A stretch of 64,000 nt of DNA from Thermomicrobiales bacterium. Lineage in GTDB: Bacteria > Chloroflexota > Chloroflexia > Thermomicrobiales > UBA6265. The notes beneath the pieces are model-generated. The model did not search any database, was not told the DNA's origin, and worked only from the letters and a program-made list of their open reading frames with translations. The position numbers were made by a program, and so were the translations under genes. The stretch covers positions 23,597 through 87,596 of the forward strand of contig JAUJOZ010000014.1 in NCBI GenBank assembly GCA_030447415.1. The letters run 5' to 3'. How positions within the stretch are numbered: the stretch's first letter is position 1; every line of letters starts with the position of its first letter. Shown here in pieces: positions 1-64,000 of the stretch.

Positions 1-230
<230 letters not shown>

Positions 231-1259
231 TTACGAGAAGATCTGTACCTCAGCCAGGTAGCCGAGTCGAGCATCCTTGTTCGGGTTGGTGAAGGAGAAC
301 CGGACGTAGCGGGCGGAGACCCGGTACGATAGCGTTTGCCAGGCCCCTGCCGGCGCGTTGGTCTGCTTGGAGATCGCCGTCCAAGACGCGCGGTCGTTGG
401 AAACCTGGATCTGGAAGGCGTCGGCGGAGCCGGTCTGGCTGAACATCCACTTGATGGTGCCGATTGACTTGACGGCGCCGAGGTCGAAGTAGATGTAGGC
501 GGAGGTCGGCGGGGTGGTGACGGTGGTGTACCACGCCGTGCTGGCATTGCCATCGTAGGCGTAGCCGGAGGAGTTGGAGTTGGACGTCCGGCCGCTCGAG
601 GTGATTGGCAGCAGCGAACCGGTGCTGGTGGTCGGTGCCGTGGACGGAGCCGGCGTCGGGGACGGGGCCGGGGTTGGAGCGGGCGTCGGCGCGGGAGCCG
701 AACCGCCGCAAAGCGCCGCCGCACCGTCGACGTAGCCGCCGAAGTCGGTCGTCCAGTACCAATCGTAGGTCGAGTTCACGTTGTAGGCCCGTGCCACGCC
801 GATCGCCTTGAAGTTGCCGTTGAGCATATTGGCGTTGTGCGTCGCGCTGTTCTTCCACTGCGTGAAGGTGGCGGAAGCGGTGGCGTTCCCGGCGGCGATA
901 TTCTCACCGCGGTAGGTGCTGTAGGTGTAGCCGTGGTTCGTCATGTTCTGCGACCACGTCACTCCCTCGGGAGTGAGGTCGTGGGTGAAGTAGTTGTAGT
1001 TCGCCATGCTGGCACTATGGTGCTCGGAAGCGGCGCTCAGGGTCTGCGTCAGCGCGAGCGGTCCCAGCCCGTTCTGCGCACGGTAATCGTTGATCAACTT
1101 CAGGAACGCCTGCTGCTCGGCATCGGCGCAGAACGAGTCCGTGGTCGTATACCGTGCCTCCGGGCGGCTGCCGCCGGGCGCGGGGCCAGCCGCCACCCCG
1201 CCCACTAACGCGGGGAGCAGCGCGAGCCCGAGGATCAGCGTCAGAAACCGTCGCATCAT
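231..1259 (-). CDS. Secreted CAP/SCP-domain protein with C-terminal discoidin-like domain
   Basis: This 342-residue exported protein begins with a signal peptide (MMRR followed by a Leu/Ala-rich core, about residues 1-25). Residues about 45-185 form a CAP (SCP/PR-1) domain. It shows the typical early helix with LINDYRAQNGL, the SEHHSASMA and FTHDLTPEG segments, GENIAAG, and a HNANMLN stretch. A Pro/Thr/Ala linker of about 25 residues follows. The last 130 residues resemble an F5/8 type C (discoidin) carbohydrate-binding domain (ARYVRFSFTNP near the end). Its role is probably extracellular, but the substrate is unknown. The start is supported by a GGAGGG ribosome site just upstream. That leader region is where the casposon-like element has inserted, so the gene may have lost its native promoter. 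Confidence 0.85.
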   Translation of the reverse strand: MMRRFLTLILGLALLPALVGGVAAGPAPGGSRPEARYTTTDSFCADAEQQAFLKLINDYRAQNGLGPLALTQTLSAASEHHSASMANYNYFTHDLTPEGVTWSQNMTNHGYTYSTYRGENIAAGNATASATFTQWKNSATHNANMLNGNFKAIGVARAYNVNSTYDWYWTTDFGGYVDGAAALCGGSAPAPTPAPTPAPSPTPAPSTAPTTSTGSLLPITSSGRTSNSNSSGYAYDGNASTAWYTTVTTPPTSAYIYFDLGAVKSIGTIKWMFSQTGSADAFQIQVSNDRASWTAISKQTNAPAGAWQTLSYRVSARYVRFSFTNPNKDARLGYLAEVQIFS

Positions 1260-1271
1260 CTAGCCCTCCGT

Positions 1272-1287
1272 CTCAGACCGCCGGGGG
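1272..1287. repeat. Left target-site duplication of the 13.3 kb element
   Basis: The 16 bases ctcagaccgccggggg lie directly outside the left terminal inverted repeat. The right flank at 14634-14649 reads ctcagaccggcggggg, in the same orientation, with one mismatch. Because the sequence ends in a G run, the exact length could be off by a base or two. Its size fits the 14-15 bp duplications known for casposases. Confidence 0.75.
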
Positions 1288-1330
1288 GGGTATAGTGTCA
1301 AGTCTGAAATTGCCTCGATTTTGGGAATAC
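1288..1330 (+). repeat. Left terminal inverted repeat
   Basis: The repeat starts gggtatagtgtcaagt, then has a short variable stretch, then attgcctcgatt and tgggaa. It matches the reverse complement of 14591-14633 at 37 of 43 positions, including two unbroken blocks of 13 (gggtatagtgtca) and 10 (tgcctcgatt) bases. On the opposite strand it contains TTGACA pointing outward, which could supply a -35 box to the neighbouring gene. Confidence 0.8.
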
Positions 1331-1473
1331 TCGGCGGTCGCGGCGTCGCACGGGGCTGGCGAGCTGCGGGGCCGTCGCCGAAGTGGTGCGGCGGCCCACG
1401 TGTCCCTGATGGCGAAGGATTTGACCTCTTGAGTCCCCTTGGCGGTGAACCAGCCCGTGGCCTAGCGCCAATG

Positions 1474-2769
1474 CTAAGGATGCGACCAGTTCTTCGCACC
1501 GTCAGCGGGGACGAAGTGGTCCCAGCCTTCCGTTGATCCGGGGAAACCCGTCGGTGGATCGGCACCGTCATAGAACCACTGGTCGGGTGGCTTCGCGCCA
1601 GCGCCGATGGCGAAGACCCAGCCGCTGACCGTCCTGCGCCAGGCATACCAGGCTTGCCCGTCGCTCCGAACCTCCATGACGATCCCGTGTTCTTTGGGCA
1701 GTCCCCTCGACGAGAAGTCCTCGAGGCGTTCGAGCAGATCCGGGCGATAACGGCCCCCATGGTTGCGATACCAGCCCATCTGGCACGTGGCCAGCCAGCG
1801 CAGCGCCTCCTTTGTCTCGGCGAACTCCCGTTGGTCGAGCCGCTTGCCTTCCGCGTCTGTGCCGTTCACGCCGGCGTAGTGCTTCAACTGGTCCTGCCGT
1901 TCCTGTTCTTCGAGCCGATGCTCAACTCGGTGTTGGCGAAATGCGCGAACTCGCTCAAGAGAGCTGTGGAAGCCCGGTGCCTCCGCTATCTGCCGCACCC
2001 AGCCCCCGGTGAAGGCATTGACGTCTCGCACGTGCCAATTCAAACCGAGAAGGATGGCCGCGCGCGTCTTGAGGCTCACCCTCCGCCCGCGGTTGGCAAA
2101 TCCCAGGCGCATGAACGCGACTTCATAGCTAGCGATGAAGGCGAAGACATAGACGAAGGGGAGCGCGGCAACTGGAAGCCACACAGTCATGGCAAATGAG
2201 CGCCACAGGGTGCCAAGGTCCAGTTCATGGCGCTGTCGGTAGATCTCCACCGCGGTGAGCATGACAAGCGCAGCAACCATGCCGGCCAACAACCATTCAA
2301 AGAGTCGTTTTGACCGCGCCAGCTGCTCATCTCGTTCCGCCATAATTGGCGCCGCCACGAGAACTGCCATGACGGGGAGGAGTACGAGTTCCACGACGAG
2401 GCTGAAGGTGACGATGTTGAGAAAGAAACTGAGAATGGCGCTAGCCTCCAGCGTCGAGCGGATCGTGTCCCGCACGTAGCGGTCGTCTTCAGCCGCTCGG
2501 TTGGCATTCACTAGCAGGACCAAGCCCGTGACGACGAACCAGATAACCGTGTCTTTCAGCAGGTTCCGCTCCCACAATCCCACCTCGGCAGCGAGCCACA
2601 CCCACGCGGCCAACCACCCTACGAACAGGATCAGCGGAACGACGATCTTAACCTTGAAGAAGGCACGTGCAACGGAGGAAAACGACGCCCGTACGTCAGC
2701 CTTGATTGACACGAAGATCAGGAGCACGACGAGCCACACGATGGTTGCAATATCGCGATTGGTGATCAC
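1474..2769 (-). CDS. Multi-pass membrane protein of unknown function inside the element
   Basis: This 431-residue protein has a GTG start. I see about six hydrophobic segments in the first 230 residues: two close to the N-terminus, a pair around 75-135, then 160-175 and 195-220. A charged, Arg/Glu-rich stretch around residues 270-320 (for example HRLEEQERQDQ) is probably helical and cytoplasmic. A Trp-rich C-terminal tail of about 60 residues follows (YAWRR, WVFAIGAGA, WFYDG). I do not recognise the family. It is the gene closest to the left inverted repeat and reads toward it, so it is probably cargo of the element. Lower GC in its 5' half suggests a different origin from its neighbours. Confidence 0.65.
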   Translation of the reverse strand: MITNRDIATIVWLVVLLIFVSIKADVRASFSSVARAFFKVKIVVPLILFVGWLAAWVWLAAEVGLWERNLLKDTVIWFVVTGLVLLVNANRAAEDDRYVRDTIRSTLEASAILSFFLNIVTFSLVVELVLLPVMAVLVAAPIMAERDEQLARSKRLFEWLLAGMVAALVMLTAVEIYRQRHELDLGTLWRSFAMTVWLPVAALPFVYVFAFIASYEVAFMRLGFANRGRRVSLKTRAAILLGLNWHVRDVNAFTGGWVRQIAEAPGFHSSLERVRAFRQHRVEHRLEEQERQDQLKHYAGVNGTDAEGKRLDQREFAETKEALRWLATCQMGWYRNHGGRYRPDLLERLEDFSSRGLPKEHGIVMEVRSDGQAWYAWRRTVSGWVFAIGAGAKPPDQWFYDGADPPTGFPGSTEGWDHFVPADGAKNWSHP

Positions 2770-2994
2770 GGGATTATCTCAACCGCACTCTATCCCGGCA
2801 GCCGAAGTTCTCCGCGGAAGGCCTTGATAGACTCGCCGAGGCAAACACGCGTCCTATACGTTCACCCCTTCGGCATTATACGGGGGCGAGGACGTGCGCG
2901 GATGACATCCAGCACCAGTCAGTCCGCCCGCGACTGCAGGGACTCCATCAGAATCCTAGATAAACCCGTGCGGCTGCCAGCGGCACATGCCAGG

Positions 2995-3009
2995 TGCTCA
3001 ATCTGAGCA
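2995..3009. promoter_or_regulatory. 15-bp palindrome matching one inside parB
   Basis: The site tgctcaatctgagca has 6-bp arms around a 3-bp centre. It differs by one central base from the palindrome at 8655-8669 inside the ParB-like gene of the same element. It lies in the 272-bp gene-free gap 2770-3041, just downstream of the polymerase/HTH gene. A ParB-binding (parS-like) or regulator-binding site is plausible. Nothing else was recognised in this gap. Confidence 0.45.
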
Positions 3010-3041
3010 ATAGCCTACGTCATCACTGCGTCATCGGTGGC

Positions 3042-4517
3042 TCACATCGAACTCAACGGTTGGGCTACCAGTGCCGCCTCCAGCTTAGCCAGCATCGCTC
3101 GACTCGGCCGCCGTCGCCCGGACAACACTTCGGTTAGATGCGGGTAGTGGACGCCCGCCATGGCGGCGAACCGCCGCACGCTTAGCCCCCGGCTCCGCGC
3201 CCGCACCCCCTGCAGCACGGCTCGCTCGTGCTCGGCCCGTTGCCGCTTTGCTGCCTCCAGCCGGGGTATTGCCCGTGCCAGTTTCATGCGAGTTGCCTGC
3301 GTCGGCTGCCGTTCGCCCCGGAGGATTGCTCCCACCTCCCGCGCGGAAACGCCGGCCACCTCCGCCAGCGCCCGTTGCCCGAACCTCCGCCCGGCTCGCA
3401 GCAAGGTGCCGCGCAACCGCTCCCGGTCCTCGGGCGTCGTGCCGTAGACGATCTGCGCCTCGGGGTCCTCGCCCAGATACAGCTGCTCCTCCCAGCGGTT
3501 GGCCTCCTTGCCGATGTGCTCGACGGCGACGCGCCGCAGGCGAACCTCGGCGCGGCCGCCGTAGTAGGTGCTGAGGATGCTACCCAGCAGCTCGGGAGGA
3601 AAGTCCGGCTGCAGCTCCCTCCACGGCCGCACCCCCATCTCGCGCAGGCAGGCCTTGCCGAGGCTCGCCTCGCTGTAGATCCGCGTGAGCGGCGTCCGGG
3701 TCAGCCCATACCCGTCGTAACGGTCGCGCAACCGCTCGAAGCACTCCCAGGTCACCTGCACGTCGTTCGTGGCGTAGTCCAAGTACTCGTCGGTCAGCAT
3801 GCCGCCGTGCTCGTCGGCGTCCTGCTTGCGGTGCGCGGTCCGGAGGTGGTCGGCCAGGGCCTTGAGGGTCCAGGAACCGCCGAGCAGCGCCCCGGCGAGG
3901 GTGCGCACGTCGGCGACGTGGCCGCGCTGGGCCGGCACCCGCAGGCCGCGCCGGCGCATCCCCCGCGGCGTGTCCTGGCCGCGCGGCTTGGCGAACTGGA
4001 TCAACGCCGCGCGGCCGGTGAGGTGCTTGACCTGCACCCGCGGCCGCCGGTCGTCCTCGCTCAGCCGGAAGGAGAAGCCGCCGCGCATAGAGCCACGCGC
4101 TGGGGCATGGTGGATCGCCAAGCGCGCCAGGTCGAAGGGGAGGTTCAAGCCGACGCACAGACCGCCCAGGTCGTAGGCGTAGGGAAAGAAAACCTCTTCC
4201 ACGAACTCCTCGACGGTGCGGACAGCGAAACCGTGGTCGCTGGCGTAGCCGTAGAGCGTTGACCGTTCCGCGTCGGCGAGGCAGAGCGGGTCGTAGAAGA
4301 GGCCGGCCTCCCGCAGCTCGCCCGCCTGCCGCACCTGGTAGGCCCCGATCCGGAGCTGCTGGGCGGCGTCGGCCGTCGTCTCCGTGTCGAAGACGAGCGC
4401 CCAGCCCGAGGGTGGGGGCGGCTCGGTTCCATCTCGCCTCGGCGGTGATTGAATGCCCCCAGTCGGCTCGGCATAGGCGCGGACGGCGATGGGTCGGGGT
4501 TCCGGCGACGGGATCAT
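3042..4517 (-). CDS. Family-B polymerase-like exonuclease with HTH tail, polymerase domain missing
   Basis: This 491-residue protein starts at the ATG that overlaps the HNH gene stop in an ATGA tetranucleotide, which decides the start. Residues 42-47 (VFDTET) carry the Asp-x-Glu of a DEDD exonuclease Exo I motif. GLNLPFDLARLA fits Exo II and YATNDVQVTWECF fits Exo III. The segment SLGKACLREMG followed by STYYGGRAEVRLRR is the usual lead-in to the polymerase domain of viral/plasmid/casposon-type PolB. The polymerase motifs (DxxSLYP, DTDS) do not follow. Instead the protein jumps to VEHIGKEANRWEEQ and two helix-turn-helix segments (about residues 385-430 and 445-490). Exonuclease activity is plausible; DNA synthesis is not, as the gene is written. 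It may be an internal deletion or a collapsed assembly. Confidence 0.7.
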   Translation of the reverse strand: MIPSPEPRPIAVRAYAEPTGGIQSPPRRDGTEPPPPSGWALVFDTETTADAAQQLRIGAYQVRQAGELREAGLFYDPLCLADAERSTLYGYASDHGFAVRTVEEFVEEVFFPYAYDLGGLCVGLNLPFDLARLAIHHAPARGSMRGGFSFRLSEDDRRPRVQVKHLTGRAALIQFAKPRGQDTPRGMRRRGLRVPAQRGHVADVRTLAGALLGGSWTLKALADHLRTAHRKQDADEHGGMLTDEYLDYATNDVQVTWECFERLRDRYDGYGLTRTPLTRIYSEASLGKACLREMGVRPWRELQPDFPPELLGSILSTYYGGRAEVRLRRVAVEHIGKEANRWEEQLYLGEDPEAQIVYGTTPEDRERLRGTLLRAGRRFGQRALAEVAGVSAREVGAILRGERQPTQATRMKLARAIPRLEAAKRQRAEHERAVLQGVRARSRGLSVRRFAAMAGVHYPHLTEVLSGRRRPSRAMLAKLEAALVAQPLSSM

Positions 4518-4897
4518 GTTGCGCCCCCCGGTGCCGCCTGCCGACCGTAGGGACGCGGGCAGACCCGAGCCCCCGCCAGCAGCTCCTCGCCGAAGGCCTT
4601 GAGCTTCGCCGCCAGCATCAGGAGCAGGGCGGCGAGCCCGAGCAGGAACCGCCCGATGCGCTCCAAGGTGGGCGGATCGGCTGGCGCCTCGCCGTTGGCG
4701 CTCGGGTCGGACTGCTTGCGGTGGCAGTTGCGGCAAAGGATGACCGTGGTTCCGTCGTACGCGCGCCCGGCCAGGTGATGCCGTTCTAGACACCGCCAGT
4801 CATCCTCGCCGCAGGTCGCGCATTGCGGCCGGTCGGTGCCGAGACGCTGCGCCGCGCGGCGTTTGCGGCGTTCCCGTTCGAGGTCGTGTGCGTCCAC
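4514..4897 (-). CDS. HNH endonuclease, copy 1
   Basis: This 127-residue protein has the HNH core CATCGEDDWRCLERHHLAG, then YDGTTVILCRNCHRKQSD. The HH pair is the catalytic motif, and the two CxxC pairs (CATC and CRNC) bind structural zinc. The C-terminal part has one hydrophobic helix (FLLGLAALLLMLAAKL), unusual for a nuclease. Its stop overlaps the start of the exonuclease gene by ATGA, so the two are translationally coupled. HNH genes next to PolB and Cas1 are typical of casposons. Its role there is unproven, and it may aid excision or act as a homing-type nuclease. Confidence 0.8.
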   Translation of the reverse strand: MDAHDLERERRKRRAAQRLGTDRPQCATCGEDDWRCLERHHLAGRAYDGTTVILCRNCHRKQSDPSANGEAPADPPTLERIGRFLLGLAALLLMLAAKLKAFGEELLAGARVCPRPYGRQAAPGGAT

Positions 4898-4912
4898 GGT
4901 GGTGATTCCTCC

Positions 4913-5407
4913 TCAGGCGACGATCCGGTAGACCTGCTCGAACGATTCGGCCGGCGCGACGGTCAGGCGGTAGAGCACGTTCGGTCGGGTCTCGAAGACG
5001 TGGCGCTTGCCCTTGACGTCGGTGACCGACTCGCCGACGAACGGGGCCAGATTGGCCGGGTCGTTGCTGTCACGGAACGCGCGCACCGCCGCCATATAGC
5101 GGCCGATCAGCGCGGCTGGCTCGTAGCCGGCGACCGTGATCGCCACGGCCCGGCCCCGGCTGTAGACCGGCAGCTCGCGCGGCCGCGGGTCGTGGCCGAC
5201 CGCCCAGCGGCCGCCGCGCTTTTCGACGACGCCGGTCTGCCCGACGTAGCGGCGCATCCGCTCGGGCGCGACGCCGATCGAGGCTGCCGCCGCGGTTAGC
5301 GACCGCCCGCCGCGGATCGCCTTCAGGCCGGCTTCCAGCCGCGGGTCGTAGGCGGGCGTGGCGCCGCGGCCGGAGACGGAGGGCTCGCCGGGGCGTGGGT
5401 GGCCGCG
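4913..5407 (-). CDS. Gene A copy 1, unknown, N-terminus cut by duplication
   Basis: The frame is open from the duplication junction (about 5407) to the stop at 4913, about 165 residues. The complete version in copy 2 starts MMAAQRDYRAEYARRIERGL and would be about 200 residues. The visible part has an Ala-rich, HTH-like stretch (SLTAAAASIGVAPERMRRYVG), then a more mixed domain ending ESFEQVYRIVA. An internal ATG at 5257 could still start a 114-residue product. It lies 15 bp upstream of the HNH gene on the same strand, so it should be co-transcribed. I do not recognise the family; DNA binding is a guess from the HTH-like segment. Confidence 0.55.
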   Translation of the reverse strand, partial: RGHPRPGEPSVSGRGATPAYDPRLEAGLKAIRGGRSLTAAAASIGVAPERMRRYVGQTGVVEKRGGRWAVGHDPRPRELPVYSRGRAVAITVAGYEPAALIGRYMAAVRAFRDSNDPANLAPFVGESVTDVKGKRHVFETRPNVLYRLTVAPAESFEQVYRIVA

Positions 5408-5434
5408 GGCACCCGGCTCACCAGCCGTCGCAGG

Positions 5435-6414
5435 TGAACCTCGGCGCGGCCGCCGTAGTAGGTGCTGAGGATGCTACCCAGCAGCTCGGCCGGCAAGTCC
5501 GGCTGCAGCTCCTCGCCACGGCCGGATGCCCATCTCGCGCAGGCAGGCCTTGCCGAGGCTCGCCTCGAGTAGATGCGATCGACGGATGTCTGGGTCAGCC
5601 CATACCCGTCGTAACGGTCGCGCAAGCGCTCGAAGCACTCCCAGGTCACCTGCACGTCGTTCGTGGCGTAGTCCAAGTACTCGTCGGTCAGCATGCCGCC
5701 GTGCTCGTCGGCGTCCTGCTTGCGATGCTGCGTTTGCAGGTGATCGGCCAGATGCCTTGAGGGTCCAGGAACCGCCCAGCAGCGCCCCGGCGGGATCGAA
5801 CATCGGCGACGTGGCCGCGCCACGCCTGAACGCGCAGGCCGCGCCGGCGCATGCCCCGCGGCGTGTCCTGGCCGCGCGGTACGGTGAACTGGATCAGGGC
5901 GCCGCGCGACCGGTCAGGTGCTTCACCTGGATACGCGGCCGCCGTTTGTCCTCGCTCAGCCGGAAACTGAAGCCGCCGTGCATGGTTCGCCCTCGCGCTG
6001 GGGCATGGTGGATCGCCAAGCGCGCCAGATCGAAGGGGAGATTCAAGCCGATACAGGTTCCGCGCAGATCGAACAGATAGGGCAAGAAAACCTCTTCGAT
6101 GAACTCCTCGACGGTGCGGACGGTGAAACCGTGATCGCTGGCGTAGCCGTAGAGGGTTGACCGTTCCGCGTCGTCGAGGCAGAGCGGATCGTAGAACAGC
6201 CCGGCCTCCCGTAGGTCGTCCCCCTGCCGCACCTGGTAGGCCCCGAATCGCAGCTGCTGGGCGGCGTCAATCGTCGTCTCGATATCGAAGACGAGCGCCC
6301 ACGCCGAGGGTGGGGGCGGCTGTTCCATCTTCCGCCTCGGCGGTGATTGACGCGCTGCGTCGGCTCGGCATAGGCGCGGGTGGCGATGGGTCGCGGTTCG
6401 GGCGACGGGATCAT
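5435..6414 (-). pseudogene. Exonuclease/PolB-like gene copy 2, frameshifted and truncated
   Basis: It is homologous to the gene at 3042-4517. It keeps VFDIETT (Exo I), GLNLPFDLARLA (Exo II) and YATNDVQVTWECF (Exo III), but these lie in different frames. The shifts fall near 6340, 5905, 5790-5750 and 5570. It ends at GGRAEVHLRR, the same point at which copy 1 departs from the polymerase family, and has neither polymerase domain nor HTH tail. It is either a decaying paralogue or an intact gene with sequencing indels; the truncation at the duplication join is real in this sequence. Confidence 0.65.
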
Positions 6415-6792
6415 GTTGCGCCCCCGGTGCCGCCTGCCGACCGTAGGGACGCGGGCAGACCCGCGATCCCGCCAGCAGGTCCTCGCCGAAGGCCTTGAGC
6501 TTCGCCGCCAGCATCAGGAACAGGGCGGCGAGCCCGAGCAGGAACCGCCCGATGCGCTCCAAGGTGGGCGGATCGCTGGGGGCGTCGGCGTTGTCGCTGG
6601 GATCGGACTGTTTGCGGTGGCAGTTGCGGCAGAGAATGACCGTGGTTCCGTCGTACGCGCGCCCGGCGAGGTGGTGCCGTTCGAGGCAGCGCCAGTCATC
6701 CTCGCCGCAGGTGCGCATTGCGGCCGGTCGGTGCCAAGGCGCTGCAGGCCGCGCGGTTTGCGGCGTTCCGCGTCGGGTTCGTGGCTGATCAT
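6411..6792 (-). pseudogene. HNH endonuclease copy 2, frameshifted
   Basis: It starts MISHEPDAERRK and matches copy 1 through LGTDRPQCA. It then shifts frame near 6715 and continues CGEDDWRCLERHHLAG and ILCRNCHRKQSD. The catalytic HH and zinc cysteines are therefore all encoded. A missing C in the run near 6425 alters the last residues. Conservative changes from copy 1 (for example SDNADAPSD for SANGEAPAD) show real divergence under selection. The frame breaks may be sequencing errors. Confidence 0.6.
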
Positions 6793-6807
6793 GGTGGTGC
6801 TTTCTCC

Positions 6808-7390
6808 TCAGGCGACGATGCGATAGACCTGCTCGAACGATTCCCCCGCCCGGCGGCGAGGCGGTAGAGCACGTTCGGTCGGGTCTCGAAGGACGTGGCG
6901 CTTGCCCTTGACGTCGGTGACGGCCTCGCCGACGAACGGATCGAGATAGGCGGGGTCGTTGCTGTCGAGGAACGCGCGCACCGCCGCCAGGTAGCGGCCC
7001 GCCTGCGCCGCCGGCTCGTAGCCGGCGACCGTGATCGTCACGTTCTCGGCCCCGGCTGAAGACCGGCAGCTCGCGCGGGCGCGGGTCGTGGCCGACCGCC
7101 CAGCGCCCGCCGCGCTTCTCGACGACGCCGGTCTGGACGACGTAGCGGCGCATCCGCTCGGGCGCGACGCCGATGGAGGCTGCCGCCGCGTCAGCGACGT
7201 GCCCTGCCGGATCGCCTTCAGGCCGGCTTCCAGCCGCGGGTCGTAGGCGGGCGTCGCCGCCTCTGCGGGAGACGGAGGCCTCGCCGGGGCGTGGGTGGCC
7301 GCGCGCCTGGCTGCGGCTGAGGCCCCGTTCCAGCCCCCGCTCGATGCGCCGGGCGTACTCGGCCCGGTAGTCGCGCTGCGCCGCCATCAT
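6808..7390 (-). pseudogene. Gene A copy 2, full length but frameshifted
   Basis: It starts MMAAQRDYRAEYARRIERGL. Its GTG/ATG region overlaps a short preceding frame by ATGA, which suggests coupling to the Mom-like gene upstream. The frame breaks near 7262, 7192, 7050 and 6870, while the encoded segments (MRRYVVQTGVVEKRGG, VTITVAGYEPAAQ, ESFEQVYRIVA) still match copy 1. The N-terminus is rich in Arg and Tyr and probably helical. The function is unknown. Confidence 0.55.
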
Positions 7391-7469
7391 CCGTCACCCT
7401 TCGACGCCGGCGGGCTGGCCGCGGCCGGGGCTGGGCCGGCGTGCGGTTGTGGTAGAGTGGGCATCGGAT

Positions 7470-8294
7470 TCACCATTCTTTCCCGGTTGGACCGGCGGCG
7501 AGGGGCAAGCTCACCGCCGGTTCTGTTTGTCTCGGTCCGAACCCTGGCGGGTTGCGGGGAGGTCCTGGTGGCCCCCGGCTCGGCGGTCGCGGGTAGGGCC
7601 GCCCGGCGCCGCGCAGCCGCCAGCGCCAGGCCGGGTCGAGGACGTAGGTGTAGCGATGCTTGCCGCCGACTGCCTCCCGCCGCGCCGCCACCCCGGTCGC
7701 CCGCAGGTGCCCAATCCGGTTGCTCCCGAACTCGGTGAAGACGCTGCGGGGGTGGTGCAGCCGGCCGTCGGCCAGCCGGACGTAGGTTTCGCCTCCGGTC
7801 TCGCCGAGGTAGAGCCAACCGGTTGCCTGGTAGACCGTGCCGACGTGACCGGCGGCCGGGTCGGCATAGGAGAGGACCAGCTTCCAGGGGGTGGTCCGGC
7901 GCAGTTCCCGCAGGACGATGCCCAGCACCCGGCTCTCGCTGTTGGGGGGCAGGGCGTCGCTCAGCCACAACCGCGCCAGGGTGGCCACATCCTGAGGGCG
8001 CGCGCCGGCCAGGAGGCGGTGGGCCTGGCGGGCGCCGCTGGTGAAGACAACCCCGCCGAGCAAGCGGTCATCGAGGTAGATACCGTAGCAGCGCCGGGGC
8101 GCGGCGGGCATGGCATGGAGGTAGTGGTGCGCCTCGACCAGCGGGCGGACGATCGCGGGCGGGACCGGGCGCACGACGAGCGCCTTGGGGGTGGAGCGCG
8201 AGGGTCGGGCTTGCACCGCCGTCTCCCCGGTGGAATCCGGGGCGTCCTCCTCGTTGGACGACTCGCGCGTGGGTGGTGGCGGCTCGGGCTTCAT
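7470..8294 (-). CDS. Mom-like DNA-modification protein (GNAT-related)
   Basis: This 274-residue protein starts at an ATG that overlaps the parB-like stop (ATGA), so translation is coupled. Residues about 45-230 resemble the phage Mu Mom family. They include HHYLHAMPAAPRRCYGIY, then GGVVFTSG, LARLWLSDALPPNSESRVLG, LSYADPAAGHVGTVYQATGW and a C-terminal RYTYVLDP. Mom proteins add a carbamoylmethyl-type group to adenines and protect phage DNA from restriction. By analogy this would shield the element during transfer, but the exact modification cannot be read from sequence. The last 45 residues are Pro/Arg-rich and may be out of frame, since the family normally ends near the YVLDPAW motif. Confidence 0.7.
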   Translation of the reverse strand: MKPEPPPPTRESSNEEDAPDSTGETAVQARPSRSTPKALVVRPVPPAIVRPLVEAHHYLHAMPAAPRRCYGIYLDDRLLGGVVFTSGARQAHRLLAGARPQDVATLARLWLSDALPPNSESRVLGIVLRELRRTTPWKLVLSYADPAAGHVGTVYQATGWLYLGETGGETYVRLADGRLHHPRSVFTEFGSNRIGHLRATGVAARREAVGGKHRYTYVLDPAWRWRLRGAGRPYPRPPSRGPPGPPRNPPGFGPRQTEPAVSLPLAAGPTGKEW

Positions 8295-9106
8295 TCGCTC
8301 GGCTCCGCGTCGTCGTAACCGAGGGCGACCGCCACGTCGAGCACGTTGCGGCTGGTCCACCCCAGCCGCTCACCCAGCTCGGCCGCCCGCTCCTCACCCA
8401 GCACGAGGCGGCACGCCTCAGCGGCCGTTGCCCAGCCCTCCAGGCCGTCCTGGTCTTCGAGGGCGACGGCCAGCCGCTGCAGGTACTGGGCGATCCGGCG
8501 CTGCCGGCGGCGCTCGTCTGAGGTGAACAGCCGGCCGACGGCGCCGCCGACCAGTTCGCCCAGGCCCGGGTCGGGAAGGTCGCCGAGGGGGCGCGCCTTG
8601 GGGTTGGTGCCGACGGCGTAGGGGTAGCCGCCCCGGCCGACCCGCGTCTCGGTCTGCTCAATTTGAGCAGCTTGTTCCAGGCGGGCGCGGACGGCGCCCA
8701 CCGTGTTCCCCGCGAGGCCGCAGCGGCGGCCGATCTCGCGGTCGGCCCAGTCCGGGTGCGCCCGGAGCAGGCGCGCGGCTTCCGCTCGCCGGTCGTCAAG
8801 CGTCAGCTCGCGGCCGTGGACCGCGTTGAGGGCGAAGGCCAGCGCGTGCAGGTCGCCGTCCGCCGGGGGATCGAGCACCCGGACCGGGACGGTCGCCAGG
8901 TCGAGGTTCTGGGCGGCGGCGAAGCGGTGCCGCCCATCTACGAGGACGCACCGGTTGCCCTGCCGCACGCCGACGAGTGGCGGCCAACTCGCGGCGACGT
9001 CCTCCAGCGCCCGGACGTAGGCCTCGTCCAGCCCGGCGACGCGGGGCTGGAGGTCCGGGACGACCACGATCCGGTCGAGCGGCAGGTCGTAGATCTCGGT
9101 CGTCAT
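8291..9106 (-). CDS. ParB-like nuclease/partition-domain protein
   Basis: This 271-residue protein has an N-terminal ParB/sulfiredoxin-like domain. IVVVPDLQPR and VLVDGRHRFAAAQNLDLATVPVRV correspond to the family's substrate/nucleotide-binding loop (G-R-H-R). An HTH follows around residues 115-145 (DREIGRRCGLAGNTVGAVRARLEQ). The C-terminal half is unrecognised. A very strong ribosome site (GGAGGTGA) precedes the ATG, and a 19-bp perfect palindrome lies 12 bp upstream of the start. It heads the leftward operon (parB-like, mom-like, gene A, HNH, exonuclease). Such proteins may partition plasmids or act as regulators in phages; a regulatory role fits a single-copy element. Confidence 0.75.
   Translation of the reverse strand: MTTEIYDLPLDRIVVVPDLQPRVAGLDEAYVRALEDVAASWPPLVGVRQGNRCVLVDGRHRFAAAQNLDLATVPVRVLDPPADGDLHALAFALNAVHGRELTLDDRRAEAARLLRAHPDWADREIGRRCGLAGNTVGAVRARLEQAAQIEQTETRVGRGGYPYAVGTNPKARPLGDLPDPGLGELVGGAVGRLFTSDERRRQRRIAQYLQRLAVALEDQDGLEGWATAAEACRLVLGEERAAELGERLGWTSRNVLDVAVALGYDDAEPSE
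8655..8669. promoter_or_regulatory. Palindrome inside parB-like gene
   Basis: The bases tgctcaatttgagca form a perfect palindrome around a central base, extending to 17 bp at 8654-8670. They are nearly identical to the palindrome at 2995-3009. ParB binding sites are often found within or near parB genes, so it is a candidate parS-like site. A chance origin from the codons for Gln-Ile-Glu-Gln cannot be excluded. Confidence 0.4.
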
Positions 9107-9118
9107 GGGTCACCTCCG

Positions 9119-9137
9119 AGCGAAGACCGTCTTCGCT
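9119..9137. promoter_or_regulatory. 19-bp perfect palindrome in divergent promoter region
   Basis: The sequence agcgaagac-c-gtcttcgct has perfect 9-bp arms. It lies between the leftward parB-like gene (start 9106) and the rightward MerR-like/cas1 genes (first start 9213). Its position suggests an operator through which one regulator controls both arms of the element. The MerR-like protein encoded next door is the obvious candidate binder. Confidence 0.5.
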
Positions 9138-9212
9138 GCCGCCAGGGTAGGATCGACCGCGCACCCGTGCCGGACGCTTGACAAATCCCACATGTTGAGG
9201 GAGCCTCGGGGC

Positions 9213-10124
9213 ATGGACGTGCGGGACGAGGCGACCATCACGACCGACGCGCTGCTGGGGCGTCTGGGGCGGCGGGGGCTGCGGGTGACGCGGACGATGC
9301 TCGCCCAGGACGTGCGGGCCGGGTACCTCCCGCCCCCCACGAAAGCGCCGCGGGGGCCGCGGCGGGGCATCGGGCGCCTCTGGGAACCGTGGGCGGTGCG
9401 CCGGGCGATCTACCTCTACCGCCTGCGGCGGCGGGGGGTGCAGGGCGACCTGCTGCGAGTGCTGCTCTTCTTCCACGACGGCCGGGGCTGGGAGGCCGTC
9501 AGGCCGGTCTGTCTGGCCGGGCTGGCCAAGCTCGTCCGCGTCCAGGCGAGCCCGGTCGCGCGGCGCCTGCGCCGGGCCACGCCGACGAACGTGGACCTCT
9601 TCGCCGACGAGTTCGCCGCGGGGGTGTTCACCTCGCCTGCGGTGGCCCGGTTCGTCTGGGGGGTGGGCCTGTTCGGACGGCCACTGGCCGGTGGGTCGCT
9701 GCTCCCCTTCTCCGAGGCGTTCCGGACGACGTTGGACGCCGACACCTCCGACGAGCAGGACTGGGCGGCCGAGCGGCTCGTCGCAGCCTCAGGACTTACG
9801 TGGGACCGGGCGCTGGCGACGGTCGAGGCGACGGACGCGGCCGGGGCCGACGCGGCCCGCCGCGAGTTCCTGGCTTGGGTCCGCTGGTTCCGCGGCCTCT
9901 ACCACGCCTACCTGCAGGGGCACGGCCACCGGGGGCGGTCGAGCAACCCGCTGACGCTGTTCGGCTGCCCCCCGGAGCAGCTCCACGCCCTGTGCCGCTC
10001 GCTGCCGGGGCGGCCCACCCCGGCGCAATTGCTGGCCGTCCTGCTGGTGCCGTTCCTGGTCCTGGAAGGGCTGCGCTGGACCGGTGAGCTGCCGGAGACG
10101 GAGGAGGCGCCCAAACCGCCCTGA
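9213..10124 (+). CDS. MerR-like DNA-binding protein of the element
   Basis: The ATG at 9213 is chosen because GAGGGAG lies 9 bases upstream; an in-frame ATG at 9192 is possible. The 303-residue product begins with a winged-helix/MerR-like segment (TDALLGRLGRRGLRVTRTMLAQDVRAGYLPPPTK, then WEPWAVRRAIYLYRLRRRGV). A mostly helical domain of about 220 residues follows that I do not recognise. It lies 46 bp upstream of cas1 on the same strand and is divergent from the parB-like operon. It is probably a regulator or DNA-binding partner of the Cas1 integrase; only the N-terminal DNA-binding part is supported by sequence. Confidence 0.6.
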   Translation: MDVRDEATITTDALLGRLGRRGLRVTRTMLAQDVRAGYLPPPTKAPRGPRRGIGRLWEPWAVRRAIYLYRLRRRGVQGDLLRVLLFFHDGRGWEAVRPVCLAGLAKLVRVQASPVARRLRRATPTNVDLFADEFAAGVFTSPAVARFVWGVGLFGRPLAGGSLLPFSEAFRTTLDADTSDEQDWAAERLVAASGLTWDRALATVEATDAAGADAARREFLAWVRWFRGLYHAYLQGHGHRGRSSNPLTLFGCPPEQLHALCRSLPGRPTPAQLLAVLLVPFLVLEGLRWTGELPETEEAPKPP

Positions 10125-10170
10125 GCGGTCGGCGGTCGAGGGGCGCGGCACACGAGGAGGGAAGCCCCGC

Positions 10171-11658
10171 GTGCAGGACGTGGGTACCGTGGTCGAGACG
10201 ACCGAACCGGGGACATGCGCGGGCTGCGGGGCCAGCCTCGACGGGCGGCCGCGCTCGCAGCGGTTCTGCTCTCGCCCCTGCTACCAACGGTGGTGGGCCG
10301 CGAACCGGCAGCGCGAGGTGGCCGCCCGCGGCAGCCGGAAGCTGGCCGACCTCCAAGCGGCCGGGCAGGATCCGCGCTCCGTGGGTGAAACTGCCCAACG
10401 TCGCAGCGCCGCCATCGCTGAGAGCAATCGGCGCACCCCGCGGCGCCGCAAGCGGGAAGGGACGTCGCCGGCAGAGTCGCCCAGATCGCCGGTGTTTCAC
10501 CTCCTCCCACCATCGGCTTCATCCGACGCCGAGACGGGGCCGCTCGACGATGACGCCGACGACCTCGCGTGGGCGGAGCGGGGTCGGTACTGGGAGGGCG
10601 AAGCCAAGCGGTCGACCCCACGGCGGCAAGGGCGGGGCAAACAGGTGGTGCCGGCCCCGTTGGTGCTGACCGGCCACGGGGTGCGGCTGCAGCTCCACAA
10701 CGGCGCCTTGGTGGTCCGCGACGGCTCCACCCACCACCCGCAGCCGCGGCGGGAGCGGCGGCTATTCCTCGGTGACCGCGACCTCCCCTCCCGCGTCGTC
10801 GTCCTCGACGGCGACGGCGCACTCTCCCTCGATGTGGTCGCCTGGCTGGGTCGGCAAGGCATTCCACTGGTGCTGCTCGACTGGCAGGGGGAGGTTGCCG
10901 GCGTGCTCGGCGACGGAGCAGCCTCGGACCCGGCGCTACGGTCGGCGCAGCTGGCGGCGCGAACCAATGGCGTCGGGTTGGGGCTGGCGACGCGCCTGAT
11001 CCGCGAGAAGGTGGCCTCCAGTTTGGAGACGCTGCGGACACTGCCGCCGTCGCTGGGAAGGGACGCGGCCCGGCGCAAGCTGGAGGTAGCGCTGACGGAA
11101 TTGGAGCGGTGGCCGCCGGCGACGGTGGAGGGCCTGCGGCTGATCGAGGGGCGGGCGGCGCTGGCCTACTTCGGCTGCTGGCAGGCGCTGCCGATCCGGT
11201 GGAAGGGGACAGGGCGAAAACCCATCCCTCCTGATTGGCACCGCATCGGCCTACGGCATTCGTTGGTGAGCGGCAGCAATCGCCACGCCACCCACCCCAT
11301 GAACGCGATCCTCAACTACGCCTACGCCGTGCTGGAGGGGCAGGTGCGGACCGCGGCGGCCGCGGCTGGGCTCGACCCGACGGTCGGCTACGCGCACGCC
11401 TGCCACCCGGGGCGGGCGGCGCTGGTCTACGACCTGATGGAGCCGCTGCGCCCGCGGGCGGACCGGCTGGTGCTCGACTTCGTCCGCAGGCACACGTTCG
11501 CGCCGAGTGACGTTGTCCTGACGGAGCAGGGCGTCTGCCGGCTCCACCCACAGCTGGCTCGGAGCGTAGCCGGGCTGGCCGTGGGCGACGCAGCCGTGCA
11601 GGAAGTGGTCGCCGCGACCGTGCGGGAACTGGCGGGAGGAGGAGCATGGGAGTGCTGA
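10171..11658 (+). CDS. cas1: Cas1 homologue (casposase-type integrase) with zinc-finger extension
   Basis: The GTG start at 10171 follows GAGGAGGG by about 9 bases. The 495-residue product has a Cys4 finger (about residues 14-40: CAGC then CSRPC) and a basic/acidic linker. A complete Cas1 fold begins near residue 165. VRLQLHNGALVV and RVVVLDGDGALSLDVVAWLG fit the beta-rich N-domain. The helical domain has the catalytic residues Glu326 (LIEGRAALAYF), His409 (GYAHACHP) and Asp421 (VYDLMEPLRP), plus the HPMNAILNYAYAVLE motif. Cas1 joins DNA ends to a target with staggered strand transfer; in casposons it is the transposase. No cas2 or CRISPR array lies nearby, which supports this role. The zinc-finger extension is unusual and may recognise the inverted repeats. 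Confidence 0.9.
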   Translation: MQDVGTVVETTEPGTCAGCGASLDGRPRSQRFCSRPCYQRWWAANRQREVAARGSRKLADLQAAGQDPRSVGETAQRRSAAIAESNRRTPRRRKREGTSPAESPRSPVFHLLPPSASSDAETGPLDDDADDLAWAERGRYWEGEAKRSTPRRQGRGKQVVPAPLVLTGHGVRLQLHNGALVVRDGSTHHPQPRRERRLFLGDRDLPSRVVVLDGDGALSLDVVAWLGRQGIPLVLLDWQGEVAGVLGDGAASDPALRSAQLAARTNGVGLGLATRLIREKVASSLETLRTLPPSLGRDAARRKLEVALTELERWPPATVEGLRLIEGRAALAYFGCWQALPIRWKGTGRKPIPPDWHRIGLRHSLVSGSNRHATHPMNAILNYAYAVLEGQVRTAAAAAGLDPTVGYAHACHPGRAALVYDLMEPLRPRADRLVLDFVRRHTFAPSDVVLTEQGVCRLHPQLARSVAGLAVGDAAVQEVVAATVRELAGGGAWEC

Positions 11659-11879
11659 GTGCGTCGGTTAGTCGTGTGACGGGAAACGTCACCGAGGTGC
11701 GACGTCGCGTACCCTTCCTGGTGGCCGACCGTGAGCCCTGTTTGCGACCAGTCGGATGATGTTCAATCGGTGGAGGATGCATCGGTGGGCATTGCCATCG
11801 CGACGTATGTGTTCAAGCTTGGTGACGGTACTATATTACCGGATGCTACAAGTTGGAACACGCAGAGGCAGAGCGATCG

Positions 11880-14163
11880 ATGACCGAGCGTGCTGAGGCC
11901 AGCTGCGACGACCGGGAGGCCGATCTCCGGCAACGCCTAAGCCAGGGCGAGCCGCTTCGATTCGATCCGCCCGCAGCAGAAGGCCCTGAACCACCCGAAG
12001 CGCGCGCGGCGGACTATCCCCGCGGCCTGGCTGCGGTCGCTGGTGCAGGACTGCACCGCGACCCTGCCCTGCCCGATCGAGATCGCCCACGCGGTCATCG
12101 ACGGACCGCTCGACCTGCGCCACGTCACGTTCGCCGCGGAATGCTCGATCACCGATTCGGAGTTCGACGGCGACGTCGACCTCGGGTTCGCCTCCTTCAA
12201 CGCCGGGTTACGGATCGACCGATCGGGGTTCCAACGGCGCGCGAACCTCCGCGCCGCCGAGGTATTGGGCGATGTTACCGCGACAAGGGCACGTTGCGCG
12301 GCGGCATCGTCCTCGACGACCTGAAGGTGCGTTGGTCTTGGATGCGTCGGGGGCAACGTTTGGCGACGCCGCCGAGTGTCGCCGGATGGACATCACCAAG
12401 GACGTCCTGTTCGGGTGCGGTCTTCAGGGTAACGCCCACTTCAACAATGGACATTTTCGTGGCGTCACGAAGTTTCGGGACGCGCGGTTCGGGGACAGGC
12501 CGATTTCGACGAAACCCAGATAGACGCGTCCGCCTACTTCAACTCTGAGGCGGGGGAGAGCGTGTTCGAAGGGCCGTAAGCTTCAACGTGCCCGATTTGG
12601 AGCCGGAGCTAGCTTTCGGGGGCGCAGTTCAAGGGGGATGCCAGCTTCCAGCGGGTGGCGATCGCTGGACCGGCCTTCTTCGAGCCGGACGACCGGGACA
12701 ACCCAGTCGTCTTCGAGCAGGGCGCGGATTTCTTCGCCGCCAGGATTGGGGGTCGAGGTCGCTTCTTTGGGGCGCAGTTCAAGGGGCCGGCCCACTTCGC
12801 GTCCGTCCAGATCGACAAGGACGCCTTCTTCTGTGCCGACGCCCAGGGCAACCGGACCACCTTCGAGGGCGAGGCCGACTTCGCGGCCGCCCACGTCGGG
12901 GGCAGCGCCGAGTTCGGCGGGGCGCAGTTCAAGGGGCCGGCCCACTTCGCCGACGCCCGGATCGACCGGGACGCCTTCTTCGCCGCCGACGCCCAGGGCC
13001 ACCCGGTCGCCTTCGAGGACCTGGCGAACTTCGTCGACGCCCGCGTCGGGGCCAACGCCGTCCTCCGCGGGGCGCAGTTCCAGGGGCCGGCGGTCTTCGC
13101 CAACGCGCAGATCGATCGGGACGCCAACTTCCGCGCCGACGACCGGGGCAACCACGTCGATTTCGCTCAATTTGCGTCGTTCGAGGGCACCCGCTTCCAG
13201 GGGCACACGGACTTCGCCCACGCGCGCTTCGCCACGGATGTTCGGTTCGGGAGCGCCCGGTTCGGCATGGATGCGAGGTTCGACGACGTCGCCTTCGGTG
13301 GAGCCGCAGACTTCGCGGCGGCGGTGGCACTCCAGGACGTGCACTTCCCGGCAGCGGTGTTTCGCCGTGGCGCGACGTTTCGCGAGGCCAAAGTCCGCGT
13401 CGCCCATTTCTGCGAAGACGTCGTGGGGCCGCCCCGGTGGCCCTGGTCGACGCTCCGCGAAGCCGCCCGACCGGTCGTCGGCGCCGCGCAACGGTTGAGG
13501 CGCAGGCCGCGCCAGGCCGCCCCGGAACCGCAGTTTGGCGGCGACGTCGACCTGCGCGGCTTCTCCTACGAGCGGATCTACGTGGACTGGGACGCGTTCC
13601 TCGGCAAACTGGCCCCGTACGACCGCCAGCCGTACACCGAGATGGAGGCGGCCTTCCGCCGGATGGGCGACGACCGGGGCGCCAACGACGTCTACTACGA
13701 GCGGCGGCTACGGGAGTCCCGGATCCGGCGGAGGTGGCGGCACCGCAGCGAATGGCCGCGCCTGCTGCTGGTCGACCTGCCCCACCGGGGCCTGGCCGGT
13801 TACGGGGTGCGGGCGCTCCGGTTCCTGGCGGTGGTGGCCGCCGTGCTCGTGATCGGCACGTTCGTCTTCGGGCAGGTCGACGCGGTGGCGTACCGCAGCG
13901 AGGCGGATCGCCAAGCGTCCGGCGGGCGGCCCGTTGACTTGGACGGCGCCCACGCCTTCTTGGTCAGCCTCGACCAGTTGCTCCCCTCCCCGGTCGACGT
14001 CCCCGGCGGGCGGCGCTGGGAGCCGAGCAGCCACGAATGGTGGGAGGTGCGCGGCGTCTCGCTCTCCTACGCCGACTACGCCTCCGTCCCGAACCTCGTC
14101 GGGTGGGTGCTCGTGCCCGTCGGCATCGCCATCCTCGCCGGCGCGCTGCGCCGGCAGACCTAG
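11880..14163 (+). CDS. Large pentapeptide-repeat membrane protein, frameshifted
   Basis: It starts at the ATG at 11880 (MTERAEASCDDREADLRQRL). Homologous segments run to 14163 but change frame several times before 12655 (near 12015, 12280, 12330, 12500 and 12590). After that the frame stays open. The middle is a pentapeptide-type beta-helix with Phe at the repeat positions. A 50-residue super-repeat (GAQFKGPAHF... to the next GAQFKGPAHF) occurs about three times between 12770 and 13180. The C-terminal quarter has a helical DYDRQPYTEMEAAFRRMGDD-like region, a membrane segment (LRFLAVVAAVLVIGTFVFG) and another at the very end. The reconstructed length is about 760 residues. It is cargo near the right inverted repeat; the function is unknown. 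Confidence 0.65.
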
Positions 14164-14332
14164 CCGCGAGCCGTGTTCCCGGCCGGGGAAGCACTGGGGA
14201 GCGCTTCCCGAGGCCCCCTAGGCCACCGACCGCCGTCGGTCGGGCTACCACGGACAATCGTGCGCCGGTGGGACGGGTGCGCGCCGCGCCGAGCCGTAAT
14301 CGGTGCGTGGCTGACCTGGCGGCGACCGCGGA

Positions 14333-14356
14333 CGTTCCCAACATCGAGGCACGCAC
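14333..14356 (-). repeat. Partial subterminal repeat
   Basis: On the minus strand this reads gcctcgatgttgggaacgtc. It matches the inner half of the right terminal inverted repeat (tgcctcgattctgggaacatc), while the outer tatagtgtca half is absent. It is the innermost of three related copies on the right end of the element. Confidence 0.5.
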
Positions 14357-14447
14357 GGGTGGGACCGGCGGGGCGCCATCGGCAGGGCAACGCGGCCTAT
14401 CGGGGCTGAGCCTCGCCGAACGCGTGGCCGACCGCCCGGGTCGCCGG

Positions 14448-14490
14448 GTGTTCCCGCGAACGAGGCAATCGTGGATTTGACACTATCCCG
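14448..14490 (-). repeat. Subterminal copy of the terminal repeat
   Basis: The minus strand reads gatagtgtca, a variable stretch, tgcctcgt, then gggaacac. About 29 of 40 bases match the right terminal repeat 143 bp away, in the same orientation. Repeated end motifs of this type are often binding sites for the element's integrase or repressor. Confidence 0.6.
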
Positions 14491-14590
14491 CAGCGATCCC
14501 ACCCAGCGCAGCCCCGACTCCGCTGACGGGCAATTTTCCGCCGGCCACCATCGGCGACCAGCGGGCGACACCGGCCAGCCTGAGCGGCGG

Positions 14591-14633
14591 ATGTTCCCAG
14601 AATCGAGGCAATCTCCAACTTGACACTATACCC
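14591..14633 (-). repeat. Right terminal inverted repeat
   Basis: Its reverse complement (gggtatagtgtcaagttggagattgcctcg in two blocks) matches the left repeat at 37 of 43 positions. The outer end carries TTGACA directed outward. It marks the right boundary of the 13.3 kb element. Confidence 0.8.
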
Positions 14634-14649
14634 CTCAGACCGGCGGGGG
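14634..14649. repeat. Right target-site duplication
   Basis: The 16 bases ctcagaccggcggggg directly abut the right inverted repeat. They repeat the left flank at 1272-1287 with one mismatch. Joining the flanks at this sequence would restore one intergenic region between the CAP-protein gene and murI. Nothing further was recognised between here and murI except a 7-bp hairpin at about 14727-14747. Confidence 0.75.
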
Positions 14650-14842
14650 AAGGACCCACCTGCGGCGACCGCTAATAATCTACCCCGGAGCCACGCAACC
14701 GGCATGCCATGAGGCCACTTGTTAGTCCAGAGGTGGGTTCTGGACCGAGTAGCTTGAACATCAGAAGCCCCCCTGTCCGCATCCTTGCCAACACACCGCA
14801 GCGTCCCGGCAGCAAGGAAGGAAATCGTGACTCCCGGCGCGG

Positions 14843-15676
14843 TTGCGGCCCGAGGGCAGCGGCACTACCATCGAACTCGTGAACGGACGATCCGCCCCTC
14901 TCGGCGTCTTCGACTCTGGGCTCGGTGGCCTGAGCGTGCTGCGGGAGCTGCGGGCGCTCCTGCCCGCTGAGGACTTGCTCTACTTCGCCGATAGCGCCCA
15001 CTGTCCGTACGGCGAGCGCTCCCCCGACTACATCCTCGACCGCTGCACGTCGATTATGGACGAGTTGCTCGCTCGGGGAGCCAAGGCCGTGGTGGTCGCC
15101 TGCAACACGGCGACATCGGTGGCGCTCGCCGACCTCCGCGCCCGCTACGGTGTCCCGATCGTCGGCATGGTGCCCGCCGTCAAGCCCGCGGCGGCGGCGA
15201 CGCGCTCCGGTCGCATCGGCGTTCTGGCGACCCCTCGCACCGTTACCGGCGAGGCGCTCGCGGCGCTGATCCGGGAGCATGCACGCGGCGCCGAGGTCTA
15301 TGCCGTACCGGCGCCGGGCCTGGTCGACCTGGTGGAGGCGGGGCACCTCGCCGGGCCGCCGGTGGAAGCGGCCCTCCGCCCGCTCCTCGCACCGCTCCTG
15401 GCGAAAGGGGTCGACACGATCGTCCTGGGATGCACCCACTACCCTTTTCTACGGGGCGCGATCTGTGGCCTTGCAGGTTCGGATCTGGCCGTGATCGATA
15501 GCGGCGAGGCGGTAGCCCGCCGCACAAAGGACGTGCTCGACGCGCACGCCCTGCGTGCCCGGTCCTCGGGACCCGGTGCGCTAGCGATGTTCACGAGCGG
15601 TGGGCCCGAGCACGTGAGCGGCGTCGCGTCCCATCTCCTCGGCGAGCGGGTCGTGGCGTTGCATCTCCCGGTCTAA
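14843..15676 (+). CDS. murI: Glutamate racemase
   Basis: This cytoplasmic enzyme interconverts L- and D-glutamate for peptidoglycan. The 277-residue frame has the family hallmarks: GVFDSGLGGLSVL near residue 20, the first catalytic cysteine in VVACNTATSVAL, and the second in IVLGCTHYPFL. An Asp-Ser-Gly and a Ser-Ala-His-Cys-Pro-Tyr-Gly segment line the substrate pocket. The ATG at 14843 is given, but a GTG at 14879 fits the usual family length better. Before the element inserted, murI would have been divergent from the CAP-protein gene. The frame is intact. Confidence 0.92.
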   Translation: MRPEGSGTTIELVNGRSAPLGVFDSGLGGLSVLRELRALLPAEDLLYFADSAHCPYGERSPDYILDRCTSIMDELLARGAKAVVVACNTATSVALADLRARYGVPIVGMVPAVKPAAAATRSGRIGVLATPRTVTGEALAALIREHARGAEVYAVPAPGLVDLVEAGHLAGPPVEAALRPLLAPLLAKGVDTIVLGCTHYPFLRGAICGLAGSDLAVIDSGEAVARRTKDVLDAHALRARSSGPGALAMFTSGGPEHVSGVASHLLGERVVALHLPV

Positions 15677-15875
15677 CGGCACGGGGCGTCGCGGCCTCCG
15701 GATCGACAATTCAAGAACATCTCCCGAACTATCCCGGCCGCGGTTCATCCCCGGCGGACCGACACGCGGCCCCGCGACGGGGTGCGCGAGGCATGCGGAG
15801 TTCGCATTCATCGTCTGATCTCAGCGGCTTCACGTGGAGGACTCGGCACGGCTGCCGGGCCAGCGAGTTGTCAGC

Positions 15876-15905
15876 TTGACAGGGCCGTCAGACCGCTGCC
15901 AAAAT
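15876..15905 (+). promoter_or_regulatory. Possible hemC promoter
   Basis: TTGACA at 15876-15881 is followed after 18 bases by CAAAAT at 15900-15905, about 135 bases before the hemC ATG. The rest of the 15677-16040 gap holds nothing recognisable. The spacer contains gtcagaccg, similar to the element's target sequence, but this looks coincidental. Confidence 0.35.
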
Positions 15906-16040
15906 CGAGGCGGTGCCCATGTTTAGCCACATTTGCAAGATTTACCTAAGTCCGGAGCTGGTGAGACCGGTGCAGTCGACTGCGGAAGCCGTCGGACGAG
16001 GTCTAGCCCGAGTGGCGCGGCGCGCTCGTCGGGATGCGGC

Positions 16041-17570
16041 ATGACCGGCCCGGCACACGCATCGGCCGTTTCCCTGCGGCTCGGGACACGGGGGAGTGCG
16101 CTCGCGTTGGCCCAGACGGAAATCGTGGCCGACGCCCTCCGCGACCGGTATCCCGGGCTGATCATCGAACGGGTCGTCATCCGGACCGAGGGGGATGTCG
16201 ACAAGGTTTCTCCGTTGACCCAGATTGGCGGCCGGGGGGTCTTCACGTCGGCGTTGCAGGAGGCCGTGAGCCGACACGAGATCGATGCCGCCGTCCACTC
16301 TGCGAAGGATCTGCCGTCGGAGCAGCCGCTGGGGCTGGCCCTCGTCGCCTTTCTGGCGCGGGAAGATCCGCGCGACGTCTTGGCGTCGCGACATGGCCGG
16401 TCGCTGGCCGAGCTGCCGGCGCACCCAACGATCGGTACCTCTTCTCGCCGGCGCGCCGTCCAGATCCGCGCCCTGCGCCCCGACGCCACGATCGTCGAGC
16501 TGCGCGGCAACGTCGACACTCGGATGCGTAAGGCGCTGGAGACCGACGTGGACGGCATCGTTCTGGCCGCGGCCGGGGTGCGGCGGATGGGCTTTCAGGA
16601 TCGCGTCTGCGAGTACCTCCCGCTTGACCGGGCCGTGCCGTCGCCGGGGCAGGGGGCACTCGCCGTCGAAGCGCGGGCCGACGACACGGCGACCGTGCGG
16701 CTTCTCGCCGCGCTCGACGCGCCGGCGGTGTCGGCCGCGGTGCGGGTCGAGCGGGCCTTCCTGCGGGCGGTCGGCGGCGGCTGCACCACGCCGGTCGGTG
16801 CGTACGCTTCGCTCGAGGGTGATCGCCTACGGCTCCGCGCCATGCTCGCGAGCGAGGACGGGGCGCGAGTCGAGTGGGCCGATGAGCTGCTCGAAGCCGT
16901 GAACCCGGAGAAGCGAGCCGCGGAGCTGGCGGTGCGCCTGCTCGGCCGCATCCGCGCTGCCGGTGGGATCACCTTCGGCTATCACCCGGTGGCGGTCGTG
17001 CCTGAGGTTGACCAAGCCGGAACGGGCGGTGGCATCGTCGTTCCCGCGGCAGACGCCGGGCAGGTGCCCGGGACCAACGGGGTCGCTCACTTGTCGTCGC
17101 GCCCTTTGGCCGGCCTGACCGTCCTCGTTACCCGAGCGCAGGACCAGGCGAGCGAGCTGTCCGCCGCCCTGCGGCAGGCGGGTGCGGAGCCGCTCGCGCT
17201 GCCGACGCTTCGCATCACGGCCCCGACCGATCCGGCACCGCTCGATGCCGCGCTGCGAGAGATCGCCGCGCGGCGCTACGACTGGGTCGTCTTCACCAGT
17301 GCCAACGCGGTTGCGCGCGTCGTGGCGCGGGCCGGGGCGTTGAACCTCGACGAGGCCAGCTTCGCCGGGACCCAGGTCGCCGCCGTCGGGGCGGCGCCGG
17401 CGGCGACGCTGCGCGCGGCAGGCATCGCCGTGGACCAGGTTCCGGAGCGGTTCCGAGCCGAGGCGGTGGTGGGGGCACTGGCCGCCCGCGGCGTGGGCGG
17501 CCCGCGGGTGCGCTACCCGCGCGGGAACCACCCCCGCGACACGCTCCCCCATGGGCTCCGCGCCGTGGGT
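16041..17570 (+). CDS. hemC: HemC-HemD fusion (porphobilinogen deaminase / uroporphyrinogen-III synthase), 3' truncated
   Basis: The first 310 residues are porphobilinogen deaminase: LRLGTRGSALALAQ, the ARKDLPSE-type motif as HSAKDLPSEQP, GTSSRRRAVQI, and the cofactor cysteine in GGGCTTPVGAY. A linker of about 50 residues leads to a HemD domain (LAGLTVLVTRAQDQASELSAAL, VFTSANAV, RAEAVVGAL). Together they turn porphobilinogen into uroporphyrinogen III for haem or corrinoid synthesis. HemD homology stops after YPRGNHPRDTLPHGLRAVG, about 80-100 residues early. From about 17567 the sequence is the antisense of an FAD oxidoreductase. The frame stays open by chance to 17756. The break is a rearrangement or an assembly join. 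Confidence 0.88.
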
Positions 17571-17705
17571 GGAGAGCGTTGGGCTGGGAAAGCTCGCCTG
17601 ATCGATGAGCAGCACGCGGTGGCCGGCGTCGCCGAGCAGGGCGGCGAGGGTGGAGCCGGCGACCCGGGCGCCGATGACGAGCGCGTCGAAGGCGAGATCA
17701 GACAC
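17565..17705 (-). pseudogene. FAD-dependent oxidoreductase, N-terminal fragment
   Basis: A GTG start gives MSDLAFDALVIGARVAGSTL, an FAD-binding Rossmann segment with the G-x-G-x-x-G-like turn. It continues to LLIDQASFPSPTLSTH, typical of the geranylgeranyl-reductase/halogenase-like family. Homology stops after about 47 residues, exactly where the HemD fragment of the opposite strand ends. It lies 12 bp downstream of the dppC stop, so in the intact genome it probably belongs to that operon. Confidence 0.65.
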
Positions 17706-17717
17706 GGTGCGCGCCCC

Positions 17718-18665
17718 CTATCGCCGGCCCGACCGAGGATCGAGCGCGTCCTGTAACCCGTCGCCGAGCACGTTGAAGGCAAACACGGTGAGCGTGAGGG
17801 CGACGCCGGGGAAGGTGGTGTACCACCAGGCCTCGCGGAAGTAGGTACGGGCGGTCGTGATCATCGTGCCCCACTCGGGAGACGGGGCTGGGCGCCGAGC
17901 CCAATGAAGCTGAGCGAGCTGGTGGCGAGGATGGCGTAACCGACGTCGAGCGTGAGCTGGATGATGACGACCGAGATGGCGTTCGGCAGGATGTGCGCAC
18001 CAGCAAGCGCGCGCCGGATAGGCCGAGACTGCGGCCCGCGGTGACGAAGTCGCGCTCTTTGATCGAGAGGACCTGGGCGCGGACGAGTCGCGCGTACCAC
18101 GGCCAGAAGACGGTGGAGAGGGCGATCATCGTGTTCCGTAGGTCCTTACCGAGCGCGGCGGCGATGGCCACCGCGAGCACGAGGGCCGGGAACGCGAGGA
18201 AGAGGTCCGTGAAGCGCATCAGGATCTCGTCGACGAGACCGCCGAAGTACCCGGAGAGGGCGCCGACGAGGGTGCCAAAGACGACGGCGAAGCTGAGGAC
18301 GACGACGGCGACTTGGAGGCTGATCCGACTGCCGGCCATCACCCGGCTGAGGACATCGCGTCCCAGCTCGTCCGTGCCGAACGGGTGCGCACCCGAGGGC
18401 GCGAGCAGCTTGGAGCCGGTGATGTCCTGGGCGTTGATATCGTAGGGCGCCAGCGCCTCGCCGAACAGGGCCAGGAAGAAGAACCCCACCACGATGACGA
18501 CGCCGAGCAGGTTGAGCCGGTTGCCGATCAGGAAGCGTCGCAGGTTGCGCCGGAGCTGACCCTGTCCACCCCGGACGGCTGCCAGCCCTAGCGTGCGGTA
18601 GTGCTCCTCGGACGCCGTCTCGGGCGCCGTCAGCGGGCGGGGAGCGGCGGCTGCGCGGTGGTCAT
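17718..18665 (-). CDS. Dipeptide/oligopeptide ABC transporter permease (DppC family), frameshifted
   Basis: This inner-membrane permease has the DppC order. A short cytoplasmic N-terminus (ETASEEHYRTLG) precedes a first membrane helix (LLGVVIVVGFFFLALFG). GAHPFGTDELGRDVLSRVMAG is the usual exofacial signature, and the EAA-type loop reads ERDFVTAGRSLGLSGARLL. The frame breaks near 18620 (a missing C in cccgcccgctg), 18000 and 17885. The correct continuation, HILPNAISVVIIQLTLDVGY then GLGAQP and ITTARTYFREAWWYTTFPG, lies in other frames. These look like sequencing indels. It follows dppB by about 12 bp. Confidence 0.85.
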
Positions 18666-18676
18666 CGGCTCCGAGT

Positions 18677-19688
18677 TCACGAGAAGGAGATCCTGGGGTC
18701 GAGGAAGAGGTAGAGGATGTCGACCAGGAGGTTGACGACGACGAAGATGAAGGCGATGACCAGCGTCGTCGCCATGATCGCGTTGTAGTCGACGTGCTGA
18801 ATCGCGTCGACGGCGTAGCGGCCGATGCCGGGCCACGAGAAGACGATCTCGACCAGAAAGGCGCCGGAGAGGAGGAGCCCGACCTGCAGCCCGAGCGAGG
18901 TCGCGGTCGGCAGCAGCGCGTTCTTGAGGGCGTGGCCGACGACGACGCGCCGGTTGGCGAGGCCCTTCGCGCGGGCGGTGCGGACGTAATCCTGGTTTAG
19001 CACCTCCAGCATACCGCCGCGCACCATGCGGGTGACGACGGCAAGCGAGCCGTAGGCGAGGACGACGACCGGCATCGCCAGATGAGCGAGCGCCGTGCGG
19101 AGCACCGCCCACTCCCCGGTCAGCAGCGCGTCCACCGCGTAGAGGCCGGTGACGGTGCGCGGCGGGTCGACATCGAAGGGCAGACGCTCGCCGTCCGGCA
19201 GCCAGCTCAGCTTCGCGAAGAAGACGAACTGCGCCATGATCGCCAGCCAGAAGACCGGCAATGCCAGCCCCGTGATGGAGACGAAGCGAGCAGCGTGGTC
19301 GATCCACGAGTCGCGCCGGACGCCCGAGACGACGCCGAGCGGGATGCCGACCAGGGTGGACAGGATCATCGCGTAGAGTCCCAGCTCGATCGTTGCAGGG
19401 AGGTACTCCTTGAGGTCTTCCCTGACCGCACGCCGGGAGGCGAACGAGTCGCCGAAGTCGAGCCGCACCACGCCGCGAACATAGTCGAGATACTGCTGGA
19501 GCAGCGGGTCGTTGAGGCCGAGGTCCTCGCGCAGGCGATCGACACTAGCCTTGGAGGCGCGGGGGCCGGCGATGAGGCGAGCCGGGTCGCCGGGGATGAT
19601 GCGGGACAGGGCGAAGGTGATGACCGAGAGCCCCGAACAGCACCAGCACCAGGAAGAGCAGGCGCCGCACGATGAGCCGGACGATCAT
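18677..19688 (-). CDS. Dipeptide/oligopeptide ABC transporter permease (DppB family), frameshifted
   Basis: The reconstructed protein starts MIVRLIVRRLLFLVLVLFGLS, with a GGAGGGAG ribosome site. It continues TFALSRIIPGDPAR and GLNDPLLQQYLDY, then six membrane segments. The loop TARAKGLANRRVVVGHALKNALLP is the EAA motif that contacts the ATPases. An extra G in the run at about 19634 shifts the frame in the first membrane helix; the rest is open. With dppC and the substrate-binding protein at 23599-25332 it would import peptides. The ATPase genes are not in this window. Confidence 0.87.
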
Positions 19689-19966
19689 CGCTCCCTCCGC
19701 CTATCGAGCCCAGCCCGACGAGGTGAGGGGCGAAGCATAACGGAAGATCGCGCACACGTCTTCGCAATTGGCACCCGGGGCTCTGTGCCCGCCAACGCCG
19801 AGGGACATCGAGTCGCCATCGCCCTCTAACGGGTGACAAACGTCCAAAAACAACCGGTCGCCGGACCGCGCGACGGCGGCGAGACTCCGGGCAGGGCGGA
19901 CCACCAGGCGCCCAGTCCCTCCCCGCCGGTGGCGCGTCGTCGGTGGTCTGCGGAGACCAGCCCCCG

Positions 19967-21240
19967 TTACGCCGCGACGTCGCACCACTCCAGCAGGAAC
20001 CCGCCGAGGACCTTGGCCGTCGGGACGAGGGAGGTGAGATCAAGCCACTCGTCGGCGGCGTGCCGTTGGCGCCCGTCGCCCCGTAGCAGCCGGCTGGGAT
20101 CCCCGCGAAGTTGTAGTAGCGCATGTCGTTGATCGAGGTGCCGACCACCAACGGCAATGCTTCGCCGGTGACCCGTCGGTGCCACTCCCCGAGGAGTCGC
20201 ACCGACGGCTCGTCGGCCGAGACGACCGAGCCTTCGCTGCCGAAGCCGTCGTAGGTGACAACCGGCGGATGCTCGCGCAGCCAGGGGTCGGCGTTCGCGG
20301 CCCGCTGCACCGTCTCCTCGATTCGCGCCCTGGTGTCCGCCACGGTCTGACCGGGGTAGAAGCTAAGGCGGCAGTGAAGCTCGCACGCGCCGGGGACGGT
20401 GCTCGGCCAGTCGCCGCCATGGATCGTCCCGATGTTGAGGTTGATCGGGTGCTCCATCCCTTCCCAAACCGGGTGGACCGCGACATTCAACTCCCGGTCC
20501 AGTTCCTCCAGCGCCTGGATGATCGGCACCGTCTTGGAGATGGCGTTGACCCCCTCCCAGGCGCGCATCGCGTGCCAGGCCTTCCCTCGACCCGCACCCG
20601 GAACCAGAGGACGCCCAGGTGCGCCATCGTGAAGCGCATCCCCTCCGGCTCGGTGACGATCGCGGCGTCGGCCCGGTGGCGCCGGCTGGCCGCCAGGGCG
20701 CCGTTGCCGGTGCACTCCTCCTCGATGACGCTGTGGACGATGAGGTCACCCGCTAGCTCGATCCCGGCGTCCCGCAGCAGGCGCGGCAGCATCAAGTTCA
20801 GGGCGATGCCGCTCTTCATGTCCATCGCACCCCGCCCGTACATCCGGTCGTCGACCACCTCCGCCGCCCACGGGTCGTGCGTCCAGGCCGCCACCGGCTC
20901 CGGACTGACGACGTCAATGTGCCCGTTCAAGATGAGCGAGCGACCGCCCCCGCGCCGGGACGGACACCCGCCACGTTTGGCCGGCCGGGGAATGGCACCC
21001 CACTTTCCCCGCGTTCGGGAGCCGCTTGACGTCCTCATCGAGATCCCAGACCTCCGTCTCGAGCCCGGAGGCGCGGAGGTGCTCGGCGACGTAGGACTGC
21101 GCCGCCGCCTCCTGGCCGAGCAGGCTCGGCCGGCGCACCAGCTCGGCGACGGTGTGGATTAGTTCCTCCCGCCGCCCTTCGATCTCGGTCCAAAGCCGCT
21201 CCGTGGCTGCATCGAGGTCGGGCTGCGCGGGTCGAGCCAT
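19967..21240 (-). CDS. M20-family metallopeptidase (ArgE/DapE type), frameshifted
   Basis: This cytoplasmic zinc hydrolase removes acyl groups from amino acids or small peptides. The start [17 protein letters not shown] is followed by the metal-binding motifs [14 protein letters not shown] (His-x-Asp), [11 protein letters not shown] (Asp ligand) and [12 protein letters not shown] (catalytic Glu-Glu). The dimerisation-domain motif [13 protein letters not shown] and the final HAADEW segment carrying the last His are also present. Shifts occur near 20985, 20592 and 20058, each with clear homology on both sides. It is the first gene of a leftward cluster with dppB and dppC, consistent with peptide uptake and breakdown. 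19689-19966 holds no gene. Confidence 0.83.
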
Positions 21241-21563
21241 CGGGGAACTCCTCCACAGAAGGTCGGGACGCTGGCCCGCCGCCCCTTGCGGTCGGCCAAT
21301 CCGCCCAGCATCATGCTCGCCGCCCACGCCGGCGTCAACGGGTGGTTGACATCGGCTCACGGGCGCTCGTGGCTGGCGGCATCGTGGTGGAGTGAGGCCG
21401 CTTGCCGCGCCGTCGTTGTGACCCCGATGCCCCGACGCCGGGCACCGTTGTCGCGACCGGCGTTGCTCGAGGCGTCGTGCGGTCCCGGGCACGGGGCGCG
21501 GCGAGCAGCACCACTCCTGCGGTTGCGACCCGCCTTGCCCCATCTTCGAGAGGAGGCAACCTT
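21241..21563. other. Intergenic region between divergent peptidase genes
   Basis: This 323-bp gap separates the leftward M20 and rightward M24 peptidase genes, so it must hold both promoters. I see no convincing -35/-10 pair or palindrome. The open frames crossing it are Arg/Pro-rich shadows. Confidence 0.4.
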
Positions 21564-22926
21564 TTGGACATCGAGCTCCGCCGCGTCCCGCTGCCCCATT
21601 TCGACGCCGCGACCGAAGCCCCCGCATCGCGACCACGGAATACGAGGTCCGGGCGGAGGCACTCTACGCCGCGGCGGGGATGGACTGGGTCGTCATTTAC
21701 GGCGACCGGGAGCATTCCGCGAACCTCCTCTTCCTGGCCGGCTTCGACCCACGGTTCGAGGAGGCCCTGCTCCTCCTCGGTCCCGGCGACCGTCGCGTGT
21801 TGGTCGTCGGCAACGAGGGCCTCGGGTACGCCGAGCTGGCCGGCCTCCCAGTCGACGTCGCGCTGGCGCAGTCGCTGAGCCTGATGGGCCAGCCGCGTGA
21901 CCGCTCCCCGCGGCTCCAGGACGCGCTCCGTGCCGCGGGGATCGGTGCCGGGGCGCGGGTCGGCGTGGTTGGTTGGAAGTACCTGGAGCCGGCCGAAACC
22001 GACCAGCCGGTCGTGCCGGCCTTCGTCCCCGCATTCCTGGTTGACGTCCTGCGTCGCCTGACCGGTGGTGACCCTGTCGACGTCACGGCCGAGCTGATGC
22101 ATCCAGCGCGCGGCCTGCGCGCTCGCAACTCCGCCGCCCAGATCGCCGTCTTCGAATGGGGCGCAGTCCGCGCCTCCTCCGCCGTGCTGCGAGTCGTGCG
22201 GGGTACCGAGCCCGGGATGACCGAACACGAGGCGGCAGGGCTGATGGGTTACCAGGGGGAGCCGGCGTCGATGCACCCCATCGTCGCCTCCGGTGCCCGC
22301 GGGGAGGCGATCAACGGGCTGCGCAGCCTCCGCGCGCCGGATCGGGCGCGGCGATGGGGCGTCGGTGGGGATAGGCTACTGGGGTTCCCTCGCGTGCCGG
22401 GCCGGCCTCGTCACCGACGCCCCCGACGAGAGGTTCCTGACAGCGTACGTCCGGCCTTACTACGCCGCCATCGCGACGTGGTACGCGACGATGGGGATCG
22501 GCGTCGCCGGCGGCCGAGTCCACGACGCGGTGACCGACGCCCTCGCGGATGCCGGTGCGACCTTTCGTCCGTTGCTCAACCCCGGCCACCTGGTCTCCTA
22601 TGAGGAGTGGATGCACTCGCCGATCCGGCCAGGGAGCGATGAACCGCTGGCGTCCGGCATGGTCTTCCAGTGTGACATCATCCCGACGCCGCTCCCTGCC
22701 GGCACCGCGCTCAACTGCGAAGACACGGTGGCGCTCGCCGACGAGGCGCTACGGGCCGAGCTGGCCCGCGAGCACCCGGACCTCTGGGGAGGATCGAGGC
22801 CCGCCGCGTTTTCATGCGGAGGCGTTGGGCCTCCGACTCGCGCCGGACGTCCTTCCCCTGTCCGTGGCGAACGCCTACCTGCCGCCGTTCTGGTTGGACG
22901 ACGAGCTGGTCTGCGTGGTGGGGTAG
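21564..22926 (+). CDS. M24-family peptidase (Xaa-Pro dipeptidase-like), frameshifted
   Basis: A TTG start is chosen because AGGAGG lies 8 bases upstream and gives LDIELRRVPLPHFD. The N-terminal creatinase-like domain runs through MDWVVIYGDREHSANLLFLAGFDPRFEEALLLL. The catalytic half has HPIVASGARGE and GYWGSLACRAG. Several expected metal ligands are weak or absent (FHPLL-type His as FRPLLNPGHLVSYEEW, and FQCDIIPTP). It may be one of the M24 proteins that have lost hydrolase activity. Shifts lie near 21640, 22360 and 22800. It converges with the MOSC gene, stop to stop 8 bp apart. Confidence 0.75.
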
Positions 22927-22940
22927 CGAGCCAGCTACCC
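22921..22940. terminator. Hairpin spanning two convergent stop codons
   Basis: gggtagc and gctaccc form a 7-bp stem with a 6-base loop. The TAG stop of the M24 gene and the TAG stop of the MOSC gene lie in opposite arms. It could act as a short two-way terminator, although no T tract follows. Confidence 0.4.
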
Positions 22941-23518
22941 GATCCAGACCCGATCGCCCACCTGGATCTGGGCCGGCGCGCCGCGGTAAGAGGCGTAGTA
23001 GCCACGCATGCCGTCGTTGAGGAAGGCGAGCGCGTCGGCCACGGTGCGGTCCGGGCGGGCGTCCTCCGGGAAGCGCAGGCTGAAGCGGGCGAACTCGACG
23101 CAGGGGTAGCCACCGTCACGTCGCCAAGACGTACCCGCTCCCCGTCGGCCGTCTCGATCAGAAGGCCGGCGGCCAAGTCGTGCTCGCCGTACAACTGATC
23201 GGTCCCGATCAGGATGTTCTCGGCGGCGAGACCGTCCACGAGGTGCGCGCCGAAGCGATCGCGCATCGCCTCGTAATGGGCCGTGAAGCAGAGGGACACG
23301 CCGTTGTCGCCGCGGTGCTTGGAGGCGGGATGGCTCGGGTGGTGGACGTCGTCGAGCCGCTCGCCCTGCTCGGACCAGCCGACGACGCCCCCGTCCTCCA
23401 GCGTCAGCCTGGGCACCGCGCAGAGTGGCGCGGGGTCGTACCGCCGGCGCGGCGCCTGACCGACCTTCAGGCTCGACCGCTGGACCTGAAGCCGCAGTAT
23501 CTGACCGATCGGCTGCAC
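22935..23518 (-). CDS. MOSC-domain protein, frameshifted
   Basis: A GTG start (MQPIGQILRLQVQRSSLKVG) is preceded by AAGGA. The approximately 195-residue product has the MOSC pattern of small enzymes and molybdenum-cofactor sulfurase tails. It shows an early LTLEDGGVVG, then LAAENILIGTDQL, LIETADGERVRLGDVTVA and a cysteine (CVEFARFSL, after a shift near 23110). It ends YRGAPAQIQVGDRVWIG. MOSC domains carry sulfur or bind molybdenum cofactor; the substrate is unknown. The conserved N-x-I-x-x-G is present as ENILIGTD. Confidence 0.65.
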
Positions 23519-23598
23519 GCGACGTTCCTTCGGCTGCCGGAAGGGGCGGGATAGCGGCGCCCCGGCCCTCGCCGCGGCGCCGCCCTCCGCGGGGCGCC

Positions 23599-25332
23599 TT
23601 ACGTGGCGCCCCGGGACATCTTGTAGAACGGGTAGGAGCCGAGGTAGAGCGGGTTGCTGTAGTAGCCCTGAATGTCCTTGGCCAGGATGGTGTAGTACTT
23701 GATCTGGCCGTAGTAGATGCAGGGCGGGTCCTGCTCCGTCAGGATGTTCTGCGCTTCCTTCATCAGCTCGACGAGGCGGTTCTCGTCGGTGTAGGTCTCC
23801 GCCTCGGCCATGATCTCCTCGAAGCGCTGGTTGACCCAGTAGCCGCCGTTGCTGCCGCCGCCGCCCGTCGCCGACTCCAGAAAGTTCGGCGCGAACTGGT
23901 TCCACGGGTCGTTGTAGTCGGGCCACCAGCTCCAGCCACCGACGAAGTGCGGGCGGTCCTCCGCCGGCGAGTCGCCGTAGACCAGATCGCCCTGGGCAGT
24001 GCGGTCCACCTCCAGCAGCTCGAGGTCGAAGCCCATCTGCTGAACGTTGGCCTGGAAGAGCTGAGAGATCGTCCGTTCGACCTCATCGCCGGCGTCGAAC
24101 AGATACTCGAAGGTGTCGCCTTCCTTGAAGCCGCCCTGGAGGATCAGCTCCTTCGCCTTGGCGAGGTCTGTCTCGTAGAGGAAGACGTTCGGGTCATAGC
24201 CGCGCACCGTATCCGGCAGCGGACCCGAGCGCTTGAGCAGCCCCTTGTAGGCGCCCTCGATTACCTGATCGTACGGGAAGGCGTAGGAGAACCCCTTGCG
24301 CACCTCGACCGTCTTGAGCCGCGGCACGTTCATGATCATCCAGACGACGGCGGTCGTGTCGTACTCCAGCACCTGCAGATCCGGGTTGGTGCGCAGAGCC
24401 GCCACGTCGTCCGGGGTCAGGTTGAAGGTCGCCGCGTCGGCGTCGCCGTTCTCCAGCAGCTGACGCCGCGTGCCGTTCTCCGGCACGACCCGGATCACGA
24501 TCTGGTCGAAGTGGTTGCCCTCCCAGCCGCCGTGGTACTCCTCAAACCGCGTCAGCACCAGGCGCTGGTTGCGCTCGTGCTTCTCGACGACGTACGGCCC
24601 GGAGCCGGTCCCCGGGTTTTCGGTGTTTTCCTGCAGCCATTGGTGGGCGAACTCGTCCCCCTCGCTCTTGTTCTCGTCGAGCACCCGCTGGTTGACGACG
24701 AACGGGCCGTACTCGGACGCCATCGCCGGGAGGAAGAGCGGCTGCGGCCGGCCGAGATCGAACTGGATGGTGGCAGGGTCGACGACCACCATCTGCTCAG
24801 GGTTCTCGACGAAGCGGCTGATCACGTTGACCGGCCCGGCACCCTGCTCCAGGAACCGGGTGAAGGACGCCTTGACCGCCTCGGCATCGCAGGGAGAGCC
24901 ATCGTGGAAGACGGCGTTCGGGGCGAGATTGAACGTGTAGGAGGAGCCATCCTCGTTCGCCGACCATTCCTGGGCCAGCATCGGCTCGTACTGGTCGGTG
25001 CTGTCCCCCTTCAGCTGGATCAACATCTCGTAGGTCGCCAGGAAGAGCATCGACGCCTGGTTGTCGTACGAGTAGTGAGGATCGAAGTCCTGCGTCTCGC
25101 CCGCGACGATGACCGTGAACGTGCCACCCCCCCCGTCCTGCGGCCGCGGCAGCCGCGACCGGGCGCCGGCGACCGGCGCGGCGCGGGCCGTCGCCGGGGC
25201 GGCGGTCATCAGTGCGCCAATGACCGGGCTGGCGAGGCCGAGCCGCAGGCCGAGCGAGAGGGCCTGGCGGCGGGTGAATCGTCCGGCCCTGGCGTCGGCG
25301 AAGAGTCGGGCGATGTGCGCGTCCTCGTTCAT
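23599..25332 (-). CDS. Peptide ABC transporter substrate-binding protein (SBP family 5)
   Basis: The ATG at 25332 follows GGAGG and gives a 577-residue Tat-exported protein. RRQALSLGLRLG is the twin-arginine signal, followed by an Ala-rich cleavage region. The mature protein shows the family-5 pattern: TFTVIVAGETQDFDPHYSYDNQA at the start, then YEMLIQLKGD, YTFNLAPNAVFHDGSPCDAEAVKASF, GTGSGPYVVEKHE and YNDPWNQFAPNF. It binds peptides or similar solutes outside the membrane and hands them to DppBC permeases like those at 17.7-19.7 kb. The frame is intact. Upstream (25333-25612) holds no gene. Confidence 0.92.
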   Translation of the reverse strand: MNEDAHIARLFADARAGRFTRRQALSLGLRLGLASPVIGALMTAAPATARAAPVAGARSRLPRPQDGGGGTFTVIVAGETQDFDPHYSYDNQASMLFLATYEMLIQLKGDSTDQYEPMLAQEWSANEDGSSYTFNLAPNAVFHDGSPCDAEAVKASFTRFLEQGAGPVNVISRFVENPEQMVVVDPATIQFDLGRPQPLFLPAMASEYGPFVVNQRVLDENKSEGDEFAHQWLQENTENPGTGSGPYVVEKHERNQRLVLTRFEEYHGGWEGNHFDQIVIRVVPENGTRRQLLENGDADAATFNLTPDDVAALRTNPDLQVLEYDTTAVVWMIMNVPRLKTVEVRKGFSYAFPYDQVIEGAYKGLLKRSGPLPDTVRGYDPNVFLYETDLAKAKELILQGGFKEGDTFEYLFDAGDEVERTISQLFQANVQQMGFDLELLEVDRTAQGDLVYGDSPAEDRPHFVGGWSWWPDYNDPWNQFAPNFLESATGGGGSNGGYWVNQRFEEIMAEAETYTDENRLVELMKEAQNILTEQDPPCIYYGQIKYYTILAKDIQGYYSNPLYLGSYPFYKMSRGAT

Positions 25333-25612
25333 GCGTCCTCCCGTGTGTGCGGCAACATTGCCGTCATGCCCACCGAGCCCCGTCGTTGGGCGCGTGGCGG
25401 AACCAGGTGAGGAAACGTCGGGCAACTATACGGGCGTCCCGGTGTGCGGGCAAGCAGCGCCGATACGCCCTGGTCCGCACCGGAGCGGCCCGCCGCTCCG
25501 ACCCCCGCTGCCAAGGATGGGAGGGGGGAGGACGTCGACCCCAGACCTGGAATCAGTGAGTCGCTCGCGTGTTGAGTCCGATGCGCTGGTGTGGTCACGG
25601 ACGGCGCAAGAG

Positions 25613-26932
25613 TCACGCACGTCCGGGGGGAGCCGAGGCTTGGGCGATGTCGGGTCGACCCCCGCCCGCGCCGCGAGGCAGCGTCTCCGGGGCGAGGCGA
25701 GCGAAGGCGAAGGCACTCCCGGCCAGGAGCGCCGCGGTCGCGGCGAGCGCCGCCTCCGGCGAGAGGAGATCGGCGACGAGGCCGAGCAGGAGTGGACCGG
25801 CGACGTACCCGGAGTCGGCGATCATGCGATAGGTACCGAGGGCGGCGGCCGTCATCCCGGGCGGCGCAACGTCGGCGGCATAGGCGGCGGGGGCGGCGCT
25901 GCTGATGCCGGAAGCGACGCTCCACAGGATGCAAGCGACGAGAAACCATCCAAACCCCGGCACGACGGCGAAGAAGAGCATGGCCGAGCCGGTCAGCAGC
26001 GTGGCCGGGACGATGACCGCCTTGCGCCCGAAGCGGTCCACCAGGACGCCGGACGGGTACGCGAGGAGAAGGCCGACGACGCTGATCATCGCCAGCCCGA
26101 GCCCGATCCGATCCGGGCCGAGCCCCAGCTCGGTCTCGGCGTGGAGCGGGATGACGTTGAAGAGGGCGCCGGTGCGGGCGAAGAAGGCGCCGAAGCTGAC
26201 CGCGCTGATCAGCAGGAACCCGGGCGTCGCCCGTAGGAGCCGCAGTTGGGCGGCGAGCGACGGCAGCGGCGCCGGAGCGGTGCGTGTCTCCTCGCTGTCC
26301 ACACCCCGCTGACCGTCGCGTAGGTCGCGTGTCTCGGGGACGCGCCGCCAGGCGAGGATCGCCACGATCCCGGCGAGGATCGCGTTGACGACGAACGGTG
26401 CCCGGAGCCCGAGGTGGGCGGCCACCAGTCCGCCGGGCAGCGGCCCGGCGCCGACGGCGAAGAGGAACACTCCCTGGTAGACCGACATGACTCGGCCGCG
26501 GTTGGCTGGGCCGGTGATGTCGGCCAGCACCACCTGGCCGCCGGTGAGGACCATCGCGGCGCCGGCACCATTGACGAAGCGGGCGGCGAGAAAGATCGGG
26601 TAGGTGGGCGCCACCGCGCAGAGCGCGCTGCCGAGCGTCGTCACGAGGCCGCCGAGGGCGAGCGTCCAGCGCCGGCCGCGGCGATCGGCGAGACGTCCCG
26701 CCGGCACGTTGACGAGAAAGCGGGCCAGACCATAGACGGCGATAGTCAACCCGACCGCCGTCTGCGAGACGCCAAAGTCGCGGGCGTAGAGCGGGACGAC
26801 GGGGACGATCGAGCCGAACCCGAGCTGGTTGACCGCGATCAGCAGGCAGATCCAGGCGAGAATGCGGCCCCGCTCGCCGGTGAGGGGAAGTGTTGGGCGT
26901 CGGAGGTTGAACAGGCGGCGCACGGGCGGCAT
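25613..26932 (-). CDS. Major facilitator superfamily transporter
   Basis: The product is about 439 residues with twelve predicted membrane segments. The start MPPVRRLFNLRRPTLPLTGE is chosen because hydrophobic sequence begins soon after; a longer frame reaches 27028. The MFS loop motif between helices 2 and 3 reads VPAGRLADRRGRRWTLALGG, and the corresponding second-half loop reads YPSGVLVDRFGRKAVIVPA. A motif-C-like GAGPLPGGLVAAHLG supports a drug-efflux type antiporter, but the substrate is not predictable. The frame is intact and the gene is divergent from the TPR lipoprotein. Confidence 0.88.
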   Translation of the reverse strand: MPPVRRLFNLRRPTLPLTGERGRILAWICLLIAVNQLGFGSIVPVVPLYARDFGVSQTAVGLTIAVYGLARFLVNVPAGRLADRRGRRWTLALGGLVTTLGSALCAVAPTYPIFLAARFVNGAGAAMVLTGGQVVLADITGPANRGRVMSVYQGVFLFAVGAGPLPGGLVAAHLGLRAPFVVNAILAGIVAILAWRRVPETRDLRDGQRGVDSEETRTAPAPLPSLAAQLRLLRATPGFLLISAVSFGAFFARTGALFNVIPLHAETELGLGPDRIGLGLAMISVVGLLLAYPSGVLVDRFGRKAVIVPATLLTGSAMLFFAVVPGFGWFLVACILWSVASGISSAAPAAYAADVAPPGMTAAALGTYRMIADSGYVAGPLLLGLVADLLSPEAALAATAALLAGSAFAFARLAPETLPRGAGGGRPDIAQASAPPGRA

Positions 26933-27169
26933 TCCACGGGTAACGAACGCGACGAGTTCAGAAGGCGGCCGGCGAGCCGCAACGATTGTAGGTGCAGACC
27001 GGGCGGTCCGTCGCCGTCCATCTGCCATCGCCCGACTGAAGACCCCCCGGCGCGCAAACCGGGAGACCTACGGATCGGCCCCGCGGGCGCCCCCGCCATC
27101 GGCGACCCGCCATCGCAGATTCCGCTCCCCGCCTTGCTGCCTCCGCGGCCGGTCACCCACAATTGCCCG

Positions 27170-28384
27170 ATGGCCCGACCCCGCACGCGCGCCCGGATAT
27201 CCCGCCGTTTGGGACTCGTGCTCCCACCCTGGTCTGCCCTTCTGGTGGCCGTGGTCCTCGCGGGGTGTGGTGTGGGGGTGAACGAGGATCTCGTGGCGAC
27301 ATCGACACCCTATCCGATCCGCTCGCCGGTCGGCGCCTCCTCGGCCCCCGCCACGCCCGAGCCCGCCGCCGTGGCAGCGCTCGCCACGGCCCAGGCCGCG
27401 TTGGCTGGCGGCAGCCCAGCGGCCGCGGTGCCGGTGTTCGGCACCGCCATCGCCGCCGCCCCCCGCGATCCCGATGGATACGCCGGCCGGGCCGCCGCCC
27501 GCGCGGCGAGCGACGATCTGGACGGCGCCGCGGCCGACCTCGACGCGGCGGTCGCCCTCGCGCCCGGCCGGGCCGACCTCTACCTGGCCCGGGCCGCCCT
27601 GGCGGAGCGGCGGGCCGACTTCGCCGCCGCCGAAGCCGACTACGGGCGGGCCATCGCCCGCTCCCCCGGCGACCCCGCCCTCTACGCCGCGCGGGCGTTC
27701 GCCATCCTGCTCACCGCCCAAGGGAACCTCGACCGCTACCAGGCGGCGTTGGACGACCTCAACCGCGCGCTGGTGCTCGATCCCGCGTACCGACCCGCCC
27801 GCCTCGGCCGGGTCCGCGTGCTCGCCGACCGCGCCATGTTCCGCGGCGATCCCACCGACCTCGACCGAGCCCTCTCCGAGCTCGACGCGCTCTCCGACGC
27901 CGTGGGCGACCCCGACGTCCTCCTCCTGCGGGCCCGTGTGCTAGCCGCGCGCGGCGACGTCCAAGGGGCACGTCAGGCTCTCGCCGCCGCCGAGGGATCG
28001 ATGCGCGCTGATCGGTCGCCCGTGGCGACGGCCCCACTTGAGACGGCACGCGCTCTGGTGGCGCTTAAGGCGACCGACTGGGTCGCGGCGGCCCGTGCCG
28101 CCGATGCCGCGTTGCGTGCCGATCCGTTCCACTGGGAGGCGTATCAAGTCCTGGCCGAGGCCGAGCTGGGGCGGGACGACGCCCGGGCCGCCTTGCGGGC
28201 GGCAGACCGCCTCCTCGCGCGCTGGCCCGACGCCGGTGCCGGCCTCTACCTGCGCGGTGTCGCCCTTGCAGCGCTAAGCCGCGAGGCGGAGGCCCGCCGG
28301 GCGCTCGAGGCCGCGCGGACGCGGCTGCCGCACAGCCCGGTCTATCAAGCGCGGATCGCGCAGGCGCTGCAGCGGCTGGGCTGA
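27170..28384 (+). CDS. TPR-repeat lipoprotein
   Basis: This 404-residue protein starts MARPRTRARISRRLGL. A hydrophobic stretch ends in LVAVVLAGC, a lipobox with Cys at about residue 32, so it should be anchored outside the membrane. After a Pro/Thr linker the rest is tetratricopeptide repeats with the usual Ala/Gly/Tyr spacing (for example PDGYAGRAAARAASDDLDGA, ADLYLARAALAERRADFAAA). About nine repeats are visible. It is probably a scaffold for protein-protein contacts. The following Ser/Thr kinase, 96 bp downstream, is a possible partner. Confidence 0.8.
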   Translation: MARPRTRARISRRLGLVLPPWSALLVAVVLAGCGVGVNEDLVATSTPYPIRSPVGASSAPATPEPAAVAALATAQAALAGGSPAAAVPVFGTAIAAAPRDPDGYAGRAAARAASDDLDGAAADLDAAVALAPGRADLYLARAALAERRADFAAAEADYGRAIARSPGDPALYAARAFAILLTAQGNLDRYQAALDDLNRALVLDPAYRPARLGRVRVLADRAMFRGDPTDLDRALSELDALSDAVGDPDVLLLRARVLAARGDVQGARQALAAAEGSMRADRSPVATAPLETARALVALKATDWVAAARAADAALRADPFHWEAYQVLAEAELGRDDARAALRAADRLLARWPDAGAGLYLRGVALAALSREAEARRALEAARTRLPHSPVYQARIAQALQRLG

Positions 28385-28480
28385 CGCCGGCGGACCGCCC
28401 CGTCGCGTCCCCACAAAGTGTTCCATCCCCGCGAAAGTTCCGATAGGTTGGCGCGAAATGTTCGGCACGTCTCGTGCGTT

Positions 28481-30699
28481 ATGGATATGGCAACGAGACG
28501 TCACGAGCAGAATGGAGCGCCGAGCGCCGTGCAGGTGAATCCCCTTCCCAGCGCCGATCTGGTCGGCGGCCGCTACGAGCTGGCCGAACCGATCGGCGAG
28601 GGAAACTTCTCGATCACCTACCGCGGGCGCGACACCACCCTCGGGCGCGCCGTGGCGATCAAGATGCTGCGGCCGCAGTACGCCGCGGACAAGACGTTCG
28701 TCTCTCGCTTCGAGCGCGAGGCGCGCGTCGCCGCCTCCGTCTCTCACCCCAACATCGTCGACGTCTACGACTACGGCGAGCACCGGGACACGTTCTACAT
28801 CGTCATGCAGTTCGTGGCCGGCCATGATCTTCGGCATGAGCTAGAGGAGAAGGGACCGTTCCCGCCGGTGGAGGCGGTCCGGATCGGACGGCAGATCCTC
28901 GGCGGCTTGGGAGCCATTCACGCCGCCGGCATCATCCACCGCGACATCAAGCCGCAGAACGTGCTCTGGGACGCGACGGCGTCGCCCGGGTCACCGATTT
29001 CGGCATCGCCCTCGGTCCCGTGGCCGACTCGCTCACGAGCCACGGCACCACCGTCGGCACCGCCTCCTACATGGCGCCGGAGCAGGCCCGGGGCGGGGCG
29101 CTCAGCCCGGCGACGGACCTCTACGCCGTCGGCGTCGTCCTCTACCAGTTGCTGACGAAGCGGCTGCCGTTCGAGGCGGAGAACCCGATGGCGGTGATGC
29201 TCGCCCACCTTCAGGCCCAGCCACCGCCGCTACGCGAGGCGGCACCGGAGGTGACGGTCCCGCCGGCGCTCGAGACCGTCATCATGCGGGCGTTAGCGAA
29301 GAACCCAGCCGAGCGGTATCAGAGCGCCGACGAAATGGTCGACGCGCTCGACGAGGCGCTCGGCGGCGCGTCGCGAGTGGAGCCGGTACGATTCGCGCCA
29401 CCGCTCCCGGCCCCGCCGACAAGCCAGCTCCCGGTTGCCCCCGAGCCCGCCGCCGGTGCCGCGACGCAGGCGCTCTGGGCTCCCCGCGAGGAGTGGACGC
29501 CGCACCGGGATGATGCCCGGCCTGTCCCCGCGTCCCCTGCCGCGCCCCGTCCGGCTCCTGCCCCGGCGCCCGTCGCGATGCCGGCTCGCCGCCGGCGGCG
29601 AGAACTCGGCTGGCTGGCACCGGTCCTCCTCTTCGGCCTCGCCCTGGCGGCGTTGGGTGCGGTCGTCGTCGCCAACGGCGGCCTCTTCGCCGGGAACGAC
29701 GGTGGAGACGGCGATACGTCTCGCACCCGCGTGGCCGTTGCCGCCGTGGGCGGCACCCAGACGCCGACCGCCACGCCGGCGGCGGGCGTGCCGACTCTGG
29801 TCGTCAACCTTCCACCCGGCATCACCGCGACGGCGACCGCAACGACGCCGCCGACGGCGACCGCGCCGCCGACGCGCACCCCAACCCTAGTGCCGCCGAC
29901 GGAGACACCGGTGCCACCGACCCCGACGGTCCCTCCCACCCGGACCCCAACGCTGGTTCCCCCGACGGATACTCCTGTCCCCCCGACGGACACGCCCGTC
30001 CCGCCGACGGCGACGGCAGCGCCGATCGTGCCGGCGGGAGGAACCTCGGCACAGTCCGTCGACGACAGCTTCGCCGCGTCGGGTGGCTCGACCGACGCCG
30101 ATCAGTCCAGCGGCAGCGGCGACCTCGGCCCGCTCTCGTTCGGCGCTGATGACTGGCAGGGCGGCGCGCCCACCACGCCCGGTTGGTATGGGCGGACTGC
30201 CGTGGTCATCTATGGCGCGCGGAGTGCCTACCCGAGCGCCACGCTCCGCTTCAACCTCGACACGAAACCGACTGGAACCGCTGTCCTTGAGCTGACCGGA
30301 CTCGGCGACGAGTATGGGTCTGAGTTTCCGATCTCCATCCAGGTCAACAATGCGGTGTCCGAAAATGCCATTCCGGACCCCTTCGTCAACTGGAACCCAG
30401 ATTTGCACGGCGAGAGCGGCCAGCGTGCCCCTTGGACCACCGTCAGAGTGCAGTTTCCTGCCGATGCCTTGGTGGAAGGCTCCAACACGATCACCGTTCT
30501 GAGCGGCCGGTCTGGCAACGCTACGCAGGGTGTGCCGTACGTGTTGCTCAGCGACGCGTCCTTGTCGTTCGAGAGCGCGTCCGGTGCCTCGAACACCGTC
30601 GCCTCTGCCTCCGTCGTGGAGGACGACGGCAACGGGAGCGGCAAGGGCAAGAGGGGCAAGAACGACGACAACAGCGGCAAAGGCGGAGAGGACGACTAG
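28481..30699 (+). CDS. Membrane Ser/Thr protein kinase with extracellular domain, one frameshift
   Basis: The reconstructed length is about 739 residues. The kinase domain shows GEGNFSITYRG (Gly-rich loop), VAIKMLR (Lys), HRDIKPQNVL (catalytic Asp), then, after a one-base shift near 28980, VTDFGIALG and GTASYMAPEQARGG. This is the PknB/Hanks type. A cytoplasmic Pro/Ala linker precedes one membrane helix (APVLLFGLALAALGAVVVANGG). A Thr/Pro repeat stalk (VPPTETPVPPTPT-like) and a globular, probably carbohydrate-binding-like domain (LSFGADDWQGGAPTTPGW to SLSFESASG) follow. The tail is Lys/Gly/Asp-rich. It probably senses envelope signals; the ligand is unknown. Confidence 0.88.
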
Positions 30700-30887
30700 A
30701 CCGGCACCCCAGGATCCCGGTCAGCTCCCCGCCTCTCGTTGAGCCAATCCGACGTGTTCGCCAAACCCCTTGAGTGGATGGTACCCTCCCCGCGTTCTGT
30801 TGCCTGAGAGGCACGCCGCCGCGGCCGACGAGACTCCGGCCGATGGTGTGATGCGTTTGGGAACGCCTCAGCGGGGGGACGCGGCGG

Positions 30888-33107
30888 GTGCAGAGGGGAA
30901 GCGGGAGGAGGACCGAGCGGATCGCTCGGGCCGGGGCGGCGCTCTGGCTCGTCGCGCTCCTCGCCGTCGGCGCGATCGCTCCTTGGTCGGCGTCCGCGGC
31001 CCCCGGGGATGGTCCAGCTCTTCAACCGCAGGCAGCGCAGGGCGTCCCCGACTGGCTCAGCCCCGAAACAGCGGCCCGACTTGATCTCGGGTTCGACGTG
31101 CTGGTGCCGCCGTGGGTACCCGGCCCCTTCGCGGGGGAACCGAGCGTCCAGGCCAGCGGCGGTTACTACCGCCTCTACTGGGTTATCCCGGGCTCGCCCC
31201 CGACCTACCTGGAGATCACCGGCACTGTCGGCGGCGACATCCCGGACTTCTCCTGGTACGACCGCAATGTCCAGCTCCAGCAGAACACCACGGTCCAGGG
31301 CGTCCCGGCCCACCACGACCTGACGCCGATCTACGACCTGGTCTACTGGCAGGTCGGCGATGTCGTCTACTCGGTGAGCAGCCAGGGCCTGACCGACACC
31401 GACACCCTCTCGCTCGCCAACGCCCTGCAGGTGCTCACTGGAGTGGCGCCGCCGCCCGACGACGGCGGGGACGACGGATCGTCCGGTGGCGGATCGGCGC
31501 CGACGCTTGGTGCACCCGAGACGGTGCGGGCTGGCGAGGCCGCGGCCATCGGCGTCGAAGGCACCGCGGGTGCCACGCTCACCGCCGACGCCGGCGTCTT
31601 CGTCGCCACCGGCGAGGCGGTCTACCGCGACGCCGGCGGTGCTCCCGTCGAATGGGAAGCACCGGCCGCCGCCTACGATCTCACCGTCACCTTCACCCTC
31701 ACCGACCCCGAGACCGGCGACTGGCTTGCCTCCGCCCAGACACTGGTCCTCGGCGCCGCCGACCCGCCCGACACCACCGACCCGGGCGGCGCAACGGTGC
31801 GGTTCGAGAGCCAGACCAGTGCCGTCAGTGGCGAGCTTGTCTACGTCACGCTCTACGGCAACGGCACCTGGATCGTCAACGCCACCCTCGGCACCTGGCC
31901 GGCGCAGTCGCCGAACACCCTGTTCGCCCCGGACGCTGGAGGTGGCGATTACCTCATCGGGACTCTGCCGGACGACGGCGCGGCCACGCTGATCTGGCGC
32001 GCGCCGGAGGTGAGCGAGACGGCGACCGGTTTCTTCTACGCGACCGACGTCAACAGCAATACCCCGGCGGAGTGGATGATCACGGTCGAGCCGGGCCAGC
32101 TTCCGCCCAACCCGACACCGCCACCGACACGAGCCGCGACCGCCCCGACCCCTGCCCCGAACGCGGCCCCCGAGCACGATGGCGCCGCGCCACCCGCGCG
32201 GAGCGAAGACGGTGGCGGCACCGACGCGGCTCCGGCGGAGCCTGGCGATCAGCCGGCAGGCGACCAGCCCCAGGACGCGAGCCAGACTGGAACCCAACCC
32301 AAACCGGCTCAGGATGCGGGTCAGGCCCACGGGCGCACTGGGTCCGACGGGTCGGGGGGACCGGACCTTCTCGCGGTGACGGCACCCACGGCCCCGACCG
32401 CCTCGGCATCGGTGCGACCGGCCGCGGTGACCGACTCATCGGCGCCCGCTCCCTCCACCTCGGTCCCTTCCTCCGGACTGCCCTCGCCGCCCGGAACACC
32501 GGCCCCCGCCCCAACGCCGACGGTCATTCCGACGGCCGGGTCAGACGGGCTGGTCGCCGGCGTCATCGGCCCGGACGGGGGCACGCTGGTCAACCCGGCG
32601 GGCGCGGCGCTGTCACTGCCGCCGGGCGCCCTCACGGCGCCGTCCACGGTCAGCATCGTGCCGGTGCCCGACCCGCGGCTGCCGGTTCTGCCCGACGTCG
32701 ACTTCATCCCAGGTACGGGTTTCGACGTGTCAGTCGCGGCGGCCAACGGCCAGTCGATCGAGCAACTGGAGCAGGCGGCGACGCTGCGGATGACGCTGAC
32801 GCCGGAGCGGTGGCGTGCTGGCGCGGTGATGTACCGGGTCACCGGAGGACAGCTCGAGCGATTGGCTGGCTCGGCGCTCGACGCCGAGGGCGTCTCGGCC
32901 TCACTCGACCACTTTTCGCGCTTCGCTGTCGGCGTCCCGGTGCGGCAGGGGGATGAGGACCGTGGACTCCTGCCCTGGTTCATCGCCGGCGTCGCCGCCA
33001 TTCTCCTCTTCGTCGTCGGCAGCACTGTGACCGGGCTCGTCCGTCACCGACGCCCCAGAACCGTGGTCACGCGCCGTCGCGCTCACGTCCGCTCTCGGGT
33101 CCGCTAA
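30888..33107 (+). CDS. Secreted or anchored protein with Pro/Thr stalk and C-terminal membrane helix
   Basis: A GTG start gives 739 residues. A signal peptide (about residues 12-38, ALWLVALLAVGAIAPWSASA) precedes a domain rich in aromatic residues (YYRLYWVIPGSPPTYLEITG). Two Ig-like beta domains follow (about 205-400), then a long disordered Pro/Thr/Ala/Ser stalk. Next comes a ZU5-like segment (GTLVNPAGAALSLPPGALTAPSTVSI). Near the end lies a membrane helix (LPWFIAGVAAILLFVVGSTVTGLV) and a basic tail. This is the layout of a surface protein anchored by its C-terminus. Its function is unknown. Confidence 0.75.
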   Translation: MQRGSGRRTERIARAGAALWLVALLAVGAIAPWSASAAPGDGPALQPQAAQGVPDWLSPETAARLDLGFDVLVPPWVPGPFAGEPSVQASGGYYRLYWVIPGSPPTYLEITGTVGGDIPDFSWYDRNVQLQQNTTVQGVPAHHDLTPIYDLVYWQVGDVVYSVSSQGLTDTDTLSLANALQVLTGVAPPPDDGGDDGSSGGGSAPTLGAPETVRAGEAAAIGVEGTAGATLTADAGVFVATGEAVYRDAGGAPVEWEAPAAAYDLTVTFTLTDPETGDWLASAQTLVLGAADPPDTTDPGGATVRFESQTSAVSGELVYVTLYGNGTWIVNATLGTWPAQSPNTLFAPDAGGGDYLIGTLPDDGAATLIWRAPEVSETATGFFYATDVNSNTPAEWMITVEPGQLPPNPTPPPTRAATAPTPAPNAAPEHDGAAPPARSEDGGGTDAAPAEPGDQPAGDQPQDASQTGTQPKPAQDAGQAHGRTGSDGSGGPDLLAVTAPTAPTASASVRPAAVTDSSAPAPSTSVPSSGLPSPPGTPAPAPTPTVIPTAGSDGLVAGVIGPDGGTLVNPAGAALSLPPGALTAPSTVSIVPVPDPRLPVLPDVDFIPGTGFDVSVAAANGQSIEQLEQAATLRMTLTPERWRAGAVMYRVTGGQLERLAGSALDAEGVSASLDHFSRFAVGVPVRQGDEDRGLLPWFIAGVAAILLFVVGSTVTGLVRHRRPRTVVTRRRAHVRSRVR

Positions 33108-33679
33108 GCCGGGGACCCGTGGCATCGGGGGGTGCCGGTCCGAAGAGGGCCGCCCGATTGGCGAGACGGCGGCATCACCGGGTCGCTTGAATTCACGGCG
33201 GCGTTGTCGACGGTGGTCGAGGCTTGAAGGTGGGTCCTTGCGCCCCGTGCCCCGCCGTCACCCTCCCAAATCCCCTTGACTCCCTCTCCGTAACCGATAC
33301 ATTGGTTCGTAGGCGGTCTGCTCCCGGAGTGGAGAGCGGGACCTGAACGGTGCCCGATGCCTTCCCGGGATCCTCCCCCGTCATCCGGGACCTCGGCGCT
33401 CACCCGGGTCATCCCGAGCCCCTCCCCGGCGTGTCGTAGCGGACCGTCATCCCCGCCGCACCGCGTATTGCTCTCCGGCCTCGTTCACCCCGAGGCGCCA
33501 GCGGTTTGAGCACGTGGGACCGCCGCACCCGTGCGGCGCGCCTGATGCGGAGGGTACGTCTGTTCTCCTCGGTGACGAGCGTCACGGGGAACCGGGGATC
33601 CACCGCTCGCCGCTCGGCCGAGAAGCGGCCGACGATGCCCGTCCTTCAACCCGCGAACCCCGCCGACCCGCCCGGAGGG
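33108..33679. other. Gene-free stretch
   Basis: This 572-bp interval lies between two converging genes. I see no coding pattern, RNA gene or repeat. The short frames crossing it have no consistent codon bias. Confidence 0.4.
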
Positions 33680-34375
33680 CTACCGGTCCCGCCGGGTGGT
33701 GCCTGTGCGGTCCCCCAGCGCGGCGAAGAACGCCTGAGCCTCCTCCGTTGTTCGCGGGCAGCGAAGGCGGGTGACGTCCAGCAGCAGCGTTACCGGCAGC
33801 GCAACCGCGGCCAGCGCGGCCGCATAGCAGAGCAGGATCACCGCGACGTCGAAGGCCCACGTCAGCAGCAGGAAGACGGCGTAGCTGAGCCATCCGACGG
33901 CCGACGAGCCATTGGCGCCGCCGAGCGCCAGCGTGAAATCGAGGCGCTGGCGAACGACAAAGGCGGGCGCCCACAGCACCACGGCGCTGACCAGCAGCGC
34001 GAGCTGGATCCCGTACCCGCCGACGTGGCGAGCGACCAGACACGCGGTGGCGACGAGCGAGAGCGCGATCAAGGCGAACGTGACGCGTCGGACGCCTTCG
34101 GGCGTCGGGTCGAGCTCGATCCGCTCGGAGGGGAACCGGCGGGAGTGCAAGTACGGCAGCGAGACGAGTTGTCGCCAGTTGTCGAGGATGGAGACCCAGA
34201 GGACCAGGGCGGAGCCGAGCCCCAGCGCGAGGCGGGCCAGGAGGCGCCACGGTGCGTCACCGTCGCGGCCGACATCGCGCAGAAACGAGCGATTGGCGCG
34301 ACCCAGTGCCGCGAGCGCCACGACGAGTACCGCCCCGAGGGCGACGTTACCGGCGAGGAAGCGCTCGACGTCCAT
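33680..34375 (-). CDS. Integral membrane protein, unknown
   Basis: This 231-residue protein has about five hydrophobic segments: residues 10-28, 45-65, 105-125, 130-145 and 165-215. The conserved-looking loop FPSERIELDPTPEGVRRV lies between segments 2 and 3. It starts 12 bp after the stop of the zinc-ribbon protein gene upstream and is probably co-transcribed with it. I do not recognise the family. Confidence 0.65.
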   Translation of the reverse strand: MDVERFLAGNVALGAVLVVALAALGRANRSFLRDVGRDGDAPWRLLARLALGLGSALVLWVSILDNWRQLVSLPYLHSRRFPSERIELDPTPEGVRRVTFALIALSLVATACLVARHVGGYGIQLALLVSAVVLWAPAFVVRQRLDFTLALGGANGSSAVGWLSYAVFLLLTWAFDVAVILLCYAAALAAVALPVTLLLDVTRLRCPRTTEEAQAFFAALGDRTGTTRRDR

Positions 34376-34387
34376 CGAACGGTCCGA

Positions 34388-35284
34388 TCAGGTCCCGAGC
34401 TTCGCCAGCTCCGCCTCCGCGTCGGCGAGGCGGCGACGGGCGATTGGGAGCCGGTCGACCCAGCGGTGGCGTTCCTCCTCCTCCGCGGCTTGCTCCTTGA
34501 CCAGTCGTTCCGCCTCCGCGTCGAGTTCCCGGCGGCGGAGGTCGCGTTGAGCGCAGGCCGCGCAGTGGCCGCGCCAATTCTTCCAACCGCCGCACGCCGG
34601 ACAGGGTTGAGCCAGGTCGGCGAGCGTAGCCGTGGTCGGAAGCGGCGTGCCGGACAGGGCGCGGTCGCGCAGGTCAGTCGCGAAGACCGTCACGCTGGCG
34701 GCCAGGTGCTCGGCCAGGGCGTCGCGTAGCTCGGCTGGCGTGTTTGCGGGGACGAGCCGGGCGGCGTCGCCGCTCCGCTGCCGCAGGTCGCCGCGGACCA
34801 CCGCGCCGCCTCGTTGATCCCAGTCGGTCTCCTCTTGAAAGCGAAAGTCTTCTGACCCGATGGTGAACGAGACCTCGGCGGGTTCCTCGGACGTCGCGCG
34901 GATCCCGCGGATCTGCGTCGTCGGCAGGGGAAAGGTCGGCGCGGGCTGGCCGGCGGCGAGGGCCCGACGATCAGCCTCCACCGTGGCGATCGCCTCGCCG
35001 AGGAGCGCGATCCGCTCCCGCCAGGGATTGTCCGGTCGAAGCGCCAGCTCTCCCTGCTCCACGTCGTAGAGCATGGCATCGCGACGGCGCTCCAACTGTG
35101 CCCGCCGGCGCTCACGCGCCGCCGCATCGAGCGGCGGGCCGCTCGCACGATCCTGGGGTTGCGGTGGTCGGGGCGGTGCCTGACCCACCGTCGCCGTGCG
35201 CCGTGGTGGCGGCGCCTCCAAGGAGCGTGGTGGGTCTGCCTTCTCCCAGAATCGCCAGCGGGGCATGGACCGATCCTCCGTCAT
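34388..35284 (-). CDS. Coiled-coil protein with zinc ribbon, unknown
   Basis: The ATG at 35284 gives MTEDRSMPRWRFWEKADPP and 298 residues. A Pro-rich N-terminus is followed by a charged helical region (AARERRRAQLERRRDAMLYDVEQGELAL). A beta-type middle section follows (EVSFTIGSEDFRFQEETDWDQRGG). Then comes a Cys4 ribbon (CPACGGWKNWRGHCAACAQ) and an Arg/Glu-rich coiled coil at the end. It is probably cytoplasmic and paired with the membrane protein immediately downstream. The function is unknown. The upstream gap to acs (35285-35681) holds no gene. Confidence 0.65.
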   Translation of the reverse strand: MTEDRSMPRWRFWEKADPPRSLEAPPPRRTATVGQAPPRPPQPQDRASGPPLDAAARERRRAQLERRRDAMLYDVEQGELALRPDNPWRERIALLGEAIATVEADRRALAAGQPAPTFPLPTTQIRGIRATSEEPAEVSFTIGSEDFRFQEETDWDQRGGAVVRGDLRQRSGDAARLVPANTPAELRDALAEHLAASVTVFATDLRDRALSGTPLPTTATLADLAQPCPACGGWKNWRGHCAACAQRDLRRRELDAEAERLVKEQAAEEEERHRWVDRLPIARRRLADAEAELAKLGT

Positions 35285-35681
35285 CCCGACGATTGTGACA
35301 CAACGGCGAGCTGAACTCGCGCGGAGCTCGTGACCCACGGAGAGACAGACTCGGTAATCCTCCCGGGAAGGACGGGTATGCTCTGCGTGTTCGTCCCGCG
35401 TCGCGCGCCAGGGAAGTCCCATCGCTCACGAGGGTGACGACGCGATCGGCGATGCCGAACGGTCCCTGGGATGGCGTGTGGGAGGGTCGCTGTGAGAAGG
35501 CCTGGCCCTCCCCTGTGACAACGGGCGCGCCGCACGCGTCGCCGTTCGGCGCGGTAAGCGTGTCTCTTTGCACCGGCCGCGCCTGCTTGACCCTGATAGA
35601 CACGGCCGCAACAATGCATCCACGGTCGCCCCATCGCGGTGCTGGCCGCCGTCCGGCGGACCGACGCTCAGGAGACGAACG

Positions 35682-37666
35682 ATGGCGTTATCGACGCACC
35701 CCTCGACGACGTCCGAGGCGAACGACGGCTTCGTTTGGGCGCCGACCGCGGCGTACCTGGAGCGGAGCCGGCTGCGGCGGTTCGTCGAGCGGGAGGGGCT
35801 GGCAGGTTACGAGGCGCTCCTGGCCCGTGCCGCCGAAGACCCGGCCTGGTACTGGGACGCGGTGGTCCGCGACCTGGGGCTGGAATGGAGCGCCCCATAC
35901 GACCGGGTCCTCGACCTGTCGGCCGGACCGGAGTGGGCTGACTGGTTTCCCGGCGGGCGCTTCAACTACGTTCACAACGCGCTCGACCGCCACGCCGCCG
36001 ACCCCCGCCGCGACCAGCTCGCCCTCGTGTGGGAAGGGGATGACGGCGCGGTCCGTAAACTCTCCTACCAGGATCTGGCGACCGAGACCAACCGTCTCAC
36101 CAACGCGCTGCGCGACCTGGGGATCCGCAAGGGCGACCGCGTCGGCGTCTTCCTTCCGATGCTGCCGGAAACGGCGGTGGCGACGCTGGCGCTGGCCAAG
36201 ATCGGCGCGATCTTCATGCCGATGTTCTCCGGCTACGGCGCCGACGCCGTCGCCTCCCGCCTCCGCGATGGCGAAGCGACCCTCCTCATCACGGCGGATG
36301 GCTTCCCCCGGCGCGGCACCAACGTCCCGATGAAGGTGACGGCGGACGAGGCGCTGACCCAGGCGCCAACCGTCACGCGTTGCCTGGTCCTCCGGCGGAC
36401 CGGCGGCGATGTCCCCTGGGACGCGACGCGCGACGTCTGGTGGCACGAGGCCGTCGCCGGGGCGGACCGCTCCGCCCCCACCGAAGACACCGCGGCCGAC
36501 GACCCCTACATGATCCTCTACACCTCCGGCACCACCGGCCGGCCGAAAGGGGCCGTTCACGTCCACGCCGGCTTCCCGATCAAGGCCGCCCACGACCTCG
36601 CCTACTGCTTCGACCTCCAGGCTGACGATGTGCTCTTTTGGCTGACCGATCTCGGCTGGATGATGGGGCCGTGGGCGATCGGCGGTGGGCTGATGCTCGG
36701 CGCCACCGTTCTCCTCTTCGAGGGAACTCCCGACTACCCCGAGCCCGACCGCCTCTGGCGCCTCGTCGAGAGGCACGGCGTGACGACGCTCGGCGTGGCG
36801 CCGACGGCCGTCCGCGCCCTGATGGGTAAGGGGAGTGACTGGGTGCGGCGGCGCGATCTGAGCACGCTTCGCATCCTCGGCTCCACCGGTGAGACCTGGA
36901 ACCCGGGACCGTGGCGATGGTACTTCGACGAGGTCGGCGGCGGCCGCTGCCCGATCAGTAACTACTCGGGTGGGACCGAGACCGGAGGCGGCATCGTCGG
37001 TTGCGTCACCCTCAAGCCGCAGAAGCCATGCGCCTTCACCGGGCCGGTGCCGGGCATGGACGCCGACGTCCTCGATGAGACGGGCCGGCCGGTGCGGGGC
37101 GCGGTCGGCGAGCTCGTCGTGCGCCAGCCGTGGGTCGGTATGACCCGAGGCTTCTGGCGTGACCCTGAGCGCTACCTCGACACCTACTGGTCGCGCTTCC
37201 CGGACACCTGGGTCCACGGCGACTGGGCGGAGGTGGATGCCGATGGGTTCTGGTTCATCCGCGGCCGGTCGGACGACACCCTTAAGGTGGCGGGCAAGCG
37301 CGTTGGACCGGCGGAGGTGGAGTCGGCGGCGGTGGCTCACGCCGCGGTGCAGGAGGCGGCGGCCATCGGCGTGCCGCACGAGATCAAGGGGAGGCGGTCG
37401 TCGTCTTCGCCATCCCGAAGCCCGGCGTGGAGACCTCCCCCGCGCTGGCCGAGGAGGTGCGACAGACGGTCGCCGCCGGGCTGGGGGCCGCGTTGCGGCC
37501 GGAAGCGGTGCGCTGGGTCCGCGACCTGCCCAAGACGCGCAACGCCAAGATCATGCGCCGCGTCATCCGCGCCGCCTACCTCGGGCAGCCCGCCGGCGAC
37601 GTTTCGTCCTTGGAGAACCCGGCCGCCGTCGGCGAGATCGAGGCGGCGCGGAACCAAGGTGCCTAG
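35682..37666 (+). CDS. acs: Acetyl/propionyl-CoA synthetase, one frameshift
   Basis: This AMP-forming acyl-CoA synthetase activates acetate or propionate. The ATG follows AGGAGACG. The AMP-binding core signature is YTSGTTGRPKGAVHVH. WFPGGRFNYVHNALDRH is the ACAS N-terminal motif, NYSGGTETGGGIVG the adenylate-binding loop, and HGDWAEVDADGFWFIRGRSDDTLKVAGKRVGPAEVE the hinge and C-domain start. The catalytic lysine region follows as LPKTRNAKIMRRVIR. A missing G near 37390 shifts the frame (EIKGEAVVVFAIP continues in the new frame). The reconstructed length is about 661 residues, normal for the family. The Lys in RNAKIMRR is the usual acetylation site for regulation. Confidence 0.92.
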
Positions 37667-37683
37667 GAAGTGAGCACGCGTCC

Positions 37684-38409
37684 GTGAGTGACCGACCCGA
37701 GTCGCTGCGTGACCGACCCCCTCCGGCGAGCCGGTCGATCCGCTGCCGCCGGCGCTCTGGCCGGCGCGCGTCGTGCACGAGGGGCGGTACGCGCGGTTGG
37801 AACCGCTCGACGCCCGGCTCCATCGCGGCGGAGCCCCACGCGGCTTCGCACGCCGACGAGGCGGCGCGTCGGCTCTGGGACTACCTTCCGTACGGGCCGT
37901 TCCCGACAGCGGAGGCGTTCAGCGGCTGGCTGCGCGACTGTTCGGCCACGGCCGACCCGCTGTTCTTCGCCGTGCGGGACAGGCGAACCGAGCGGGCCGG
38001 AGGCGTCGCGAGCTTTCTCAACGTCCACCCGAAGGACGGGACGATCGAGATCGGCCACATCTGGTTCGGCCCCGCCCTGCAAAACACGCCCGCCGCCACC
38101 GAGGCGCTCTACCTCCTGATCCGCCATGCGCTGGACGACCTCGGCTACCGGCGGATGGAGTGGAAGTGCAACGCACTCAACGCGGCCTCGCGCCGTGCCA
38201 CCGTCCGCCTCGGCTTCGCCTTCGAAGGGATCTTCTACCAGCACCTGATCGTGAAGGGCCGCAACCGCGACACGGCCTGGTACTCGATCCTTGATCACGA
38301 GTGGCCGCGTCTCCGCGTCAACTTCGAGGGATGGCTTGCCCCGGAGAACTTCGACGCGGCGGGACGGCAGCGGGCGTCGCTGAGCGACCTCAATCGCCCC
38401 GCGCGGTAG
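37684..38409 (+). CDS. GNAT acetyltransferase (RimJ/RimL-like), frameshifted
   Basis: It begins at a GTG (MSDRPESLRD) 17 bp after acs. Shifts near 37715 and 37822 (an extra C in ccatcgcggcgg) break an otherwise typical protein of about 240 residues. Typical motifs are HEGRYARLEPLDARLH, RRLWDYLPYGPFPT, IEIGHIWFGPALQNTPAATEAL (acetyl-CoA pocket) and YRRMEWKCNALNAASRRATVRLGFAFEG. It probably acetylates an amine on a protein or small molecule. Co-transcription with acs is plausible because of spacing and strand. Confidence 0.82.
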   Translation: MSDRPESLRDRPPPASRSIRCRRRSGRRASCTRGGTRGWNRSTPGSIAAEPHAASHADEAARRLWDYLPYGPFPTAEAFSGWLRDCSATADPLFFAVRDRRTERAGGVASFLNVHPKDGTIEIGHIWFGPALQNTPAATEALYLLIRHALDDLGYRRMEWKCNALNAASRRATVRLGFAFEGIFYQHLIVKGRNRDTAWYSILDHEWPRLRVNFEGWLAPENFDAAGRQRASLSDLNRPAR

Positions 38410-38415
38410 CGCCGA

Positions 38416-38835
38416 ATGGACGTCGCGGAGCGAAACGTCGAACGGTTCTTGTCGCTCGTGCGGGCGTGGGCCGAAGCAGAGCAGGACATCGAGGCGGTGG
38501 CGCTGGTTGGCTCCTGGGCACACGGGACGGCGCGGCCGGGGTCGGACGTCGACCTGATCCTCATCGCCGGCGACCCCGGCAGGTACCGGAACGACGACGC
38601 GTGGCTCCGCCGGTTCGGCGCGCTGCGCTCCGTGGCGGACGAGGATTGGGGAGTGGTCCAATCCCGGCGGGCGTTCTACGAGGACGGCCTCGAAGCGGAG
38701 TTCGGCCTGACTACCGCCCGCTGGGCGGCCATCCATCCGATCGACGCCGGAACCGCTCGAGTCATCCGGGATGGGATGCACGTGCTGCTCGACCGCAGCG
38801 GCGACCTCGGACGGCTCGTCGCGCGTGTGTGGTAG
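38416..38835 (+). CDS. Nucleotidyltransferase-domain protein
   Basis: This 139-residue protein has the polymerase-beta-type nucleotidyltransferase core. GSWAHGTARPGSDVDLILI gives the G-S and Asp-x-Asp metal-binding motif at about residues 35-50, and VVQSRRAFYEDGLEAEFGL supplies a later acidic residue (Glu). It starts 6 bp after the acetyltransferase stop. It lacks the C-terminal domain of aminoglycoside adenylyltransferases, so it is more like a stand-alone MNT-type enzyme. The substrate is unknown. Confidence 0.78.
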   Translation: MDVAERNVERFLSLVRAWAEAEQDIEAVALVGSWAHGTARPGSDVDLILIAGDPGRYRNDDAWLRRFGALRSVADEDWGVVQSRRAFYEDGLEAEFGLTTARWAAIHPIDAGTARVIRDGMHVLLDRSGDLGRLVARVW

Positions 38836-38951
38836 CGGTACCAAAATCACCTGTTGACGGACACCGTGTCCCTTCCGTCCGGCCTCGGTTCCGGGTAAGG
38901 TAGCTCCGTCCGAGGACCGATAGGAGCGACTGGGAAGGGGGAGCGCCGACG

Positions 38952-40115
38952 ATGGATCGGGAGCAGTTGCACGGGACGCGGATGCTCCAGCGCGAGGCGG
39001 AGTTGCCGACGCAGCGGTCGAAGGAGCAGCGCCAGCACGAGCTGGAGCTCGGGCTGCCGTCGGCCGAAAGCATCCGGGATCGCTCGATCCCGCTCTTCAA
39101 CCGCAGCGGCTGGCGCTTCTCGAACTCCGGCACCTTCGCCTGTCGGCCCTTTCTGGCCGACATGCGGGAGCTTGGTGGGCAGGACGTCGCCGTCCTCGGC
39201 GTGCCGCTCGACTGCGGCACGACCTTCCGCTCCGGCACCCGCTGGGGACCGCAGGCGATGCGTACGGTCTCGGGGCTCGCCGCCGCCGGTTACAACTTTG
39301 AGATGGGGGTCGATCTCTCCGAGTCGCTCGACATGGTGGACGTCGGCGATGTCTCCGTGATCCCGGCGAACATCGAGAAGAGCTTCGACCAGATCGACAA
39401 GGCGGTCGCCCACATCCACGAGCGGGCGGTCTTCCCCGTCATCCTCGGCGGCGACCACTCGATCGGATACCCCGACGTACGGGGCCTCGCCCCGTACGTT
39501 GACGGCAACGTCGGCATCATTCACTTCGATCGCCACAGCGACCTGTCGGAGTACAACTACGACGAGCGGATGCACGGCACCCCCTTCTTCCACGCCACGA
39601 ACATCCCCAACGCCCCAGCCACCAACCTCGTCCAGATCGGTATCGGTGGCTGGACCGGCTCCCGCGGCGGCGTCAAGGTAGCGCGGGAACGCCAGGCGAC
39701 GGTCATCACCATCACCGACATTGAACGGTGGGGTCTGGAACGCGTGGCCGAGATGGCGCTTGAGATCGCCTGGCGGAACGCCAAGGCCGTCTTCCTCTCG
39801 TTCGACATCGACTCCATCGATCCCGGCTTCGCCCCCGGCACCGGCACGCCGGAAGCCGGCGGCCTTCTGCCGCGCGAGGCCTTCCGTATGCTGCACATCG
39901 TCACCCGGGAAGGACTGGCCGGTATGGAGCTGGTCGAGGTTTCGCCCCCCTACGATGTCGGCGACATCACCTCGGTCCTCGGCGTGCGGGTGATCAACGA
40001 TGTGTTAGGCACGCTCGTCGAGGCCGGTAAGCTCGGCCGGCGCCCCGACGAGACGATCAAAGCGGACCCCGAGGTCGAGCGCCAGAAGGACCAGACGGAG
40101 CCGGGGGGCGGGTAG
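38952..40115 (+). CDS. Ureohydrolase of the agmatinase/arginase family
   Basis: This 387-residue enzyme carries the two-manganese site of the family: GGDHSIGYPDV (first His), HFDRHSDLSEY (Asp-x-His-x-Asp) and SFDIDSIDPGFAPGTGTPEAGG. The family consensus at the second motif is Asp-Ala/Ser-His-x-Asp; here Arg replaces the small residue. That suggests a subgroup with a different substrate from classical agmatinase. It releases urea from a guanidino compound. The N-terminal 60 residues (RSIPLFNRSGWRFSNSGTFACRPF) are longer than in E. coli SpeB. 40116-40538 downstream holds nothing recognisable. Confidence 0.85.
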   Translation: MDREQLHGTRMLQREAELPTQRSKEQRQHELELGLPSAESIRDRSIPLFNRSGWRFSNSGTFACRPFLADMRELGGQDVAVLGVPLDCGTTFRSGTRWGPQAMRTVSGLAAAGYNFEMGVDLSESLDMVDVGDVSVIPANIEKSFDQIDKAVAHIHERAVFPVILGGDHSIGYPDVRGLAPYVDGNVGIIHFDRHSDLSEYNYDERMHGTPFFHATNIPNAPATNLVQIGIGGWTGSRGGVKVARERQATVITITDIERWGLERVAEMALEIAWRNAKAVFLSFDIDSIDPGFAPGTGTPEAGGLLPREAFRMLHIVTREGLAGMELVEVSPPYDVGDITSVLGVRVINDVLGTLVEAGKLGRRPDETIKADPEVERQKDQTEPGGG

Positions 40116-40538
40116 GCGCCAAAGCGGGGAACAACAACTCGCCGGGACAGCCGGGCGTTTCGCCTCCCGTCATGGTCGAGAACTACAGGAAAGACGGCCG
40201 CCGCGACAACCAGTGGCAACGCTCACAGCAGCCCCACCGTTCGTGAATTCCGGTCAGTGGAACGTCCGTGAGCGTGAGGTCCGACCACAGACCACATCCG
40301 TTGCACCGAACGGGCGCTGCCGAGCCGCCTTGAAACGGGTTGTCGGCGCTCCCTGCGCAGCTGGCGAAGCTGCCGCGACGAGTTACCCGTGATGGCGATG
40401 CCCGGGAGCGACTAGGCGGTCGCGGCCAGCGCCGGCGGCAGGACGGCAACGGCCGCCAAGTAGGACCCGAGATCCGGTGCTAGGGTCGCTGTCACCCGGG
40501 AAAACGCCCCCGCTAGCTCGCTCCGGAGAACCGCCGGC

Positions 40539-41648
40539 TCACGGGCGGCCGGCGCGACGCCAGCCGAGCGGGGTGACGCCGTGGGCGCTTCGAAAGGACC
40601 GCACGAAGTAGCCCGGGTCGCCGTAGCCAACCATCCGGCCGACCTCCTCCACAGCACGGTTGGTCTCCACCAGGAGGCGCCGCGCTTCTGCCATGCGGCG
40701 CTCGGTGATCCACTCCTGCACCGTCCGCCCCGTCTTACGACCGACGACCGTGGTGAGGTGGATCCACTCCTGCACCGTCCGCCCCGTCTTACGACCGACG
40801 ACCGTGGTGAGGTGGCCCGGCGACAGGCTCACCGCCCGCGCCACGTCCTTGAGCGAGACGCGCTCGCGGTAGCGCTCCTCGATGAAGCCGAAGACGTCGG
40901 CGAGCAGGGGTTCGTCCTTGAGTCTGAGATCGCCCACGATGTCCGCCGCCAGGCGGGACACGGCCACGAGCAGGAGCGTCAGGTGCGCCAGCACCGCCTC
41001 CCGGTAGCCGTCCCGCCTGTGTCGTAGTTCGAAGTCCAGGGCCGACAAACGCTCGGACCACGAGGCCCGGTCTGCGGGAGGCACCTTCAGGCGCTGGGCT
41101 CCTCCCGCCGCGCCCCGCACAAAGGGGAAGAGCAGCGGGTGGGCGCGCCAGGAGAGGAAGGCGCCGGGCGCCTGCGACCCGAGGACCGCAGGTGGGAAAA
41201 AGACGCCCCAGCCCTCGGCCTCGTCGAGCCCGCCCGCGTCACCCACCCCCACTACCTCGCCGGGGGCGACGACGTAAGCGTCACCCGCCTCCACCCGCCA
41301 CTCCCGGTCCCCCAACCACATCGAGCCGCCGCCCAGCTCGAAGTAGGCGAGAACGAGGAAGTCGTGGGAGTGGGAGTGCTTATGGGGCAGCCCGCCGGGG
41401 GAGAGCCCCCGACCCAGCCGCACGGCACCCACCGGGGGCACTCCGGGCACCGCTTCATAGGTGAAAACCGGTGGTCCATCTCCCCGCCTGCCCAACATCC
41501 TCGTCGTACCCAACCCGATCCCTTGCCCCCCTATCCTCAACGATCGCACCGTTCTCACCGAGGCGCGCGTGGCCCGCTCCGCCGGAGTGGTGGCGTAGCG
41601 CTTGGATGATAAACGAAAGATCGTCCTATAAAGCCCAAAGATCTGCAC
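40539..41648 (-). CDS. AraC-family regulator with cupin domain and internal duplication
   Basis: This 369-residue regulator has an N-terminal cupin-like sensor (HKHSHSHDFLVLAYFELGGG, then GDAYVVAPGEVVGVGDAGG). The C-terminal AraC double HTH reads VSLKDVARAVSLSPGHLTTVV, then EEVGRMVGYGDPGYFVRSFRSAHGVTPLGWR. Between the two HTH motifs an 18-residue segment (HLTTVVGRKTGRTVQEWI) occurs twice in a row, encoded by an exact 54-bp direct repeat. The family has one. This should push the two DNA-reading helices apart, so the protein may not bind normally, or the repeat is an assembly error. It is divergent from the methyltransferase gene 77 bp away, its likely target. Confidence 0.87.
   Translation of the reverse strand: MQIFGLYRTIFRLSSKRYATTPAERATRASVRTVRSLRIGGQGIGLGTTRMLGRRGDGPPVFTYEAVPGVPPVGAVRLGRGLSPGGLPHKHSHSHDFLVLAYFELGGGSMWLGDREWRVEAGDAYVVAPGEVVGVGDAGGLDEAEGWGVFFPPAVLGSQAPGAFLSWRAHPLLFPFVRGAAGGAQRLKVPPADRASWSERLSALDFELRHRRDGYREAVLAHLTLLLVAVSRLAADIVGDLRLKDEPLLADVFGFIEERYRERVSLKDVARAVSLSPGHLTTVVGRKTGRTVQEWIHLTTVVGRKTGRTVQEWITERRMAEARRLLVETNRAVEEVGRMVGYGDPGYFVRSFRSAHGVTPLGWRRAGRP
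40707..40814. repeat. Exact 54-bp tandem repeat in the AraC-type HTH
   Basis: Units 40707-40760 and 40761-40814 are identical, in phase with the codons. Complete identity implies a recent duplication by slippage or an assembly artefact. Confidence 0.9.
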
Positions 41649-41725
41649 TTTACCGCTTCGGTACGCCCCTCGATACTGGTGGTGTACCGGAAAATCGTCC
41701 TACGTCCTTGAGAGCAGGAGAAGAC

Positions 41726-42496
41726 ATGAACGCAACCGTGGAAGAGCCGCGAACGACTTACCTCCCGGGCCTCGGGCACGACCGGCTCCTTCCTCTGTAC
41801 GACCCCCTCCAGAAGGTGCTGGGCGTCGCGTCGGCACACCGACCGCTGGTCGATCAGGCCGAGATACGGCCGGGTCACCGCGTTCTCGAGATCGGCTGCG
41901 GTACCGGGAACCTGGCGATCCTGATCAAACGCCTCCATCCGGCCGCCGAAGTCGTCGGGCTCGATCCCGATCCGAAGGCGCTCGCCCGCGCCCGGCGAAA
42001 AGCCGAGCGAGAAGCGCTCTCCGTGCAACTGGATCTCGGGTTTGCGGAGGAGTTGCCGTATCCGGACGGGTCGTTTGACCGGGTGTTTTCCGCGTTCATG
42101 TTCCACCACCTCGAGGCGGACGGGAAAGCGAAGACGCTCCGCGAGGTACGGCGAGTCCTCAAACCCGGCGGCTCCTTGCACCTGCTCGACCTCGGAGGGG
42201 CAAAGGTACGGTCCGACGGTGTGATGGCTCGCCTCCAACACCGAAGCGATCGTCTGCGCGACAACTTCGGCGACCGCATTCCGACACTCATGCGCGAGAC
42301 AGGTTTCATGGATCCGATGGAGGTTGCGCATCGAGTCACGATCTTCATCGGACGCGTCACCTACTACCGCGCAATCGCGCCGCGCGCGGAGTTCGGCCCT
42401 GCCGAAACAGCGGCACAGCCGGCGCCCGGCCGCTCACCATGCATCTGTCGCGCGACCGGCGCTGAGCAAACGGGCGCCGGCCCTCGGAGGAGTCTG
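41726..42496 (+). CDS. Class I SAM-dependent methyltransferase
   Basis: The ATG follows AGGAGAAG (MNATVEEPRTTYLPGLG). The protein has the SAM-binding motif VLEIGCGTGNLAILIKRL, an acidic turn (VVGLDPDP), and FDRVFSAFMFHHLE followed by REVRRVLKPGGSLHLLDLG, as in UbiE-like enzymes. Homology ends near IFIGRVTYYRAIAPR. After that the frame stays open through a low-complexity stretch into the next protein without a stop. Either the stop was lost to an indel or a true fusion exists. The product set apart here is about 257 residues. The substrate is unknown. The likely regulator is the divergent AraC protein. Confidence 0.82.
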
Positions 42497-43006
42497 ATGC
42501 CCATGAATCTCGCTCCGCAGTGGCGCAAGCCGCTGCTCACCCTGCACGTGGCCACGGCCGTCAGTGTGCTCGGCACGGATCTGGTGCTGCTGGTGCTGGG
42601 AATCTCTAGCGTGGGCGGGGCGGATCCTCAGACCATCTACCCGGCCGCTCACCTGGTGGCCACGTGGTTGCTCGCGCCGCTCGCTGTTGTCGCCCTTGGC
42701 ACCGGTGTGCTGGTGGGCCTCCCGACGCCGAGGGGTTGACCGAGGTACTGATGGGTGACGATCAAGCTCGTGCTAACGACAATCCTGACCGGTGTCATCC
42801 TCCTCGGTCTCGTGCCCAGGCTCGGCGTGGCTGCCGACGCCGCGACCGCCCTGCCCCCTCGACCGTTTACCGACGCTGAGCGCCTGAGATTGGTGGTTGC
42901 CCCGGCGGCGGGGGTCACACTGCTGATCCTCATGGTGGTCCTAGCGATCTATAAGCCGGGCTGGCGGCTGCGATCCCGCCCGAACGGAAAGCATGGGCAG
43001 GCTTAG
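42497..43006 (+). CDS. Four-helix membrane protein, frameshifted
   Basis: An ATG (MPMNLAPQWRKPLL) preceded by GGAGGAG begins a small membrane protein. It has helices at LTLHVATAVSVLGTDLVLLVLG, AAHLVATWLLAPLAVVALGTGVLVG, VTIKLVLTTILTGVILLGLVP (after a one-base shift near 42735) and LRLVVAPAAGVTLLILMVVLAIYKPGW. It lies in frame with the methyltransferase upstream, so the two are co-expressed. The layout resembles DUF2269-type proteins, but I cannot assign a function. Confidence 0.7.
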
Positions 43007-43847
43007 GAGCGGAAGAACGAGCCAGCACGAGATCCCGTACCCATGGAGCCGCCGACGATGACCATCGCGGCGTTCAGCTCCAGGTAGGCCTTGGAGTTCC
43101 TGTCGATGTGGTGGTGGTTGCCCTCGCGCCACGACGATCAACGACCACGTCGCCACACGAGAAGGAGTCCTGACGCACGCCTTACCGAGATTTTGGGTAC
43201 TCCCGCGTCCATGGCAAGCCCCGGCAGATGCCGGCGACCGGCTGCGTGTCGGCCCCCCACGCTTATGGGCGATCCCCTCCGGTCGCGCTCCTGCCGCACC
43301 GCTTGAGGGACTATCCCGTGGTCCTCATCGGCTATCTGGTGATCCTTCGTCACGCCACGCCGCGGTGATGCTGCTCAAGGACGGTAGGCTGGGCTCACTC
43401 GTCGTGGGGCGGTCAGTGTTCTTGGGCGCCGACCAGGGCTGTGGGGTCAGCTGAGCGGGAGCTACCCGAAGTTGATACGCTGCGACCAACCTGAGGCTAC
43501 GACGCGGCCAAGCGCATTGGATGCCGGGTCGAGCCGCCTGAGGGCCGGGCAATCCGTTTGATCACGGCTCGGCAGCGCCGTTCGGGGCAGCGGACATGGT
43601 GGTGAGGACTCGCGCTTATCGGCGTTTCACCGACCGGGGTTGACGAACGGTGCATGGCTTAGGGTGGTGGAACCCGTTCAGAGGACTCCCGTTATCACCC
43701 CTGCGCTCGGGGACGCCGGTAGGCGGTGCCGGGTTCCAGCGTCTGCTCCGCAATCGAGGGTACTGCGCCGAGGTCCGCGCGGCATGACGTCCCGCGGGTC
43801 GCGGGCGTCGCCTTGAACCCGTCCCGGGCCGGTGTCATCATCCGTCC
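43007..43847. other. Longest gene-free stretch (841 bp)
   Basis: I find no open frame with normal codon use, no tRNA-like cloverleaf and no repeat. It may hold a decayed gene; nothing can be named. Confidence 0.4.
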
Positions 43848-44609
43848 ATGAGCCGCCTCAGCGACACCCAGCCCTTCGCCACCAGACCGACGGCGGTCGT
43901 CGCCCCTGCTGAGCCGTACCCTACGGCGGCCGTGGGTTCTCCGGAAACGGAGTGGCCAGCGCCTGTCCGCGAGCCGGCGTCGAGACCAGTCGTTCGGCGG
44001 CGGTCGCGCTGGGGCGGACTCGTGCGGTGGCTAGTGACCGGCTTCGTCTTCGTGGCGGTCGCCGTGCCGCTGCTGGCCCTCTCGCTCGTCGTGGCAATCT
44101 ACTGGCAGGCACGGACGGATCAGACGCGCCCGGCGCAAGCCATCGTCGTCCTCGGCTCGGCGCAGTTCAACGGCAGGCCGAGTCCGGTCCTGCGAGCGCG
44201 GCTGGACCGGGCGCTCGAGGTCTACCGCGACGGTATGGCGCCGCTGGTGGTCGTCACCGGGGGACGGCAGCCGGGCGACCAGTTCACGGAGGCGGAGGCG
44301 TCGCGCGACTATCTCGTCGAGCGCGGCGTGCCAACCGAGGCAATCCTGCTGGAGAACGAGGGGCGCGACTCGTGGCAGAGCATGCAGGGGGTCGCCGCCA
44401 TCCTGGACGCGCGCGGGCTGTCGCGGGTGCTGCTCGTCAGCGACGGCTTTCACCTCTTCCGGGTCAAACTGATGGCGCGCGACCTCGGCCTCACGCCTTA
44501 CGCTACGGCCGCCAGAGGTAGCCCGATTCGGCGGGGCGGACCGGCCGAATTCAGCTACGTCGTGCGCGAGGCCGCGGGCGTCCTCGTCCACCTTTGGCAG
44601 ACGCGGTAG
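43848..44609 (+). CDS. YdcF/ElyC-family membrane protein (DUF218)
   Basis: This 253-residue protein has a Pro-rich cytoplasmic head, one membrane helix (LVTGFVFVAVAVPLLALSLVVAIYW) and a DUF218 domain. The domain shows AIVVLGSAQFNGRPSPVLRARLDRAL, then VVVTGGRQPGDQFTEAE, ENEGRDSWQSMQG and VLLVSDGFHLFRVKLMARDLG. These conserved Gly, Glu and His positions form the family's active-site cleft. ElyC and SanA relatives act in envelope assembly; the precise reaction is unknown. The frame is intact. Confidence 0.83.
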   Translation: MSRLSDTQPFATRPTAVVAPAEPYPTAAVGSPETEWPAPVREPASRPVVRRRSRWGGLVRWLVTGFVFVAVAVPLLALSLVVAIYWQARTDQTRPAQAIVVLGSAQFNGRPSPVLRARLDRALEVYRDGMAPLVVVTGGRQPGDQFTEAEASRDYLVERGVPTEAILLENEGRDSWQSMQGVAAILDARGLSRVLLVSDGFHLFRVKLMARDLGLTPYATAARGSPIRRGGPAEFSYVVREAAGVLVHLWQTR

Positions 44610-44696
44610 CACCAAGGGGCTATTCATCGGTGCGAGCCGGATTCCTGGTCGCCCGTCCCCGTCGGTCGTTCCCGAGCGTCGACGGCGACCTTCGCT

Positions 44697-46301
44697 TCAC
44701 GCCGGTTGAGCCCCGGGACGCCCGTCCTCCACAATGAACGAGGCGACGGTGCGGACGGGCGCGGCCGGGTCGGTGACGGTTTCGAGGGCTCGGAGGTCGG
44801 TCCGCCAGGCGGCGGGGGTAAGCTCGCAGCGGGTGTAGCCGTGGCGGGCGTCGAAGAACTTCAGGTGCGGGTTGATCAGCCCGGCGAACCGCAACCGCTC
44901 ACGAAAGGGATTGAAGGCGGTCACCGAGGTGGTGACGAACTCGGTGGCCACGGTCGGCGTCGTTGGATCGGCGAAGTCGGCCTTGAGGTCGTTGACCCAG
45001 GCTGAATGGATGTCCCCGCTGAGGACGACGGGGTTGCGTGTCCCCCGGCTCAGCAGGTGGGCCAGGATCCGGTTCCGCGCCGCGGGGTAGCCGTCCCACA
45101 TGTCGGAGGCGTAGGCCCTGTCCGGGCCAGGGTCAGTGTCAATCTCGGCCATCATCACTTGCTGCCCGATCACGTTCCAGCGGGCGCGGGAGGCGTCGAG
45201 GCCGGCGAGGAGCCATCGCTCCTGCTCCGGGCCGGTCATCGTCGTGCTGGGATCGAGCGCCGCCGGGCAGCGGACTTGGATGTCGTCGCCGCATGGGTGA
45301 TCGGTCCGGTACTGGCGAGTGTCGAGCAGGGAGAACTCCGCCAGGTTCCCATAGGTGAGGCGGCGGTAGAGTCGCATCGCCGAACCGACCGGCAATGAGC
45401 TCGGGCGCAGAGGGAGGTGCTCGTAGTAGGCCTGAAAGGCGGCGGCGCGTCGCTCCCGGAACACCTCCGGCGGGTCGCCGTTGCTGGACCGGTCGCCGGC
45501 GTAGTTGTTTGCAACTTCATGGTCGTCCCAGGTCGTGACCCAGGGGAAAGCGGCGTGAGCCCGCTGGAGGTCGGGATCCGTCTTGTAGAGGGCGTGACGA
45601 GCGCGGTACTCCTCCAGGGCGGCGGTCTCACCGCCGGTGTGGTGACGGACTGGGTCGCCGTCCCCCCGGAACTCGCGATTCGCGGCGTACTCGTAGAGGT
45701 AGTCACCGAGGAAGAGGACAAGGTCGAGGTCTTCTTCCGCCAAGTTGCGGTAGGCCGCGAAGTAGCCGTGCTCCCAGTGGGCGCAGGAGGCGAAGCCAAA
45801 GCGTAACCGGTCTACCGCCGCCCCCAGGGCCGGTGCCGTCTTGGTACGGCCGAAGGTGCTTTCCTCCGAACCGGCGGTGAATCGGTAGAAGTACTCCCGA
45901 CCGGGCGCGAGCCCCGTGACGTCAACGTGGGCGCTGTGGGCCAGCTCGGGAGTGGTCAGCGTGGTGCCGCGCTGGACGATTCGACGCATCCCTGGGTCGG
46001 CGGCAACCTCCCAGCCGATCTCGACCGGGACTGGATCCATGCCGCCGCCATTGAGCGGGTCGGGCGCGACCCGCGTCCACAGCACGACGCCGTCCGGAAG
46101 TGGGTCCCCGGACGCGACCCCGAGGACGAATGGGTGAGCGCCGAAGGTCGGCGTCGCGGACCGCGTGTCCCGCATTTCGTCCGCCCGGGTCGTCGGCCGA
46201 CCGGGCCGGCTCACCGCGACGGCGAGGGACCCGGCTCCGGCGAGCACCGCCCGCCGGCTGGACCGCCGAGCCAGCAGCCGCTCAAATCGGGCGCGATCCA
46301 T
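44697..46301 (-). CDS. phoD: PhoD-type alkaline phosphatase
   Basis: This 534-residue exported phosphoesterase has a twin-arginine signal (SSRRAVLAGAGSLAVAVS). An N-terminal Fn-like domain (FVLGVASGDPLPDGVVLWTRV) is typical of PhoD. Metal-site motifs follow: FGFASCAHWEHGYF, LFLGDYLYEYAANREF, TWDDHEVANNYAGD and VVLSGDIHSAWVNDL. It releases phosphate from diesters or monoesters outside the cell using calcium and iron. The length is normal and the frame intact. No Pho box was recognised. Confidence 0.92.
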   Translation of the reverse strand: MDRARFERLLARRSSRRAVLAGAGSLAVAVSRPGRPTTRADEMRDTRSATPTFGAHPFVLGVASGDPLPDGVVLWTRVAPDPLNGGGMDPVPVEIGWEVAADPGMRRIVQRGTTLTTPELAHSAHVDVTGLAPGREYFYRFTAGSEESTFGRTKTAPALGAAVDRLRFGFASCAHWEHGYFAAYRNLAEEDLDLVLFLGDYLYEYAANREFRGDGDPVRHHTGGETAALEEYRARHALYKTDPDLQRAHAAFPWVTTWDDHEVANNYAGDRSSNGDPPEVFRERRAAAFQAYYEHLPLRPSSLPVGSAMRLYRRLTYGNLAEFSLLDTRQYRTDHPCGDDIQVRCPAALDPSTTMTGPEQERWLLAGLDASRARWNVIGQQVMMAEIDTDPGPDRAYASDMWDGYPAARNRILAHLLSRGTRNPVVLSGDIHSAWVNDLKADFADPTTPTVATEFVTTSVTAFNPFRERLRFAGLINPHLKFFDARHGYTRCELTPAAWRTDLRALETVTDPAAPVRTVASFIVEDGRPGAQPA

Positions 46302-46582
46302 CCGCGACTCCCTCCCTCCCGCTGAGGCGCGCCGCCGATGATCCGCGGGTATGGCATGGCAAGATCGCTAGCTTCGACATCCCGGGTCCTACACAGCGCA
46401 TGCGCTGCCACCTCGCCCCGAGCACGCGCGTGCGACGGAGGACAGCGGGTCGGTATCCATCCGGCCCAACTCTTGCTTTCTTGCTGGCTTCGGCAGAGCC
46501 GACCATCCTTGGCGGCGAGGAGGCGGCACGGCCACCTGCCCGGTTCCCGCAGACGATAGCACCTGGCTGGAGGCATGACGGC

Positions 46583-47386
46583 ATGTTGCTGCACATCATC
46601 GCCGACTACGGAGCGGGCGATCTCGCGTTCGCCGAGGTGGTGCAGCGGATCAAGCTGCATCTGCCAGACGCGGAGCCGGTGCTCACGCCGGTCCCGCCGT
46701 TCGCCACGCTCGCCGCCGGTTTCTGCGTCGCCCAGCTTGGGCTGAACGAGGCGCCCGCCGGGACGCTGATCTACCACAACGTCGCGCCCCGGGAGGACGA
46801 TTCCGAGGCGCGGACTGACAATGCCGGCGAGCGGCTCGCCTTCGCGCGCCTGCCGACCGGCGTGCGCGTGATGGGCGTCAACGCGGGCTATGCCTTCTCA
46901 TTCGTGCGTGACCTTGCCGAGGAGGTGCGCTACGCGGCCGTGCCCGCCGAGGGCTCCCAGTTCCGCTCCCGCGACCTGTTTCCGCAGGCCGCGGGAGCGA
47001 TCGCGCTCGGTCGCCCCGATGCCCTCGCCGAGAAGGTTCCCCGTGGGCACATGCCGGCCGTGCCGGACCACCATCTCGCCTACGTCGACGGCTACGGCAA
47101 CCTCAAGACCACGATCGCCCACCCCGCCGGCGGGATGGTGAGCCGGAGCGGGGAGGGAGTCCGCCTGCGGGTCGGCCAAGTCGAGCATGAAGCGGTGGTG
47201 AGCGACGGGAGTTTCGCGGTCGAGCCGGGGCAACTCGCCTTCGCGCCGGGTAGCAGCGGTTGGCCCACGCCGCAGGGTGAGCCGGTGCGATTTATGGAGC
47301 TCTTCCTTCGCGGCGGCAACGCCTGGGAAGCGTTCGGTCGACCACCGATCGGCGCGCCTGTCCACATGGACCACGGCGATGCGTAG
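46583..47386 (+). CDS. SAM hydroxide adenosyltransferase-like (DUF62) protein
   Basis: The ATG at 46583 (MLLHIIADYGAGDLAFAEV) gives 267 residues. The N-domain has the family's DYG start and LAAGFCVAQLGLNEAPAGTLIYHNVAPRE. It also has VMGVNAGYAFSFVRD and, in the C-terminal beta-barrel domain, HHLAYVDGYGNLKTTI and QLAFAPGSSGW. Relatives hydrolyse S-adenosylmethionine to adenosine and methionine. The usual fluorinase-type TDFG is replaced by ADYG, and several substrate residues differ, so the activity could have changed. 46302-46582 and 47387-47726 are gene-free. Confidence 0.75.
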   Translation: MLLHIIADYGAGDLAFAEVVQRIKLHLPDAEPVLTPVPPFATLAAGFCVAQLGLNEAPAGTLIYHNVAPREDDSEARTDNAGERLAFARLPTGVRVMGVNAGYAFSFVRDLAEEVRYAAVPAEGSQFRSRDLFPQAAGAIALGRPDALAEKVPRGHMPAVPDHHLAYVDGYGNLKTTIAHPAGGMVSRSGEGVRLRVGQVEHEAVVSDGSFAVEPGQLAFAPGSSGWPTPQGEPVRFMELFLRGGNAWEAFGRPPIGAPVHMDHGDA

Positions 47387-47726
47387 CACGCATGGCAAGC
47401 GTCCACCCACTGGGCTCACAACGGTCGGGAAATCGCGGTCTTATGACCGCTCGGCGGCCGAATCATCGGAACGCCCGGTCGGTGAGCTTTTCCGGTACGG
47501 TAATCCTCTGTCATCTGGCCAGGTGTTACCCAGGGCGGCCCGTTGTGGCGCGGCCTGCTTGGCATAACGTCGGCACAGCTGCAGGAGGTGCAGCGTGACG
47601 GCTTATCCAACGGGAGGGCTGGCGGCAAGTGCCGTCAAAGCTGGCGCAGACGGCGACTCCAGTAACCCGTGGCTCTCCAGGGACCCGATCTCCGCAGCGA
47701 CTTGACGGCGGACCCGTCGGTCGAGC

Positions 47727-47756
47727 CACGGCCCCGAGGGAGATCCCGGGGCCGTG
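47727..47756. terminator. Hairpin downstream of the PRC-barrel gene
   Basis: cacggccccg and cggggccgtg form a perfect 10-bp stem around a 10-base loop, 48 bp beyond the stop at 47804. It probably ends the leftward transcript; no T run follows. Confidence 0.55.
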
Positions 47757-47803
47757 AGTCGAGTGCCGTATGAGAAGGGATTGGGGCCGTCCGGACGATC
47801 GGG

Positions 47804-48085
47804 TTAGAGCGCGATGTCCGCGCTCCCCCCTGAGTCGGCGCTTGGCGGCTGGTCCCAGCCTCGGCTGAGCGCCTCATCCTTCGTGACGTTCAAGTAGACC
47901 CTGCCGCTCTCGCAGTTGTTGATCGCGGACGTCGGGATGAAGTAATCGGTCGAGAAGAGGAGGCCCTTCTCGACTACGACGTGCGTCGGGTTGACGGCCT
48001 TGACTTTGCCAAGCTTGTGCTCGTCGCACCCGTAGACTTCGTTGCCAACCTGGCAGACCCACTGCTGTGTGCTCGTGTGCTCCAT
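47804..48085 (-). CDS. Small PRC-barrel-like (DUF2171) protein
   Basis: This 93-residue protein has the short beta-barrel pattern GNEVYGCDEHKLGKVKAVNPTHVVVEKGLLFSTDYFIPTSAI. It matches the PRC-barrel/DUF2171 style: a 'V-y-x-x-D-x-x-k-l-G-k-V' start and a 'yiP-x-s-a-I' end. GGTCAGGACCG leads the ATG, with AGGAGGT further upstream. Proteins of this type are cytoplasmic and often stress-linked; a definite function cannot be given. Confidence 0.7.
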   Translation of the reverse strand: MEHTSTQQWVCQVGNEVYGCDEHKLGKVKAVNPTHVVVEKGLLFSTDYFIPTSAINNCESGRVYLNVTKDEALSRGWDQPPSADSGGSADIAL

Positions 48086-48193
48086 CGGTCCTGACCTCCT
48101 CGCACTGTGCGGCTCGGTCCCCGTTGGAAGAAGACGGACGGCCCCGGCACTTTCGCCGCAGACGGTGTGCCACCGTCCGGCCCGTCCTCAGGC

Positions 48194-51100
48194 CTACCCG
48201 GGAGGTGGTTCGTCCGGCGCGGAGGGAACCGGGTCCGCCGGCTCGGGGGGCGGGGGTTCCGGGGTGGGCGTGGGAGGCACGGGTGTTGGCGTCGGCGTCG
48301 GCGGCACCGGGGTCGCGGTCGGGGCGGGCGGAATCGGCGTCGCGGTGGGCGGCTCCGGCGTGGCGGTCGGCGGCACGGGCGTCGGCGTGGCGGTGCGGGT
48401 CGGGCGCTCGCTTGGGGCGGCGGTCGGTGTCGGGGAGGTTGCAGCAGGGGTTGGCGTCGCCAGCGTGGTTGAGCAGGTGCCGATGCATGCGTCGTCCACC
48501 GCGACCTGATCGAAGGCGACGTCGTACCCGCGGCCCCGGCCGCTGTCGCCAAGCTGGATGCCGTCGACGCCAGCGGCGGCGAGCGGACCAAGGTTCTCCG
48601 TGCCGCGGTGGAGCACGACGCCGTCGTACCAGAGCTCGACGAGGCTTGCCCCGCCGCTAGGATCGATCCGGACGTGGATCTGGACCTCGTGCCAGACGTC
48701 CTCCGTGATGTCGGCGGTGACGATGGTCACGCCGGTCGCGGCAACCCGATAGCGGAGCCGTCGCTCGCCGTCGAGCTCGAGCGCGAGGATCGGATCGGTC
48801 GCGGCATCGAATCGAAGGAGGGTCACGGGCTCGTCCCGGTGAGCGACGAGGTTGAAGCGAACCCGGTAGTAGAGGTCGTCCTGCCGCGCCTCGAAGACTT
48901 TGCGGGCGAAGGCGGGTTCGCCGCCGCTACGGGCGCGAGCGGCCCACGCACCGGCGTCGACCAGTTGGCGCTGGACGACCAGTCCCTCAGTCTCCGTCCA
49001 GGCGGCGAGGTTGCCGGTCTCGAACCCGTCGACGAAGGGCAGCGGGGATGGTGTTGGGCTCGGTGTCGGGGTCGCACGGGGCTCGGGCGTCGGGGTGGCG
49101 GCCGGCGCCGACTCCGCGGCGATAGGCGCGTCCTCCACGCTCGCCGCCTGGAGAGTCGCCCCGTCGCCGGTGGCGATCACGAGGCGAGGCGGATAGCTCG
49201 TCTGACGGGAATAGAACACCACCTCGTCGGTCGAACCCGTGGCGAGGACAAAGGTGTACGTGCCGTTACCGGCGACAAGCGGGGTGACGTCGTACTCGAC
49301 CCACTGGCCGTACGGGATGGCGCCCTTGTCATCGGTCGGCGTGGTGGTGCGCGTCGGCCGGTTCGCCCAGGTGATGCCCGCTTCGGTCCAGGTGTTGCTC
49401 GCCGTGTAAACGGCGGGGCCGTCGGCGGTGCCATAGGACGAGGAGGCCGGCACGAAGAGTCGGAGCTTGGCGCTCTGCACTGAGCCCGAGAGCCCGCTGA
49501 CGGGGAAGCGCAGGTACGTCTCAACGTCAGGGTCGACACCGCCGTCGGCCTTCAGTTGGGACGAGGTGCCGTAGTTGGACGTCGGGGTCGATTCCTGGAC
49601 CCGCGAGTCGGCGTCCGGAGCGAAGCTCAGGGGGGCGCCGCCGCTCCCCGGCGTGGTGACCGAGGCGGTGTTGGAGAAGGCGGAGAGGTTGGCGGCGGCG
49701 TCGCGGGCGCGGACCTTGTACTGATAGGTGGTGGCCGCGGTGACGGTGGTGTCGGCGTAGGTCGTCTGGGCACCGACGGTGGTGAGGAGGGCGCCGTTGC
49801 GGAAGACGTCGTAGCCGGTGACGCCGACGTTGTCGGTGGCGGCGGTCCAGGAAAGATCGACACGAGTCGACGACGCGGCGGTCGCGGTCAGGTTCGTCGG
49901 GGCGGCGGGCGCTTGGGTGTCGCCGGTGCCACCGCTCCCCGTACCGGCTTCGACAACCAGCTTGGGTGCCTTGGCTCCGCCCTCGCGCGAGTAGGTGCTG
50001 ACGACGTCGGTGGACACCGACGCAAAGACGAAGCTGTACGTGCCGTTGCCGGTCACGAGTGGGGTGACGTTGAAGTCCAGCCAGGCGCCGGCCGCGACGG
50101 CCCCCTTATCGTCGGCCGCGGCACCGGTGCGGGCGGGCCGATTGTTCCAGGTGATGCCGGTCTCCGTCCACGTGTTGCCGGTTGGATAGACGGCGGGACC
50201 GTCCGGCGCACCGTCGTAGACGTAGAGGGAGAGCTTGGCGCTGCGGACGGATCCGGCGACGCCCGTGACCACGAAGCGGACGTAACTGTCGATGTCGGGG
50301 TCGGTTCCGCCCTCCATGCGGAGGACGGTCGCGGTGCCGTAGTTAGTCGTCGGACTCGACTCCTGGACGCGGGCATCGGCGTCGGGCACGAAGGTGAGCG
50401 AGACGGGCGTGCCGCCCCCGCCTGCCGCTCGGAAGCTGGCGGTATAGGTAGCTGGGGTGGCGGGCGTCGTGATCGTGTGCGCGGCGGCGCCGCCGTCCGA
50501 CCAGGAGACCCACTCCATCGCCTGGCCAGTGGCATCGGTCTGGTTCGGGGCCTCCACCTGGAGCCTCCAGGCCTCCCACGACGTCACGGTGCGCGGAGCG
50601 CTGATCGAGGTGCCGTTGACCTTCAACGCCAGTCCGGTCGGGTCAGTCGCGAAGGTGAGGTCGACCTTGTTGGGGAGCAGATTCTGAGAGATGGTGCGGC
50701 TCAAGCCGGTGCCGTCAGTCGCGGTCAGCTGGATCTCAAGATAGCTGTTGGCGGCGGCGGCCAGGTCTTCGGGGGCGGGGGCGCTGAAGGTGATGTTGTT
50801 GCCCGCGGTCGGACCGCGGAACGGGTGGGTGTGCGTGCCGTGGTGGAGGATTACCGTCCAGCTCAGGGCTGTGTCAGGAAGGGTCCCATCCTCAGCGTCG
50901 GTGGCGCCGCCGGTCAGGGTGATGGTCTGACCGACGCGGAAGCGGGTATCCGAGGTCGGCGCGGTGATCGATGGGATCGGTTGAGTATTGCCAGCGTCGA
51001 TGCGGACGGTAGCGGTGTTGGCGCCGCCACGGCTGTCGCGCACGGTCAGCGTGGCGGTGTAGACACCGCGGCTGTTGTAGGTATGGCTGACCTTGGCGGC

Positions 51101-52465
51101 GGTTGCGTGGGGCGTGCCGTCGCCGAAGTCCCAGTCGTAGGTGAGGGAATCCCCGTCGGGGTCGTTGCTGCCGCTCCCATCAAAGTTGACCGCGAGTGGG
51201 AGCGCGCCGAAGGTCGGCGTCGCGGTGGCGGTGGCGGTCGGGGGGCGGTTGGTTGTGCCGGTGTAGGCGATGCGGCGGACCTGGCCGCCGTTGGTGTAGG
51301 TCGTGTAGTAGAGGGCCTGGCCGGACCCGTTGGGGCCAAAGGCGAGGACGACGGCGCTGCCGAGACCCGTGGCGAAGTTGGTCCGCGTGCCACTGGGCGA
51401 GAGCTGGAAGATGGTGCCGCAGGTGTAGTCACTGAAGAGGTAGACGCCGTCGTAGGCGGCGGGCCAAATCCCGTTAGGGACGAAGGCGCCGCCGGTGATT
51501 GAGTTGCAGGAGCCGTCACCATAGGCGTAGATGGGGTTGGTCAGCCCGGCCGGGGGGGCGCCGCAGTTGGTGGTGGAGCCGGTGGCGCAGAAACCCTCTC
51601 GGACGTTCCATCCATAGTCAACCCCGGCTTGGCCATTGTCGATCTCCTCCCACAGGTTCTGGCCGACGTCATTGATGTAGAAGCGGCTGCCCGCGGCGTT
51701 CGGGTCGAAGGCAATGCGGAAGGGGTTGCGAAGGCCGGAGGCGAACGTCTCCTGGCACCGCATCCCCTCGGTGGTGCGGCCGTCGACGTTGCAGCGGGCG
51801 GTGCCCGCGCCTTGGAACGGGTTGCCGGGGGGGATGCCGCCGTCACGGGTGATGCGCAGGATCTTGCCGATCAGGATGTGGGGGTCGCGGGCGTTGCCGT
51901 TGGCGCCGGCGCACTGCGAGGTGCTGTCGAGGTCGCAGCCACCGTCGCCGACGGCGACGTAGAGGTAGCCGTCCTTGCCGAACTGGAGGTCGCCGGCGTT
52001 GTGGTTGCCGTTGGGCGACGGCATGTTGTCGACGAGCACGACCTCTGAGCTAAGCGTGTTGCCGCTCATGACGAACCGGGAGACCCGGTTGACGGGAGAG
52101 CTTGCCGTGTTGGCCGGACAGGAGCCGAACTTCTTGAAGGTGTAGTAGAGGTAGACGTAACCGTTAGAGCCGAAGGCTGGGTCCACCGCGACGCCGAGGA
52201 GACCCCGCTCGAAGTCGGCGCAGACCTTGGCGGAGATGTCGGTCGCGGTCGCGAGGAGGGTCCCGTTCTGCTGCAAGACCCGGAGTTGGCCGCCCTGACT
52301 GGTGACGAGGATGCGGCCGTCGGGGGTGAAGGCGAGGGCGGTCGGGCCGCCGATACCGGCGACGAGCGTGTCGCTGAAGTCGGCGGGAGTGGTGGCAGCA
52401 GTGCGGTTGGGTGCCATGAGGCTGAGGAACAGGGCGATCAGCAGCCACATCGCGGCGCGCCCCAC
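48194..52465 (-). CDS. Giant secreted PQQ-type sugar dehydrogenase with PKD, DNRLRE and FN3 modules
   Basis: A 1423-residue exported protein. After the signal peptide (MWLLIALFLSLMAPNRTAA), residues 30-395 form a soluble aldose sugar dehydrogenase beta-propeller: GGPTALAFTPDGRILVTSQGG, ERGLLGVAVDPAFGSNGYVYLYYT, PNGNHNAGDLQFGKDGYLYVAVGDGG and LRNPFRIAFDPNA. A PKD domain follows (DPDGDSLTYDWDFGDGTPH). Two DNRLRE-type domains (FVPDADARVQESSPTTNYGT and FAPDADSRVQESTPTSNYGT) flank an FN3 domain. Next comes a concanavalin-like domain (VDGFETGNLAAWTETEGL). The Pro/Thr tail may serve as wall association. It probably oxidises or binds sugars outside the cell. The frame is fully open over 4.3 kb. Confidence 0.88.
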   Translation of the reverse strand: MGRAAMWLLIALFLSLMAPNRTAATTPADFSDTLVAGIGGPTALAFTPDGRILVTSQGGQLRVLQQNGTLLATATDISAKVCADFERGLLGVAVDPAFGSNGYVYLYYTFKKFGSCPANTASSPVNRVSRFVMSGNTLSSEVVLVDNMPSPNGNHNAGDLQFGKDGYLYVAVGDGGCDLDSTSQCAGANGNARDPHILIGKILRITRDGGIPPGNPFQGAGTARCNVDGRTTEGMRCQETFASGLRNPFRIAFDPNAAGSRFYINDVGQNLWEEIDNGQAGVDYGWNVREGFCATGSTTNCGAPPAGLTNPIYAYGDGSCNSITGGAFVPNGIWPAAYDGVYLFSDYTCGTIFQLSPSGTRTNFATGLGSAVVLAFGPNGSGQALYYTTYTNGGQVRRIAYTGTTNRPPTATATATPTFGALPLAVNFDGSGSNDPDGDSLTYDWDFGDGTPHATAAKVSHTYNSRGVYTATLTVRDSRGGANTATVRIDAGNTQPIPSITAPTSDTRFRVGQTITLTGGATDAEDGTLPDTALSWTVILHHGTHTHPFRGPTAGNNITFSAPAPEDLAAAANSYLEIQLTATDGTGLSRTISQNLLPNKVDLTFATDPTGLALKVNGTSISAPRTVTSWEAWRLQVEAPNQTDATGQAMEWVSWSDGGAAAHTITTPATPATYTASFRAAGGGGTPVSLTFVPDADARVQESSPTTNYGTATVLRMEGGTDPDIDSYVRFVVTGVAGSVRSAKLSLYVYDGAPDGPAVYPTGNTWTETGITWNNRPARTGAAADDKGAVAAGAWLDFNVTPLVTGNGTYSFVFASVSTDVVSTYSREGGAKAPKLVVEAGTGSGGTGDTQAPAAPTNLTATAASSTRVDLSWTAATDNVGVTGYDVFRNGALLTTVGAQTTYADTTVTAATTYQYKVRARDAAANLSAFSNTASVTTPGSGGAPLSFAPDADSRVQESTPTSNYGTSSQLKADGGVDPDVETYLRFPVSGLSGSVQSAKLRLFVPASSSYGTADGPAVYTASNTWTEAGITWANRPTRTTTPTDDKGAIPYGQWVEYDVTPLVAGNGTYTFVLATGSTDEVVFYSRQTSYPPRLVIATGDGATLQAASVEDAPIAAESAPAATPTPEPRATPTPSPTPSPLPFVDGFETGNLAAWTETEGLVVQRQLVDAGAWAARARSGGEPAFARKVFEARQDDLYYRVRFNLVAHRDEPVTLLRFDAATDPILALELDGERRLRYRVAATGVTIVTADITEDVWHEVQIHVRIDPSGGASLVELWYDGVVLHRGTENLGPLAAAGVDGIQLGDSGRGRGYDVAFDQVAVDDACIGTCSTTLATPTPAATSPTPTAAPSERPTRTATPTPVPPTATPEPPTATPIPPAPTATPVPPTPTPTPVPPTPTPEPPPPEPADPVPSAPDEPPPG

Positions 52466-52606
52466 GTTTCGCAGGAGCGCGGCCCGGGACCGATCGGAGA
52501 CCGCGAAGAGTACGCATCACATTCTCTCACTTCGGTGGACCGACCGTGATGACGACACGCCGCTCGCGGCTGACTGAGCAGCAGCTGTCGCGTTAGGCAC
52601 AAAGGG

Positions 52607-53797
52607 ATGACGGGTCTACCAAGGAGGCCGACTAACGTGGAGTTCCCCAGCGTGCAGCGCCAGGCGTCGCCTGGTGGACCGAACCGCGGAGAAGTCGAGT
52701 TCCTCTGCTCGTCTCTCGCTCAAGCGCGGTCGATGATGCGGCGCCTGTGTAAGACTGCGAGCGCCGCGTTCGCGCCGACGATGCAGGATCGGGTCGAGGC
52801 CTTAGTACGGCGGTACGCACCGAATATTGACGCCACGCCCGTCGAAGCCATCGATGCCGCGTTCTGGTGGGTCTGCGTCACGGACGCCGGTAGGCGGGCC
52901 CTAGGCGAATTGCAAGCCAGCCAGGATGCGATGCTCGCCATCCTGGCCGAACTCGAGGCGATCCGCACTGGACAGGAGGCCCTCATGGCGTCGCTAGACG
53001 CCGGCAAGGCTCGGCAGGCGGTCACCCGTCGTCTTTACCAGGATCTCATGGCGCGCGGCGACGAACTCCCGGCCGCTCGGGATCGATTGGCTGCTGTGTA
53101 TCCGCGGGCAATCCAACACGGGATCGCCGTTCTTCTGGCTCTCGGTGACGGGCCGACGACGCGGTTTGCTCCTCCGGCGCCGCTTGACGGGCCAGGGCCC
53201 GTGGGGGTGCTGGCCGATGGTCGGCTGAGACTGCGGGTGTTCTCCCCTGCCTTCGACGGGAAGCGAGTTGCGCGCTTCTTTTGGGACGAGTGGCGGCAAC
53301 GCGAGGAGACGGGTGAGGCAGGTCGCGCCGTCATCGAACCAATGACGTCGGACTCCGCGCCCCCGACGGGTCTCTCTCTTGGGCACGTCCTGGCCACCGA
53401 AGCACCGTACACCGAAGCACCGTACATCGAGGTCGTGCTGCCCTTGCCACCACCGCCGGCAGAGCACATCGCGGCCGCCTACGACGCCTTCGCCGCCATG
53501 GCCCGTAACGGCGGCACGGTCGTCTGGCCGTCCAACGCTTCGGCCAACAACCAAACGTCGAAGGTGGCGCTAAGGACCTGGGCAGTCGGGTTGCTCATCA
53601 CCCCTTCCGATCTCAACCCAAAGCCGATGGAAACGGCTCAGGCCATCCCGCTGGTCGCAGAGATGGCTGGCTGGGACCCCGAACGGGTCTCCCCCGAACG
53701 GGTCTCGCAGATGAGGTTCCAGCAGGACCGCGCGCTCTTGGTGCAGCGTTTCCCGGAGGCGAAGCAGTCCCTCAAGCGCGAACGAGGCGCGGGCTAA
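52607..53797 (+). CDS. Unknown protein at the start of the second accessory region
   Basis: This 396-residue protein has a helical, charged first half (LAQARSMMRRLCKTASAAF, ELQASQDAMLAILAELEAIRTGQEALMASL is coiled-coil-like). A beta-rich second half follows (VGVLADGRLRLRVFSPAFDGKRVARFFWDEWR). No family is recognised. Two separate 15-bp in-frame duplications occur in its 3' half (TEAPY twice, PERVS twice). The start is uncertain; a later ATG near 52734 is possible. GC and codon use are less extreme than in chromosomal neighbours, suggesting foreign origin. Confidence 0.6.
   Translation: MTGLPRRPTNVEFPSVQRQASPGGPNRGEVEFLCSSLAQARSMMRRLCKTASAAFAPTMQDRVEALVRRYAPNIDATPVEAIDAAFWWVCVTDAGRRALGELQASQDAMLAILAELEAIRTGQEALMASLDAGKARQAVTRRLYQDLMARGDELPAARDRLAAVYPRAIQHGIAVLLALGDGPTTRFAPPAPLDGPGPVGVLADGRLRLRVFSPAFDGKRVARFFWDEWRQREETGEAGRAVIEPMTSDSAPPTGLSLGHVLATEAPYTEAPYIEVVLPLPPPPAEHIAAAYDAFAAMARNGGTVVWPSNASANNQTSKVALRTWAVGLLITPSDLNPKPMETAQAIPLVAEMAGWDPERVSPERVSQMRFQQDRALLVQRFPEAKQSLKRERGAG
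53396..53425. repeat. 15-bp exact tandem repeat
   Basis: accgaagcaccgtac occurs twice in a row and encodes a doubled Thr-Glu-Ala-Pro-Tyr. Confidence 0.9.
53677..53706. repeat. 15-bp exact tandem repeat
   Basis: ccccgaacgggtctc occurs twice in a row and encodes a doubled Pro-Glu-Arg-Val-Ser. Confidence 0.9.
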
Positions 53798-53817
53798 TGA
53801 AAGGGTAAATCCGCACC

Positions 53818-53861
53818 AGGCCTTTCAAAGGGCAAAGGCGCCGAAGGTCTTTGAAAGGCCT
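53818..53861. terminator. 13-bp perfect inverted repeat after the 396-residue gene
   Basis: aggcctttcaaag and ctttgaaaggcct are exact inverted arms around an 18-base loop, 21 bp beyond the stop. It could be a terminator, an operator for the XRE gene downstream, or a recombination site. The lack of a T tract and the long loop leave this open. Confidence 0.45.
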
Positions 53862-53945
53862 CGACGAAGATATCCATGTATATCGATAGTATTTGATCGC
53901 CCCTATCCTGGTGCCCATGGTGCCACGGAGAGGAGGGGCGACCCC

Positions 53946-54167
53946 ATGGAGCAGGTGAACGGCATTGAGCTCAAGGTGTTGCGAATTCGCGCGCGCTTGC
54001 CGCAGTACCGGGTAGCGCAGGCGATCGGAATCTCGCCCCAGCTCCTCTGCCACGTCGAGAACGGACGTAAGGCTGCGGCGCCTGAGCTGGCCGCCGCGAT
54101 CCGCCAGGCTATCCGACAACTGGCCCCCCAGGTTGATCATGAGGCCGGCGATGATCATGCGGCCTAG
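53946..54167 (+). CDS. XRE-type HTH regulator
   Basis: The 73-residue protein starts at an ATG preceded by GAGAGGAGGGG. It is a single Cro/C1-type HTH: LKVLRIRARLPQYRVAQAIGISPQLLCHVENGRKAAAPEL. The recognition helix is in the SPQLLCHVENGR part. The short C-terminal tail is Ala/Gln-rich. Such proteins usually repress their own operon in plasmids and phages. Its stop overlaps the next small frame, so the two are coupled. Confidence 0.8.
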   Translation: MEQVNGIELKVLRIRARLPQYRVAQAIGISPQLLCHVENGRKAAAPELAAAIRQAIRQLAPQVDHEAGDDHAA

Positions 54168-54402
54168 CCCCCTCCCGGGCGAGGCGACCGCCCGGGCCGG
54201 GGACTCCTTCCTCTCGCAGGCGACCGCTGCGCGCGAGGACACCGTCGTGGCCGACGATCGACGCTACCGCGCGCACGCGTCCCAGAGCGCGGCCTGGGCG
54301 GCGCTCTGGGACGCGCTCCTGGCTGAGGCTCCACCCGTGGATGAGGCGCGGCGACCAGACGGGTTCGGTGGGAGCACGTCGAGTGGCGGCGCGCCCCCGT
54401 AG
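54151..54402 (+). CDS. Small hypothetical protein overlapping the XRE gene
   Basis: This 83-residue frame starts MIMRPSPLPGEATARAGDSF inside the end of the XRE gene. Its composition is Ala/Asp-rich, with a helical segment (ASQSAAWAALWDALLAEAPPVDEA). No family is recognised. Gene-like codon use and position in the operon support it moderately. 54403-54546 holds no gene. Confidence 0.4.
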   Translation: MIMRPSPLPGEATARAGDSFLSQATAAREDTVVADDRRYRAHASQSAAWAALWDALLAEAPPVDEARRPDGFGGSTSSGGAPP

Positions 54403-54546
54403 CGGGTCGCTGGCGACCGTCGCTGCCGAGGAACGGGAACGGCTCCCGGCCTACGGCAGCCGGCGATCCCATGCATCCGAGGTGACGAGCACAGCGAGAC
54501 CCGGGGGCGCCTGAGACACAACCCCGAGCTCGCCAAGAGGGACCGA

Positions 54547-54813
54547 GTGGACGGCTCACAGTCTAGCAGGACCGGCGCGCCCCGCCGCGCGGGCGTCGTC
54601 ACCCGGCGCGTCGCCTTGCGACAGTACGGCGCCGCCCTCGACCGGCTGAACGCGGGCGAGGCGCGGGTCCCGGTCCGCTCGCGTCGCTGCCTTGAAGCGA
54701 TCGTCGCGCGCCTCTACGCCGAGCTTGAAGCCGAGGAGGGCGGCGTCGTTCGCGCCTGGCATCCCGACCAGCTCGCTCCCGTCTGGCGGCGGGCGTGCGC
54801 CGGCGAGCCCTGA
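54547..54813 (+). CDS. Small hypothetical protein upstream of the primase-like gene
   Basis: A GTG start gives 88 residues. The sequence is mostly helical (RQYGAALDRLNAGEARVPVRSRRCLEAIVARLYAELEAEEGG), with a Trp-rich end (AWHPDQLAPVWRRACAG). Its stop is 10 bp before the next ATG, so it is operonic with the TOPRIM protein. The function is unknown. Confidence 0.5.
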   Translation: MDGSQSSRTGAPRRAGVVTRRVALRQYGAALDRLNAGEARVPVRSRRCLEAIVARLYAELEAEEGGVVRAWHPDQLAPVWRRACAGEP

Positions 54814-54823
54814 GCGGGGTGGC

Positions 54824-56715
54824 ATGATGCCCGAGCGCCCCTTCCGGCGCGTCTCCCCGCGCGAGCCCTGCCCAATCTGCGGCAAGCCCGACTGGTGCCG
54901 CAGCTTCCCGGACGGTGGCGTCGAGTGCGGGCGGGTTGAGAGCCCGGTCGCATGCCGCAGCGGCGGGTGGATGCACTACCCGAACGGTCGCGCCGGGGAT
55001 TGGCCCCACCGCGACTTCCCGCCCACTCCGTCCGCCGCACCGCACCCGATCCCCACCAACGCCGACCCCACCCTCCTCGATCGCGCCTTTCGGGCCTTTC
55101 TTGCCGCGTGCCCGCTCTCGCCGACCCACCGGGTGCAGCTGCACGAGCGCGGGCTCAGCAAGGAGCAGATCGCGCGGCACGGTTATGCGTCCCTGCCCGC
55201 TGGCGAGCGGGATGAGATCGCCGCGGCGGTGCTTGCCGACATCGGCACCGACGCGCTGGGCGCCGTTCCCGGCCTGCACCGCGGGCCGAGTGGACAACCG
55301 ACGGTCGCCGGCCTGCCGGGACTGCTCGTGCCGGTGCGAGACGTCGCCGACCGCATCGTCGGGATCCGCATCCGCGCCGACGACCCCGCGGAGCAGGTCA
55401 AGGGGGAAGTACCACTGGCTCTCCTCGCCCGACCACTCGGACGGTGCCGGGAGCGGCGCCCCCTGCACCTGGCGCGGCCCGCTGCCCCGACGTCGCCACA
55501 GCGGGTGCTGATCACCGAAGGCGAGATCAAGGCCAACATCGTCGCCGATCGCCTGCGGCTGCTGGTGATCAGCGTGCCGGGGTCACCGTCACGGCGGGCG
55601 TCGTCCCGCTGCTGCGTAAACTGGGCGCGACCGAGGCCGTGATCGCCTACGACCGGGATGCGGCCACCAAGCCGGCCGTCGCGGCGGCCGCGGCGCGACT
55701 CGAAGCGGAGTTGTCGCGGGCCGAGTTGCGGGTGCTGCGGGCCTCCTGGCCGGATCCACACAAGGGCCTCGATGACGCCCTCACGGCCGGCGTGCTGCCC
55801 GTGGTCGAGCCGATCGGCGCGGTCGGGTGCGACGAGGTTCTGGCCGCGAACGCCGCCAAGGACGGGCGGATCGCCGAGCTCGAGGCGGAAATCGCGGCCA
55901 CGCGGCACACGCTCGCCATCGTGATTCAGACGGCGACCAACAGCCGCAACCTCGGCGACTCCGGCGGGGCCGTCGCCGTCCTCGTCGCCGCCGATGTCCA
56001 CCGCCAGGCGATCACCACCCCGACGCCGGACGGCTTCTACAACGTCAACCCGAAGCGCGTCGCCGACGCCTGGAAGGACCACGACGGTGGCCAGGACCGT
56101 CCCGCCATCATCGGGGAGAGCACCATTCGCCGCTACGTCAAGCGCTTCGCCGAGGCCAGCCTCTTCGACGTCGCCTATCGCGAGGACGCCATCGTGAAGA
56201 CGGTGGTCGACACGCGCACCGGAGAGCTGATCGACAAGCAGCTCCCCATCCGAGTGCCGTGGGTCCGCTACGCCGGCAGCCTGGCCGACCAGCTCGCGCC
56301 CCTCGCCGCGCACCACGCCGAGGCCCGCCCCAACCGCGGTGGCGCCCGCCCGCGCACCAAGACGACGGTTCTACCGGCCGCGTGCCCCGAGTGCGGCCAC
56401 GCGATCGCGGTGTCCTGCCCGGCGTGCGGCGCCGTGCCCAGGCCGGTGGAGGTGGAGCTGGCCGACGCCGAGGCCGCAAGGCTCGACCGCACCGTCCCGA
56501 TCGACGTCGTCGGGGTCGCGCGGTCGGGCGGTCAACTTGACCGCTCTCGTAACGGAACCGGGGAGGAGCACAAGAGCCCCGTCGCCACCATCGCCCCTGA
56601 TCAGTGGTCGCGCGGTCAAGTTGAGCGCGCGACCACGTCGGTCCGCTGGGGCAACGTCGCGCTGCCCCGCGGCCGCGACAACGGGCGAGGCCCGCCGGCG
56701 CGCGGGTCCTCGTAG
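54824..56715 (+). CDS. TOPRIM/DUF3854-like primase-type protein, frameshifted
   Basis: The ATG at 54824 (MMPERPFRRVSPREPCPICG) begins a replicon-type protein of about 630 residues. The zinc-binding N-terminus has CPICGKPDWCRSFPDGGVECGRV. A linker leads to GIRIRADDPAEQVKGKYHWLSSPDH (read after correcting an extra G in aaggggga near 55405). A TOPRIM-like core follows: VLITEGEIKANIVAD, PGVTVTAGVVPLLRKLG and VIAYDRDAATKPAV. The Glu of EGE and the Asp-x-Asp of YDRD are the expected metal ligands. A helical region and a zinc ribbon (CPECGHAIAVSCPACG) close it. Shifts lie near 55405, 55470 and 55578. Such proteins start replication of plasmids or phages. Confidence 0.75.
56528..56544. promoter_or_regulatory. 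17-bp perfect palindrome
   Basis: gcggtcaa-c-ttgaccgc is perfectly symmetric. Its core ggtcaacttgacc recurs in the larger palindrome 77 bp downstream. Both lie in the 3' end of the primase-like gene, upstream of the 603-residue gene, suggesting paired operator sites. Confidence 0.45.
56605..56635. promoter_or_regulatory. 31-bp near-perfect palindrome
   Basis: The arms tggtcgcgcg and cgcgcgacca are exact inverses around gtcaagttgag, whose tcaa/ttga is itself symmetric. It shares the TCAAnTTGA core with the 56528 site. It lies 136 bp before the next gene's ATG, and regulator binding is likely. Confidence 0.5.
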
Positions 56716-56770
56716 CCGGCCGCGCGACCGCGAACCAAGGAAGGATCGACGAGGAGGAGGGGCCGACGTG

Positions 56771-58582
56771 ATGGGGCTGGGCCGCTCATGCGAACCGGGA
56801 TTCGACTTCCTCCTCGCGCTCTACGACGCCGCCGCCACGGCGATGGGGGGCAAGCCCCACGCGCCCGTCGTTGAGCAGGCGCTCCTGAACGCTCGCGCCC
56901 GGCTGTCGGACCGCCTCGCCGCCTGGGGGGTGCCGGGCATCGGCGAGGTGACGGCCCGCGACGCGACGGCGCACCGGGACGACCTGGTCGCCCACATGGT
57001 CCTCGACCAGGACCCGGTCCTGGCGACGCGGATGCGCGCGGCCGATCCTGAGGTCGCCAGCGCCGCGGCGGCTGAGTACAGCGCCATCCTCGCGGACAGC
57101 GATGATCCCCGGCACGTCCGGGCGGTGCGCGCTGTGGCCGCCCAGGGGGCCTTCACGGGCCTCTGGAACGCCGCCGTGCCGGTGCCGATGAAGACGCGGC
57201 TCGACTCCCGCGACGCGCTCGCCGCCGCCGTCCGGGAGGGCGCCACGACCACGGCGCCGGCGACCGCGGACGCGATGCCGCAGGCCTCGCCCCAGCTCCA
57301 GGGGGAGCTCGCCGCCGACCCCGCCCAGGCCGCCCGGTACGGCAACGCCATCGGTCCGGACGGCACGCTCCGTCCGCGGCTCGGCGATCCGTTCGCCGAC
57401 GGCCGGATTACCGCGGAGGAGCAGCAGTGGCTCCGCGCCTACCATGCCATCACCGGGCGCCACTACCGGGAAGGCGACCTGGCGACGATGCAGGACCGGC
57501 AGCGCCTCACCAAGGAGCTGGCCACGGCCGGCAGCGCCGAGCACCGGACGCTGCTGCAGCAGGCGTTCGACTACCACCACCTGGGCACGGAGTCCCAGCG
57601 CCGCCTGCTCGACGAATGGGAGGCGATCGCCTTCGACGACCCCGGCCACCCCGTGACGGTGGCTGGCCGCCGGGTGACGCCGACGGAGCTGGCAGGGATG
57701 GACGCCGAGCATCGCCGCGCGCTCGCCGACGCCTGGCTCCAGGCGGGCGGCCGTGCCGGCCATGTGCAGGAGCTGCGCGACCTGCGCGCGGCCTACGAGG
57801 CGTCGCACGCCGAGTACGCACAGGTCCGTGCGTGGGCGCGCGCCAAGCGCGCCGAGTGGGGGGACGGCCTCGCCCTCTACCGACAGCAGCTCAGCCGCGA
57901 GAACCCCAACGCCCGGCGCTACTTCGAGCAGCAGAGCGCCCTGATCCGCCAACACCTCGGCGCCGGCGCCACGCCCTCGGCCCTCACCGCGGCGCTGGAT
58001 GACGTGACCCTCACCATGGCGGCCTTCGAGGCGGTCCATGGCATCCGCCGCTCGCTCTACGACCCGACGCCGCTGCCGACGAGCGACCCGGCGCGGGCGG
58101 TGGCCGACCCAACCGGCCCGAACGCCGGCGGACCGGGACCAGCCTGGGGGTCGGGCCAGAGCCACGGGGCGCGCGTGACCGAGGCGATCGCGGCGACCGA
58201 GGCGGCGCTGGGCGCGGTGAACGCCCACCTCTCGCAGACCTACGGCGCCCCGGTCGACTACACGACGCTGCCGCCGCCGGTCCGCCACGCCGTCGACGTC
58301 CAGCTTCCCCCGGACGCGCTGCCGTCCGACGCCTGGATCTACTTCGACTACCGGGAGTTTGCCGATCACCAGACCCGGGTCGGCGGCGACCCGTCCCTCG
58401 CGGCCCACGTTGCGGCCACCGACCACGGCCGGGAGTGGCGGACCCGAACCTACTCGTCGATGCCCGGTGGGTGGGGGTTGGTCACTGGGACGATGCCCGG
58501 GTCGCCCCCATCGGGCGCGTTCCCCGAGGGAGACGCGGGGCCGCCGTTCAGGCCGGCCGACCCAACGGGCTTCCCGCGCTAG
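56771..58582 (+). CDS. 603-residue unknown protein of the accessory region
   Basis: The ATG at 56771 follows GAGGAGGAGGGG; an immediately preceding GTG is also possible. The protein is acidic and mostly helical (DFLLALYDAAATAMGG, ELRDLRAAYEASHAEYAQVRAWARAKRAEWGDGLALY). A Gly/Pro-rich hinge occurs near residue 440, and a short ordered C-terminal part (VDYTTLPPPVRHAVDVQLPPDAL, YFDYREFADHQ) follows. No signal peptide or membrane segment is seen. I do not recognise it. Placement after the primase-like gene, with operator-like palindromes between, suggests a structural or DNA-handling role in the same replicon. Confidence 0.65.
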   Translation: MGLGRSCEPGFDFLLALYDAAATAMGGKPHAPVVEQALLNARARLSDRLAAWGVPGIGEVTARDATAHRDDLVAHMVLDQDPVLATRMRAADPEVASAAAAEYSAILADSDDPRHVRAVRAVAAQGAFTGLWNAAVPVPMKTRLDSRDALAAAVREGATTTAPATADAMPQASPQLQGELAADPAQAARYGNAIGPDGTLRPRLGDPFADGRITAEEQQWLRAYHAITGRHYREGDLATMQDRQRLTKELATAGSAEHRTLLQQAFDYHHLGTESQRRLLDEWEAIAFDDPGHPVTVAGRRVTPTELAGMDAEHRRALADAWLQAGGRAGHVQELRDLRAAYEASHAEYAQVRAWARAKRAEWGDGLALYRQQLSRENPNARRYFEQQSALIRQHLGAGATPSALTAALDDVTLTMAAFEAVHGIRRSLYDPTPLPTSDPARAVADPTGPNAGGPGPAWGSGQSHGARVTEAIAATEAALGAVNAHLSQTYGAPVDYTTLPPPVRHAVDVQLPPDALPSDAWIYFDYREFADHQTRVGGDPSLAAHVAATDHGREWRTRTYSSMPGGWGLVTGTMPGSPPSGAFPEGDAGPPFRPADPTGFPR

Positions 58583-58910
58583 GGCACCGCCAGCCGTGCC
58601 GCGTCTCCCCAGCGTCCCGCGCTGGCTTGGGAGCCTGCCCGCAAACCGGCGATGTGGGGCAGCGCGGGGGAACCTCGCGAAGGGCCGAAATCGGCGCAGC
58701 GGAGCGGGATTCGCCCGACCTGGGGCGGGAATGGGGACGGTGGGACGGTGGGACAGTCCGACCCATCCGGACGGCCCGTGGCGTGAGGTCGCTCGTCGGC
58801 GCTCGATGGGTCCCCGCCCCTCTCCCTGCTGACTGACCCCCTGCTAAAGTCCTCCGGCCTCCCTGGCGAGAGGGTATGGGGGGGGTAGTGGGAGGGGGAC
58901 GGCCGGGCGC
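58583..58910. other. Gene-free stretch before the IS remnant
   Basis: This 328-bp interval holds no supported gene. It ends in a G-rich run (about 58878-58902) immediately outside the IS inverted repeat. Confidence 0.4.
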
Positions 58911-58931
58911 CTAGGGCGTGTCTGGTGAATC
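58911..58931 (+). repeat. IS left inverted repeat
   Basis: ctagggcgtgtctggtgaatc; 20 bases match the inverted copy at 60054-60073 and 19 of 21 match the one at 59199-59219. Confidence 0.75.
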
Positions 58932-58984
58932 GGCCGTGCTGCTGCTAGCCTCCCCGTTGTCGGCCGAGTCCGGGCGGGGAGGCG

Positions 58985-59200
58985 ATGGTCGGGCGCGGGG
59001 AACTGACGGACGCGGCGGGCGCGGCGGCCGGGCCGCAAGCCGCCTTCGACGCGGCGACCTACCGCCGGCGCAACGTGGTCGAGCGCTGCGTCAACCGCCT
59101 GAAGCAGTGGCGCGGGGTCGCGACCCGCTACGAGAAGCGGGCGGCCAATTACCGGGCAATGGTCGTCATCGCCGCAACGATGATCTGGCTCGGCGCGTGA
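58985..59200 (+). pseudogene. IS5-family transposase, C-terminal fragment
   Basis: The fragment includes DAATYRRRNVVERCVNRLKQWRGVATRYEKRAANYRAMVVIAATMIW. This is the final helix region of IS5/IS4-type DDE transposases; the Glu of VVERCVNRLKQ is the last catalytic acidic residue (Y-x2-R-x3-E-x6-K pattern). The upstream two-thirds, with both catalytic Asp residues, is deleted, so it cannot move on its own. Confidence 0.75.
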
Positions 59201-59219
59201 TTCACCAGACCCGCTCTAG
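59199..59219 (-). repeat. Inner IS right end
   Basis: The reverse complement ctagagcgggtctggtgaatc matches the left repeat at 19 of 21 positions. It directly follows the transposase fragment and probably is the original right end of the IS. Confidence 0.65.
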
Positions 59220-59236
59220 CATGGGAGCATGGGCCG

Positions 59237-59941
59237 ATGAGCTGGGACGAGGCGTTCGCGAACCGCTACGAGGAATGGTCGGCTCACATGACGGCCGACG
59301 TCGCCTTCTACGTCGAGCTCGCGCGCCAGGCGGACGGGCCGCTGGTCGAGCTTGCGATCGGGAACGGGCGGGTCGCGATCCCGGTCGCGCAGGCGACTGG
59401 CCACCGAGTGATCGGCATTGACTCTTCGCCGGCGATGCTCGCGCAAGCCCGTGCCCGTGCGGCCGAGGCGGGCGTGGAGCTCGACCTGCACGAGGGCGAC
59501 ATGCGCGACCTCGCCCTCGACGAGCCAGCGGCGCTGATCTACTGCCCGTTCCGCGCGCTCCTGCACCTTCCGACCTGGGCGGACCGCCGCCGCACCTTCG
59601 AGCGCGTCGCCGCCTCGCTCGGGCCGGACGGGCGGTTCGCCTGGAATGCCTTGGCCTTCGACCACCACCTCGCCGCGCGCCTCGACGGCGAGCACCAGGA
59701 GGAGCCTACACCGCACACGATCCGGTACTCAGTGGGCGACAACCGGATCGACATCATCCGCGACGACGGCGCGACGAGCTCCCGCTGGTGGGCAACGAAG
59801 AACGAGTGGCTCGGGCTCCTCGACGTCGCCGGTCTCGAGCCGGAGGCGCTCTACGGCGGCTTCGCCGGCGAGCCGTTTGCCGACGACAGCCCAGAATACG
59901 TGTTCGTCGTCCGCCGTCGGCTCTCGAGTGACGTTCCCTAA
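59237..59941 (+). CDS. Class I SAM-dependent methyltransferase, passenger
   Basis: This 234-residue protein has the SAM-binding pattern GPLVELAIGNGRVAIPVAQATG, HRVIGIDSSPAMLAQARARA and DLHEGDMRDLALDEPAALIYCPFRALLHL. Its end VFVVRRRLS is typical. Motif I reads A-I-G-N-G-R in place of the usual G-C-G-T-G, a variant known in related small-molecule methyltransferases. It lies 18 bp after the inner IS end and inside the outer inverted repeats. The substrate is unknown. The frame is intact, so it is probably functional. 59942-60355 holds no further gene. Confidence 0.82.
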   Translation: MSWDEAFANRYEEWSAHMTADVAFYVELARQADGPLVELAIGNGRVAIPVAQATGHRVIGIDSSPAMLAQARARAAEAGVELDLHEGDMRDLALDEPAALIYCPFRALLHLPTWADRRRTFERVAASLGPDGRFAWNALAFDHHLAARLDGEHQEEPTPHTIRYSVGDNRIDIIRDDGATSSRWWATKNEWLGLLDVAGLEPEALYGGFAGEPFADDSPEYVFVVRRRLSSDVP

Positions 59942-60053
59942 CACCGGCCACACCGCCGTCTTCCCGACGGACAGCTTCGCGTCAGAGGAGTGCGAGGACG
60001 AGCCCCGCGGCCGCCGCGTGCGGAGCTGGCATGCCCGACCCCGCTCCGCGAGC

Positions 60054-60073
60054 ATTCACCAGACACGCCCTAG
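60054..60073 (-). repeat. IS outer right inverted repeat
   Basis: Exact inverse of 58911-58930 (20 of 20). Confidence 0.75.
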
Positions 60074-60355
60074 ACCGAAGAACACGCGCCGGCCGCTGGG
60101 TCCGTAACTCGCACGAGTGGCGGCAGGGTTGGAACCATGACGATGCGGTTCGGGATGTCCTAGGTGTAGGGGCGGAGAATCGGGCGGGGGTAGAGGAGCT
60201 CCTGGAGCGAGGACTGGGCACTTGAAGGGGAGATAGCCCCGAAACTTCACCCCACCGAATGGTCGAGCAGCTATCCGTCGATGCCGAAGAATCGAATTAC
60301 CGGAACCTGAAGCGCACCGCCCACGACTGCGAGCAAGGCGAGGAGGTGAGCGGCG

Positions 60356-61343
60356 ATGCCCCAGTGCCTGCTGTACGTTGGGACGGCCGACGGCCTGCTC
60401 GTTCACGCGTACGACCCGTCGCGGGGGCTGGAGCTCGTCGGTCGCGGGCTGGCCGGCAACGCCGTGCGGGCGATCAGCGTCCACCCGCACGACCCGCGCG
60501 TCGCCTACGTGGGGTGCGGGTTGCGCGGGTGGGGGCTGCACCGCAGCGGCGACGCCGGCGGGAGCTTCGAGCCCGTGGCCTTCGCCGACCGCTGGGTCTG
60601 GGACGTGGTCTTCCAGCCCGGCGATCCCCGGACGCTGTGGGTCGGCACGGAGCCGCCGATGCTGTACGCCACGCGCGACGGCGGCCAAACGTTCGAGGCC
60701 CAGCGCGGCCTCGACCGGCTGCCCAGCCGCCCCCGGTGGCACTTCTTCTACCCGCCCTTCGAGGCTGGCCACCTCCACGGCATCGCCATCGATCCGGCGC
60801 GCCCGGAGCGGCTCTTCGTGGCCGTCGAGGTCGGCGCGCTCGTCTACACCCCCGACGGTGGCCGGACCTGGCGCGAGGCGCTCGCCGGCCATGACCTGCA
60901 CCGGCTCGCCATCGACCCCACCCAGCCTGACCGGGTCCGCGGGGGCATTGGAAGGGCTGTTTGTCAGCCCGGACGGGGGCGAGCGGTGGGAGGTCGTGCC
61001 GGCGCTGCGGGATAGGTACGTCCACAGCGTCCTGTTCGACGCGCGGCGGCCAGGGCGGGCGTACCTGTACGTGTTCGAGGACGGCGCGCCGCTGTACCGG
61101 AGCGACGACGGGGGCCAGACGTGGCAGCAGGTGGGCTTGGGGCTGCCCGCCGCGAAGTCGGCTGACCCGCTGAGCCTGCACCCCGACGACCCGCTGACGG
61201 TCTTCTACGCCGCCGACGAAGGCACGGGCGGCAGCCGGCTCTTTGCCAGTGCAGATGCGGGCGAGACCTGGCGCCCTATCTCGGGCGCGCTGCCCAAGAT
61301 CTGGCGGGTCCGCGCGGCCGGGGCGGCCAGCACCGGCGAGTAG
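60356..61343 (+). CDS. BNR/photosynthesis-stability-type beta-propeller protein, frameshifted
   Basis: The ATG follows GAGGTGAGCGGCG. The protein of about 328 residues repeats Asp-box motifs of sialidase-like propellers: HRSGDAGGSFEPV, YATRDGGQTFEA, VYTPDGGRTWREAL, FVSPDGGERWEVV, YRSDDGGQTWQQV and FASADAGETWRPI. One base is lost near 60940, and the second half continues in another frame. No signal peptide is visible, so it may be cytoplasmic. Similar proteins are annotated as glycosyl hydrolases, but catalytic residues are not evident here. Confidence 0.78.
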
Positions 61344-61368
61344 GCGCGGCCTGCGGAGGACTGGCCAA

Positions 61369-61554
61369 GTGCCGATCCAGTGCGGCATCTTCAGCCGGCT
61401 GCTCTGCGTCGGCGATGCCGGGGAACTGCTGACGAGCCATATCACGGCGGTCGGGGACACCGTGGCTCCTGGTGGAACGACGACGTTCCAGATCAGCCTC
61501 TTCGAGGCGGTGTGCTCGTCCTTCCTCGTGGCGTCGGATGGCTGCTCGGAGTAG
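61369..61554 (+). CDS. Small hypothetical protein
   Basis: A GTG start gives 61 residues (VPIQCGIFSRLLCVGDAGEL to FLVASDGCSE). It has three cysteines and a beta-like composition. It begins 25 bp after the propeller gene, with GGAGGA upstream. No family is recognised; it may be a chance frame. Confidence 0.3.
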   Translation: MPIQCGIFSRLLCVGDAGELLTSHITAVGDTVAPGGTTTFQISLFEAVCSSFLVASDGCSE

Positions 61555-61577
61555 GGGATGGAACACCGCCTGCTGCC

Positions 61578-62468
61578 CTACTCGTTTGGACGCGTCGTCT
61601 CCATGATGTCGGCCGAACCGCTGCCCTCACTCCAGACGCTGACCTTGGCGTTTGCGCTGTGAGGGAGGATCTGGTCGCCACGCTCGAGGACCACGCGTTT
61701 CCCTGGGAGCACGGTCTGCGGCGTCGTCGCGGTACCGAGCCCCGTCGAACGCACGAGCACGTATTCGCCGGTCATGACGACCGCACCGACGCGGCCGGTC
61801 TCGACGATGACTTCGCTCCCGAGCAGATCCTCCGCGAACGCCTCGCCTCCGGCCGGAAGGGTCTTGGCGGTGGAGATGGGATCCGGACATGGCGGTGGGG
61901 GCGGGCAGACCTCTTCGTCCGGTGTGGCCACACCCCGCGCGCCAGGAGTCCCGTCGACCGGTGGGGTTGCGTTCCCGAGGACGCGCGAAAGTAGCTCGGG
62001 GATCGGGAGACCGTCCGACCCGGACGCGATGCTGAGTAACAACCACAGAAGGCCACCGCTCAGGCCGAGGGTTTTCAGCCCCGTAAGCCACCCAGCGCGA
62101 CGAGGGGTGCTCGGTGGTGAGTTCTTGCCCTGGCGGCCGAAGAGCCCCAGCAGATCCTTTCCGAAAGCCACCGCGAGGCACGTGACGATCGCGATGAGGA
62201 AGAGCGCGAGCGCGGCGAGCGCGGCGGCGGCGATAGCGACGATGCCAGCTCGCCCGCTCGGGTGATGCCGCCACGTGACGACGAAGACGACCAGACCGAC
62301 GATGGCGCCGACGACGGCGAAGGTGCGGGCCCACCAGCCCGCGCCACCCGAATCGGTGCGAAACAGAATTCGGCGAAAACCGAAGCGAGGCCCCGTGGGC
62401 CCCGGGCGTTGCTGCGGTCGGCGCGGAGACTTTCGGCTGGACGGTTTGGTCGGGCGGGACGTCCTCAC
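61578..62468 (-). CDS. Membrane protein with extracytoplasmic C-domain, unknown
   Basis: This 296-residue protein has an Arg/Pro-rich cytoplasmic start and about four hydrophobic helices (FAVVGAIVGLVVFVV, AIAAAALAALALFLIAIVTCLAVAFG, LGLSGGLLWLLLSIA). A Pro/Cys hinge (CPPPPPCPDP) precedes a beta-rich end domain (GEYVLVRSTGLGTATTPQTVLPGKRVVLERGDQIL). I do not recognise the family. The tail might be surface-exposed. The frame is intact. Confidence 0.6.
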   Translation of the reverse strand: MRTSRPTKPSSRKSPRRPQQRPGPTGPRFGFRRILFRTDSGGAGWWARTFAVVGAIVGLVVFVVTWRHHPSGRAGIVAIAAAALAALALFLIAIVTCLAVAFGKDLLGLFGRQGKNSPPSTPRRAGWLTGLKTLGLSGGLLWLLLSIASGSDGLPIPELLSRVLGNATPPVDGTPGARGVATPDEEVCPPPPPCPDPISTAKTLPAGGEAFAEDLLGSEVIVETGRVGAVVMTGEYVLVRSTGLGTATTPQTVLPGKRVVLERGDQILPHSANAKVSVWSEGSGSADIMETTRPNE

Positions 62469-62804
62469 GGGTCGACCCTTCGCAAACGTACCGCGCGTAG
62501 CCCGGGGTACCGTCCCCCTTCTCCCGCCGGGCGGTGGGGGCGATGCCGTCCAGATGGGGAGTGATCGCCGTATAGATGGTACACCTTACCCGATGGGATA
62601 CGCAAGTCTGCCGTACATGTACCGTATCCCCGGTCTATCGTGGAGATCCGATGCCGCACTTGGTACGTAAAAAAAACAGCCGAAAGGCGATATGATCCCG
62701 GATACGGGGGGCAGGTGAGGTGCCTCCCGGCGCCCGGCGACCCCGCGTGGTGGGGTCGCGGCAGGAGGGTCTCCCGAGAGAGTCTCTCCAGGGAGGGTTC
62801 ACAC

Positions 62805-63047
62805 GTGGTCGATCAGCAGGACGTGAGCGACACGGTCAAGATCACCGTCAACGTGCCGCGAGAGGAAGCTGAGTATCTGAAGGCCATCGCCGAAGAAACT
62901 CGGACATCGATGACGTTCGCGCTTCGCGATGCGATCCGCACTCAGAAGCAGCTCCGCGATGGGGCGCGGCGGGGTGCGGACCCCATCATACGTGAACCAG
63001 ACGGCCGGACCAGCCCAGTCAACGGTCTGTTTAGGTGGGTCCCGTAA
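62805..63047 (+). CDS. Small ribbon-helix-helix-like regulator
   Basis: A GTG start preceded by GGGAGGG gives 80 residues. DTVKITVNVPREEAEYLKAIAEETRTSMTFALRDAIRTQKQL fits a CopG/Arc-type RHH fold: a beta strand (VKITVNV) then two helices. Such proteins often repress their own gene or act as antitoxins; no toxin gene lies directly next to it. A terminator follows 26 bp after the stop. The region 62640-62750 upstream is AT-richer than its surroundings. Confidence 0.6.
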   Translation: MVDQQDVSDTVKITVNVPREEAEYLKAIAEETRTSMTFALRDAIRTQKQLRDGARRGADPIIREPDGRTSPVNGLFRWVP

Positions 63048-63072
63048 CAGCCGCCAGTATTGGGACGTAACA

Positions 63073-63101
63073 CAGAGGGCCGGGCACAGCGCCCGGCCCT
63101 C
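63073..63101 (+). terminator. Strong hairpin terminator
   Basis: agagggccgggc and gcccggccctct form a perfect 12-bp stem around acagc, followed by a short pyrimidine stretch. It lies just after the RHH gene. Confidence 0.75.
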
Positions 63102-63326
63102 TCTGCGGTTCGGCTTATTGCGAACAGGATCGGACAAGTTGTCCGGTTTGGGGCCGCTCAGCGCGTCGGGTGGCGGTCGGGTGGCATTGACGAAGGAGTG
63201 GGGACGGGTCGCCTGCTGGCGTTTCGGGTTCCGAGCGGCGGCCCCGGTGGCCGCCGTCCCTTTGCCGCAGGGTTGCCGCAGGGTTGCCGCCGTCCCGCGC
63301 GCCCCGTCTGGTACGGTTCCGCGGCG

Positions 63327-63683
63327 ATGGGGCAGCACGCGGGCAACCAACGGCGGCGCGGGGAGCCGGCACCAGTCGGGTGCGATCTGCGGCGCCTGTC
63401 ACCGCGGCAGTACGCCTGCCTACGCCTCGCCGCCGCGGGCCTGTCCAACGCCGAGAAGATCGGCGCGCGCCTGGGCATCGCCGGCGACACGGTTCGCAAC
63501 CATCGTGACATCGCCCACCGCCGGATCGGCGTCGGCGTGCTCGGGGCGGGGCGCCGGCGCAAGACGCGGGTCGCCCTCGCCAGCTTCCTGATCGGGATGA
63601 CGGAGACCGGGGCCGCGCCGGCGCAGATCGCGGCCACGCTCCGGGAGCTCGGGGTCACGACGTCGGGGGACATCAGCGGGTGA
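63327..63683 (+). CDS. Small LuxR-type HTH protein
   Basis: The ATG at 63327 gives 118 residues (MGQHAGNQRRRGEPAPVG). The HTH LSPRQYACLRLAAAGLSNAEKIGARLGIAGDTVRNHRDIAHRRIGV matches the LuxR/GerE pattern: the opening 'L-s-p-R-q', then 'l-a-a-G-l-s-n', 'l-g-i-a-x-x-T-V-r-n-H'. There is no receiver or ligand domain. It is probably a DNA-binding regulator of the accessory region or a phage-type sigma-like factor. The frame is intact. Confidence 0.68.
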   Translation: MGQHAGNQRRRGEPAPVGCDLRRLSPRQYACLRLAAAGLSNAEKIGARLGIAGDTVRNHRDIAHRRIGVGVLGAGRRRKTRVALASFLIGMTETGAAPAQIAATLRELGVTTSGDISG

Positions 63684-63773
63684 CGGCGCGCCGCCTGCCT
63701 CATCCCCCGCCCTCGGCCGCCACGCCGACGGCAAGACGGTGACCACATCCCGACCGGCGAGGAGAAAGGTTGT

Positions 63774-63786
63774 AGACACGCCCTAG
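63774..63786 (-). repeat. Partial IS end
   Basis: agacacgccctag matches the outer 13 bases of the IS inverted repeat at 60054-60073, and four more bases (acc-) match beyond it. The inner bases do not match, so it is a remnant end or target of the same IS family. Confidence 0.45.
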
Positions 63787-64000
63787 ACCAGCACCCGGAG
63801 CACCTCGTCAAGGTCGCGTGGTCGCCAGAGATAGGCTTCGATGCCGGGGCAACGACCCAGCGCATCCAGCCAGGCCCGCTGTTCGGGCCGCGGGTAGCCC
63901 CGCTCGCTCTTGAGTTCGGCGACGATGCACCGCCCGACGCCATCGGGCCCGACGCGCGCGCAGACCACATCCGGCCAGCCCGGTACGCTCATCACCCGCT
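63783..64000 (-). CDS. VRR-NUC-type nuclease, 5' end beyond window
   Basis: The visible 70 or more residues read SVPGWPDVVCARVGPDG, then CIVAELKSERGYPRPEQRAWLDALGRCPGIEAYLWRPRDLDEVL. GWPD (metal-binding Asp) and the ELK motif (Glu-x-Lys) with the following Gln are the catalytic core of the VRR-NUC/PD-(D/E)xK family, common as small phage nucleases. The N-terminus, with a catalytic Glu, lies outside the window. It overlaps the partial IS end at its stop. Confidence 0.75.
   Translation of the reverse strand, partial: RVMSVPGWPDVVCARVGPDGVGRCIVAELKSERGYPRPEQRAWLDALGRCPGIEAYLWRPRDLDEVLRVLV

Follow-up and report, generated by a model that had tools for sequence, protein, structure and literature searches.

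The question raised by this locus is whether a Cas1 gene lying between inverted repeats marks a casposon, and, if so, of which kind. CRISPR adaptation has been proposed to descend from casposons. The locus is part of a 64-kb stretch of DNA (the window), and a first-pass annotation had taken it for a bacterial casposon or a close relative. As described below, it is very probably a family 3 (bacterial) casposon, putatively moved by Cas1, whose polymerase domain has been lost.

The element spans positions 1287-14634 of the window (13,348 bp; Table 1). Its inverted ends are 53 nt long and 83% complementary, and the outermost 17 nt (GGGGTATAGTGTCAAGT) are identical. Inverted-repeat scores for the two flanking regions reached 29, and the highest score among 200 Markov-1 simulated pairs was 17. 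The inverted repeats, previously given as 43 bp, are real and beyond the null. The flanking direct repeat, previously given as 16 bp, is also present but is better read as a 14-bp target-site duplication with 13 matching positions. Nine of 1,999,067 random 14-mer pairs in the window were as similar. The element therefore possesses both the terminal inverted repeats and the 14-15-bp duplication expected of a casposon. The single mismatch in the duplication and the end identity of only 83% indicate that the insertion may be old. The G+C content of the element (0.702) did not differ from that of the remaining window (0.703).

Table 1. Features of the element and its flanks (window coordinates)
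Feature	Position	Strand	Remarks
Left target-site duplication	1273-1286	.	TCAGACCGCCGGGG; 13/14 vs right copy
Left terminal inverted repeat	1287-1339	+	Starts GGGGTATAGTGTCAAGT; exceeds simulated null
Protein with hydrophobic segments (by eye)	1474-2769	-	No family match at E<=0.01
Second cas1, relic	2898-2990	-	31 residues, 55% identical, contains stop; just downstream of PolB
PolB without polymerase domain, 491 aa	3042-4517	-	Exonuclease (3'-5') domain fused to HTH repeats and the C-terminal IGKE motif
HNH endonuclease, copy 1 (open)	4514-4897	-	Overlaps PolB start (ATGA); weak PHROG HNH matches
Casposon HTH protein, copy 1	4913-5410	-	5'-truncated by duplication; 46% to L066 homologue
Tandem copy 2 of exo-HNH-HTH	5426-7306	-	88% to 3532-5410; frameshifted relative to copy 1
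Mom-like DNA modification protein	7470-8360	-	PF25680 158.9 bits; phrog_1384 141.7 bits
ParB-like protein	8291-9106	-	phrog_1033 E 7e-10
Uncharacterised protein, frame overlapping cas1 start	9105-10124	+	No family match
Cas1/casposase with N-terminal Cys4 zinc-finger-like domain	10084-11658	+	PF01867, fold, tree
Pentapeptide-repeat protein (cargo)	12655-14163	+	PF13576
Second, inner right-end-like sequence	14441-14489	-	34/46 identical to outer end
Right terminal inverted repeat	14582-14634	-	Pairs with 1287-1339
Right target-site duplication	14635-14648	.	TCAGACCGGCGGGG; 13/14 vs left copy

Residues 193-494 of the Cas1 matched the Cas_Cas1 family (PF01867) with 141.5 bits. E355, H438, and E453 are all there in the full-length protein, together with four N-terminal cysteines, in agreement with the earlier call of a Cas1 homologue. 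On the basis of these residues, the protein may integrate the ends of the element. H438 and E453 align inside the stretch of the M. mazei casposase that contains H232 and E247; both belong to its active site (PMC6977970), and this alignment would define the offset in residue numbers between the two proteins. The predicted structure (mean pLDDT 74.1) had the M. mazei casposase (6opm) as its best fold match.

The first-pass annotation had proposed placing this Cas1 in a tree. In a tree of 50 Cas1s, a branch with an SH-aLRT of 100 separates 27 casposon-like proteins, that of the window among them, from the rest. The other 23 include six plasmid Cas1s with annotated cas2, Cas1s of the window's class, and four (L094, L096-L098) of the 33 loci found in the scan described below. 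The nearest Cas1 in the tree is that of L066 (42%), an Alphaproteobacteria MAG. HNH, HTH, a zinc-finger-fused Cas1, and a bacterial host, as in family 3, were all found. The assignment to family 3 is based on the grouping with two loci from Nitrosomonas, one in a MAG and the other, with both of its ends, in N. communis; the tree does not cover the archaeal casposases (families 1, 2, and 4). A genome-wide search with PF01867 gave two Cas1 genes, both of casposon type, and no Cas2 was found in the genome (86% complete). The Cas1 thus lies outside CRISPR loci and in the casposase clade, and the combination of cas2 and a CRISPR-clade Cas1 that defines a CRISPR-Cas adaptation module was not found.

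The PolB of the element was compared with models of the exonuclease, palm, and C-terminal regions, built from 15 full-length PolBs, of which contig C42 of the same genome supplied one and relatives the other 14. It matched the exonuclease model with 240 bits and the C-terminal model with 44 bits. The palm model gave no match at E<=1 to any frame of at least 40 codons in the 64 kb; on the C42 PolB it scored 778 bits. The window PolB retains 31 of the 34 near-invariant exonuclease residues, among them those of the D-E, N..FD, and Y...D motifs. As judged from the sequence, the whole polymerase domain of a B-family polymerase is deleted, and the exonuclease site is kept intact. Fold matches of the predicted model (mean pLDDT 76.7) were to RNase T, Pol III epsilon, and the exonuclease regions of PolBs, and no more than two of them had E<=0.001.

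In addition, a tandem duplication of 1.9 kb (3532-5410 and 5426-7306, 88%) repeats the exonuclease, HNH, and HTH stretch, and the aligned copies show 11, 2, and 3 gap columns in these parts, respectively. The left boundary of the duplication is the palm-deletion junction itself. Because of this common boundary, the two events are probably linked. Differences between the copies at the three codon positions were 30/26/63 in the exonuclease (p 3e-5), 8/10/23 in HNH (p 0.008), and 8/9/18 in HTH (p 0.07), and dN/dS was 0.33-0.39. The copies were thus under protein-level selection during part of their divergence, which may have preceded or followed the palm loss. The "PolB-type exonuclease genes" of the earlier annotation hold as to the domain; the plural was overstated, since there is one palm-less PolB and a frameshifted copy. 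The HNH gene adjoins PolB, as in relatives (homologues are beside PolB in five of them); its HNH matches are weak and the second copy is frameshifted. The HTH call was correct, the protein being homologous to those of casposon relatives. Self-synthesizing casposons are defined by their polymerase; here the gene is present and its polymerase domain is deleted, and the element is therefore classed as a casposon variant rather than a self-synthesizing casposon.

Used as a single-protein query, the Cas1 found no relatives in genome_contigs and viral_contigs; with alignments as queries, 33 and 11 loci were recovered. The 33 loci, obtained with an alignment of three Cas1s, are from Acidobacteria, Chloroflexi, Nitrosomonas, Acidimicrobiia, Gemmatimonadetes, and others. 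A PolB match was present in 21 of them, accompanied by HTH in 14 and HNH in five of the 21. Bacterial casposons, earlier described as few, are accordingly not very rare. In 20 of the 21 loci, PolB and Cas1 are encoded on opposite strands; the exception is L066, in which PolB-HNH-HTH and Cas1 share one strand, unlike in the window. Among plasmids, Cas1 matched 91 records, and the 20 matches listed were all annotated as CRISPR cas1. Three weak matches were to unannotated phage records. PolB had no match in plasmids or viral_contigs.

Paired ends with perfect 14-bp duplications were found in nine of 17 relatives tested (L068, L078, L079, L080, L083, L085, L088, L089, and L090), and eight of these elements have PolB inside their ends. 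L075 has paired ends and no duplication, and no acceptable ends were found in L066, L072, L073, L074, L082, and L091. The 227-nt inverted repeat of L084 was not accepted as casposon ends. A strict search for ends with an exact 14-bp duplication recovered all nine known cases and none in 18 further loci. L088 is a casposon of 5,080 bp with a perfect duplication, between whose ends only Cas1 was matched: PolB, HNH, and HTH gave no match there, and its PolB match is outside. A casposon without PolB evidently can have been inserted. A further end-like sequence directly follows the right duplication of L088 in a tandem-like arrangement. The closest Cas1 is that of L067 (62% in the best segment), whose 139-nt ends start GGGGTAT; this locus has no duplication, and its PolB and Cas1 are damaged. 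All of these ends start with GGG. In L066 and L175, GGGGTATAGTGA is directly upstream of cas1. A single molecule comprising these two loci (7752 nt each) was rejected, the common stretch being only 900 nt at 67%.

The same genome contains a second casposon. Contigs C85 and C42 overlap by 55 bp at their ends, and an element of 17,077 bp with ends GGGATAAGAGATAC... extends from C85:79667 to C42:8159. Its perfect 14-bp duplication (CTCCCTGCGTTGAC) has one copy on each contig, which independently supports the join. It encodes a full PolB, an HTH protein, two ParB-like proteins, and a Cas1 whose C-terminus carries a zinc finger and an HTH. It shares with the window element a casposon gene set with ParB-like proteins and a 14-bp duplication, and differs in its full-length PolB, the C-terminal zinc finger and HTH of Cas1, its ends, and its -35-box target. 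PolB or Cas1 remains were seen on contigs C65, C76, C85, and C87, C76 having a related end and a Cas1 remnant. Matches to the C-terminal region of Cas1 on C60, C69, C81, C87, and C108 may be relics or separate genes.

The host had been guessed to be a member of Chloroflexota, and this fits: G027, a genome of the window's family, has a contig identical to a public contig of "Thermomicrobiales bacterium YPbin5". In G027, the two casposon ends were found on different contigs with a duplication (CTGTCTTGTTTGAG) matching at 14/14 positions. PolB matches occurred in seven of the 32 family genomes, murI matches in 20, and CAP protein matches in 23 (own genome included for PolB and murI). In none of the 19 other family genomes with murI was CAP detected within about 1.5 kb of that gene, some of the flanks being cut short by contig ends. 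No empty site was found in the family genomes via murI, CAP, or the joined flanks (~1.5 kb), nor was a second identical copy. No Chloroflexota casposon was found in the literature searched, as far as its available parts go; the ten hot-spring casposases of PMC9755687 may include one.

The insertion sites were compared at 12 positions: the nine relatives, G027, the second casposon, and the window element. TTGAC occurs at one duplication edge in eight of these, compared with 339 of 200,000 random 14-mers of flanking DNA. With the edge taken as the -35 box and a -10 box scored at a spacing of 16-18 bp, nine of the 12 reached a score of at least 8 (null 0.45%, mixing coding and intergenic positions), under a rule derived from the same 12 sites that it scores and without a hold-out set, since the strict search gave no case in 18 further loci. 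L068 (p 0.29), L088 (p 0.10), and the window (p 0.88) were below this score; the kept flank of L088 runs into the next end-like sequence. Of the eight sites with TTGAC, five had a -10 score of at least 4, compared with 7.4% of 434 TTGAC sites. The second casposon and most relatives thus sit at sigma70-like -35 boxes, whereas the window element does not. This kind of targeting was not found for casposons in the available parts of the literature searched. Insertion at a -35 box whose kept side carries a -10-like box is comparable to that by the A. boonei casposase, which also needs a target of two parts: the first two bases of the duplication and a motif located 9-15 bp upstream of it (PMC6614799). 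It also resembles the leader-plus-repeat target of CRISPR spacer insertion.

As for the cargo, the Mom-like and pentapeptide-repeat proteins were confirmed by their family matches, and the ParB-like call is based on PHROG matches. The second casposon has homologues of the latter (L003 16479-16943 and 17342-17803). None of the five cargo proteins (Mom-like, ParB-like, pentapeptide-repeat, the one overlapping the cas1 start, and the one with hydrophobic segments) was found in the 33 relatives, many of them on short contigs (tblastn, E<=1e-3). Mom of phage Mu modifies DNA against restriction, and by analogy the Mom-like protein would do the same here. A casposon carrying Mom was not found in what was available of the literature searched.

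From known casposases and the anatomy of the element, the following course may be proposed. The GGGGTATAG... ends would be bound by Cas1, perhaps with help from the HNH and HTH proteins, and the flanking duplication would arise when the target is cut with a 14-bp stagger and joined to the ends. The loss of the polymerase domain is seen in the sequence, and copying by its own polymerase would no longer be possible; the element is probably no longer self-synthesizing. Movement, if any, would be cut-and-paste by Cas1 only, or would depend on replication by the host or in trans. Recombination between casposon copies may have rebuilt part of the element, as suggested by the additional right end, the cas1 relic, and the coincident breakpoints of duplication and deletion.

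The casposon reading is based on the paired ends, the 14-bp duplication, the Cas1 clade, 6opm as the best fold, the HNH/HTH/PolB neighbours and PolB-linked relatives, and the lack of Cas2 in the genome. The end and Cas1 remnant on C76, the perfect duplications in nine of 17 relatives, and the palm loss are also in its favour. On the other side are the imperfect duplication, the 83% ends, the missing polymerase that defines self-synthesis, and the same-strand arrangement of L066 despite its nearest Cas1; the lack of an empty site and of a second identical copy in the family genomes leaves recent movement without support. A CRISPR-type Cas1 within a defence island, with repeats arising by chance, would account for the match to the CRISPR Cas1 model TIGR00287 (112.4 bits, cut-off 71.7) and for A. 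fulgidus Cas1 being a close second to 6opm in the fold search. However, the separate clade, the ends beyond the null, the PolB-linked neighbours, and the absence of Cas2 reject this idea in substance, and PADLOC gave nothing of note except Cas1 in the eight proteins scanned. It is hardly credible.

A dead relic has a considerable, though less than even, chance. The element would be an immobile, decaying casposon whose palm loss, frameshifted copy 2, and stop-containing cas1 relic are stages of decay, as the further relics in the genome and the imperfect ends and duplication also suggest, and the open Cas1 frame would be GC-rich luck. Against such luck, Cas1 is full length with its catalytic residues kept, and its differences from L067 over 196 codons gather at third positions (58/40/100, p 6e-7), although this selection may predate the insertion; moreover, L088 was inserted without PolB. 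It is unlikely, on the other hand, that the palm-less PolB was remodelled into an enzyme that trims casposon ends for Cas1, being retained for its 3'-5' exonuclease and DNA-binding repeats. DnaQ/Cas4-type trimming occurs in CRISPR adaptation and would be comparable. The open frame of copy 1, the kept exonuclease residues, the third-position differences (dN/dS about 0.33), and the likeness of the predicted model to exonucleases are consistent with it, but the divergence between the copies could predate the palm loss, the significant fold matches are so few, and no second palm-less, otherwise intact element was found, L067 itself being damaged. A wider version, in which a stand-alone exonuclease prepares ends for Cas1 as a counterpart of prespacer trimming, the Mom- and ParB-like proteins are anti-restriction cargo, and the element spreads without self-copying, seems improbable. 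The family 3 casposon that we prefer is, by its sequence, a non-self-synthesizing or decaying variant.

One bacterium thus holds two casposon lineages, one complete and one without the polymerase domain. The palm-less element and the PolB-less L088 make the need of PolB for mobility testable, and the relatives add insertion at -35 boxes as an unexpected target rule. The experimentally characterised casposons in the literature found, to the extent available, are archaeal. Family 3, which includes NitAL212-C1 (Nitrosomonas sp. AL212) and AceAut-C1, has bacterial hosts; it resembles the window element in its zinc-binding-fused Cas1, HNH, HTH, PolB, inverted ends, and duplications (PMC4046053). 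The four N-terminal cysteines recall the zinc-binding domain that NitAL212-C1 carries as an N-terminal fusion to its Cas1, and the median duplication over all casposons is 15 bp (PMC4046053). The window element differs from family 3, as described there, in the deleted palm, the 1.9-kb tandem duplication, the Mom-like/ParB-like/pentapeptide cargo, and a Chloroflexota-type host.

The A. boonei casposase makes 14-15-bp duplications, and five terminal end residues are critical for incorporation (PMC6614799). The M. mazei casposon has the end GGGATATAGG and a 14-bp duplication (PMC10359463). Like the window element, MetMaz-C1 has an end starting GGGATATAG, a 14-bp duplication, and an E/H/E active site; it differs in belonging to family 2, in the HTH on the Cas1 C-terminus, in its tRNA-Leu target, and in its polymerase gene (PMC10359463, PMC6977970). 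The hot-spring casposases of "Family 5" are mostly without PolB and are proposed to be non-self-replicating Cas1 transposons; they sit near subtype I-A Cas1, whereas the window Cas1 groups with family 3-like loci, and the window element keeps its PolB gene, minus the palm (PMC9755687).

Most of the casposon insertions lie at sigma70-like -35 boxes. Nine of the 12 insertion sites, the same sites in which the pattern was first noticed, scored at least 8, against 0.45% in a null mixing coding and intergenic positions. In them the 14-bp duplication has TTGAC or a variant of it at its edge, and a -10-like box is located 16–18 bp away on the kept side.

One of these sites belongs to a second casposon of the own genome (G000), which is complete, 17-kb long and spread over two contigs; its PolB is full-length and its 14-bp duplication perfect. 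Several pieces of this genome match the C-terminal zinc-finger/HTH region of Cas1 without the Cas1 domain; some of them are probably relics, contig C87 also holding PolB remains.

Casposon-related features and their positions
Feature	Locus	Position
-35-like target	L078	
-35-like target	L079	
-35-like target	L080	
-35-like target	L083	
-35-like target	L085	
-35-like target	L089	
-35-like target	L090	
-35-like target	G027, another genome of the family (L022/L019)	
-35-like target	G000, casposon 2	L003 9668 / L034 8159
Second casposon	G000	C85:79667 to C42:8159
Cas1 C-terminal-like piece	G000	C60:100369-100689
Cas1 C-terminal-like piece	G000	C87:9223-9543
Cas1 C-terminal-like piece	G000	C108:162317-162577
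Inner right-end sequence	window	14441-14489
G- and C-rich runs	window	17-210
Small casposon	L088	9152-14281

In the window, an extra right-end sequence, 145 bp inward of the outer right end and 34/46 identical to it, is probably the remnant of a nested or tandem insertion. End-like sequences seen by eye immediately past the duplication, in the right flank of L079 and the left flank of L083, suggest tandem casposon insertions at a single site. Another end-like sequence directly follows the small casposon of L088 (5,080 bp), which has Cas1, perfect ends and a perfect duplication; no PolB match was found between its ends.

At the window start, runs very rich in G and in C lie just outside the CAP gene, on its 3' side.

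It should be mentioned that L175 (IMG/VR UViG_3300012268_000167), a contig classed as viral, encodes a casposase relative (44%), directly upstream of which lies GGGGTATAGTGA. This contig might be a casposon mistaken for a virus.
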